DNA of 35,093 bases, taken from the NCBI GenBank assembly GCA_002172535.2, contig NHFF02000007.1, positions 33,887 through 68,979 on the forward strand, written 5' to 3'. Of the stretch, positions 1 to 35,093 are shown piece by piece. How positions within the stretch are numbered: position 1 is the first letter of the stretch; each line of letters starts with the position of its first letter. The translations under genes and the position numbers were made by a program. The stretch is from Gammaproteobacteria bacterium TMED104. GTDB taxonomy: Bacteria > Pseudomonadota > Gammaproteobacteria > Magnimaribacterales > D2472. The notes under the pieces are model-generated. The model was not told the origin of the DNA and ran no database searches. It worked only from the letters and a program-made list of their open reading frames with translations.

Positions 1-963
1 ATGTTTACCCAGCAAATTACCGTCATTGAGAATGGTCAGGTTCTCAGAAGTGCATACCGAGACATTGGTACAGCAGAAATAATAGCCCTTGAAGATGCAT
101 CTCAAGCAATATTAATTCCAGCATTCCAAGGGGTTAGAGAAAACAGTCAGGTGACTTCTTGGTCTGTAGGCAAATCAATCCTAAGCATCATTGCTGGAAT
201 TGCTCAAGATCAGGGTTTTTTGAATATTGACGATAAAGCAAGTGAATACATAACTGAATGGGTAAACGATGAAAGGGATGAAATAACCATTCGACATTTG
301 CTCAACATGAGATCGGGTTTGCAACTTCCTCCGGGAAACTCAGAAGAAGGCGGAGGTATAACCTCTTTTTATGACCAACAACAGTTATGCCTAGACAGAC
401 AGTTAGCGGGTGAAATTAATGAAATGTTTGTTTACAACAATTGCAATTCACAAGTAGTAGGAGAAATCGTCAAACGAGCAACTGGACAAAATTTTAAAGC
501 TTATGCAGATGTAAATCTTTTTGGTCCTCTTGGGATCAATGCTGAGTGGTGGACGGATGTTAGGGATAACTATATTACATACTGTTGTGTGGACATGACT
601 CAAGAAGATTTCGGCAGGTTCGGAATGATGCTCCTTAATAAAGGTGAAGGCATTGTTTCTGAAGAATACATCAATGAAATTTTTAGCCCAGATTTCTACA
701 ATCTACACTTTTGGTTTTTTGATGATACTGTCCAAGCCATTGGTTTTGACGGCCAGTTTATTGTGGTTGATTTTAATAATGATTTGATAATTTTAAGAAA
801 TAGTCTTTATCATCCACTACATTCTGGAGATTATATTTTCTGTGCCGCTCAAGCTTTTATTTGTAGCGATACTACTGGACCGGTCACTCTTCCAGAAGCG
901 CTCTTGGGAGTTAGCAGTGAATTCAGTATGTCAGAATTCCTGAGAATATTAAAAACACCCTAG
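1..963 (+). CDS. Class C beta-lactamase-fold serine hydrolase, probably 5'-truncated by window edge
   Basis: Penicillin-binding-protein-like/class C beta-lactamase fold hydrolase, probably an esterase or peptidase and not a true beta-lactamase. The SxxK nucleophile motif is S55-V-G-K58 in the context SWSVGKS, and the second motif YxN is Y145-N-N147. A GFDG stretch near residue 250 sits where the third HxG/KTG-like motif is expected. No signal peptide is visible at the first Met. A full-length relative in this window (18604-19818) has about 70 more residues before its SxxK, so the true start probably lies upstream of base 1 and this ATG is internal. The TAG stop shares bases with the TAG of the convergent gene (CTAG at 960-963). 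Family call is firm; substrate is unknown. Confidence 0.8.
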   Translation: MFTQQITVIENGQVLRSAYRDIGTAEIIALEDASQAILIPAFQGVRENSQVTSWSVGKSILSIIAGIAQDQGFLNIDDKASEYITEWVNDERDEITIRHLLNMRSGLQLPPGNSEEGGGITSFYDQQQLCLDRQLAGEINEMFVYNNCNSQVVGEIVKRATGQNFKAYADVNLFGPLGINAEWWTDVRDNYITYCCVDMTQEDFGRFGMMLLNKGEGIVSEEYINEIFSPDFYNLHFWFFDDTVQAIGFDGQFIVVDFNNDLIILRNSLYHPLHSGDYIFCAAQAFICSDTTGPVTLPEALLGVSSEFSMSEFLRILKTP

Positions 964-1352
964 CGTTCAGTAAGTACTTTTTTTAAACCCTCTGCAGATA
1001 CAAGCATCCCTTGTCGAATTGCCTCTGCAAAAATTTCAGGCTCTATTTCTGTGCTCCAATTAAGTTCAGTTGATGAATCACTAATAGCATTTAATTGCAT
1101 GCAAGCTAGGTGATGATCGATAGGGGTTCGTGTCTCGATGGCTGAATATTTAAGGATCTTGTTTTGGTGATTAATTTCAATAATTTTTTCTTTGATTTTC
1201 CCCATCCCTTCCATCTCAAACACTCTGCAGTCACCCTCGACCTCGACATGGTTAACAGTTGGCAGCCAGTCGCATCTGGAAATATCAGCAAGTATGTTCC
1301 AAACCTCATCTATGGGCGCTTGCAGAACTACTCTCTCTTCAATGCTTTTCAT
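960..1352 (-). CDS. SRPBCC (START/polyketide cyclase-like) family protein
   Basis: Small cytosolic protein of 130 residues with a typical SRPBCC helix-grip start: charged N-terminus, then a VVLQAPIDEVWNILADISRCDWLP stretch split by a conserved Trp, and a C-terminal amphipathic helix ending in EGLKKVLTER. Such proteins bind hydrophobic ligands in a deep pocket; the ligand cannot be told from sequence. An upstream TTG would add one residue, but ATG at 1352 is the better start. No Shine-Dalgarno is obvious. It lies 12 bp downstream of the small exported protein gene on the same strand and may be cotranscribed with it. It ends tail-to-tail with the hydrolase at 1-963. Confidence 0.75.
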   Translation of the reverse strand: MKSIEERVVLQAPIDEVWNILADISRCDWLPTVNHVEVEGDCRVFEMEGMGKIKEKIIEINHQNKILKYSAIETRTPIDHHLACMQLNAISDSSTELNWSTEIEPEIFAEAIRQGMLVSAEGLKKVLTER

Positions 1353-1364
1353 CAATGAATTGAT

Positions 1365-1805
1365 TTAATTAATGCGGGCACACTTTTCTTGGTCACAGGA
1401 CTTATTTGCCCAGCGCTCAAACAAAATGTCTTCGCCAAAGCTCACTTCCTGAATAAAAGATTTCTTATCAAACATAAAATTAGGTTTATAAGTAAAAGAT
1501 TCACCGATCAGGTTTTTATTTGAATGATTGGTGATTGTTTCCGTCACAACTCCATCAGTCAAGGTATAGGTCCCCTGCCCAATGGAAAGCTTATTGCATG
1601 CATTTGATTCGATTGCCTCATACCAGGTATATAAAACTACTCCTTGGGAATAAATTTTTGTCATCTCAGGCTTACAAAGCTGCATCAATTCAGTGTTCCA
1701 TTTTGATTCAACTAAGATCCAAGCACCTTCCATATCTTGGTCTTTCGCAGAGTGACTGAACAGATTAATACTTATTGAAAGCAAACCTATCATTAATAAT
1801 TTCAT
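1365..1805 (-). CDS. Small exported protein, lipocalin-like domain possible
   Basis: Protein of 146 residues with a Sec signal peptide (MKLLMIGLLSISINLFSHSA) and a mature part beginning near residue 21. The mature region is beta-rich, with the opening MEGAWILVESKW typical of lipocalin-like domains of the 'G-x-W' type, and four Cys that could form periplasmic disulphides (in AMQLCKP-, NACNK-, SCDQEKCARIN-like contexts). A good ribosome site (TAGGAGATAGCC) precedes the ATG. Function unknown; the lipocalin-like reading rests on the GxW start and length only. Confidence 0.65.
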   Translation of the reverse strand: MKLLMIGLLSISINLFSHSAKDQDMEGAWILVESKWNTELMQLCKPEMTKIYSQGVVLYTWYEAIESNACNKLSIGQGTYTLTDGVVTETITNHSNKNLIGESFTYKPNFMFDKKSFIQEVSFGEDILFERWANKSCDQEKCARIN

Positions 1806-1888
1806 GGCTATCTCCTAATTAATTTAATGATCGTTTATCAGGTGTAGATTTTCAAGAATTAAAAATTAAATAATCTTCTTGAAGATAA

Positions 1889-1929
1889 GGGAAGTGAAAT
1901 TCGAACTCGCGACCTCAACCTTAGCAAGG
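1889..1929 (-). pseudogene. tRNA-Gly 3'-half remnant (possible attachment-site scar)
   Basis: On the minus strand this 41-nt stretch matches the anticodon-loop to acceptor part of the complete tRNA-Gly gene at 3292-3367 in the same orientation, at a constant offset of 1409 bp. By eye 36 of 41 positions agree, and 23 consecutive bases are identical (1900-1922), covering the T-loop TTCGAAT/C region and the variable/anticodon-stem side. The T-stem 3' strand and acceptor are degraded (mismatches at 1894, 1895, 1898, 1899), and the anticodon position has one change (1923). Similarity stops abruptly at 1930, so the 5' half is absent from its normal place. It is not a functional tRNA. It could be an attachment-site scar left by an integrated element or a decayed tRNA duplicate. 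Confidence 0.65.
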
Positions 1930-2050
1930 ACAAATATTGATAGACTGATACTATTGATTTCAAATGACTTTCTTGAATCATTCTCTTTATCTCATTGACC
2001 AGATTCTCATTGAGCTATAAGCTACGCGCAATTATTAGCAGAGCAAATTC

Positions 2051-3274
2051 ATGTCATTTAAAGATTTGGGTCTATCTGATCCAATTCTTAAAACGCTCAA
2101 AAGATTGGATTATTTAACGCCCACCGAAATACAAACCAAAACCATCCCCCTTATTCTCAGTGGTAAAAATATTCTGGCATCTGCAAAAACAGGCAGTGGT
2201 AAAACTGCTGGTTTCGTTCTACCAATCCTTGAGAAGCTTAGGAGCTTAAAATCTCCTAAAAATAAAAATGCTAATGCTCTTATCGTTACCCCAACAAGAG
2301 AGCTGACTGCTCAAATTCAACAGAATGTTTTGAATTACGGTCGCAACATGTCGATAACTTCTGCCTCAGTTTATGGGGGAGTTAAAATATTTCCCCAAAA
2401 AAATAAGCTAAAAAATGGAGTTGGTATCTTGGTAGCAACACCCGGCAGACTTCTAGATCTTATGAATCAAAAGGCTATCTTTTTAAGCAGCGTTGAAATC
2501 TTAGTGCTTGATGAGGCGGACCTCATGCTTGATATGGGCTTTTTAAATGACATTAAAAAAATTCTAAGGCAACTACCTCAAAGAAGGCAAAACCTAATGT
2601 TCTCTGCAACTTTTTCAACTGAAATTAGGTCTCTTGCTAAAAATCTAAACAATAATTTGATTGAGGTTATGACTGCCTCAAGCAACTCTACAGTTGAGTC
2701 AGTTGCTCAAAAAATATATGCAGTGGATAAAGAGAATAAATCTAAATTGCTCTGTTACCTGATCAATGAATATCGATGGAGTCAGGTATTGGTTTTTTCT
2801 AGAACCAAGCATGGCACTGAGAAAATTGCCAAACAGTTAAACAAATTTGGGATTGAGGCTATTACCATCCATGGTAATAAATCTCAAAACGCAAGAACAC
2901 GAGCCTTGAAAGACTTTAAATCTTTAAAAGCTCAAGTGCTTGTAGCAACGGATGTTGCTGCCAGAGGTATCGATGTCAATGACCTCCCCTACGTAGTTAA
3001 CTATGATTTACCTGCTATCCCAAATGACTATGTGCATCGCATTGGCAGAACTGGAAGAGCTGGCAAAGAAGGGAATGCAATTTCTTTTTTTAGTGCTGAT
3101 GATGGAAGGCATTTAAAAGGGATTAATCAATTAACTAAGTTATCGCTTCGTCCTGAAGTGCTTGAGGGATTTGAGCCTTCATTCGATCTAAATAAACCAA
3201 TAAAAACATCACGATCACCAAACAAAGGTAAAAAAAAATCCAAAAGGTATTTTGGTAAAGCTAGAAGAAGGTGA
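2051..3274 (+). CDS. DEAD-box RNA helicase, RhlE-like
   Basis: ATP-dependent RNA helicase of 407 residues with all superfamily 2 DEAD-box motifs: Q motif (PTEIQ, Q28), motif I AKTGSGKT (45-52), Ia PTRELTAQ, Ib TPGR, II DEAD (154-157), III SAT, IV VFSRTK, V ATDVAARGID, VI HRIGRTGRAG. It has a short lysine/arginine-rich tail (KGKKKSKRYFGKARRR) like RhlE proteins, probably for non-specific RNA binding. Likely role: ribosome assembly or mRNA turnover, often cold-related in this family. It stands alone on the plus strand between the tRNA-Gly remnant (1889-1929) and the intact tRNA-Gly (3292-3367). Specific paralogue (rhlE versus others) not assigned. Confidence 0.93.
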   Translation: MSFKDLGLSDPILKTLKRLDYLTPTEIQTKTIPLILSGKNILASAKTGSGKTAGFVLPILEKLRSLKSPKNKNANALIVTPTRELTAQIQQNVLNYGRNMSITSASVYGGVKIFPQKNKLKNGVGILVATPGRLLDLMNQKAIFLSSVEILVLDEADLMLDMGFLNDIKKILRQLPQRRQNLMFSATFSTEIRSLAKNLNNNLIEVMTASSNSTVESVAQKIYAVDKENKSKLLCYLINEYRWSQVLVFSRTKHGTEKIAKQLNKFGIEAITIHGNKSQNARTRALKDFKSLKAQVLVATDVAARGIDVNDLPYVVNYDLPAIPNDYVHRIGRTGRAGKEGNAISFFSADDGRHLKGINQLTKLSLRPEVLEGFEPSFDLNKPIKTSRSPNKGKKKSKRYFGKARRR

Positions 3275-3291
3275 GTTAACACTGATAAAAC

Positions 3292-3367
3292 TGGAGCGGG
3301 AAACGAGGTTCGAACTCGCGACCTCAACCTTGGCAAGGTTGCGCTCTACCAGCTGAGCTATTCCCGC
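3292..3367 (-). tRNA. tRNA-Gly(GCC)
   Basis: Complete cloverleaf on the minus strand, 76 nt including an encoded CCA. Acceptor GCGGGAA pairs with TTCCCGC; D-arm GCTC/GAGC; anticodon stem CAACC/GGTTG with loop TTGCCAA (anticodon GCC, glycine); T-stem GCGAG/CTCGT with loop TTCGAAC; discriminator T followed by CCA. The downstream half is partly repeated at 1889-1929 on the other side of the helicase gene. Confidence 0.97.
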
Positions 3368-3408
3368 TTTTGAGTGGAAAAGTAATATAACCTTATATAT
3401 TTGGGGTT

Positions 3409-4335
3409 TCAAGCAGATTTAATTTTAGAGCTTCCATGAAGGGAGTTTAAGTATCTTATAACTTCTTTATACGCAAACTTTCCGCCCTCTGCTTCAGCTT
3501 GAGAATTATAATTAGTATTGACATTAACATCGTAAGTCCAAGGCCTACCTTGTTCATCTAAAATGAACTCAATACCAGAGATTCCAATATCATTAGCACT
3601 AAGGAATTTTTCATAAGCGTCGATATTGGGCATTGAAAAGTCTTTTAGAATCTTAAATTTTGGTATTTCGCTTGTAGGACAATTGGATTCTATTTGGCAC
3701 TCATCCGCTGGACACAACTCAAAACCTTCAGATGTATCAACGCGAACAGCATAAAAAAACTTTCCACCGATAAACTCCATTCTGGTAATGAAAGGCTCAG
3801 GTGCCTGAATGTAAGCTTGTAAAAGATTGATCCCATCGATCGAACTCTCAAAATCTTTTTTTGCAAAAAATGACTTTAGCTCTTGAGCTGAATTAAACTT
3901 ATAAACTCCTAAGCCTTTTCCAGCTCGATTATGTTTTGAAATTAAAGGGAACCCAATCTTATCTGCATTCTTAACGAGCATGTCTGTATTAGTCGACCCA
4001 TAGGTAAGGGGTGTCTTGATATTGAATTTTTCAAGCTCTTGATATTGTCTCAGCTTACTAATTTCTAAGTCTAATGCTCTAGGGCCATTAACAACAGTCT
4101 GGTCATATCGTTTTAGCCATTCCAATATGGCAACTGAAAATTCAGGATCATACCTGTGTCCACGAGTGTGAGACGATGCACTCATTCTATTGTAGTAGAT
4201 CGCATCTTGAGGGGCTTCATTAAAATCAATATCTATTTCAGGAAGATACCAGAGTTCATAATCTGCATTAATTTCTTGTAAAGCCATCACAAATGGCTCT
4301 ATCCACTCTTTATTTTCATGCAAGATAACGATCAT
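3409..4335 (-). CDS. ATP-grasp domain protein (RimK-like amino-acid/peptide ligase)
   Basis: Protein of 308 residues with an ATP-grasp fold: central-domain K134 and a nucleotide-covering loop around HNRAGKGLGV (135-144), a substrate/phosphate region MEFIGGKFFYAVRVD (about 186-200), and a C-terminal metal-binding segment IEFILDEQG..W-YDVNVNTNYN where D269, N271 and N273 are the likely Mg2+ ligands. ATP-grasp enzymes join a carboxylate to an amine or thiol through an acyl phosphate; RimK-type enzymes add amino acids to proteins or small peptides. The N-terminal 90 residues are a typical pre-ATP-grasp domain. It is monocistronic and divergent from the exported hydrolase at 4536. Substrate unknown. 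Confidence 0.8.
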   Translation of the reverse strand: MIVILHENKEWIEPFVMALQEINADYELWYLPEIDIDFNEAPQDAIYYNRMSASSHTRGHRYDPEFSVAILEWLKRYDQTVVNGPRALDLEISKLRQYQELEKFNIKTPLTYGSTNTDMLVKNADKIGFPLISKHNRAGKGLGVYKFNSAQELKSFFAKKDFESSIDGINLLQAYIQAPEPFITRMEFIGGKFFYAVRVDTSEGFELCPADECQIESNCPTSEIPKFKILKDFSMPNIDAYEKFLSANDIGISGIEFILDEQGRPWTYDVNVNTNYNSQAEAEGGKFAYKEVIRYLNSLHGSSKIKSA

Positions 4336-4535
4336 ATATTTCCAATCAAAGAAACTTGAATATAAGCCTTAATTGCAGATCAGAATTTGAGCTAATCAGC
4401 AAAAATAATGTTTTTTGATCTGATCCATAAAAATATTATGGACATTGAGAATTTTATATATAAAACTCATCTTAACAAGCCCTTTTACCTAATTAAATTT
4501 TTGAATAAAATACCGGCAGCATAGGGATAAGTAGA
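4336..4535. other. Divergent intergenic region between ATP-grasp gene and exported hydrolase
   Basis: A 200-bp AT-rich divergent promoter region. It holds a GATCAGA/TCTGATC inverted repeat (4378-4384 and 4419-4425, 34 nt apart) and several AT-rich -10-like strings such as TATATAAAA near 4456. A purine-rich AGGGATAAG ribosome site lies just before the ATG at 4536. No -35/-10 pair is convincing enough to call a specific promoter. Confidence 0.4.
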
Positions 4536-5300
4536 ATGTTAAAAAACTACTCTAGCAACTTATTTAGAGCAAAGGCTCTTATTCTTATATTAATTATGCT
4601 TAGTACCCTTAAAATTCAAGCCTTTGATATTGATCGATTCGATCAAAATAATGCATTTGCACTTGGCAAGGATCTCGTTGCCATGCCATTTGGCATGAAC
4701 CTGCTTGAAGTCATCGATGCTGGTGCTGATGAATTGGTCATTGGCATTCATGGTGGAAATTCAGAAGGCTATGAATGGATTTATCCATTATGGCAATTAA
4801 ATCAAGAATCCAATCAAGTATTTTTCTATCGTTGGAATGATAAAAGGTGTGCTAATGCCAATAATGCTCAGTTAGTAAACCATATAGATACACTGCTTGA
4901 TAATTATTCAGGTATTAAAAAGATAAAAATTCTATCTCATTCATATGGCGGAACACATCTCTTATATTCACTTGATCTTATTGAGCAACGCATAGCAAAC
5001 AAGAACCAGGATCTTAAAATTGAAATACATTTTATTGCATCGCTGCTATCCCCTCCTCTTCTGCTGAGACTGGGATGTCAGTTTAAGACAGATTTTAAAG
5101 ATGACTATTTGATGGATATATATAATTGGAAAACCATCCAAGAGATTGATGGAGCTTTTAGAAATTACAGAAAGGATCCACAAGAAGTCAGCATATCAAG
5201 TGCATCACAAACACGTCTCCCAGAAACTTATAACGGGAGAAAACTGGGTCACAACTGGTCCATTAGCTGGGTCGCTGATCTAATTTCAGAAAGTAACTAG
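4536..5300 (+). CDS. Exported alpha/beta-hydrolase-like protein
   Basis: Protein of 254 residues. A basic, hydrophobic N-terminus ending LKIQAF (about residue 30) looks like a Sec signal peptide, so the enzyme should act in the periplasm or outside. It shows alpha/beta-hydrolase features: an oxyanion-loop-like IHGGN (71-75) after a hydrophobic strand, a nucleophile elbow SHSYGG (134-139, S136) and a late His in KLGHNWS that could complete the triad. The elbow has Ser in place of the first Gly of GxSxG, which is tolerated in the family. A catalytic acid was not identified. It is convergent with the parvulin gene at 5311. Likely an esterase or lipase-like enzyme; substrate unknown. Confidence 0.65.
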   Translation: MLKNYSSNLFRAKALILILIMLSTLKIQAFDIDRFDQNNAFALGKDLVAMPFGMNLLEVIDAGADELVIGIHGGNSEGYEWIYPLWQLNQESNQVFFYRWNDKRCANANNAQLVNHIDTLLDNYSGIKKIKILSHSYGGTHLLYSLDLIEQRIANKNQDLKIEIHFIASLLSPPLLLRLGCQFKTDFKDDYLMDIYNWKTIQEIDGAFRNYRKDPQEVSISSASQTRLPETYNGRKLGHNWSISWVADLISESN

Positions 5301-5310
5301 AGCAATTTAT

Positions 5311-6111
5311 TTAAAGCTCAAAGTTTGGGCTAATCGCTACTGAGTATTCTGATTTGATTTGCTCCATGAATTCTTTGATGGCTTTATCTGAGTTAGCTTC
5401 AAAGTAATCTGTAAGGACAATATTTTTAACTGCATCAAACGAAGGAACCTTAGAATTTTCAATGCTGGTAATCATTACATTGTGATACCCAAAAGCGGAT
5501 TGAATGGGGCCTGCCCATCGCCCTACATCAAGAGTATCTATGACTTTTGCAAATTCTCCACCGAAGATATCCTCTATTTTTTGCAAAGGGTGACTGGTGA
5601 AGGTATTGCCAGAATAAAAAGGCAACCCCATATCAAGGTTTTGGCCAGATAATAGTTTACTAAGAGTAGTTTCTGCTTCTTCACGAGCGCCAGTATTGTT
5701 ACCAAAGAAATAGTGTTCAAACGTATAGAGATCGTCTGGCACATAATTGCTCTGATTTTGAACAAAGAATTTTTTTAGATCTTCGTCACTAGGAGTGAAT
5801 GTTTCCACATCACGTTTAAGAAAAATAATTTTTTGAGCAAGCCTTCTTCTGATGATTTCATCATCCTGCTCTAAGCCAAGTTTTAAAGCTTCACGATAAA
5901 GTATTTCCTCTTCAATGAGATTATTAATTAAATTAATCAATTCATCAGCATTTGGGTTTCTGCCAACTTGGATATTCCATGAATTAATTAAGTTATTAAT
6001 TTGTCGGTCTGATATGTAAATATCATTATCTGACTCATCAGCATTAAAAATAGATTCTCCGAAGTAGATGGTAGCCCCTACCAAAAAAAATAATAAAATG
6101 CGTTTATTCAA
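5311..6111 (-). CDS. Membrane-anchored parvulin-type peptidyl-prolyl isomerase (PpiC/SurA-like)
   Basis: About 266 residues. An uncleaved hydrophobic segment (RILLFFLVGATIYFG) near the N-terminus is followed by a charged helical region (NADELINLINNLIEEEILYREALKLGL in parts) characteristic of SurA/PpiC-type N-terminal chaperone domains, and then a parvulin-like domain ending in a GPIQSAFGYHNVMI segment that carries the conserved FG-H motif of rotamases. It probably assists folding of exported proteins in the periplasm. No ATG is available. A TTG at 6147 would overlap the upstream gene by 35 bp, while TTG at 6111 starts two bases after the upstream stop and puts LNKR directly before the membrane segment, so I prefer 6111. 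It is cotranscribed with the NTF2-like gene. Confidence 0.72.
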   Translation of the reverse strand: MNKRILLFFLVGATIYFGESIFNADESDNDIYISDRQINNLINSWNIQVGRNPNADELINLINNLIEEEILYREALKLGLEQDDEIIRRRLAQKIIFLKRDVETFTPSDEDLKKFFVQNQSNYVPDDLYTFEHYFFGNNTGAREEAETTLSKLLSGQNLDMGLPFYSGNTFTSHPLQKIEDIFGGEFAKVIDTLDVGRWAGPIQSAFGYHNVMITSIENSKVPSFDAVKNIVLTDYFEANSDKAIKEFMEQIKSEYSVAISPNFEL

Positions 6112-6112
6112 T

Positions 6113-6517
6113 TTAAGGATTGTTGGATAGCAGTTCGAGGGACTCAACCATTTTCATGCGAACAATCTCAACAGCCTTCAGGGGCCTGATCATGACTTTA
6201 AAGTCGATAATTTTTCCTGCTGCGTTCCAGGTAATCATGTCGATACCATTAACCCAGATGCCATCGATATCAGTTTCAAACTCTAAGACAGATTCCATTG
6301 CTTGATGAACTTCTCTTATATATTTAAAACTTTCCATATTGAAAGACTCGCCTGCAGAGGCTAAATAAAGCTTCGTCATTTCCTTTCCTTGAATAGGTTT
6401 GAACACTACCGGTGAGTAAAAAACCACATTTTTATCGAGAATCTCCTCAAGAAAATCTACATTTTGAACATGCAAATTATCATGCCAAGACTTGATAAAA
6501 TTTTGAGCATTAGACAT
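6113..6517 (-). CDS. NTF2-like/SnoaL-type small protein
   Basis: 134 residues from the ATG at 6517 (MSNAQNFIKSWHDNL...). The cone-shaped NTF2/SnoaL pattern is visible: an N-terminal helix pair with W, then a VVFYSPVVFKPIQGKE strand-turn, EFETDIDGIWVNGIDMITWNAAGKIIDFKVMIRPLKAVE strands. Such domains serve as isomerases, hydrolases or ligand carriers; no catalytic set is identifiable. A longer TTG start at 6544 is possible, but a TATAAT box at 6524-6529 (minus strand) lies six bases before the ATG, so 6517 is preferred and the mRNA may be leaderless. Its last codons abut the parvulin gene. Confidence 0.72.
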   Translation of the reverse strand: MSNAQNFIKSWHDNLHVQNVDFLEEILDKNVVFYSPVVFKPIQGKEMTKLYLASAGESFNMESFKYIREVHQAMESVLEFETDIDGIWVNGIDMITWNAAGKIIDFKVMIRPLKAVEIVRMKMVESLELLSNNP

Positions 6518-6523
6518 GAGGAT

Positions 6524-6529
6524 ATTATA
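6524..6529 (-). promoter_or_regulatory. Candidate -10 element for a leaderless NTF2-like transcript
   Basis: Perfect TATAAT on the minus strand with six bases between it and the ATG at 6517, which would put transcription start on the A of ATG. No convincing -35 is present 16-18 bp upstream, so the call rests on the -10 and its spacing. Confidence 0.4.
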
Positions 6530-6559
6530 ACCATCTAAAAGCAAATATTGTTGTCATCA

Positions 6560-6585
6560 AATCAAAGTCTATATAGACTTTGATT
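6560..6585. promoter_or_regulatory. Perfect 26-bp palindrome directly before a start codon, candidate operator
   Basis: The half AATCAAAGTCTAT is followed at once by its exact reverse complement ATAGACTTTGATT, with no spacer. It fills the gap between divergent genes 6113-6517 (minus) and 6586-6888 (plus) and ends on the base before the plus-strand ATG. It has no T-run after it, so it is not a terminator. A dimeric regulator site, or an RNA hairpin abutting the start codon, are the two obvious readings. Confidence 0.55.
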
Positions 6586-6888
6586 ATGAAGAATAATCTG
6601 TATCTTGCCCTTGGTTTAATTATTTTTTCAGGATGTTCACAAAACTTTGAAAAGATATATGACTGCGATGGCGTTGAAGTTGTCTTTAATGATTATGATA
6701 GGTTATTTGTGGTTGGTGGTGTTGATTTAAGCAGTCGAGAAGGCTTCTTCATGAATCAAACAACAATATTTGGCAAGTTTTATGAGAATGCAGATGGCTC
6801 TGCAATGGCAACTTTTAGCAAAATAAACAATACCCTTGAGTTCACCGACCCCAATCAAACTTTGACAGCACGATGTACTGAAAAATAA
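6586..6888 (+). CDS. Small lipoprotein
   Basis: 100-residue protein with a lipoprotein signal peptide: MKNNLYLALGLIIFSGCSQ with lipobox FSGC and C17 as the lipidated residue. The mature part is mostly beta-strand and has two more Cys (YDCDG and TARCTE) that could pair. An in-frame TTG at 6580 is less likely than this ATG. There is no Shine-Dalgarno because a perfect palindrome (6560-6585) occupies the leader, so translation may be leaderless or structure-controlled. Function unknown. Confidence 0.65.
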   Translation: MKNNLYLALGLIIFSGCSQNFEKIYDCDGVEVVFNDYDRLFVVGGVDLSSREGFFMNQTTIFGKFYENADGSAMATFSKINNTLEFTDPNQTLTARCTEK

Positions 6889-6908
6889 CGAAGGGCGCTA
6901 CCCCTTCG
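6889..6908 (-). terminator. Rho-independent terminator between convergent genes
   Basis: Stem CGAAGGG/CCCTTCG with a six-base loop. On the minus strand it is followed by TTATTTTT, so it mainly ends the transcript of the exported protein gene at 6917-7654. On the plus strand only a weak T-run follows. Confidence 0.7.
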
Positions 6909-6916
6909 CTAAAGTT

Positions 6917-7654
6917 TTAAAGAATTTGTTCTGTAATGTAGATACGGTAGTTTGAACAACTCTCAATCAAATTATTGAGTGCTTGGTCCTCTTTAGATCC
7001 ATTAATGTTTTGCCAATAATTATCAGCTCCTAAACCTAATTCCTCTACAGTACGAGCATACAATGAATAAACATAGTCATAATCGCCTTCGGTAGCTCCT
7101 GGTCCTGGAAAAATCATCTTTCGCCCAAGATTATCGCCGGTCTTTTTGGCTGCAATAGCAAAGTCTTTGTATGCATCAAAAACTTGGTTACTACTAACAC
7201 CTTCTTTCATCTTGCAGTCTGCAAATCTTACAGCACCAATATCACGCTCTCCCTCAGGTGCTGAGATAGCCCATTGCCAAGTATCTACAGCTTGTACTGT
7301 CGCAACCGGTATTTTGGCGGCTTGACTGCCTCCATTTTTGATCCAGTAACCCATTCCCTTATACATCTCAGTAGCGCTGGGCCACAAACCAAGAAAAACA
7401 GCATCATGAGAGGTTAGATCTGAACCAAATTGTGGTGTAAATAAGACAACCTCAAAGTTATCAAAAGCATCCGTTTTGCTGAGCACCTTCTTTTGATTGT
7501 CAAGCACCCAATTCTTAAGATCACTATAGTTTTTGCCAGGTAAATAATTTAATGCATAATACTCTGCTTTATTAGCTACAGGCTCGTACTTATTTTCTTG
7601 AGCAGCAACAAGACCACTCAAAAGTAAGCTAAGTGTTAATAGAATTTTTATCAT
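6917..7654 (-). CDS. Exported protein with two dimeric-barrel-like halves
   Basis: 245 residues with a clear Sec signal peptide (MIKILLTLSLLLSGLVAAQ). The mature part seems to be an internal duplication: a FEVVLFTPQFGS..HDAVFLGLWPSATEMYKG block is echoed by a RKMIFPGPGAT..DYVYSLYARTVEELG block, each strand-turn-strand-helix as in antibiotic-biosynthesis-monooxygenase-like dimeric alpha/beta barrels. Three other genes here (14383, 25708, 27787) have the same plan. A good ribosome site (AAAGGAG) precedes the ATG. It lies 17 bp downstream of an ABM-like cytosolic protein gene and is probably in its operon. Role unknown. Confidence 0.6.
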   Translation of the reverse strand: MIKILLTLSLLLSGLVAAQENKYEPVANKAEYYALNYLPGKNYSDLKNWVLDNQKKVLSKTDAFDNFEVVLFTPQFGSDLTSHDAVFLGLWPSATEMYKGMGYWIKNGGSQAAKIPVATVQAVDTWQWAISAPEGERDIGAVRFADCKMKEGVSSNQVFDAYKDFAIAAKKTGDNLGRKMIFPGPGATEGDYDYVYSLYARTVEELGLGADNYWQNINGSKEDQALNNLIESCSNYRIYITEQIL

Positions 7655-7671
7655 TTTTTTTCTCCTTTAAA

Positions 7672-7980
7672 TTATATTGATTCTTTAATTCCAAGACGTT
7701 TAACGCTATCGACCACGCTATCCCAACCGTTCTCAAGAATTGGGTTTAAAAGATCTGCGATTCCAGTATCAATTCTCCATTGAAGATAAGTCTCATATTG
7801 GTCGAGTGAGTCCCAGTCTTCAATCAATGTGTAAGTCTTAGTTTTGTCTTCATAATAGACGTCGATGCCAAGACAACCATCAAAGTCTCTGGTCACCACA
7901 AGTGCCTCCTTAAATACATCGGCCATCTCTTGAACTTTATCTGCTTTCACTTTGAAATCAGCAATAACAACATTTTTCAT
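7672..7980 (-). CDS. ABM-superfamily small monooxygenase-like protein
   Basis: 102 residues from ATG 7980, chosen because GGAGA lies eight bases upstream; the longer reading frame to 8022 lacks such a site. The sequence follows the antibiotic biosynthesis monooxygenase (ABM/YgiN) pattern: VVIADFKVKADKVQEMADVFKEAL, then VTRDFDGCLGIDVYYEDKTKTYTLIEDWDSLDQYETYLQWR, i.e. strand-helix-strand-strand-helix with conserved D-W-S. Members act on quinones or polyketides or serve as sensors. It is followed by the exported two-domain protein. A 16-bp palindrome in its 5' leader (7996-8011) recurs upstream of 27787-28521. Confidence 0.78.
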   Translation of the reverse strand: MKNVVIADFKVKADKVQEMADVFKEALVVTRDFDGCLGIDVYYEDKTKTYTLIEDWDSLDQYETYLQWRIDTGIADLLNPILENGWDSVVDSVKRLGIKESI

Positions 7981-7995
7981 AATTATCTCCAGAAA

Positions 7996-8011
7996 TTTAC
8001 TTATAAGTAAA
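7996..8011. promoter_or_regulatory. Perfect dyad TTTACT-TATA-AGTAAA, candidate operator
   Basis: A 16-bp perfect palindrome just upstream of the ribosome site of the ABM gene and next to a -10-like TATATT (minus strand, about 8013-8018). The same half-sites with another spacer occur at 28544-28559 before an exported barrel protein gene. Confidence 0.45.
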
Positions 8012-8054
8012 ATATACAACATAAGGCTTAAATTGATTAGATGTTATTTAAAAT

Positions 8055-8900
8055 TTATAAAAGAAACTTAAGAATAGATTCTTGCTCAAATTGAGTGTTC
8101 AAGGTTGGGGTATGACCAATACCCTTAATTTCATGACTAACAAAGTTCTTTATTGCATGCATCTTTTTTAAAGTCTCATTCGACAACAAAGTTGAAAGCT
8201 CGCCCTTAAAAAGCAGTATCTCAGAAGTTATTGCCTCCCAGATTGGCCATAAATCTGTTACCGATGGGCTTGCTGCTTCAAAGAGCACTCTAATGCTTTG
8301 ATCGTAATCAAATTTCCAAGAGCCATCTTTATTTTCTTTCATATTAGCAAAGATATGATCATTCCATTCTTGATTTGAAAAGTTTGGAAATGCCGGCATA
8401 TGTCTTTGCTGGATAGCTTTAAATGCATCTTCTTTAGACTTAAAAATTTCACCTTTTCCTAAATAAGAAGCAATATTATTCACACCAGTGCTGCCAATTT
8501 CAGGACCGCAATCATTGAGGATGATTTTTGGAAATAAGACAGGATCAAAGGCTGCCATGGTCATAGCCATAAACCCACCCATTGAAGTTCCAACTAGATA
8601 AACTCTTTTCAATCCTAAATGACCAATTAAATTTGTCATGTCGGTAAGGTATGTCTCGGGGCTATATGCCATCGGATCTTTGAGGTATGAGCTTCTTGCC
8701 CTTCCTCTCTGATCTACGGAAATTACATAAAATGATTCTTGAAGGAATTGCGCTAACTGGTGAAAGTCATTGGCATTTCTAGTGAGCCCATGCATACAAA
8801 GAACTGGTTGATTGTTTGGATTGCCGTAAGATCTAAAATATAAAGATCCCCCGTCAGGACAGTCAAAGAAAGATTCTGTGAAGCCTGATTTAGTTGCCAT
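8055..8900 (-). CDS. Alpha/beta hydrolase (esterase/peptidase type)
   Basis: 281-residue cytosolic alpha/beta hydrolase. Oxyanion motif MHGLTRN (36-42), the DQRGRARS loop (63-70) common in this family, the nucleophile elbow GTSMGG (104-109, S106), and a C-terminal IGHTPTL with H263 are all visible. The position usually held by the catalytic Asp after strand 7 (LLFKGELSTLLS) shows Glu in place of Asp. It resembles bacterial hydrolases annotated as esterases, proline iminopeptidase-like or dienelactone-type enzymes; no substrate can be fixed. No signal peptide. It may be a separate transcription unit from the downstream ABM gene, as 74 bp lie between. Confidence 0.85.
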   Translation of the reverse strand: MATKSGFTESFFDCPDGGSLYFRSYGNPNNQPVLCMHGLTRNANDFHQLAQFLQESFYVISVDQRGRARSSYLKDPMAYSPETYLTDMTNLIGHLGLKRVYLVGTSMGGFMAMTMAAFDPVLFPKIILNDCGPEIGSTGVNNIASYLGKGEIFKSKEDAFKAIQQRHMPAFPNFSNQEWNDHIFANMKENKDGSWKFDYDQSIRVLFEAASPSVTDLWPIWEAITSEILLFKGELSTLLSNETLKKMHAIKNFVSHEIKGIGHTPTLNTQFEQESILKFLL

Positions 8901-8925
8901 ACCTAAAGTTTAGCTTAAGAGCTTG

Positions 8926-9066
8926 CTAAAGGTATTTTTTTCTTTGGTTTCTGAGCTTTCTTAGACGACGGTACTCTTCTTGCGTTCGCCTTTCCACAAT
9001 TGCTCGCTTCATATGGCGTCTTTTACGAGCAAGCTCAGATTTTAATAATCTTTCAGCTCTATTCAT
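8926..9066 (-). CDS. Small highly basic ORF, 46 codons
   Basis: A 46-residue reading frame with repeated basic patches: MNRAERLLKSELARKRRHMK at the start and a tail rich in Arg/Lys (RRLRKLRNQRKKYL). It should form one long amphipathic, strongly positive helix, as in RNA- or ribosome-binding small proteins. It lies 54 bp after panD on the same strand and might be the last cistron of the coaBC-pan operon. Only a weak AAAGA precedes the ATG. I do not recognise a family. It could also be non-coding. Confidence 0.45.
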   Translation of the reverse strand: MNRAERLLKSELARKRRHMKRAIVERRTQEEYRRLRKLRNQRKKYL

Positions 9067-9120
9067 TCTTTATTAATAATCCCATAAGTATTAATAATTT
9101 TCAAGAAAGGTTAAAGAATG

Positions 9121-9510
9121 CTAAGCAGAGTAAAGCTTTTGCTCAGGAATGCTTGATTTGATGCCAGTAATATTGTTTTCTTCATCAAAATAAACAAGAA
9201 CGGGTTCATGTGCATCAGCTTCAATCTCATTAAACTCACCGTAAGCACAAATAATGATAATGTCTTTTGGTGAAGCTTTATGTGCAGCTGCACCATTAAT
9301 GGAAACAGTTTTTGATCCTGCTTCAGCTGCAATTAAATACGTTGAAAACCTCTCACCATTGGTAACGTTGTAAATATCGACCTTTTGATACGGTTGCATG
9401 TTACCAGCTTTGATAAAGTCAGTATCGAGTGCACAAGAACCCTCATAATCAAGCTCGACCTCAGTGACATTGATGCGATGAAGCTTTGAGATTAATAGTG
9501 TTTTATTCAT
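9121..9510 (-). CDS. panD: Aspartate 1-decarboxylase
   Basis: Pyruvoyl enzyme making beta-alanine from L-aspartate for pantothenate synthesis. The 129-residue length is usual. The self-processing site is exact: YEGSCALD with Gly24-Ser25, where cleavage forms the pyruvoyl group on Ser25. Other family features include KLHRINVTEVELDY at the N-terminus, NGERFSTYLI, and the NGAAAHKASPKDIIIICAYG segment. It is the last recognised gene of the coaBC-panB-panC-panD operon, 27 bp after panC. Confidence 0.95.
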   Translation of the reverse strand: MNKTLLISKLHRINVTEVELDYEGSCALDTDFIKAGNMQPYQKVDIYNVTNGERFSTYLIAAEAGSKTVSINGAAAHKASPKDIIIICAYGEFNEIEADAHEPVLVYFDEENNITGIKSSIPEQKLYSA

Positions 9511-9537
9511 TTCGTCGATGAGTATGATGGATTCAAC

Positions 9538-10353
9538 TTAAAAATCAACAATTATGTTATCTATTAACCTTACACCCTCAAGTGTTACCGCTGATGCAGC
9601 AACTATCGGCTTAGATGTAGGATTACAGTTGGTGATATCTAATTTATCAAATATTTCAAAGTAGTCATATTCGAAGCCTGCAACCAAAATCATAGACTTG
9701 AATTGTTTTTGAATTTGCGGAATTGGTGTGTCTGGGAAAAGATCAACAGATTCTTTTAACATTTGATAAAACTTTGCAGCATGAGATCTTAGATCTTCTG
9801 ATAAAAGATTATTTCTTGACGACATTGCTAATCCACTTGGCTCTCTCACCGTTGGAACTCCATGAATGGTAATGTCGGGGTGACGCTTGGTAACAAAATT
9901 TTTAACAATAAATAGTTGTTGAAAATCTTTTTCACCCATAAAAACATGATGTGGCTTAAGTGTATTAAAAAACCAATTTAAGATTGTAATGATGCCATCA
10001 AAAAATATAGGTCTTGATTTACCGCACAGTATTTGACTAAGCTCTGGTGCACACTTTAACTCATCTATGTCATGATAGAGATCATTATTCGGCGTAAAGA
10101 CATAATCACAATCTAATTCTTTGAGCGCATCTAAATCTGCTGAAAGAGTTCTTGGATAGCTATCAAAATCTTCGTTTGCACCGAACTGAAGTTTGTTGAC
10201 TAAGATTGAGCAAACAACTGGGATATCAAGTCCCTTTGCAGTTCTGATGAGCGATAAATGACCTAAATGTAAATTACCCATAGTAGGGACAAAAGCAAAC
10301 TCATTGCCTTCAAGAGCCTCTATTAAAGGTTGCGCTTCGCTGAATTGAATCAC
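9538..10353 (-). CDS. panC: Pantothenate synthetase
   Basis: Pantoate-beta-alanine ligase of the HIGH-motif nucleotidyl transferase family: it adenylates pantoate and condenses it with beta-alanine. VPTMGNLHLGHLSL carries the HxGH signature (H29-x-G-H32), where the usual Asp between is Leu. Also present are SILVNKLQFG-like, FMGEKDFQQL, and the AMSSRNN (KMSKS-equivalent) motifs. At 271 residues it is slightly shorter than the E. coli enzyme. Its start overlaps the panB stop by four bases (ATGA), so translation is coupled. Confidence 0.95.
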   Translation of the reverse strand: MIQFSEAQPLIEALEGNEFAFVPTMGNLHLGHLSLIRTAKGLDIPVVCSILVNKLQFGANEDFDSYPRTLSADLDALKELDCDYVFTPNNDLYHDIDELKCAPELSQILCGKSRPIFFDGIITILNWFFNTLKPHHVFMGEKDFQQLFIVKNFVTKRHPDITIHGVPTVREPSGLAMSSRNNLLSEDLRSHAAKFYQMLKESVDLFPDTPIPQIQKQFKSMILVAGFEYDYFEIFDKLDITNCNPTSKPIVAASAVTLEGVRLIDNIIVDF

Positions 10354-11168
10354 TTGAAAAAAGTATGCTCTTTAGCTGGAAAAGCGCCGCTTTTTACATC
10401 CTGATCATATTGCTTAATTGCATCTTGAATCGATACAGAGTTAGCTAGAAAATTTTTAACAAATTTTGGAGGCTTTTCAAGACAAGAAATGCCTAACAAA
10501 TCATGAATGACCATTACTTGGGCATCTGTTGTGTTTCCAGCGCCAATGCCAATTACCGGAATATTTAACTGTTCTGTTATTTGCGTTGCAAGCTCAGCAG
10601 GAACGCACTCTAGCAATAGAAGTTGTGCACCTGCTTCTTCAAGTTTTATAGCTTCAGAGATCATGATTTCATGTTGATTAGTATCACGACCCTGAACAAA
10701 GTAACCACCAATGCGGTTGATTGATTGGGGAGTTAAACCCATGTGAGCACAGACTGGAATGCCTCTTTCAGCAAGCAATGAAGTCAACTTGCAAATCCAT
10801 TCACCGCCCTCAATTTTGATTGAATGAGCACCGTTTTGCATTAGCTCAGTGGCATTATCCAATGCCTTTTCATCCGTTGAGTAACTCATAAAAGGCATAT
10901 CTGCCATGATATGTGAGGACTGATTGCCCCTTGCGACGTTTGCAAGGTGATAGATTAGATCATCCATTGTAACTGGCAAGGTACTATCATGACCTTGGAT
11001 TACCATGCCTAAGCTATCTCCAACTAAAATTACATCAACTCCTGCAGCACTAATAACCTTTGCCATAGTGGACTCATAAGCTGTCAAGCAGCTAAATTTT
11101 TTACCATCATCTTTTAGTTTTTGTAATGTGGCCACAGTCGTTAATGGCTTATCGGTTTGAAGTGACAT
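10350..11168 (-). CDS. panB: 3-methyl-2-oxobutanoate hydroxymethyltransferase
   Basis: Transfers a hydroxymethyl group from methylene-tetrahydrofolate to alpha-ketoisovalerate, giving ketopantoate. TIM-barrel enzyme of 272 residues with the family's landmarks: FSCLTAYESTMAKVISAAGVD, the metal-binding VGDSLGMVIQGHDSTLPVTMDD block (DSLG at 51-54), an AHMGLTPQS motif and the IPVIGIGAG strand. It is followed by panC with a 4-bp overlap and preceded by coaBC with a 2-bp gap. No panE/ilvC reductase for the next step lies in the window. Confidence 0.96.
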   Translation of the reverse strand: MSLQTDKPLTTVATLQKLKDDGKKFSCLTAYESTMAKVISAAGVDVILVGDSLGMVIQGHDSTLPVTMDDLIYHLANVARGNQSSHIMADMPFMSYSTDEKALDNATELMQNGAHSIKIEGGEWICKLTSLLAERGIPVCAHMGLTPQSINRIGGYFVQGRDTNQHEIMISEAIKLEEAGAQLLLLECVPAELATQITEQLNIPVIGIGAGNTTDAQVMVIHDLLGISCLEKPPKFVKNFLANSVSIQDAIKQYDQDVKSGAFPAKEHTFFK

Positions 11169-11170
11169 GA

Positions 11171-12364
11171 TCAGTGCAGAAGTGAGTCTTGATGGATGTA
11201 ATTTAGAATTTGATGAGCAACCAAAATTTTTGAGGCCTTGGCCAAGGCTTTGGTTTTATCTTTACTAATGATCAAAACTTCATTTTCAGCTGCATTAAAA
11301 GCTATATCATTTCTTGAGACATCATTTGCAACAATAAAATCAAGATTTTTAGCAACAAGCTTTTCGCGGGCAAAATCTTCTACGTTTTCAGTTTCAGCAC
11401 TAAAACCAATGATGGTTTTGTTTGAGTAATTTTCAGATACAAATTTTAGGATATCTGGGTTAGGTTCTAGCTCGAGCAGTAGATTTTCATTAAGATTTTT
11501 TTTAATTTTTTGAGAGTGTGTATTCACTGGTGAGTAATCTGCAACAGCTGCACATCCTATGAATATATCCGCAGCTTCTATAGACCTCTTGACTTCAGCG
11601 AACATATCCTTCGCCGTAACAACATCAATTACCTCTATGGATGATGATGCTCTAAGATTAACTGGCCCTGAAACCAAAGTCACAGATGCGCCTGCAGCTT
11701 CAGCTGCCTCAGCTAAAGCATACCCCATCTTCCCAGAACTGTGATTTGAAAGATACCGAACTGGATCAATTGGCTCCTGAGTGGGCCCTGCAGTAATTAA
11801 TACTTTTTTTCCTTCTAGTAAGCTGAGAGAAAATGCCTCCAAGGCAGCAAAGATCTCTTCAGGCTCCAACATCCTGCCAGAACCGATATCACCACAGGCT
11901 TGTTCGCCCTCGCCCGGTCCAAGAATTTTATGCCCAAGTGAAGATGCTCTGACCACATTTTCTTGAGTAATTTGTGCATTCCACATTTGCTGATTCATGG
12001 CCGGAGCTAAAAATACTTTTGCTTCACTTGCTAAGATTACCGCTGTCAGTAAATCACTCCCAAGACCTTGTGAAATTTTTGCGAGAGTGTTGGCAGAGCA
12101 TGGAGATACAACAATTGCATCAGCCCATTTAGCTAATTCAATGTGTCCCATTGCAGCCTCAGCTTCCATATCCAATAGATTTGAATGAATGGGATTACCG
12201 CTTAATGCCTGCATGGTAATTGGAGTAATAAATTCTTTTGCAGCATCGGTCATAATGATCCTAACCTCAGCTTCAGATTTTTTAATTAATCTTACCAATT
12301 CAGCAGCCTTGTAAGCAGCAATGCTTCCGGTTAGAGCAACGATAATGTTTTTATTTTTTAGCAC
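11171..12364 (-). CDS. coaBC: Bifunctional phosphopantothenoylcysteine synthetase/decarboxylase
   Basis: Two-domain CoA-pathway enzyme of 397 residues. The N-terminal flavin-binding CoaC (PPC decarboxylase) half shows TGSIAAYKAAELVR, the catalytic His in MGHIELAKWAD (H74), the PAMNQQMW substrate motif (121-128) and the catalytic Cys in ACGDIGSGRM (C157). The CoaB (PPC synthetase) half starts near 187 with VLITAGPTQEPIDPVRYLSNHSSGK split over 188-212 and has the KIKKNL segment with the active Lys. Start codon is GTG. It opens the operon with panB, panC and panD, so pantothenate and CoA synthesis are coregulated. Confidence 0.96.
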   Translation of the reverse strand: MLKNKNIIVALTGSIAAYKAAELVRLIKKSEAEVRIIMTDAAKEFITPITMQALSGNPIHSNLLDMEAEAAMGHIELAKWADAIVVSPCSANTLAKISQGLGSDLLTAVILASEAKVFLAPAMNQQMWNAQITQENVVRASSLGHKILGPGEGEQACGDIGSGRMLEPEEIFAALEAFSLSLLEGKKVLITAGPTQEPIDPVRYLSNHSSGKMGYALAEAAEAAGASVTLVSGPVNLRASSSIEVIDVVTAKDMFAEVKRSIEAADIFIGCAAVADYSPVNTHSQKIKKNLNENLLLELEPNPDILKFVSENYSNKTIIGFSAETENVEDFAREKLVAKNLDFIVANDVSRNDIAFNAAENEVLIISKDKTKALAKASKILVAHQILNYIHQDSLLH

Positions 12365-12430
12365 GATTCAACTTTAAAAAAGCGAATCTTACCTTCTTCA
12401 TATCAAAAAATAAAAAAAAATTACAAAAAA

Positions 12431-12452
12431 AAGCCGCTCAAATGAGCGGCTT
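12431..12452 (-). terminator. Rho-independent terminator
   Basis: GC-rich hairpin AAGCCGCTCA/TGAGCGGCTT with a very short loop, followed on the minus strand by a run of T broken only by GTAA. It ends the transcript of the small exported protein at 12473-12748 just before the coaBC operon. Confidence 0.85.
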
Positions 12453-12472
12453 GATGGGTTCATAAAGGGGGT

Positions 12473-12748
12473 TTATGATCCTGAAACTACTGTTGTATTA
12501 GTAAGCGAACCTGATACAGATTTAAGTAGGTAACATTTACCTGCAGCGGTATCTAAATTAAAAGCAACTGCCTTTGATTTTTTTTCAGCCAATGCTTTGC
12601 AGCCTGCAACAGATGTATATTTTTTGGTGCTTTTTACACTTAAGATTGAGCCTTGAAGCTTAACGCCTTCTGAAACAGTAAGACTAGCATCTATAGGTAA
12701 GGCAGCAAAAATTAGTGCAAATAGGCTTAGAGGGAAAATTGTTTTCAT
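12473..12748 (-). CDS. Small exported protein with PAN/Apple-like core
   Basis: 91 residues with a strong Sec signal peptide (MKTIFPLSLFALIFAALPIDA). The mature ~70 residues contain SVAGCKALAEKKSKAVAFNL then GKCYLLKS, which matches the minimal PAN/Apple pattern of a Cys at the start of a helix, an AF-N strand and a C-x-L-K strand; the two Cys could form the core disulphide. PAN domains bind proteins or glycans outside the cell. It has its own ribosome site (TTGGAG) and a strong terminator, so it is a monocistronic, possibly highly expressed gene. Confidence 0.6.
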   Translation of the reverse strand: MKTIFPLSLFALIFAALPIDASLTVSEGVKLQGSILSVKSTKKYTSVAGCKALAEKKSKAVAFNLDTAAGKCYLLKSVSGSLTNTTVVSGS

Positions 12749-12840
12749 GTTTACTCCAATGTTTATTATTTATATGCAACTTAAATGCCAAAAAAGTTTA
12801 CACCGTTAACATTTAAGAATCTTTATCCTAGAGATGTAAA

Positions 12841-12880
12841 TTGACACTTAAGAAAGGGCAATGTTAAATGTTTGTGTCAA
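12841..12880 (+). promoter_or_regulatory. Candidate sigma-70 promoter for rhodanese gene with flanking dyad
   Basis: Consensus -35 TTGACA (12841-12846), a 17-bp spacer, then TTAAAT (12864-12869, four of six consensus bases). TTGACAC (12841-12847) is repeated inverted as GTGTCAA (12874-12880), placing arms on the -35 and on the start region, as an operator might. The start would lie about 100 bases before the ATG at 12976. Confidence 0.4.
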
Positions 12881-12975
12881 AAAAAATAGTAGGCAAAAAA
12901 AACATACTAGTACGCACACATTTACCACTTATAAATTTTGCTCCTCTTATTTAACTAATTTGATAAAATTAATCT

Positions 12976-13332
12976 ATGAATACTAGAGTAAAGAAGCTTG
13001 AAGAAATGCTTCAAGAAGCCCGATCTAAGGTTGATGATATCGATCCCTTCAGCATCATCGGAAAAGAAGGTCAATACACGATTATTGACGTAAGAGAACC
13101 TAATGAGGTTCAAGAAAGCGGAATGATTTCAGGTGCACACAACATACCTCGTGGACTGCTTGAATTTCAATTAAAGCCTAGCGAAGGTTTTCCAGCAGAT
13201 ACCCCGATTTTAGTTTACTGTGCAGTGGGTGCTAGAGCCGCTCTTGCTGGAGTGACTCTTAAAGAGCTAGGTTTTACTGATGTAAAAAATCTTGGGGGTT
13301 TCAAAGATTGGCAAGATGCTTCAAAACAGTAA
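12976..13332 (+). CDS. Cytosolic rhodanese-domain protein
   Basis: 118 residues. Rhodanese fold with IDVREPNEVQESG (CDC25/rhodanese entry motif), GAHNIPRGLLEF, and the active-site loop YCAVGARA with catalytic C82 and the R that stabilises the persulphide, then LGGFKDW near the end. Members carry sulphane sulphur from thiosulphate or persulphides. No signal peptide, unlike the second rhodanese at 24453. It ends one base before the convergent lipoprotein esterase gene. Confidence 0.88.
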   Translation: MNTRVKKLEEMLQEARSKVDDIDPFSIIGKEGQYTIIDVREPNEVQESGMISGAHNIPRGLLEFQLKPSEGFPADTPILVYCAVGARAALAGVTLKELGFTDVKNLGGFKDWQDASKQ

Positions 13333-13333
13333 G

Positions 13334-14332
13334 CTATCTTAACTGCTCAAGCAAGACAGCTAGATGTTTATCGGCTGCATACTTATATTCAGGGCTTGCC
13401 CCGGCCATAACTTCGCCTTTTGTTGCACAAGATTCATAAGCTGTCCTTCTGGCCTTAGGATCTGAAAAATCTAATTCTACATTGTTAGGATCATAAACCT
13501 TCTTAGTCATGGCTGAGAGTTTTAGTTTGCAGTTTGCCCAGCTGTAAGCATCAGGATGCAATTTCAATGGAGCCTCTGCATCAAACGAGTGGAATGCATC
13601 TGGATACAATTCAATATGCGCATTACCTCCCTCTTGATTGATTGCTTTGACCAGATCAATACACGGTGCTGCAGGAGTCCAATTATCTTCTTCCCCGATA
13701 TAGATTTGCATATGGTCTTGGTCCCAGTCATTTAAGTCCGGTAATGCCAAGCAGCCTGGATACCACATTAAAAATCCAGCAAAGTCAGCTCCCTTATCAT
13801 GAATTTCTTTTTGCAGAGGAATCCATCCATTAAATAAACTTGCAGTGCCTCCTAAACTCCATCCTGCTGCAAAAATTTTTTGATCATCCACTCTTGAATC
13901 TTTGCTCATTAAATTTAGGGCTTGAGCCATCTCATAAATGACTGTCTCACTGGTGACATTGATTTGATTTCCGACAGTACTTGAGACATCTCTTGAATCA
14001 AAAGGATGAATTGCAAAAACTAAATAATCTGCCTGCCTCATTTGCTCAAGATATCTGCGATGATGATCCCTCCAATTAGAGGAACCATGCGATGCAATGA
14101 CTAATGGATATTGTCTTGATGTATCATAATCATCAGGAAAATGCAGGATTCCAAAAACATCTTGATCTACCTGAGACCCAATACGTCCATCAAAGAGATT
14201 TTCAAAGCCATAGATATTCTTTGATTGATAGTTAATTCTCTCTTTCAAATAGCTATCGGTCGATTTGTTATAAGAAGTTTCACTGCATGAAAAAGCAAAT
14301 AAAAGAATTGAAGATAAAACTAAATTACGCAA
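13334..14332 (-). CDS. Lipoprotein alpha/beta hydrolase (dienelactone hydrolase/esterase-like)
   Basis: 332 residues. The N-terminus MRNLVLSSILLFAFSC is a lipoprotein signal with lipidated C16. The catalytic domain has ASHGSSNWRDHH (oxyanion region, 80-91), nucleophile elbow AGWSLGG (S159), a likely acid in YIGEEDNWTPAAP, and His in PDAFHSFDAEAP, the typical dienelactone-hydrolase order. Extra Cys residues may form disulphides. The start codon is TTG, supported by AAGGA seven bases upstream. Probably an outer- or inner-membrane-anchored esterase acting on imported substrates; the exact substrate is unknown. Confidence 0.78.
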   Translation of the reverse strand: MRNLVLSSILLFAFSCSETSYNKSTDSYLKERINYQSKNIYGFENLFDGRIGSQVDQDVFGILHFPDDYDTSRQYPLVIASHGSSNWRDHHRRYLEQMRQADYLVFAIHPFDSRDVSSTVGNQINVTSETVIYEMAQALNLMSKDSRVDDQKIFAAGWSLGGTASLFNGWIPLQKEIHDKGADFAGFLMWYPGCLALPDLNDWDQDHMQIYIGEEDNWTPAAPCIDLVKAINQEGGNAHIELYPDAFHSFDAEAPLKLHPDAYSWANCKLKLSAMTKKVYDPNNVELDFSDPKARRTAYESCATKGEVMAGASPEYKYAADKHLAVLLEQLR

Positions 14333-14382
14333 AATAAAAATCCTTTTTTTTAGATGAGGTCATGTAGCCCTCAAGTTTTAAT

Positions 14383-15069
14383 TTAGTTTAATACTCTGAT
14401 TAGTAAATCATCCTTGTGAGTCATAACATCAAGTTTTTGATCGGCTAATTTTTCTTCATGGATGCCGGCTAAAACATTTGCTTTGTTATTAAAGTCTGCA
14501 TAATTTTCATAACCGCATACAAAGTACCAAGCTAACTCAGGACCCCAGAAGTGCTCCATGAGATTACAGCCCTCAAATGCTTCATTGTATGCATCATACA
14601 AAATGTTGGCGTTTTTGCGTTTTTGGTTATCTGTTAAATACGGTCCAAACGTATAGGTAGCCATCAGAATATATTGAGTTCTCTTTATAAGGCCCTTTTT
14701 AACAACCGCAACTAGATGATCTGAATGATCTGCATGAAGCTGTTTTACATCGGCCTGTGGATCTTGGTTATCATTTATTTCTGCAAACTGTTCAAAATCA
14801 TCAAAGTAACAATAGGTATAAAAGCCTCTTTCTGCTCCGAATTGATGGCGCAATAAACCACATACGTTATAGCCATTTGCCTCAAGTGTTTCAACATTTC
14901 CAAGAAGAGACTTCTCGAGTTTTTTTGGATTTGTGTTATCAGGTATTACATATGTTGAGAGATATGCAAAATTGTTTTTATCCTTCATTGAGTGGCCTTC
15001 CCCCTCGTGATGAACTGCGAGCAAGGGAATCATCATCAATGAAAAAAGTATTGTTGTAATTGATTTCAT
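14383..15069 (-). CDS. Exported protein with tandem dimeric-barrel-like halves
   Basis: 228 residues, signal peptide MKSITTILFSLMMIPLLAVH, then two halves that clearly repeat: CGLLRHQFGAERGFYTYCYF followed by a D-x-x-x-F pair in the first, and CNLMEHFWGPELAWYFVCGY followed by a Y-x-x-F pair in the second, each followed by a helix. The paired Cys in each half (C..H..G.E...C) suggest periplasmic disulphides. The plan matches 6917, 25708 and 27787. It lies 14 bp after the exported methyltransferase gene and has its own ribosome site (CGGAGAAAATT). Function unknown. Confidence 0.62.
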   Translation of the reverse strand: MKSITTILFSLMMIPLLAVHHEGEGHSMKDKNNFAYLSTYVIPDNTNPKKLEKSLLGNVETLEANGYNVCGLLRHQFGAERGFYTYCYFDDFEQFAEINDNQDPQADVKQLHADHSDHLVAVVKKGLIKRTQYILMATYTFGPYLTDNQKRKNANILYDAYNEAFEGCNLMEHFWGPELAWYFVCGYENYADFNNKANVLAGIHEEKLADQKLDVMTHKDDLLIRVLN

Positions 15070-15083
15070 AATTTTCTCCGAAA

Positions 15084-15890
15084 TTAGTCTTTAGTAAATA
15101 ATAATGTCATACGGTCGCTTTCGCCAATTTGAATGTACTTATCTCTATCCTCTTCACCCAATCTTAGGTTGGGAAGCAGAGTCCATACTCCACGAGGATG
15201 ATCTTTTGTATCTTTTGGATTGGCATTTATCTCAGAAGAGCCAATTAATCTAAATCCAACTCTCTCTGCAACCTCAATGGCCAACGATTGGCTTACGTAA
15301 CCACTTTTTTTCATGTATTCAAGTGATGCTGAATCGTCTGCTCGATGCTCGACTACACCCAATGAACCTCCTGGTTTGAGGGCATTAAAAGCTTCCTCCA
15401 TAACCTCTTGCATAGCATCTCTACTCAGCCAGTTATGTAAGTTACGGAATGTTAAAACCATATCAAAACTCTCTGGTGCAACATAAGGTTTTTTTGGTGG
15501 TACATGAGTGGTAACGACTTGTAATTTATCAAATCCTGGGTGTGAAGCCACCTTGTTGTCAAAATTCTCTCTGGATCTTTTTTGATAAGGTCCAGCCTCA
15601 GGATCATGATGCGTGACAACTAGTTGACCTGAATTATATAAAAGAGGTGCGAGAATCTCAGTGTACCAGCCTCCGCCTGCTGAGAGTTCAAGAACTTTCA
15701 TATCAGGCTTGATTTCAAAAAAATTTAATGTAGCAGCAGGATTTCTAAATTTATCTCTTTCAGTAAACTTTATTGTTCTATCTGTATTTTCAACAGCATG
15801 CTGAACTGAATCCTTGGTGACTGGTTGTGAACAGCCTATGAAAAATATTAAGCCACAAAGAATAGCTACGCTAAGTTTATATTTATTCAT
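15084..15890 (-). CDS. Exported/lipoprotein-type class I SAM-dependent methyltransferase (COG4798-like)
   Basis: 268 residues from ATG 15890, chosen for the GGAG eight bases upstream. It has a lipoprotein signal (MNKYKLSVAILCGLIFFIGC, C20) followed by a Rossmann methyltransferase: VLELSAGGGWYTEILAP (SAM motif I), LVVTHHDPEAGPYQKRS, MVLTFRNLHNW, LKPGGSLGVVEHRADD, and a GFRLIGSSEINANPKDTKDHP tail. This is the pattern of the 'predicted methyltransferase' family that carries export signals (COG4798). SAM is not known to be freely present in the periplasm, so its activity there is puzzling. It precedes the barrel protein at 14383, probably in one operon. Confidence 0.78.
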   Translation of the reverse strand: MNKYKLSVAILCGLIFFIGCSQPVTKDSVQHAVENTDRTIKFTERDKFRNPAATLNFFEIKPDMKVLELSAGGGWYTEILAPLLYNSGQLVVTHHDPEAGPYQKRSRENFDNKVASHPGFDKLQVVTTHVPPKKPYVAPESFDMVLTFRNLHNWLSRDAMQEVMEEAFNALKPGGSLGVVEHRADDSASLEYMKKSGYVSQSLAIEVAERVGFRLIGSSEINANPKDTKDHPRGVWTLLPNLRLGEEDRDKYIQIGESDRMTLLFTKD

Positions 15891-15934
15891 TGAATTCTCC
15901 TTGATATGATGCATCTAACAAATGATAGCTTACC

Positions 15935-16330
15935 ATGTTAAATAAACTCGATGATATAGGCATTTTTGTTGGAAGATCCCTTCTGGGATTGTATTTTCTA
16001 GGGCCTGGAGTAGCCAAGGTCTTTGATTACACAAATTATGTTGCAGTCATGCAAGAAAATGAGGTGCCATTGACATTGGTTGCCTTGCCTATCGTTATTT
16101 TAATTCAGGTCATTGGCGGAATTATGTTGATTTTAAATCAAAATGTTAAAGTTTCAGCACTGTCTTTACTCGCCACAACAATCGTAATAAATATTTATAT
16201 TCATGATTTTTGGACACTTGCAGACGGTATAAGCAAGGCACACGAAACACAAAATTTTGTAAAAAATATTGCGATTTGTGCAGGACTGCTTGTGTTAGCT
16301 TCTAGAGAGAAGTTTGTAAAGCTAGGATAG
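15935..16330 (+). CDS. DoxX-family membrane protein
   Basis: 131 residues with four predicted membrane helices: VGRSLLGLYFLGPGVAKVFDY (helix 1, including the DoxX-like G-x-x-K-x-F motif), TLVALPIVILIQVIGGIMLIL, VSALSLLATTIVINIYIHDFW and FVKNIAICAGLLVLA. DoxX proteins are associated with quinone or sulphur redox chemistry and with oxidative stress complexes, but most are uncharacterised. No Shine-Dalgarno. Its 3' end overlaps the Gly/Leu-repeat protein gene by 29 bp tail-to-tail. Confidence 0.82.
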   Translation: MLNKLDDIGIFVGRSLLGLYFLGPGVAKVFDYTNYVAVMQENEVPLTLVALPIVILIQVIGGIMLILNQNVKVSALSLLATTIVINIYIHDFWTLADGISKAHETQNFVKNIAICAGLLVLASREKFVKLG

Positions 16331-16577
16331 GACCAATCAACCCAAGCCAACCAAAATACGCAAGCCTGGCATATCTTTTTTTCTGATGATTGTGAAGTCC
16401 AAGAGCACCAAAGGCACCGAAGGCTCCAAAAGAAGGAAACCAAAATCCGCCTAAGCCAATAAACCCCAATAGACCCAATAACCTTATTGCTCCTCCATTG
16501 GATGAAGGATCAACTCTATCCACCAAACCAATTAAGCCTATTAGACCAAAAAGACCTAACAGACCGATGTATTCCAT
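16302..16577 (-). CDS. Glycine/leucine-repeat small membrane protein
   Basis: 91 residues almost wholly hydrophobic, built of three blocks of short Gly-hydrophobic repeats: GLLGLFGLIGLIGL near the start, LLGLLGFIGLGGFWFP in the middle and GAFGAFGALG before a HNHQKKRYARLAYFGWLGLIG end. The period is three to four residues (G-x-x or G-x-x-G), compatible with tightly packed transmembrane helices. It follows the RRM gene by three bases and is likely cotranscribed. A plus-strand reading frame over the same DNA is a shadow. Low-complexity means the reading should be checked against relatives. Family not assigned; I note only a loose likeness to small DUF proteins with FLGFLG repeats. Confidence 0.55.
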   Translation of the reverse strand: MEYIGLLGLFGLIGLIGLVDRVDPSSNGGAIRLLGLLGFIGLGGFWFPSFGAFGAFGALGLHNHQKKRYARLAYFGWLGLIGPILALQTSL

Positions 16578-16580
16578 GAA

Positions 16581-16817
16581 TTATTTTGGTTTAGATTCGT
16601 TAACCACCAATTTTCTACCATCAACTTCGGCGTCATTGAGGGCAGCAATTGCTTCCTCGGCACCTGAAGACATTTCAACGAAACCAAAGCCCCTTGAACG
16701 GTTTGTACCTCTTTCCATAATTACTTTTGCTGAATCAACTGTACCGTGTTCTGCAAAAAGATTTTCAAGTTCTTGGTCACGAATGCTCCAAGAAAGGTTC
16801 CCGACATATATATTCAT
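16581..16817 (-). CDS. RRM-type RNA-binding protein
   Basis: A single RNA-recognition motif of 78 residues: RNP2 IYVGNLSW (3-10) and RNP1 RGFGFVEM (42-49) with the aromatic residues that stack on RNA, plus the usual LFAEHGTVDSAKV helix-strand. It lacks the glycine-rich tail of many bacterial RRM proteins. Such proteins are often cold- or stress-induced RNA chaperones. It sits ahead of the Gly/Leu-repeat protein gene. Confidence 0.94.
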   Translation of the reverse strand: MNIYVGNLSWSIRDQELENLFAEHGTVDSAKVIMERGTNRSRGFGFVEMSSGAEEAIAALNDAEVDGRKLVVNESKPK

Positions 16818-16895
16818 ATTTTTCCTACAAAAAAGTTTAGAGAAGTTTAACCTATTTAAGCCTGCAAGGAAGAGGAATCAGCAATTAATTAAGGT

Positions 16896-17825
16896 TTATT
16901 TTGAGAGCAATTTTTTGGTTTGATTCCCAAAGTCATTCCACCAACCCAAGCCCATATCATTTACCCTCTCCAAATTAGATTTTGAATTGTCATCCATGCG
17001 CCTGTTTACCCTTCCTAATGGGCTATTGATTCTTAAATAATCGTTGCCAATGAGATCAGTAATGATTTCGTGGTACATGCTTGATTCGAGCATTACTCCT
17101 AAAATATCATGCCTCATCCAACTCAATGCCCCCCATTTTGCAGACCTGGGACCACTAATTTTTTTTCTGTTGATTCCAGTGCCAATGCTAAGGACCTTAA
17201 TTCTGGAATTTGGAAAAAGTTTTTTTGCCTCACTGTAGGCAATTAAACAAGGATTGTTTGCAACAATCCCTCCATCAATCAACCATGACCCATCTTCAAT
17301 TTGGTAAGTTGGGTAATAAATTGGAGCAGCACTTGATGCAATTACCGCGTTTTTCAGACTGATTTCAGGTGAGGCATATGAACTTAAAATTCGTGGCGTT
17401 CTTGATTCAATATCATAAGTCAAAACCCCCATGGGATTTTTGGATTCTCCTAATGTCTGCTCACCAAAATATTCACTTAAAACTTTCTCTTTTCCTTTTG
17501 AATCATATTTGGGTTTTGTTTGTAAAAACGAGGCATTATCCCAAAATGATTTTGACATGGTTTCTTTGAGGTTTTCCTCACTCCAGAATCCAAGAACATC
17601 TTTAGCTTCCATCTCTCGTGCTGCCAGGCATGCAAGATTGGCAGAACCAGCACTGGTACCAAGAAAAAAATCAAAAATTTCATGGGTTGGTTTATCCATC
17701 GAGCGCTCAAGTTCTTGCAAAAAAATTACTTGAGCAATGGCTCTTACACCCCCGCCATCAAGTGACAAAACTAACTTGGTGTCATTAGTCCCAAGAAAAC
17801 TTAAAACTTTCTTTAGGGTCTTCAT
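16896..17825 (-). CDS. Patatin-like phospholipase
   Basis: 309 residues. Patatin-fold lipid acyl hydrolase with oxyanion motif DGGGVR (23-28), nucleophile GTSAG (56-60, S58) and the catalytic Asp in LIDGGIVANNP (D184), so the Ser-Asp dyad is complete. No signal peptide is visible, so it is cytosolic or secreted by another route. It overlaps the S1/P1 nuclease gene by four bases (ATGA) and is the last gene of the SDR/beta-lactamase-fold/nuclease/patatin unit. It likely hydrolyses phospholipids or storage esters. Confidence 0.9.
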   Translation of the reverse strand: MKTLKKVLSFLGTNDTKLVLSLDGGGVRAIAQVIFLQELERSMDKPTHEIFDFFLGTSAGSANLACLAAREMEAKDVLGFWSEENLKETMSKSFWDNASFLQTKPKYDSKGKEKVLSEYFGEQTLGESKNPMGVLTYDIESRTPRILSSYASPEISLKNAVIASSAAPIYYPTYQIEDGSWLIDGGIVANNPCLIAYSEAKKLFPNSRIKVLSIGTGINRKKISGPRSAKWGALSWMRHDILGVMLESSMYHEIITDLIGNDYLRINSPLGRVNRRMDDNSKSNLERVNDMGLGWWNDFGNQTKKLLSK

Positions 17826-18607
17826 CCAGATAATTCAACTTCTAGCAAAATTGCCAAACGTGCAATTGCAAGTGCAAGCCTGTCAATCACAATAGATCCA
17901 TGAGTTTTTAGATAACCTTCGTCAACGTTTTGTATTCTATTGTCTAAATATCTTACTGAGTCAGAAACGGCTATCTTTCTACTTTCATTTATCCAAGGAT
18001 AGACGTCATCATAGTAATTGATGTTGCGCTTATATTTTTTTGCTAAGTCATCTATCTTTTTGTGCACATCTTTTTTGCCATGTGTTTTATATAAAAATTC
18101 TAAGATCTGTCCATCCCAAATTGAATGCATATTAGATTTCTTTTTCCCATGAAGTGTTAATAGATAATCATTGCCGCCTCGGTCATATCCAAATCCAGTA
18201 TGCAAAGGCTGATGAATGTCAGCAACAAAATGACCAATAAACCTTACAGCATCTTTTTTTTCAGCATCATTACCTGTTCTAAGGAAACTAAGTTGCTCTC
18301 CATATGCACGCATAATGCAACTTTTTTCTGGACAACTATCAGGTGTTATTACATCTTTTCCGGGCGGTGAGTTAATGTAATGCCACGGACCAGTTTCTCT
18401 TCGTTCAACCTGCTTAATAACATCTGGCCAAACACAACCCTCTCCATAGTCGTCACTTTCAAGGATTGAAAATAAATTAGCTGACGTATCAGTACTCATT
18501 AAGTTTGCAGCTTTATTGCATACAAGGCTATGACCTTCATCCCACCAAGAATATCCTTCAGATATAAAAGCTAGGCAGATTATCAGGAGTACATTTTTTA
18601 AATTCAT
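17822..18607 (-). CDS. S1/P1-type zinc nuclease, exported
   Basis: 261 residues. Signal peptide MNLKNVLLIICLAFISEGYS; cleavage would leave Trp at the mature N-terminus, which in this family coordinates zinc through its amino group. All nine zinc ligands fit the P1 spacing: W21, H26, D62, H76, H126, D130, H136, H161 and D165. These enzymes cut single-stranded DNA and RNA in the periplasm or outside and release 5' nucleotides, consistent with nutrient scavenging. It overlaps both neighbours by four bases, so the three genes are translationally coupled. Confidence 0.93.
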   Translation of the reverse strand: MNLKNVLLIICLAFISEGYSWWDEGHSLVCNKAANLMSTDTSANLFSILESDDYGEGCVWPDVIKQVERRETGPWHYINSPPGKDVITPDSCPEKSCIMRAYGEQLSFLRTGNDAEKKDAVRFIGHFVADIHQPLHTGFGYDRGGNDYLLTLHGKKKSNMHSIWDGQILEFLYKTHGKKDVHKKIDDLAKKYKRNINYYDDVYPWINESRKIAVSDSVRYLDNRIQNVDEGYLKTHGSIVIDRLALAIARLAILLEVELSG

Positions 18608-19818
18608 AAATCAGCGGCAGCACTGGCAATGGCACGAAACATTGAGACATGAGCAGCCTTGGACTCCTCTTTCTCTGAGGTAAATCTATGATTAGATGAA
18701 GTTTTAGCAATGACGATTCTATTTTCTGGATCAATAAAGATGTATTGATTGTAAACTCCTGATGCAGTGTACTCAGTACTAGGAAAACCCGGAACCCACC
18801 ACTGGTATCCATAACCCCAAACACTTGATGAATTTGGATTATCACCTGGCACTAAGTGATCTTCGTCTGTAGCATGAGATGCATCTACCCACTCTGCGGG
18901 AACCACTTGATCGCCGTTCCATTCGCCTCGGTTCAAATAAAGCAAACCAAATTTTGCATAATCTCGCAATGTTGCGTTCAATCCTCCCAGCGCAACCTCC
19001 ATTCCACTGTCATCAACCATATAGTAAGCATCGTCTTGCATGCCAATTTTATTCCATATGTGTTCTTGCAAACTTTCGGTCACAGATTTGCCCGTGACTT
19101 CCTGCAAAACCATTGCCAGCATCTGAGTATCAATACTCACATAATGATGATATGTGCCAGGTTCTTTTTCGTTTTTAAGTGATTTTGCAAAGTCCCTCAT
19201 TGGTGTACCAAAAGAAATCGTTCTGCCAAAACGATTAATATCAGAATTATAGTCAGCATAGTCTTCATTGAATTTAATTCCTGAGGACATTTGCAGCAGG
19301 TCTTTAATAGGAACTCCCTCATACCCTGATCCCTTAAAATCATCTAAGTATTTCGTGACGGGATCATCAATACTATCAATCAGGCCTTGGTCCACAGCAA
19401 TTCCTATGAGGGCTGACAGAAATGATTTAGCCACTGACCAAGAAATATGTTTGGAGGTCTGGGTATTGTTATGCCAGTAATTTTCGTAAAGTAAGTTGTT
19501 GTTTTTTAAAACAATCAGTCCATCTGTCTCATAGTACTCAAGTGCATCTTCTAAATTCTCATCTTCGCCCAGATGCTTAAAGGTCGAGGGCAATGAAAAC
19601 TCATTGGTCATATTTTGAAAGCTATGAGGAGTAGCCGAAGCTTTGATTGTCGGACCAGCACGAAAGATTTTATCCATATTGACAAAGTTAAAAGCAATCT
19701 TGTCTTTATCATAGAGATGAATCATTTTATTCACTCTAACGGCTTTGGGGCCGTAAATTAGAGCCAAACTAACAACAGCTATTCCAATTAAGATTAAGAT
19801 TGTCTTAAGACTCATCAT
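18604..19818 (-). CDS. Class C beta-lactamase-fold serine hydrolase, membrane-anchored
   Basis: 404 residues. An N-terminal hydrophobic segment (ILILIGIAVVSLALIYG) makes it membrane-anchored or exported. Catalytic motifs are SWSVAKS (S128-V-A-K131) and Y226-V-S228 in HYVSID; the third motif region is YTASGVYNQ. It resembles esterase/6-aminohexanoate-hydrolase-like members more than true beta-lactamases and is related to the partial protein at 1-963. The double ATG at 19818/19815 leaves the exact start open by one residue. It lies between the SDR (nine-base gap) and the S1/P1 nuclease (four-base overlap). Confidence 0.87.
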   Translation of the reverse strand: MMSLKTILILIGIAVVSLALIYGPKAVRVNKMIHLYDKDKIAFNFVNMDKIFRAGPTIKASATPHSFQNMTNEFSLPSTFKHLGEDENLEDALEYYETDGLIVLKNNNLLYENYWHNNTQTSKHISWSVAKSFLSALIGIAVDQGLIDSIDDPVTKYLDDFKGSGYEGVPIKDLLQMSSGIKFNEDYADYNSDINRFGRTISFGTPMRDFAKSLKNEKEPGTYHHYVSIDTQMLAMVLQEVTGKSVTESLQEHIWNKIGMQDDAYYMVDDSGMEVALGGLNATLRDYAKFGLLYLNRGEWNGDQVVPAEWVDASHATDEDHLVPGDNPNSSSVWGYGYQWWVPGFPSTEYTASGVYNQYIFIDPENRIVIAKTSSNHRFTSEKEESKAAHVSMFRAIASAAADL

Positions 19819-19827
19819 CCATTAACT

Positions 19828-20667
19828 TTATTGATATTTTGCTTGATCAAAAGCAGCAATATACTCATCAGCAATTTGTTGTATATGCTCCTCGTAACCC
19901 TTGTGTGTAAAGATATAAAAATCGTTATTCTCGATTCCTTGAAATATTGCTTCAGCAGCTTGAAGTGGTGAAATTGGAAATGATTTGCCTTGCGCATCAT
20001 CCGCAGCTACTTCTAGCATTTCACGAGGATCTTTATCTTCGACCTTTCGTTCTTTCTTTGGAGTTGTTGATTCACCTTGATAGACACTGTTAACAATATT
20101 GGTATCCACTTCCCCAGGACATACAATGCTTGCTTGGATTTTTGAGGTTTTAAGTTCTTCTCTGAGCGTTGCCATGAATCCGCGAATTGCAAACTTTGAA
20201 GCAGAATAAAGACTCAGCATTGGGTAGCTTATAAATCCAGATGTGGAACAGGTTGCAACTATGTTGCCCTCTTCACCACTCTCAAGCATTCGAGGGAGAA
20301 ATGCATTCACTCCATTAAAACATCCCCCCATATTGATATTCATTAACCAATCGTACATTTCACGAGTGACATCTTTCACAGGAGCCGGTCCCAACACTCC
20401 CGCATTATTAAATAGATAATGACAAGCACCAAAAGTTTCATAGGTTTCGCTAGCTAAATTCATCATCGCATTGATATCACTTACATCAACTGAGCGCGCT
20501 ATTGCTTCAACTCCCTCTGCGGTAACAATATCCAGTGTTTCATCCAACCCAACAGTATTTACATCACACAAAACTAATTGCATTTTTTTACTTGCAGCAA
20601 ATTGTGCAAGCCCTCTACCAATACCACTACCAGCACCAGTTATTACAGCTACTTTTGATTCAGTCAT
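19828..20667 (-). CDS. Short-chain dehydrogenase/reductase
   Basis: 279-residue classical SDR: NAD(P)-binding TGAGSGIG (10-17), FNNAG (86-90), catalytic Ser near 141-143 and Y154-x-x-x-K158 in YSASK. D35 after the second strand (LVLCDVN) suggests NAD preference. The C-terminal part is longer than usual and polar, with a KGYEEHIQQIADEYIAAF helix. It opens the operon with the beta-lactamase-fold hydrolase, nuclease and patatin, although a metabolic link among them is not evident. Substrate unknown. Confidence 0.9.
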   Translation of the reverse strand: MTESKVAVITGAGSGIGRGLAQFAASKKMQLVLCDVNTVGLDETLDIVTAEGVEAIARSVDVSDINAMMNLASETYETFGACHYLFNNAGVLGPAPVKDVTREMYDWLMNINMGGCFNGVNAFLPRMLESGEEGNIVATCSTSGFISYPMLSLYSASKFAIRGFMATLREELKTSKIQASIVCPGEVDTNIVNSVYQGESTTPKKERKVEDKDPREMLEVAADDAQGKSFPISPLQAAEAIFQGIENNDFYIFTHKGYEEHIQQIADEYIAAFDQAKYQ

Positions 20668-20741
20668 AAAATAATTAAAAATTAGTAATGCAATTAGTTT
20701 AGGATAGATTTACAAATAAACAACCCTTGAAAAATTCCTTA

Positions 20742-20879
20742 ATGGCCAACAGAACTCGATACAGAAAGTGTAAGCAATGCAAAAGACTGACATTGCCCGA
20801 CGAATTTAATAAGGGTGATAAATGGTGCAAACGTTGTCGTGATAGATTGGCACTGCAAACTCCACTTAAAAGAATTTAA
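20742..20879 (+). CDS. Small zinc-ribbon protein, 45 residues
   Basis: A 45-residue reading frame with two CxxC knuckles: C10-K-Q-C13 and C29-K-R-C32, separated by a LTLPDEFNKGDKW spacer. This is a typical treble-clef or zinc-ribbon arrangement. The rest is basic (RTRYRKCKQCKR, LKRI), pointing to nucleic-acid or ribosome binding. It lies 31 bp before the nitroreductase start on the same strand. No clear Shine-Dalgarno. The antisense frame over the region lacks such features, so this is the preferred reading. Confidence 0.6.
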   Translation: MANRTRYRKCKQCKRLTLPDEFNKGDKWCKRCRDRLALQTPLKRI

Positions 20880-20910
20880 CCCTAGAAAGTATTTTGTGTA
20901 ATATTTCATT

Positions 20911-21564
20911 ATGAAAGTTTCAGATGCAATCAAAAATAGACACTCCGTTAGAGCATTTTTAAATAATCCTGTCTCCACAGAATTAATCAAAGAATTACTC
21001 AAGCAATCTTCCAGATGCCCATCGGGTGGAAACCTCCAGCCATGGAAAATTTATGTTATTAATGAAGATTCAATGAAAGACTTCTTAAAATTTCAGTCTA
21101 AATGGAGTGAACCGGAAACTCCTGCTTACGATATTTATCCAAGAGATCTCAAGGAGCCCTACAAAAGTTTTAGTAAGAAAGTGGGCGAACAGATGTACGG
21201 CAGCCTTGGGATTGCCAGAGAAGATAAAGAGGCGCGATGGAAACAAGTCTTCAAGAATTATGAATTCTTCGGTGCTCCAGCTGCATTATTTTGTTTTGTT
21301 GATCGTCAAATGGGTCCACCTCAATGGTCTGATTTGGGGATGTTTTTGCAAACTTTTATGCTTTTAGCGCAAGAACATGGATTGGATACTTGTGCCCAAG
21401 AAATTTGGTCTATGAAACAAGAAAGTGTCTCTAAATTCTTAAATGTCGATGATAATCAGATGATTTTTTGTGGTATGGCTATTGGTTACAAAGATCAAGA
21501 AGCTCCAATAAATCAGTTCAGAACAGAACGCCAAAATATTGAAGATTGGTGCAAGATTATTTAG
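20911..21564 (+). CDS. Nitroreductase-family flavoprotein
   Basis: 217 residues. FMN-binding features of the nitroreductase fold: N-terminal RHSVRAF (R-x-S-x-R phosphate-binding), SRCPSGGNLQPW (FMN/dimer contact), a central GAPAALFCFVDRQMGPPQWSDLGMFLQTFMLLAQEHGLDTCAQ region and FCGMAIGY near the C-terminus. Such enzymes reduce quinones, nitro compounds or enones with NAD(P)H. It is preceded by the small zinc ribbon and ends overlapping the twin lipoprotein genes tail-to-tail by eight bases. Confidence 0.92.
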   Translation: MKVSDAIKNRHSVRAFLNNPVSTELIKELLKQSSRCPSGGNLQPWKIYVINEDSMKDFLKFQSKWSEPETPAYDIYPRDLKEPYKSFSKKVGEQMYGSLGIAREDKEARWKQVFKNYEFFGAPAALFCFVDRQMGPPQWSDLGMFLQTFMLLAQEHGLDTCAQEIWSMKQESVSKFLNVDDNQMIFCGMAIGYKDQEAPINQFRTERQNIEDWCKII

Positions 21565-21841
21565 TTTTTTCTTTTTGATCTTCCTTTTTATTTTGATGTC
21601 GCTGATGCTCTAATTCCATCATCTCTCTTTCCGTGCACTCAAAATATGTATCATCCACTCGATCTCCAGCAGAATCAGGCAGCATGGGTCCTCTTGGACC
21701 CGTGTTTGTAATCCCTACACAAGCCCCCATGATCCCTCCTTGCTCACCCTCCACTCCAACAACTTGGTGATTAAGGAGTCGATATTCTCTTGCTTGACAG
21801 GAAACCAATATAAAAATTATTAGTAATAAAGATTTATTCAT
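21557..21841 (-). CDS. Small lipoprotein, paralogue B of a tandem pair
   Basis: 94 residues with a lipoprotein signal MNKSLLLIIFILVSC (C15). The mature part aligns with its neighbour at 21838: REYRLLNHQVVGVEGEQGGIMGACVGI against REYQVINHQVHETEGQLGVAMGSCMQL, then a D-(x)-Y/F-x-E-C motif and a charged lysine/glutamate-rich tail. The two conserved Cys probably form a disulphide. Starts four bases inside the end of the upstream paralogue (ATGA), so translation is coupled. Function unknown. Confidence 0.68.
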   Translation of the reverse strand: MNKSLLLIIFILVSCQAREYRLLNHQVVGVEGEQGGIMGACVGITNTGPRGPMLPDSAGDRVDDTYFECTEREMMELEHQRHQNKKEDQKEKTK

Positions 21842-22125
21842 TTAATTCTTTTTGGGCTTTTTTTTCTAAGTCTTTTTTCTTCCATTTTCTGATATTCATT
21901 ATGTGCGCACTCAATAAAAGAATCATCAGAAGCTCTATGATTTTCTATCCTACCCTTTTTATCCGGTGTTGTTATATTATTGCCTGAATTAGCTAATTGC
22001 ATACATGATCCCATGGCAACTCCCAGCTGACCTTCAGTCTCATGCACTTGATGATTTATCACTTGATACTCGCGGGTCTGACAGCCCATCAATAAAACTA
22101 AACTCAAAATAAAAACACATCTCAT
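21838..22125 (-). CDS. Small lipoprotein, paralogue A of a tandem pair
   Basis: 95 residues, lipoprotein signal MRCVFILSLVLLMGC (C15). It shares with the next gene the NHQV core, the MG-(A/S)-C site, a second Cys in FIECAHNEYQKME and a basic C-terminal tail (RLRKKSPKRIK). The middle of each protein differs (NITTPDKKGRIENH against PRGPMLPDSAGDR). A tandem duplication is the simple explanation. Function unknown; surface or periplasmic location is inferred from the lipobox. Confidence 0.68.
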   Translation of the reverse strand: MRCVFILSLVLLMGCQTREYQVINHQVHETEGQLGVAMGSCMQLANSGNNITTPDKKGRIENHRASDDSFIECAHNEYQKMEEKRLRKKSPKRIK

Positions 22126-22159
22126 AAGTCATTTATATTAATATTAAATAAATTTAAAA

Positions 22160-22291
22160 ATGAAATCTTTTTTTACAAAAATTTTTATTGGATGCGTCAT
22201 AGCATCGGCATTATTGATATTTATTCAAATTGCATCTACAGCATATTCTGAAAATAGCCATCCTGCTATTGACCTAATTAAGCCTAACTAA
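22160..22291 (+). CDS. Very small membrane or exported peptide, 43 residues
   Basis: A 43-codon frame: a basic start (MKSFFTKIF), one hydrophobic stretch IGCVIASALLIFIQIASTAY and a short polar tail (SENSHPAIDLIKPN). It could be a single-span membrane peptide or a signal peptide plus a ~15-residue secreted tail. It is divergent from the twin lipoproteins and overlaps the 3' end of the VOC gene by eight bases. No Shine-Dalgarno. Weak call. Confidence 0.4.
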   Translation: MKSFFTKIFIGCVIASALLIFIQIASTAYSENSHPAIDLIKPN

Positions 22292-22676
22292 CGGTATGCA
22301 TTGCGCATATTTTGTTACCAGCCGGATCAAGTAAATACGCTAAATATAATTGCATGCCATTGCCTTCGCGAATACCTGGAGGATCCTCAATTGCTTTACC
22401 GCCATTTGCTACTCCAGCAGCATGCCATGCATCAGCATCTTCGGGACTCTCAGCTTTGAAACCAATGGTGCTGCCATTGCCGTGCGTTGCAGGCTCATCG
22501 TTGATAGGTTCGGTAATAATAAAAATGGAACCGCTAAGAAAATAAAAATATCTTTTGTGGCCATGAGAGTTTGGTGATAAGACGCCGGGCTTTGCTCCTA
22601 ACTTTCCTAATACCGCATCATAAAAAGATTTTGATGCTTCCAAATCATTTGCTCCCAACATAATGTGACTAAACAT
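22284..22676 (-). CDS. VOC-superfamily (glyoxalase/bleomycin-resistance) protein
   Basis: 130 residues from ATG 22676, chosen because AGGAG lies seven bases upstream; the longer frame runs into the previous gene. It shows two beta-alpha-beta-beta-beta modules: FSHIMLGANDLEASKSFYDAVLGKLG, then STIGFKAESPEDADAWHAAGVANGGKAIEDPPGIRE and YLAYLLDPAGNKICAMH. H4 and other potential metal ligands are present (H4; E near the end is absent, replaced by the DPAGNKI loop). It follows the DFR-like gene by eight bases. Substrate unknown. Confidence 0.88.
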   Translation of the reverse strand: MFSHIMLGANDLEASKSFYDAVLGKLGAKPGVLSPNSHGHKRYFYFLSGSIFIITEPINDEPATHGNGSTIGFKAESPEDADAWHAAGVANGGKAIEDPPGIREGNGMQLYLAYLLDPAGNKICAMHTVS

Positions 22677-22684
22677 ATTAACTC

Positions 22685-23686
22685 CTATATTTGATTCATG
22701 GATTTTAGTTGCTCTGCGGTTACTCGAGCAGAGTCTTTCACAGAGATTAACTCCCAATCAAAGACTTCTGGAAAAACAGAACTTTCAATATTTCGTTCCT
22801 TGCCAATCATGGGTTTTAATCCTCCAATCTCCTTATCGAAGATTGATAAAATACTGATCAGCCATTTTGGAATATTTCTTGTCGGCGCTTGATAACCAAG
22901 GTCTCTTAAAATTTCTGACAATTCACTGACCCAAAGCTCATCCTTCGAAAGGATAATTCTTTTATTATCAGATTTTTCATTCTTAATTGATTCAATATGG
23001 GCCTTGGCAACATCTCTAACATCAACAAAACCGATGTGAAGACCTGGATTTCCTGGTGTTGAACCGTCAAGCATTTTTTTAACGAACAGGTTGGATGTTC
23101 CTAAGTCATCTGAAAGCATGGGCCCAATAACTGCAACCGGATTGATAACAGTTAATTTAAACGAGCGATTTGATTCCATGAACTCCCAAGCACTTTTTTC
23201 CGCCAATGTTTTACTTTTGTTATAGGCGGAAATCTTCGGGTTGGTAGGATCAGACCAATCCGATTCGTTGAAAACTATTTTCCCATCAAAAGTATCACCA
23301 ACAGCTGCAAAAGATGATGTAATCACTACTTTTTTAACTTGAGAATTTTTTGCAGAAAGTTTCAAAACTCTTTGTGTTCCAGCAAGTGCGGGCTTAATCA
23401 AGTCATCTTCATGATCAGGTAATCCAGCTATAAATGGTGAAGCAACATGCAATACATAATCACACCCTTCGATGGCTCTCTCCCAACCCTCATCACTTAA
23501 TAAATCACATTCATATAAAGTTAAGCTTGCATCAGATAAATTAGCTTTCTTTAGAGAAGATCTAACCTCTTCCTCTCTTGATTTTGATCTTAGCGTTCCA
23601 TTGACTGAATAACCTTTTTCAATTAACTGATGAATGCAGTGCAAACCAATGAATCCTGTTGCACCCGTAACTAATACTTTTTCCAT
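22685..23686 (-). CDS. Extended SDR, dihydroflavonol-4-reductase-like
   Basis: 333 residues. NAD(P)-binding GATGFIG (8-14), LHVASPF (79-85), ITSSFAAVG (122-130), catalytic Y155-x-x-x-K159 (YNKSK) and NPVAVIGPML. These are typical for the dihydroflavonol/aldehyde reductase group of extended SDRs; bacterial members reduce aldehydes or ketones. A GGGG-containing leader lies before the ATG. Probably cotranscribed with the VOC gene downstream. Confidence 0.9.
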   Translation of the reverse strand: MEKVLVTGATGFIGLHCIHQLIEKGYSVNGTLRSKSREEEVRSSLKKANLSDASLTLYECDLLSDEGWERAIEGCDYVLHVASPFIAGLPDHEDDLIKPALAGTQRVLKLSAKNSQVKKVVITSSFAAVGDTFDGKIVFNESDWSDPTNPKISAYNKSKTLAEKSAWEFMESNRSFKLTVINPVAVIGPMLSDDLGTSNLFVKKMLDGSTPGNPGLHIGFVDVRDVAKAHIESIKNEKSDNKRIILSKDELWVSELSEILRDLGYQAPTRNIPKWLISILSIFDKEIGGLKPMIGKERNIESSVFPEVFDWELISVKDSARVTAEQLKSMNQI

Positions 23687-23716
23687 ATTGATCCCCTTGA
23701 AGCCCTAAAATTATAC

Positions 23717-23959
23717 TTAAAGTTTATTCTGATCGGAGGATTTATGCCTGCCAATTAAGAAATCTCTTTTTCCAAGATGCTTTGTTTTTCTGCCATACAT
23801 TCGCTTTCTCCATAGACGATAAGATGATGATTTCATATGCTTTCGCATTAGCTCTTTGACAGCTTGCTCACCCAACCCAAATTGCGATTTAATTGCATCA
23901 AAGGGCGTGCGATCCTCCCATGCCATTTCAATAATCCTTGATATGTCTTCTTTATTCAT
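23717..23959 (-). CDS. TIGR03643/DUF2805-family small protein
   Basis: 80 residues from ATG 23959 (a TTG one codon earlier is possible). The sequence fits the TIGR03643 (DUF2805) pattern: ISRIIEMAWEDRTPFDAIKSQFGL, a GEQAVKELMRKHMKSSSYRLWRKRMYGRKTKH segment with a basic end. The helix-turn-helix-like first half and basic second half suggest nucleic-acid binding. Its ATG and that of the divergent plus-strand gene at 23973 are only 13 bp apart. Confidence 0.88.
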   Translation of the reverse strand: MNKEDISRIIEMAWEDRTPFDAIKSQFGLGEQAVKELMRKHMKSSSYRLWRKRMYGRKTKHLGKRDFLIGRHKSSDQNKL

Positions 23960-23972
23960 CAAAAATATTTAA

Positions 23973-24194
23973 ATGATTGATAGAAGTTTTTATATAGTTC
24001 ATTGGACTGGTTTTATTTTAACTCTATTCTTTATAACCTTATCAATCTTAGATCCAAGCGGAGACGAATATGTTATTCACTTTACTACCTCAATGATGCC
24101 ATTGATTCTTGCATCAATCATGAATTCTTTGGCAAATAAAAGAATAATTTTTTTCCCATGGCAGCAATCATGGCGCAAGCCCAACAATAATTGA
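23973..24194 (+). CDS. Small two-helix membrane protein
   Basis: 73 residues: YIVHWTGFILTLFFITLSIL and FTTSMMPLILASIMNSLAN as membrane helices, then a basic-aromatic end KRIIFFPWQQSWRK. The pattern of two helices with a PW(Q) turn near the C-terminus suggests a conserved small membrane protein, but I cannot name the family. Its ATG is 13 bp from the divergent TIGR03643 gene, leaving no room for two separate promoters. Its end overlaps the next minus-strand gene by 27 bp. Confidence 0.55.
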   Translation: MIDRSFYIVHWTGFILTLFFITLSILDPSGDEYVIHFTTSMMPLILASIMNSLANKRIIFFPWQQSWRKPNNN

Positions 24195-24422
24195 TATAAA
24201 GAAGCCAATCACAATTAATGCTAGATAATTTAGAGTTTTTGACTTAAATAGTTTCAATTGAAAATTAAAATTGAATATTTTCTTACCCAGCCATAATCCA
24301 AACCTAAATGAAATTAAAAAAATAATTCCTATCAACGGGGCAAGCACAAGAAAATCAAACACAAGGTCTTGCCATTGATTAAGAGAATGATAAAAATTTC
24401 TAAATCGATCTAAAAATTGCAT
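24168..24422 (-). CDS. Small membrane protein
   Basis: 84 residues with two or three hydrophobic segments: LVFDFLVLAPLIGIIFLISF and LNYLALIVIGFFISIIVGLAP, joined by a basic amphipathic loop rich in Phe and Lys (GKKIFNFNFQLKLFKSK). The loop sequence suggests membrane-surface binding. No family recognised. It overlaps the convergent membrane protein gene tail-to-tail by 27 bp. Confidence 0.5.
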   Translation of the reverse strand: MQFLDRFRNFYHSLNQWQDLVFDFLVLAPLIGIIFLISFRFGLWLGKKIFNFNFQLKLFKSKTLNYLALIVIGFFISIIVGLAP

Positions 24423-24452
24423 AATGGAATTTGAACATATATTTTTAATGCT

Positions 24453-24779
24453 ATGAAAAAAATTTTCTTATTCATCTTAATACTTATTGTGCAGCAGGAT
24501 TTGTTCGCAACAGAATCCTTAATTATAGACGTTAGAACTGACAATGAATGGAATAATGGTTTCATTGAAAATGCAAAACATATCCCGGTCAGTGAGTTAA
24601 AAAAAAGACTTAATGAAATTCAAGCATTTAAGGATCAACCTGTATTTACCTACTGTGCGGCTGGCAAAAGAGCTGAACGTGCTAAAAATTTGTTAATTGA
24701 AAATGGTTTTACCAATGTAATAAACTTAGGAGGCATCGAGGATGCTTCTAAAAAATTGGACAAAGATATTATTGAGTAA
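24453..24779 (+). CDS. Exported rhodanese-domain protein (PspE-like)
   Basis: 108 residues. Signal peptide MKKIFLFILILIVQQDLFA, then a rhodanese domain: IIDVRTDNEWNNGFIENAKHIP and the active loop YCAAGKRA with catalytic C68, followed by VINLGGIEDA. The size and export signal match periplasmic PspE-type thiosulphate sulphurtransferases. It has its own terminator with a T8 run just downstream (24799-24826). Confidence 0.86.
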   Translation: MKKIFLFILILIVQQDLFATESLIIDVRTDNEWNNGFIENAKHIPVSELKKRLNEIQAFKDQPVFTYCAAGKRAERAKNLLIENGFTNVINLGGIEDASKKLDKDIIE

Positions 24780-24798
24780 AATCTTGACTAATTAGTAG

Positions 24799-24826
24799 AT
24801 GGGGGCAAAAGGCCACCATTTTTTTT
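24799..24826 (+). terminator. Rho-independent terminator of exported rhodanese gene
   Basis: Stem ATGGGGGC/GCCACCAT (one mismatch) with a five-base AAAAG loop, followed directly by eight T on the plus strand. It also lies just past the stop of the convergent 54-codon ORF but has no T-run in that direction. Confidence 0.82.
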
Positions 24827-24833
24827 ATCTATC

Positions 24834-24998
24834 CTAAAGGTAGTAAGGAAAGAAAAGGTCTTTTTTAGCAGACTTCTCTCTCTTATTTTGCTTACCAATT
24901 TCCACATTAAGTTTCTTAATAGCATAGTTCAATGCCATAAGCTTTCTAGGATTTTGGTGGATAGATTTATCTAAGTTGTGTAATTTAGATATAGTCAT
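24834..24998 (-). CDS. Glutamine-riboswitch-controlled small basic protein, 54 residues
   Basis: A 54-residue frame, MTISKLHNLDKSIHQNPRKL then MALNYAIKKLNVEIGKQNKR, ending with a lysine-rich segment and DLFFPYYL. It is lysine-rich, predicted helical in the middle, with an aromatic C-terminal tail. The ATG follows a good AGGAGATGTT ribosome site, about 20 bases after the second of two tandem glutamine-riboswitch-like aptamers (25018-25068 and 25075-25126). In cyanobacteria the same aptamer class controls short proteins that inactivate glutamine synthetase, as well as nitrogen genes; here no sequence likeness to those inhibitors is visible. Real coding is supported by the ribosome site, leader structure and absence of a competing frame. 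Function unknown; a nitrogen-linked role is inference. Confidence 0.65.
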   Translation of the reverse strand: MTISKLHNLDKSIHQNPRKLMALNYAIKKLNVEIGKQNKREKSAKKDLFFPYYL

Positions 24999-25017
24999 AA
25001 CATCTCCTATTTAAGAA

Positions 25018-25068
25018 GCGTTCCTTCGGTATCATTACCTACTTCCGTCCTCTAAGAGGATGAACGAT
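25018..25068 (-). promoter_or_regulatory. Glutamine (glnA-type) riboswitch, gene-proximal copy
   Basis: Read on the minus strand it has the three-stem architecture of the glnA RNA: P1 CGTTC/GAACG closes the junction; P2 TCCTC/GAGGA; conserved GGACGGAAGTAGG, P3 GGTA/TACC, then CCGAAGGAACGC. The GGACGGAAGTAGG and GAAGGAACGC blocks match the published consensus as I remember it. It lies about 20 bases before the ATG of the 54-codon ORF. A GAAG/CTTC alternative pairing across its 3' edge (GAAGGAACGCTTC) may link ligand binding to the ribosome site; that is a guess. Confidence 0.85.
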
Positions 25069-25074
25069 GATAAT

Positions 25075-25126
25075 GCGTTCCTTCGTCTAAATTGACTACT
25101 TCCGTCCCAAGAATGGGATGAACGAT
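25075..25126 (-). promoter_or_regulatory. Glutamine (glnA-type) riboswitch, distal copy
   Basis: Second copy six bases upstream of the first in the same orientation. P1 CGTTC/GAACG and the conserved GGACGGAAGTAG and GAAGGAACGC blocks are the same, but P2 is TCCCA/TGGGA and P3 is GTC/GAC, so both stems differ in sequence yet still pair. This covariation supports a structured RNA. It begins on the base where the candidate promoter would start transcription. Confidence 0.85.
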
Positions 25127-25132
25127 AAATTT

Positions 25133-25161
25133 ATATTATCAAAATATAAAAGACTGATCAA
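25133..25161 (-). promoter_or_regulatory. Candidate promoter of the tandem-riboswitch transcript
   Basis: On the minus strand, -35 TTGATC (25156-25161), 17-bp spacer, -10 TAATAT (25133-25138); each hexamer matches consensus at four positions. Transcription would begin at about 25126, the first base of the distal aptamer. Confidence 0.5.
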
Positions 25162-25183
25162 AAAGTGATCAAATTTATGATCA
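25155..25183. repeat. Three TGATCA sites at helical spacing over the -35 region
   Basis: TGATCA occurs at 25155-25160, 25166-25171 and 25178-25183, spaced 11 and 12 bp, with a fourth at 25208-25213 inside the neighbouring gene. The first overlaps the -35 of the riboswitch transcript. A regulator binding one helix face is a possibility; AT-rich chance repetition is the alternative. Confidence 0.4.
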
Positions 25184-25187
25184 TGTT

Positions 25188-25694
25188 CTAAAAAATAGAA
25201 ATGTCTTTGATCATTAAATTAACGTTAAAATCTCTTCCGTAACCTGCAAAGGCAATATTGTTGATATTTTTAGGTTTCATTTTTCTGGCCGAATACCCTG
25301 ATGATTTGAGGTCTTTAAAGTAGATTTCATATCTTTTCCACTCATCTGTTACTTGAAAAGAATGACTCATGTAGGACCAAGGTGGCATCTTCATCCCCTT
25401 GAGCGTTGCGTGTATCTCATAAACCTCGTCATTTCCTCTGGCAAGGAAACTGATCCCACTTAACGCATCGTCGTTAAGTTTAATATCGTGGACAAGCCGA
25501 ACAAAACCACCGTTATTTTGAGTAGTGACATTACCACGCAAGATGAAGGTTTCTTCAACAAATTCAACTTGTAGATTTGATTTGCCACCCATGACCCTAT
25601 CAGTAACTCCGTACCAGTCTTGAGGATTATTTGATATGTCAGACTGAACAGACAAACTTATGCTCATCGTAAAAAAAAAGATTAGCTTAATCAT
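25188..25694 (-). CDS. CIA30-family exported protein
   Basis: 168 residues with a signal peptide (MIKLIFFFTMSISLSVQS). The mature protein follows the NADH:ubiquinone oxidoreductase intermediate-associated protein 30 (CIA30/NDUFAF1) pattern: DWYGVTDRVMGGKSNLQ, then NNGGFVRLVHD, ISFLARGNDEVYEIH, and a C-terminal NINNIAFAGYGRDFNVNLMIKDISIF jelly-roll strand. CIA30 proteins in eukaryotes assist complex I assembly; the bacterial exported ones are uncharacterised carbohydrate-binding-like folds. It lies 13 bp after the exported barrel protein gene at 25708 and is probably in its operon. Confidence 0.82.
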   Translation of the reverse strand: MIKLIFFFTMSISLSVQSDISNNPQDWYGVTDRVMGGKSNLQVEFVEETFILRGNVTTQNNGGFVRLVHDIKLNDDALSGISFLARGNDEVYEIHATLKGMKMPPWSYMSHSFQVTDEWKRYEIYFKDLKSSGYSARKMKPKNINNIAFAGYGRDFNVNLMIKDISIF

Positions 25695-25707
25695 GAATGT
25701 CTAAATA

Positions 25708-26523
25708 TTAATTTGTAAATTTCGGCATGAAATCTTTGTTTTCAGCGTCATACAACATCCATCCATTATATTCATCTGGTGTATCACCGCATGCAGCAAA
25801 CTCACTAAACATTGGAAACATTGTGGGTTGAACATCATCTTGAAATGCGGTTGTAGCTTGAATCATGGATTCACGGGAATTTGTAAAATCACCCCATAGA
25901 AAATCCGCATCTGGATTTGAGTCTGAGTAATAATTTCCAAAATGGTAAGAAGTCCCGGCATAACCATCGCTATTTCTAACTGTTTGAGTAAATTTTGGTA
26001 AGAACTCTTTAGCATCTGCTACCCCAGAGCCTTCATTGTATTTGCAAAGCCATACTGCACTGAAAAAGTATCCTGATTTCGGTAACTCACCAAATTCTTC
26101 AGCACCCAAAGGAAAGACGCCCTCAAAACCATTTCTAGCTTCCCCATCACAAACTAATACATTGGCATATTTTTCTTGCCAGGCAGCAGCCTCAGCATTT
26201 TGAATCCATTGACTCCATGCAGCATCCGCTGCTTCTTTGGAGGTCCATTGAAGTTCCCACCAACCGGTTTCAGGGTAAAGATTTTTTTCTGATGCAGGTG
26301 CATACCCCCAAACTCCCATTAACTCATCGGCAGTAATTAGAGGTTGCCAATCAGCAATCATCTTTGCCATATTTTCTGCTGAATAGTCTGGACCAGCCTG
26401 ACAAGGCATAAACTCATTAAAGTAAGTTCTTGATGAAAGATCATTCTCCCCGACCGTTGTATTTTCTTGCGAGCAAGAAATAACAAACAAAAAAATAAAT
26501 AAATAGCTAAGTTTTGATTTCAT
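25708..26523 (-). CDS. Lipoprotein with two dimeric-barrel-like halves
   Basis: 271 residues. Lipoprotein signal MKSKLSYLFIFLFVISC (C17). Two repeating halves: the first contains LMGVWGYAPASE, GWWELQWTSKEAADAAW, VLVCDG; the second contains YAGTSYHFGNYY, FLWGDFTNSRESMIQA and FAACGD, each with Trp-rich strands followed by a helix. It shares its plan with 6917, 14383 and 27787. A ribosome site AGGAGAG precedes the ATG. It precedes the CIA30 gene and follows an ABM-like protein by 30 bp in the same orientation. Function unknown. Confidence 0.62.
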   Translation of the reverse strand: MKSKLSYLFIFLFVISCSQENTTVGENDLSSRTYFNEFMPCQAGPDYSAENMAKMIADWQPLITADELMGVWGYAPASEKNLYPETGWWELQWTSKEAADAAWSQWIQNAEAAAWQEKYANVLVCDGEARNGFEGVFPLGAEEFGELPKSGYFFSAVWLCKYNEGSGVADAKEFLPKFTQTVRNSDGYAGTSYHFGNYYSDSNPDADFLWGDFTNSRESMIQATTAFQDDVQPTMFPMFSEFAACGDTPDEYNGWMLYDAENKDFMPKFTN

Positions 26524-26553
26524 ATTCTCTCCTAAAAAAATTTGTAGTGCTTT

Positions 26554-26823
26554 TTATGGTTTGAATGAGTCATCCAAAACAAATACTTCCACACCACCAG
26601 TAATTCCATCGTGCTGCATTGCTTCAGCGGTTTCAGGCGCATTAAAAACCTTCATAAACTCATCAAGGTCGGAGGTCTCACAAACAGCAATGACTTTGTT
26701 ATCGTCGGTTGCACCTAAATATGCAATGGAGATTTTTTGACTGGCAAAAACATCACCATGAGTTTTAAATCCCTCCCTCCAGCGGTCTACATTTTCAACT
26801 TCTGCTCTAACAGCTACCAACAT
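26554..26823 (-). CDS. Small dimeric alpha/beta-barrel protein
   Basis: 89 residues: MLVAVRAEVENVDRWREGFK, ISIAYLGATDDNKVIAVCETSDLDEFMKVFNAPETAEAM, GGVEVFVLDD. One strand-helix-strand-strand-helix-strand module typical of ABM/EthD/YCII-type dimeric barrels. No signal peptide. An AGGAG ribosome site precedes the ATG. It stands between the haloalkane dehalogenase and the exported barrel lipoprotein; the three plus CIA30 may form one transcript. Catalytic residues not identifiable. Confidence 0.68.
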   Translation of the reverse strand: MLVAVRAEVENVDRWREGFKTHGDVFASQKISIAYLGATDDNKVIAVCETSDLDEFMKVFNAPETAEAMQHDGITGGVEVFVLDDSFKP

Positions 26824-26846
26824 AGTTTTTCTCCTATTTTTTTATA

Positions 26847-27710
26847 TTAATTTAAACCATTCAACCAATCAAAGATTGCGTTCCCAATTGCATCGGGTGA
26901 GTCCTCTTGGATAAAATGACTGCCCCTTACAGTTACCTCTTTTTGGTTTTTCCAAGTTCTGCAAAACTCTCTTTGCTTTCCAATTAAGATAGCTCCTGGT
27001 TCAGCATTGATAAATAACTTTGGCAGTTCGTTTTCAACCATCCACTTAGAATAAGATTCCACAATTTTACATATATTGGGAGGCTCATTTTCTAAGGGGA
27101 TTTGCCTAGGCCAATCAAGTGTCGGTCGACGAGCAATCTCATCATTAAAAGGTCTTCTATACTCATTCATCTCTTCGTCAGATAATTTCCTTAAAATGGA
27201 TCCGGGAAGAACGGCCTCAATAAATAAGTTTTTCTTTAGAATCATTTCTTCTCCAGCTGGAGATCTAAAGCCTTGAAAAATTCCTCTAGCATCCTCGTTC
27301 CAATCCACCCACTGCATGGATTTAACAATAGCTTCCATATAACAAATGCCTTTTACTTTTTCAGGATTATCATATGCCCAGTTAAAACCTAGTGCGGACC
27401 CCCAGTCATGAATTACAAGGGTTGCATTATTTTTAATACCTAATTCAGCTAAAAACTCATCAAAATATTTTTTATGAACAGCATAGGAATACGTCATGTT
27501 CCCTTCATCTTTAAGCTTTTCACTATCACCCATACCAATCAGATCCATTGCGATACACCTGCCAAGACTCTGAAGTTGAGGCATGACATTTCTCCAAAGA
27601 TAAGAGGACGTTGGATTACCGTGTTGAAAAATGATTGGGTCGCCCTCTCCCATCTCAACGTAAGCTATTTGCTTACCTAAAACATCAATGTATTTTTTAT
27701 TCCAAGTCAT
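26847..27710 (-). CDS. Haloalkane dehalogenase (HLD-II-like)
   Basis: 287-residue alpha/beta hydrolase with the haloalkane dehalogenase set: HGNPTSSYLWRN (H30; halide-stabilising N32), nucleophile D102 in VIHDWGSALGF with halide-binding W103, catalytic acid E126 in CYMEAI (after strand 6, as in DhaA/LinB) and H265 in RGSHFIQEDSP. The complete Asp-Glu-His triad and N/W halide site imply hydrolysis of carbon-halogen bonds to alcohols; natural substrates are unknown, marine halogenated compounds being a reasonable guess. No ribosome site of note. No signal peptide. Confidence 0.93.
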   Translation of the reverse strand: MTWNKKYIDVLGKQIAYVEMGEGDPIIFQHGNPTSSYLWRNVMPQLQSLGRCIAMDLIGMGDSEKLKDEGNMTYSYAVHKKYFDEFLAELGIKNNATLVIHDWGSALGFNWAYDNPEKVKGICYMEAIVKSMQWVDWNEDARGIFQGFRSPAGEEMILKKNLFIEAVLPGSILRKLSDEEMNEYRRPFNDEIARRPTLDWPRQIPLENEPPNICKIVESYSKWMVENELPKLFINAEPGAILIGKQREFCRTWKNQKEVTVRGSHFIQEDSPDAIGNAIFDWLNGLN

Positions 27711-27740
27711 TCTTAAATCTTAATTCATCTTTTAAAAATA

Positions 27741-27765
27741 AATAAGGGGCATCAAGCCCCTTATT
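27741..27765 (-). terminator. Rho-independent terminator
   Basis: Perfect 10-bp stem AATAAGGGGC/GCCCCTTATT with a five-base loop, followed on the minus strand by TATTTTT. It separates the exported barrel protein gene (27787-28521) from the dehalogenase operon. Confidence 0.88.
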
Positions 27766-27786
27766 AAATAAATGATTTAAATTATC

Positions 27787-28521
27787 CTAGTCCGGATTGT
27801 ACATCTTGAGACTTACTTCCATATAAGATCTTTTAAACTTGCTGTACTTCCTTGATTCAGGAGCATAAGCAGCAAATTCTTTGGATGCATTCATGCCAGT
27901 TAGGAATGCTAATGCAGCTTGAGGCGTATTAAATGATGCCCAAATCTCGTGGGTAATCCCATTACCATTATTGCCAAGATAGTGGCTTTGCAATCCATAA
28001 GCATTCGAAGACCAGTCATACTTCTCAATGCTTTTGCTGAAGTTTTTCCATAAAGGGACAAACTTACCTGGATCTGTTACTTCAAGGCTCCACCTTAAGC
28101 TGACTCTGTTATCAGTGGTTTCACCTCGTAAAGTTACGCCTACACTGTGAACAGTTAGGGTGTCAGAAATAATTTCAGCACCAATATCATTCATGGTCTT
28201 TCTAAACTCTCTTCCTGCTTTTGAGGTTGAGAATATTTGGCCAGCTCGAGCATATTGATCGGCATCTCTGTAATACCAGCTCACGCCATGGGTCGAATCA
28301 TCCCAGCCGTTTTGTTGAACCGCAAAAAAATCCACTTCAAATTTTTCCTTAGAAACTTCAGGGGAATTCATGTATTTATCAAATGCCGCAAAGCATCTTT
28401 CTGCTACCGGGCAATTAAATAAAAAGTTAGTTTGATACATTGAATAGTTTGCTGGCAGATGGTCATCGGCACTAAGCTGGAAACCAAAAACCAAAGCAAA
28501 CGCTATAAATGTTTTTTTCAT
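27787..28521 (-). CDS. Exported protein with two dimeric-barrel-like halves
   Basis: 244 residues; signal peptide MKKTFIAFALVFGFQLSAD. Two homologous halves: HGVSWYYRDADQYARAGQIF followed by a STSKAGREFRKTMND helix, and THEIWASFNTPQAALAFLTG followed by a MNASKEFAAYAPESR helix; the first half also has a Cys pair (FNCPVAERC). This matches the plan of 6917, 14383 and 25708. It is monocistronic, with AGGAGAGG before the ATG, a dyad TTTACT-N4-AGTAAA in its leader (28544-28559) and a strong terminator. Likely periplasmic; function unknown. Confidence 0.62.
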   Translation of the reverse strand: MKKTFIAFALVFGFQLSADDHLPANYSMYQTNFLFNCPVAERCFAAFDKYMNSPEVSKEKFEVDFFAVQQNGWDDSTHGVSWYYRDADQYARAGQIFSTSKAGREFRKTMNDIGAEIISDTLTVHSVGVTLRGETTDNRVSLRWSLEVTDPGKFVPLWKNFSKSIEKYDWSSNAYGLQSHYLGNNGNGITHEIWASFNTPQAALAFLTGMNASKEFAAYAPESRKYSKFKRSYMEVSLKMYNPD

Positions 28522-28543
28522 AAGTCCTCTCCTATTAATATAA

Positions 28544-28559
28544 TTTACTTTACAGTAAA
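28544..28559. promoter_or_regulatory. Dyad TTTACT-TTAC-AGTAAA in the leader of 27787-28521
   Basis: Same half-sites and spacing as the dyad at 7996-8011, lying just upstream of the ribosome site and just downstream of AT-rich -10-like sequence. The four-base spacer differs (TTAC against TATA). Confidence 0.42.
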
Positions 28560-28700
28560 AATTATTTATTACATAAAGCTATTGTGACAATTATGAAAAT
28601 TCTTTAATTAAATTAAATAGAAATATTCATGTTGATGCTCCAATGAAAAGCAAATATCTTTTATTTTGAGAGGCCTGAGGTTGAAGGTAAGATATAACTA

Positions 28701-29096
28701 ATGTCAAAAATAGATGGAAACAAAGAATTGGTTCAAGATTTTTTTAATCTTTTAAGCTCTGGTTCTGATGAATATTTAGACTATTACACTGATGAATCAT
28801 TGATCTGGACAGCAGGTGAAAACGCTATTGGGGGTTCAAGATCGAAAAGTGAGGTTGTCGGCTTTGCCAAAAGCGTTCTTGATTCGTTTCCTAAAGGAAT
28901 CACTTTTAATGTGGTGAATTTAGTTGCTGAAAATGATTATGTTGCAGCTGAGGTGGAAGGAGAAGCAATGCATGTGTCTGGCAAACCGTATAACAACAAA
29001 TATCATTTTTTAATAAAGATCAAAGACAGTAAGATTCTTGAATTAAAAGAGTACATGGATACTCAGTTAGCAGTAAAAGTGCTGCTTGGTGAATAG
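28701..29096 (+). CDS. NTF2-like/SnoaL-type protein
   Basis: 131 residues. SnoaL-like cone fold: NKELVQDFFNLLSSGSDEYLDYYTDESLIWTA, GGSRSKSEVVGFAKSVLDSFP, VVNLVAENDYVAAEVEGEAMHVSGKPYNNKYHFLIKIKDSKILELKEYMD with the ELKEYMDT segment typical of this family. Cytosolic. No ribosome site; AT-rich TATAAC lies just before the ATG. Substrate unknown. The other member here (6113) is not close. Confidence 0.82.
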   Translation: MSKIDGNKELVQDFFNLLSSGSDEYLDYYTDESLIWTAGENAIGGSRSKSEVVGFAKSVLDSFPKGITFNVVNLVAENDYVAAEVEGEAMHVSGKPYNNKYHFLIKIKDSKILELKEYMDTQLAVKVLLGE

Positions 29097-29108
29097 TTCC
29101 TTCAAAAT

Positions 29109-29882
29109 TTAAAGGCTTATAAAGCCATCTGTTATAACTGTTGAAAATTCCTCTTTTCTAGACAACCCAACTAGATGATCAGCGCTCTGCGGATATTCAT
29201 CCTTAAATTTTGCTGAGATCAATTCAAATCCTTGTGCTTTTATAACATCCTTCTGATTAACTTCTTTAAGAAAATAACCAACGTCACAAACAAAAGATAT
29301 ATCAGCAAGAGAGATAAAGTTTCCAGCAATAAATTTATTTACCTTTAATGCTGATTCAATCCCATCTAAATAAAATTCATAAGCAGACTTCATTCGGTTA
29401 TATAAAACCTCGTTCATTTTTTCGACACTTAATATATAAACCTGATGTTCTCTTGAGAAAACCAAATTTACATCTAAAAAACTATCAATTCTTGAAGCCA
29501 TGACATGATCATTGCCTCCAAATAGATTATTTGGTTTACCGGATCTAGCAACTGCACGCATGATGCTATTCGATTCAAAGATACCTGACTTTGTTTTCAG
29601 ATCAAATGCAGCAGGCACTGTTCCAAAAGGATGTGCAAAAAGAAACTCATCAGTTTTATAAAGATCATTGGTAAAGCCCCTTCTTCCTTTCCTAATTAAT
29701 GCCGAATTAGCTCTATCATCTTCGGTAAGTTCTCTTGCATCATAATCCCACAACCAATTTGGTAAGTTTTTTGGCTCGTCTCCAACAACCTCAACCTCAG
29801 CTCCGCAAAGGTTTGCAGCAATGAGTGACTTCCAAACTCTTGGGTTTGGAAGATATGAAAATATTTTTATACCAGAAGACAC
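29109..29882 (-). CDS. Glutathione S-transferase-like protein
   Basis: 257 residues. Thioredoxin-fold N-terminal part IKIFSYLPNPRVWKSLIAANLCGAEVEVV, the cis-Pro segment FGTVPAAFD and GIFESNSIMRAVAR, corresponding to the E-S-x-x-I glutathione-binding motif; the C-terminal helical part has the KFIAGNFISLADISF motif of GSTs. It resembles eEF1B-gamma/GSTA-type members. The start is GTG; no clear ribosome site. It is 18 bp downstream of the nuclease gene in the same direction and may be cotranscribed. Substrate unknown. Confidence 0.82.
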   Translation of the reverse strand: MSSGIKIFSYLPNPRVWKSLIAANLCGAEVEVVGDEPKNLPNWLWDYDARELTEDDRANSALIRKGRRGFTNDLYKTDEFLFAHPFGTVPAAFDLKTKSGIFESNSIMRAVARSGKPNNLFGGNDHVMASRIDSFLDVNLVFSREHQVYILSVEKMNEVLYNRMKSAYEFYLDGIESALKVNKFIAGNFISLADISFVCDVGYFLKEVNQKDVIKAQGFELISAKFKDEYPQSADHLVGLSRKEEFSTVITDGFISL

Positions 29883-29900
29883 AGTTTAAATAATTAAGAC

Positions 29901-30383
29901 TTAATCCCTATTTTCTCTTCTCCAGACTTCGGGCTGCTTGAATTCTCCAGCCCACATTCCAGCTTTTACTTTTTTGGCATAATTTTGTTCTTTCTCATAC
30001 CTATCTGAGTATCTCAAATAAGCAACCGCCATTCCAGACTTCACCATTTCAGCCTGTAAATCCATTTCACCAACATAACAAATACCTAAAGTTCTGCCGT
30101 ACCTATCTTGACCCTCATCAGTACATCTGACTGTTTGATTATTAATTAGTTCTTTGAGTTTTTGCGTTGCTGCATTACCGCACTCCCACTCACGCCCTTT
30201 TCCATCGAGGCACTTTTGAGTTTTACCAAAAAAATAACTCTCGGGTGCATCACTTCCTGTAAACCTTATGCGAATGTCATTTATGATTATTGTGTCACCG
30301 TCAGTCACTTCTGCTTCGCCAACAATGTCAGCAGAAAAATTCGTCAATAAAAATAAGCCTAGAAATATAGATATTAGTCGCAT
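29901..30383 (-). CDS. Exported thermonuclease-family (SNase-like) nuclease
   Basis: 160 residues. Signal peptide MRLISIFLGLFLLTNFSA, then an SNase-like OB-fold: VTDGDTIIINDIRIRFTGSDAPE contains the Asp (D of DGDT) and Arg (R before FTG) expected in the active site, an insert with two Cys (KCLDGKGREWECG), and DRYGRTLGICYVGEMDLQAEMVKSGMA, where R of RYGR is the second catalytic Arg. It cleaves DNA and RNA outside the cytoplasm in its family. It precedes the GST gene. Confidence 0.9.
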   Translation of the reverse strand: MRLISIFLGLFLLTNFSADIVGEAEVTDGDTIIINDIRIRFTGSDAPESYFFGKTQKCLDGKGREWECGNAATQKLKELINNQTVRCTDEGQDRYGRTLGICYVGEMDLQAEMVKSGMAVAYLRYSDRYEKEQNYAKKVKAGMWAGEFKQPEVWRRENRD

Positions 30384-30472
30384 TAATTAAGTTTATTACA
30401 AAATTACTTGCAGGTACGGGAAAAAATATTCAATTTTTAAAGAACTTATTGCTTGGTTTATGATTAATTAAT

Positions 30473-30811
30473 ATGAAATTAGTTTCAAACATTAAGTTAC
30501 TAGCATTGATGAGCTTTTTATTGAACTTAACAGCTTCTGAACCCTTTTCAATTAAAATTTCAGATATCCAAAGTTTTAGATGGGATACTAATAACCAATC
30601 ATTGGTATTACGGGTTGGCTCAAAATATTTTGATATTCAATTTAGTTCTCGATGTTGGGATATAGAATCAGCAAAAAGGTTAGAATTTCAATCGTGGAGT
30701 AATCGAACTCACCTTTCAGTAGGCGATGCAATAGTTCCCATGTCCTATCGATGGGGTTTTGATTCACCGTCGAACTGCTTTATTAAGAATATAGAGAAAA
30801 TTGAAGGTTAG
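30473..30811 (+). CDS. Small exported protein, DUF6491-like
   Basis: 112 residues with a signal peptide (VSNIKLLALMSFLLNLTAS). The mature part has ISDIQSFRWDTNNQSLVLRVGSKYFDIQF, a Cys in SRCWDIESAKRLEF, GDAIVP and CFIKNIEKI, the order of Cys and I-x-x-I pieces resembling DUF6491 proteins. The two Cys may form a disulphide. Monocistronic; a weak terminator follows. Function unknown. Confidence 0.55.
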   Translation: MKLVSNIKLLALMSFLLNLTASEPFSIKISDIQSFRWDTNNQSLVLRVGSKYFDIQFSSRCWDIESAKRLEFQSWSNRTHLSVGDAIVPMSYRWGFDSPSNCFIKNIEKIEG

Positions 30812-30829
30812 CCTTATGGCCTTTTTTTT
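30806..30829 (+). terminator. Weak Rho-independent terminator
   Basis: Short hairpin GGTTA/TGGCC with two G-T pairs, followed by eight T on the plus strand, located at the stop of 30473-30811. The T-run falls inside the end of the convergent gene, so this is tentative. Confidence 0.35.
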
Positions 30830-31827
30830 AATAAATAATGAGAAACATACCAATCATTTCCTTCATTAATTGCAAAAAATTTTGCGCATGTTAAGAAGAA
30901 CATTCTCCACCTAAAAAACCAAGTTTTACCATTGCCATAGTGTTGGTCAAATAAGGATATTATTTTTGATTTATTTTTATCATGTTTCTCTAACCATTTT
31001 TGAGAGGTAAGACCATAGTGTGAACCATTAACCTTCCAAGAGGACACCACTTTTAAATGATTCTCAAAATTACTGAAAATATCTTCTGAAGGCATAATGC
31101 CACCTTCAAAAAAGTTTTTTGTCATCCAATCAGAGTCATTTTTTGTTTCATAAAGGTAGCACGCAAAACGATGACAGAAAATATGAACAAATAGTTCTCC
31201 ATCTGGATTCAGAAAATCAGAGACTTTGCTGAGCAGAGACTCATAATTTCTCATATGCTCAAACATTTCTATTGAAACAACTTTGTCGAAAGTTTCGCTA
31301 AAATTCATCTCATTAATATTTTGTTGGACTGCAGTTAAATTCCTCAAGCCTCTGAGTGAAGCTTGATTATTAATAAAATTAATTTGATCTTTTGAATTAC
31401 TCACTGCAGTAAATTTTGATGACGGGAATTTTGCAGCTGCAAATAAAGAAAAGCTTCCCCAGCCACATCCTAAATCAAGAATGCTTTGATTTGCCTGAAT
31501 ACCTGCACGATCAATGTATAGTTGCAACATGCTTTCTTCAGCTTTATCTAGATCATCAGTCTTAGAGTCAAATTGAGAACATGAATATTTCATGTACTTT
31601 CCAAGAACCAATTCAAAAAACGCAGGGGGCACCTCATAGTGTTGATCATTTGCATCAGATGTCCTCTCTGCAATAGGCCCTGATTTAAGATTATTAATCA
31701 CCATTATTTTTTCATTTTCTATTGATGCAGAACTTACTCTAGCCAGACTGATCCTCTGAATAAAAAAATTCAAAATAAAGTCAGGGACCAAGCCTTTCTC
31801 GGCTAAATAGATTCCAATCTTAATCAT
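30814..31827 (-). CDS. CFA-synthase-like SAM methyltransferase, second of pair
   Basis: 337 residues. COG2230/coclaurine-N-methyltransferase-like pattern: HYEVPPAFFELVLGKYMKYSC (63-83) for lipid/amine substrate entry, SAM motif LDLGCGWGSF (117-126), FDKVVSIEMFEHM, and a C-terminal segment with WFFRWRMFFLTCAKFF. It lacks the ~100-residue N-terminal domain of CFA synthase proper. It follows the full CFA synthase with an 8-bp overlap in the same operon and thus probably acts on a product or partner lipid. Substrate unknown. Confidence 0.85.
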   Translation of the reverse strand: MIKIGIYLAEKGLVPDFILNFFIQRISLARVSSASIENEKIMVINNLKSGPIAERTSDANDQHYEVPPAFFELVLGKYMKYSCSQFDSKTDDLDKAEESMLQLYIDRAGIQANQSILDLGCGWGSFSLFAAAKFPSSKFTAVSNSKDQINFINNQASLRGLRNLTAVQQNINEMNFSETFDKVVSIEMFEHMRNYESLLSKVSDFLNPDGELFVHIFCHRFACYLYETKNDSDWMTKNFFEGGIMPSEDIFSNFENHLKVVSSWKVNGSHYGLTSQKWLEKHDKNKSKIISLFDQHYGNGKTWFFRWRMFFLTCAKFFAINEGNDWYVSHYLLKKRP

Positions 31828-33001
31828 TACAAGTTAATTTAAATTGAGTTACATCCAACCTATCACTCAGAAAACCACCGATACAATAAGCGTAATACAT
31901 CTCCCATGTTCGTTTAAATTTAATATCAAAACCTAGTTCTCTGACACTATTCCATCGCTTTTGGAATTGCTCATTCCAAAGCTCTAATGTTTTTGCATAG
32001 GAATCACCAAAACTTCTTACTTTTTTGCACTCTAAGGATATGGTTGAGGCGCAATTAAAAAATGCTTCGTCGGAAATAAGTTCTCCACCGGGGAATATAT
32101 AGGTTTGAATAAAGTCTGGATCGACATTGTAAGTTTTGAAGTATTCATCATGCATAGTAATAACTTGAACAAGTGCTGATGATCCTGGCTTTAAAAATCG
32201 CTTGATCGAATCAAAGTATTCATTCCAATACTTTGAGCCAACTGCTTCAAGCATTTCAATTGAGACAACAGCATCATATAAACCTTCATGAACTCGATAG
32301 TCTTCATAAAGAATCTTTTGTGTACCACCTAAATTAGTGATTCTTGATGAAGCATACTCAAATTGCTCTTTTGAGATAGTCAAACCGGTAACATTTATTC
32401 CCAATTTAGAAGCATGCTCAATAAAGCCACCCCATCCACAACCTATCTCCAAAATATTGTCTCCAGGCTTTAGATTAAGGCTATCAATTATTTTTTGATA
32501 TTTATTTTTTTGAGCAGATTCAAGAGGTTCTTCTTTAAGATTTTGGAATATGGCTGATGAATAAGTCATGCTGGAATCAAGCCATAATTCATAAAAAGCA
32601 TTGCCTAAGTCATAGTGCGCATGAATATTTTTTTTACTTCGTGAAAGAGTATTCTCTCTCAGCCAATGTTGGAATTTAGTGATAAATTTTCTAGAGTTTC
32701 CCTTTTTGATGCTCTCAACATTACTTAAGTTTTTTGCTAAAAAGGTCATGGTTTTTTGTAAATTATCAGTTATCCAGTAACCTTGTATGAAACCCTCGGT
32801 AAAACCTAAAACACCCCTTCGAAGAATTAAATAGATTCCACGAATTGAGGTAAAAGTAATATTGAATTGAGGCTGATTATGATCGCCAATGATAATATCT
32901 GAACAACCAGGTATTGATAATCGAAGTGATCCGTCTTCAAATGTCTTAAGTTTTTTATTAATCCAATTTTTTATAATTTGATTCAGCATAACCATTTCCA
33001 T
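31820..33001 (-). CDS. Cyclopropane-fatty-acyl-phospholipid synthase family protein
   Basis: 393 residues. N-terminal lipid-binding domain (20-110) and C-terminal methyltransferase: HYDLGNAFYELWLDSSMTYS (129-148), SAM motif EIGCGWGGF (185-193), YDAVVSIEMLEAVG, and IQTYIFPGG typical of CFA synthases. It transfers a methyl from SAM to the double bond of membrane phospholipid acyl chains or to similar lipids. Three in-frame ATGs lie at the start; the first overlaps the DUF1365 gene by 44 bp. It is in the COG2907-DUF1365-CFAS operon, linked in other bacteria to photo-oxidative stress. Confidence 0.93.
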   Translation of the reverse strand: MEMVMLNQIIKNWINKKLKTFEDGSLRLSIPGCSDIIIGDHNQPQFNITFTSIRGIYLILRRGVLGFTEGFIQGYWITDNLQKTMTFLAKNLSNVESIKKGNSRKFITKFQHWLRENTLSRSKKNIHAHYDLGNAFYELWLDSSMTYSSAIFQNLKEEPLESAQKNKYQKIIDSLNLKPGDNILEIGCGWGGFIEHASKLGINVTGLTISKEQFEYASSRITNLGGTQKILYEDYRVHEGLYDAVVSIEMLEAVGSKYWNEYFDSIKRFLKPGSSALVQVITMHDEYFKTYNVDPDFIQTYIFPGGELISDEAFFNCASTISLECKKVRSFGDSYAKTLELWNEQFQKRWNSVRELGFDIKFKRTWEMYYAYCIGGFLSDRLDVTQFKLTCND

Positions 33002-33710
33002 TATGACTGTGGGCTTGATTGCCCTTTCGCCATATTAATAGTGCTTGTAAATGTATTCTAGCAACTACAAAAAGAGTTGATATTATTATTCTAAAATAAA
33101 AATAACTCTTCTTCATGCCATTAAATTTATGGGTAACACCTTTTAAGACAGTATTTATCTCCAATACCTCATCATGATTAAATTCCTTGATGATAGTTTG
33201 ATTCGGTTGATCTGAAATTTTAAATTTATATATTCCGCTTTTCTTTGCAAAGGGTGATACATACATCTTTTTGGTAGCCTTGTAATAGATATCATAGCGA
33301 ATATCCTTTCCCGAATTATCAATAAAATAGATTTGCTTTTCACCAAAGGTATTGGTGACATCTGCAATAAAAGCTAAGACCTCATCATGCTTTTTTAGGT
33401 ACCAAAAACAAACTGGATTGAAGGCCTTAAAAAAAATAGAATTTGGTTTTTTAAGTAAATCTAATTTTAAATCATGAGCATCAATTTGATTTTTATTTAA
33501 AAAAATCTTGATTGCTTTTATAGTTGCTTTAGTTCCATCATCATTAAAATCCAATGAAAAAATCTTGCTAAATTTTTTAGTAACAAATTCACTATCTTTA
33601 AAGTTATAAATGTCACTAAAGTAACCTGAAAAAAATTTGTATCTAAACTGATGCTTTTTTCCAAAAACTCTTTGATGAAAAATACTGCCGACGTAAACAC
33701 TAAATTGCAT
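32958..33710 (-). CDS. DUF1365-family protein
   Basis: 250 residues, near the family length. Landmarks: SIFHQRVFGKKHQFRYKFF near the start, FKAFNPVCFWYLKKHDEVLAFIADVTNTFGEKQIYFID, KKMYVSPFAKKSGIYKFKI with the conserved H/Y-V-S-P-F motif, and a C-terminal basic amphipathic helix. DUF1365 genes are found beside COG2907 oxidoreductases and CFA-synthase-like genes in many bacteria; function is unknown but lipid-related. It overlaps the COG2907 gene by 11 bp and the CFA synthase gene by 44 bp, so translation is tightly coupled. Confidence 0.93.
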   Translation of the reverse strand: MQFSVYVGSIFHQRVFGKKHQFRYKFFSGYFSDIYNFKDSEFVTKKFSKIFSLDFNDDGTKATIKAIKIFLNKNQIDAHDLKLDLLKKPNSIFFKAFNPVCFWYLKKHDEVLAFIADVTNTFGEKQIYFIDNSGKDIRYDIYYKATKKMYVSPFAKKSGIYKFKISDQPNQTIIKEFNHDEVLEINTVLKGVTHKFNGMKKSYFYFRIIISTLFVVARIHLQALLIWRKGNQAHSHNGNGYAESNYKKLD

Positions 33711-34893
33711 GATCTATCATTCTGACTACATTTAATGCAGAGGTAAGGCCGTCCTCATGAAAACCATAGCCTTGATATGCACCAGTAAAATATAAATTAT
33801 CTAATCCCTGCAACTCGCTCACCTTATCCTTTACTTCCTGAGAGGTAAAATCAAAAAGTGGATGCTCGTATTGCATCACTTTGATGATCTTTTGTGTTTG
33901 TATTTGCGGAAAGTTACCAATAGTTACAAACAAATTTGTTTTAGATTTGATGTTTTGAAGATTATTCATCCAATAGGTAACGTACTCGTAATCATCATAT
34001 TTAAATGAGTTCCATGACGACCATAACTTTTTTCTTACAGGCATAAAGCTCTCATCAGTGTGAAGGATTGTTTTATTGGTGTTGTATGAAAAATCAGACA
34101 TAAAAGAAAAATCTTTATAATTTGCTAATAATTTTGGAACATCATTGATATGCGTAGCAATGACTACTTGATCATAATCAAGTTCATGATTTGACGTTTT
34201 GAGTCGCCATTGTTGATTAGACTTATTAATAATCGGAGACTCTCCTGTAAATACATTATTAATGTTAGAGGTTTCTATGATTGCATCTATATAAGAAGCA
34301 CTCCCATTTTTAACAAAGTGCCATTGAGGTCTCTTAATGAGTTTTAGCAGACCATGGTTTTTTAGAAAGGCAAGCATTGATTCAACTGGATACTCTCCTA
34401 TCTTATCCATGGGTGTAGACCAAATGGCTGCTGCCATTGGCAAAACATAATCATTTACAAATTCTTTTTTGAGATTTTTATTTTCTAACCACTCTCTAAA
34501 ACTTATGCCAGCAATATTTTGTTTTGCAGCATGATTAAATTTAATGATATTTTTTAAAAAAATTAATTTTGCTGGTTTGAGAAAAGTACTTAATTTTTTA
34601 AATTCATTTGATGACCAAGAGTTATTTTTTGAAGACACCGAAAAGGACATATCAGTGTCAGCGGTATCCACTCCTAACTCATTAAAAAATTGAATCAGGT
34701 TAGGGTAGTTAAGGTCGTTAAAAACAATAAAACCAGAATCAACGTTGATTTCTTCCTCTAGCTGTATTTTGTGGGTGTGTGTATGACCACCTATACGAGT
34801 ATCACTTTCATATAAATCTACGTGATGTCTTTTTCCTAAATAATAAGATGCTCCTAATCCAGAGATTCCTGAGCCCACCACAGCAATTTTCAT
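33700..34893 (-). CDS. FAD-dependent oxidoreductase, COG2907-type (amine-oxidase/desaturase-like)
   Basis: 397 residues. N-terminal FAD-binding Rossmann motif IAVVGSGISGLGASYYL with E at the strand end (DLYESDTRIGGHTHT) and a characteristic VDSGFIVFNDLNYPNL segment; a late FTGAYQGYGFHEDGL is the second FAD contact. This is the COG2907 'predicted NAD/FAD-binding protein' family. It heads the operon with DUF1365, CFAS and a second methyltransferase. In alphaproteobacteria related genes act in furan or modified fatty-acid synthesis and are under singlet-oxygen control; no RpoE/ChrR-type regulator is in the window. Confidence 0.92.
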   Translation of the reverse strand: MKIAVVGSGISGLGASYYLGKRHHVDLYESDTRIGGHTHTHKIQLEEEINVDSGFIVFNDLNYPNLIQFFNELGVDTADTDMSFSVSSKNNSWSSNEFKKLSTFLKPAKLIFLKNIIKFNHAAKQNIAGISFREWLENKNLKKEFVNDYVLPMAAAIWSTPMDKIGEYPVESMLAFLKNHGLLKLIKRPQWHFVKNGSASYIDAIIETSNINNVFTGESPIINKSNQQWRLKTSNHELDYDQVVIATHINDVPKLLANYKDFSFMSDFSYNTNKTILHTDESFMPVRKKLWSSWNSFKYDDYEYVTYWMNNLQNIKSKTNLFVTIGNFPQIQTQKIIKVMQYEHPLFDFTSQEVKDKVSELQGLDNLYFTGAYQGYGFHEDGLTSALNVVRMIDHAI

Positions 34894-34946
34894 AATAAGA
34901 TGTATTGTAAGTCAGTTTGATTTTTTCTTGTTTGCTTATTTCGAGC

Positions 34947-34963
34947 TCAATATTTAATATTGA
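34947..34963. promoter_or_regulatory. Inverted repeat TCAATATT-T-AATATTGA
   Basis: Eight-base arms with one central base, lying in the 200-bp region upstream of the four-gene lipid operon and before a tiny plus-strand ORF. Candidate operator; the AT-rich sequence makes chance possible. The rest of 34894-35093 holds a TACAAT -10-like string on the minus strand but no convincing -35. Confidence 0.35.
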
Positions 34964-34967
34964 ATAT

Positions 34968-35051
34968 ATGAAACTGGGCTGGACATTTGGTGTATTGGTT
35001 GCAACAGCTTTCATTTTGAAATTAGTCGTGCAGATTTTAAAAACTTCTTGA
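34968..35051 (+). CDS. Possible single-span membrane peptide, 27 residues
   Basis: A 27-codon frame, MKLGWTFGVLVATAFILKLV plus VQILKTS, forms one hydrophobic helix with basic ends. It is divergent from the lipid operon. A second ATG at 35056 opens a frame (MKDQIKKVFRKI...) that runs off the window end. No Shine-Dalgarno. A weak call. Confidence 0.25.
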   Translation: MKLGWTFGVLVATAFILKLVVQILKTS

Positions 35052-35093
35052 ATCGATGAAGGACCAAATAAAAAAAGTTTTTAGAAAAATAAT

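Follow-up and report, generated by a model that had tools for sequence, protein, structure and literature searches.

On the minus strand of the window, the 35,093-nucleotide stretch of DNA analysed here, two glutamine-I aptamers stand directly before a 54-codon ORF (24998–24834) and probably feed one expression platform, a hairpin over the Shine-Dalgarno (SD) sequence through which translation of the ORF would be turned on. In the proposed mechanism, the 5′ leader senses glutamine and the 54-aa protein would be made when glutamine is high. The ORF, taken as the regulated gene, encodes a small basic protein ending KKDLFFPYYL and is preceded by the SD sequence AGGAG (25008–25004, minus strand). 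The aptamer class, its tandem occurrence and its marine distribution are known already, and both aptamers are members of this known kind; the host has not been emphasised before for a glutamine-I aptamer pair.

Architecture of the tandem aptamers

Scanned with cmscan against all Rfam families, the window yields exactly two minus-strand matches to RF01739 (glutamine-I, glnA); each is full length and far exceeds the gathering score of 35. Aptamer 1 occupies 25126–25072 (64.4 bits, E 3.3e-12), with P1 strands at 25124–25120 and 25080–25076, and aptamer 2 occupies 25068–25015 (62.4 bits, E 1.2e-11), with P1 strands at 25066–25062 and 25023–25019. The tandem glnA-type aptamers that an earlier note had proposed from the letters of this DNA are thus confirmed, and the Rfam glnA covariance-model search that it suggested is significant for both copies. 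Its second suggestion, the Downstream-peptide model (RF01704), stays below the gathering threshold on the window, and the aptamers belong to RF01739. The CGTTC/GAACG closing stems and the GGACGGAAGTAG and GAAGGAACGC blocks are present as that note described, as are P2 and P3 stems that differ between the two copies yet remain paired. Glutamine is the predicted ligand of both aptamers. The leader resembles other glutamine-I riboswitches in its conserved blocks, its three stems and the short gene downstream, whereas the host here is a heterotrophic gammaproteobacterium.

The base immediately 3′ of P1 is the equivalent of C60 in the crystal structure. In the bound RNA, C60 makes a long-range pair with G23; without ligand, G22 and G23 are disordered (PMC5393176). 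A cytosine available for this pair lies at 25075 in aptamer 1 (C60a) and at 25018 in aptamer 2 (C60b). C60a is also the first base of the inter-aptamer linker CATTATCAT (25075–25067, minus strand), which comprises the 9 nt between the two P1 stems and reads as C60a followed by AUUAUCAU. Additionally, the P3 arm of aptamer 2, GGUAAUGAUACC, spans 25039–25028 on the same strand.

A possible promoter, picked out by eye and unproven, combines TTGATC (25161–25156), a spacer of 17 nt and TAATAT (25138–25133) on the minus strand; it agrees with the consensus at 8 of 12 positions and would start the transcript just before aptamer 1. A promoter scan yields a different weak match at 25172–25143, which is not above chance. 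An intrinsic terminator was found neither in the window leader nor after the ORF; relatives in genus g9 have a hairpin and a T-run after the gene.

Host and distribution

The nearest named records of the ORF, at 94% identity, are the SAR86 cluster genomes AH-287-C22 and AH-324-F14, and the host belongs to SAR86, an uncultured group counted among the abundant bacteria of the surface ocean. Nitrogen sensing by SAR86 is, to our knowledge, little described. Contig stretches of these two genomes match the window at 79–93% in several blocks, and because one of the blocks spans both leader and ORF, the doublet is not an assembly accident. In the assembled genome (1.40 Mb, 36 contigs, estimated 71% complete), the doublet is the sole RF01739 occurrence.

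RF01739 scores above threshold in 49 of 107 SAR86-family genomes, with matches in 8 of 10 genera, as against 3 of a class-wide sample of 369 genomes, one of the three being the window's own; as far as this sample goes, RF01739 within Gammaproteobacteria is therefore mainly a trait of the SAR86 order. Its stems and core are kept in the SAR86 relatives and in viral contigs, and the paired-stem conservation that the earlier note looked for holds when the locus is compared among related genomes. The reading of tandem glutamine aptamers before a short gene in a gammaproteobacterium is supported as well, the nearest named genomes being SAR86. The claim that such a find is notable has to be toned down, since tandem occurrence and marine cases outside cyanobacteria have been published and the aptamer is common within SAR86. 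Specifically, tandem glnA RNAs were noted in 2010 (PMC2864571), and marine non-cyanobacterial occurrences are known from metagenomes and from phages of SAR11 and OM43 (PMC9004378); in a 2018 review, the class was said to be confined to cyanobacteria (PMC6316151). Taxonomically, the find is a moderate surprise.

A probable single expression platform over the Shine-Dalgarno sequence

The expression platform is a predicted hairpin, CUUCU-UAAAU-AGGAG (25018–25004, minus strand), that starts at C60b and sequesters the SD sequence. Without ligand, C60b would close this hairpin and keep AGGAG paired; with glutamine bound, C60b would pair with G23 inside the aptamer, so that the short hairpin below P1 loses its anchor and the ribosome site comes free. 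Because the ligand would take C60 out of the SD hairpin, the device is most likely a translational ON switch, a direction that agrees with cyanobacterial data, in which glutamine activates the class (PMC6316151).

Comparative sequence evidence supports the hairpin, with strong compensatory change in related leaders. All 11 small-ORF leaders that were folded (10 from the FFPYYL family and one from the divergent genome G014) have a hairpin that starts at C60 and overlaps the SD sequence, and SAR86 singlets before a 71-aa gene have the same C60-start hairpin with the stem CAUCUU..GGAGAUG. The wider comparative set joins 30 doublets of bacterial genomes to 74 of viral contigs, 104 distinct doublets in all, and contains 84 distinct downstream regions; seven of the viral doublet loci were confirmed by cmscan. 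At least five bases from C60 pair onto the SD region in about 69–70 of these 84 regions, against 34.4 ± 2.5 (maximum 42) of 84 when arms are swapped between leaders. Six sets of pairs occur, with both sides changing (CATC/GATG, CACC/GGTG, CAAT/ATTG, CACT/AGTG, CATT/AATG and CTTC/GGAG), the CTTC/GGAG set of the window sitting in a shifted register. Among the 14 of 84 regions in which the pairing is not found are the g3 leaders of glutamine synthetase and membrane proteins, those of DUF4278 proteins and two inner triplet aptamers. Together, the comparative and folding evidence indicates that one platform serves two aptamers. In g3, where doublets precede glutamine synthetase itself, an ON switch would constitute positive feedback; because the g3 leaders carry a different platform, the direction of the switch may vary between genes.

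Possible coupling between the two aptamers

The 9-nt linker holds no terminator, SD sequence or start codon, and aptamer 1 is without an expression platform of its own. From C60a onward, the linker is complementary to the 5′ side of the aptamer 2 P3 arm (GGUAAUG, 25039–25033), and we propose that the two strands form a coupling helix, Pc. In this sequential relay, C60a and the linker would occupy the P3 arm of aptamer 2 until glutamine binds to aptamer 1, whereupon aptamer 2 would be set free to fold and bind in turn.

Over distinct types, duplexes between the linker and P3 of aptamer 2 (P3b) average −3.93 kcal/mol, compared with −2.39 ± 0.21 for permuted combinations and −1.30 for the linker with P3 of aptamer 1 (P3a). 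In one fixed register, the linkers of 55 of the 104 distinct doublets pair with P3b over five bases. Counted by type, 9 of 36 pair at all five positions (permutation mean 3.5, maximum 8) and 0 of 63 do so with P3a; the permutations leave shared ancestry in, and the change between CATTG and CAATG may be one event. Moreover, in the covariation table both partners of the fifth pair change, A-U becoming G-C, and the matching base of the P3 stem changes with them; in one viral doublet, a U at position 60 is matched by an A. In the folded ensemble of the window leader, Pc has a probability of 0.97 and P3b one of 0.03, and P3b rises to 0.35 with P1a enforced and C60a masked; because P1b is near zero in every fold, nearest-neighbour energies model the aptamer poorly. 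A fifth or more of the doublets have no good Pc (linkers CCGAACT, CCACATT, CAAAAAT and others), and because P3 arms of SAR86 singlets often read GTAATRATAC as well, part of the linker–P3b complementarity may be background. The complementarity and covariation between linker and P3b favour a link between the aptamers, and the relay is plausible, with odds that are at best about even.

A published survey, which in 2022 counted 157 doublets and 4 triplets of glutamine riboswitches, treats the tandem forms as pseudo-cooperative, that is, as complete riboswitches in series (PMC9481103). The window leader is like that type in having two aptamers of the same class before one gene. It differs in that one SD hairpin stands for two aptamers, where pseudo-cooperativity asks for a platform per aptamer, and in that aptamer 1 appears wired to aptamer 2. 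Two independent complete switches, each with its own platform, are improbable here: the classification of the 157 doublets favours such a series, and some SAR86 doublets (g3, spacing 19) do have a longer segment able to hold structure, but in the window only nine nucleotides part the P1 stems, and the fixed-register pairing of linkers with P3b speaks against separate units. The earlier note's suggestion that tandem aptamers can give a steeper response is plausible, but the published explanation, two complete switches with own platforms, misfits this leader because aptamer 1 has no room for a platform. The arrangement also resembles the tandem glycine riboswitch in its two aptamers, single expression platform and possible cooperativity; the RNA is unrelated, and coupling here would run through the linker–P3 helix.

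The same complementarity can be read as a stabilising tertiary contact, a P3-loop pseudoknot (CAUU:AAUG) formed in the bound state and giving true cooperative binding. Four of its pairs use P3 loop bases only, so P3 could stay folded; the covarying fifth pair, however, draws on a base of the P3 stem, and pairs six and seven would take the first two stem bases, which favours competition; in addition, the G23 pair of the bound state requires C60a. We consider this contact unlikely, if somewhat less so than a series of complete switches. Likewise improbable is that aptamer 1 is a duplication without a role of its own and that aptamer 2 regulates alone. There are SAR86 singlets that have this platform and presumably function by themselves, but RF01739 scores stay high for both copies, in SAR86 as in viral contigs, and the doublet with a linker starting CATTAT is conserved across five SAR86 genera and two small-protein families.

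The 54-codon gene and its family

A profile search of 106 family genomes finds homologues of the ORF (52–54 aa, ending KKDxFFPYYL) in 11 SAR86 genomes, its own included, spread over three genera: the window's genus, g2 and g9. In all 11 the gene lies behind the doublet, and it occurs only there; one further weak match, in G037 (E 0.006), contains stop codons. Because of these homologues and because codon changes within the family are mostly synonymous or at the third position, the ORF is a real gene. It is also the only gene that the leader can control, since the gene after it, an ORF at 24453–24779 read as rhodanese-like, lies on the opposite strand.

The protein has no relative in NCBIfam or the PDB, and neither it nor two of its relatives matches Pfam, DUF4278 included; at the level of these three databases, it matches neither the glutamine synthetase inactivating factors (IF7/IF17) nor the DUF4278 family. 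No recognisable relative was found outside SAR86, and the family is absent from the viral contigs searched. By sequence comparison, the proteins ending KKDxFFPYYL appear as a new small-protein family. AlphaFold models the protein with a helix at 3–15, a long helix at 17–48 and a loose tail (pLDDT 74, pTM 0.38), a model too weak to base a fold search on.

The main targets of the class in cyanobacteria are DUF4278 proteins and the glutamine synthetase inactivating factor IF17 (PMC6316151). The SAR86 leader is like cyanobacterial gifB (IF17) and DUF4278 genes and their Downstream-peptide RNAs (RF01704) in that a small basic protein would be made at high glutamine; it differs in that the 54-aa protein has no Pfam DUF4278 match and its aptamers are RF01739. 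We propose that the protein acts as a glutamine-induced regulator of nitrogen assimilation, on a type II glutamine synthetase or a PII target, in a role analogous to that of cyanobacterial IF17. Each of the 14 SAR86 genomes tested has one glutamine synthetase, and GlnE is found in none of the 14; because of this, a glutamine-induced protein regulator is plausible. This role is nonetheless put forward tentatively, with a likelihood at or somewhat short of even. It has a nearly comparable rival, in which the small protein is no nitrogen regulator and is, for example, a phage-related or stress protein for which glutamine serves as a growth signal. The protein's lack of a match to DUF4278 or any other known family is in keeping with this rival, as are the viral contigs, in which other small proteins follow the same doublet and one of their families has a true relative in SAR86 (G014). 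Against it stand the cyanobacterial targets of the class, the DUF4278 proteins that follow the same doublet in other SAR86 genomes, and the missing GlnE.

Genes behind SAR86 glutamine aptamers

The genes downstream of SAR86 RF01739 matches differ by genus. One of the doublets before DUF4278 proteins lies in the window's own genus (G048, with a Pfam score just under the cut-off). A replacement of DUF4278 by the window protein at the same locus was considered and rejected, as no window genes lie near the G048 locus. In g3, doublets 19 nt apart directly precede a type II-like glutamine synthetase (L034, L037, L039, L044, L046, L050), aptamer triplets precede a Gcw_chp outer-membrane protein (L035, L040, L043), and doublets precede a protein that by our own reading is TonB-dependent-receptor-like (L036, L041, L047, L049, L051). 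PII and GlnD are present in 12 of the 14 genomes tested and both missing in the two g3 genomes tested (G006, G010), an absence that could reflect incomplete assemblies, although these two are more than 90% complete. It is possible that in g3 RNA control replaces the PII cascade.

Singlets also occur. After nine of them (L055–L057, L059, L060, L063, L071, L073, L083), the next gene encodes a circularly permuted ATP-grasp protein (PF14403, about 480 aa); we know of no description of this association with the glutamine aptamer. In g5, singlets (L065, L067, L076, L079, L080, L084–L092) precede a 71-aa DUF4177-like protein, usually with a membrane protein next, and those leaders that were folded have a strong SD hairpin from C60. 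Two RF01739 aptamers (L064 and L072; 35.3 and 32.1 bits, both weak) are enlarged, their P3 arm measuring some 80 nt, and lie before YRG-repeat (DUF4278-like) proteins. Beyond the family, a type I-like glutamine synthetase follows the aptamers L097 and L099 (G137, from another family within the order), and glutamate synthase-like genes follow L095 and L098 (G392, from a different family within the class).

Viral contigs with the same doublet

The doublet, the linker and the SD hairpin of the window leader recur in viral contigs. Their doublets precede ORFs of about 30 to 65 aa, with starts chosen automatically and some lengths uncertain. One viral small-protein family has the layout MTKYQ...RAVKK...DNPFYP, and some of its members have a YRG motif as in DUF4278; three loci (L132, L187, L206) combine the RAVKK/NPFYP features with this motif. 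At five others (L127, L131, L136, L154, L162), proteins of 33–35 aa of the MTMWTRYCRE type follow doublets joined by CATTATCAT; these and other phage small proteins have no match in named phage records. The viral contigs resemble the phage Melnitz and pelagiphage Mosig in carrying RF01739 in marine phages, but the riboswitches of those isolates are described with tmRNA genes (PMC9004378), whereas the viral contigs here have them before small-protein genes.

By profile comparison, the SAR86 protein of G014 is a true distant member of the phage RAVKK family: hhalign gives 94% (E 1.8e-7) and hmmsearch 7e-6, where the best of 2000 shuffles reaches 0.006. Querying the viral contigs with the G014 protein did not recover the 54-aa family. 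Homology of the window ORF to the phage RAVKK proteins, suggested by a shared layout (central A-[VI]-K-K, aromatic-Pro end), was rejected: hhalign gives a probability of 0.9%, hmmsearch no match, and shuffled controls score better. The riboswitch module may have been exchanged between phages and SAR86. With somewhat less confidence than an even balance would allow, many marine glutamine doublets may be one device, in which aptamer 2 serves as the platform of aptamer 1, glutamine is sensed stepwise and a single SD hairpin gives the output, and which SAR86 and marine phages share as a module for driving several unrelated small proteins at high glutamine.

Implications

The leader of the 54-aa gene is a short RNA in which sensors of a known class would share one on-switch, a design open to bench testing. 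If cooperativity is real, its source would be the nine-base linker, and a relay would change the classification of tandem glutamine riboswitches. The likely targets of the 54-aa protein, glutamine synthetase and PII, are directly assayable. Collectively, the presence of the aptamer in nearly half of the family's genomes and the absence of GlnE from all those tested point to RNA-based nitrogen control outside cyanobacteria.
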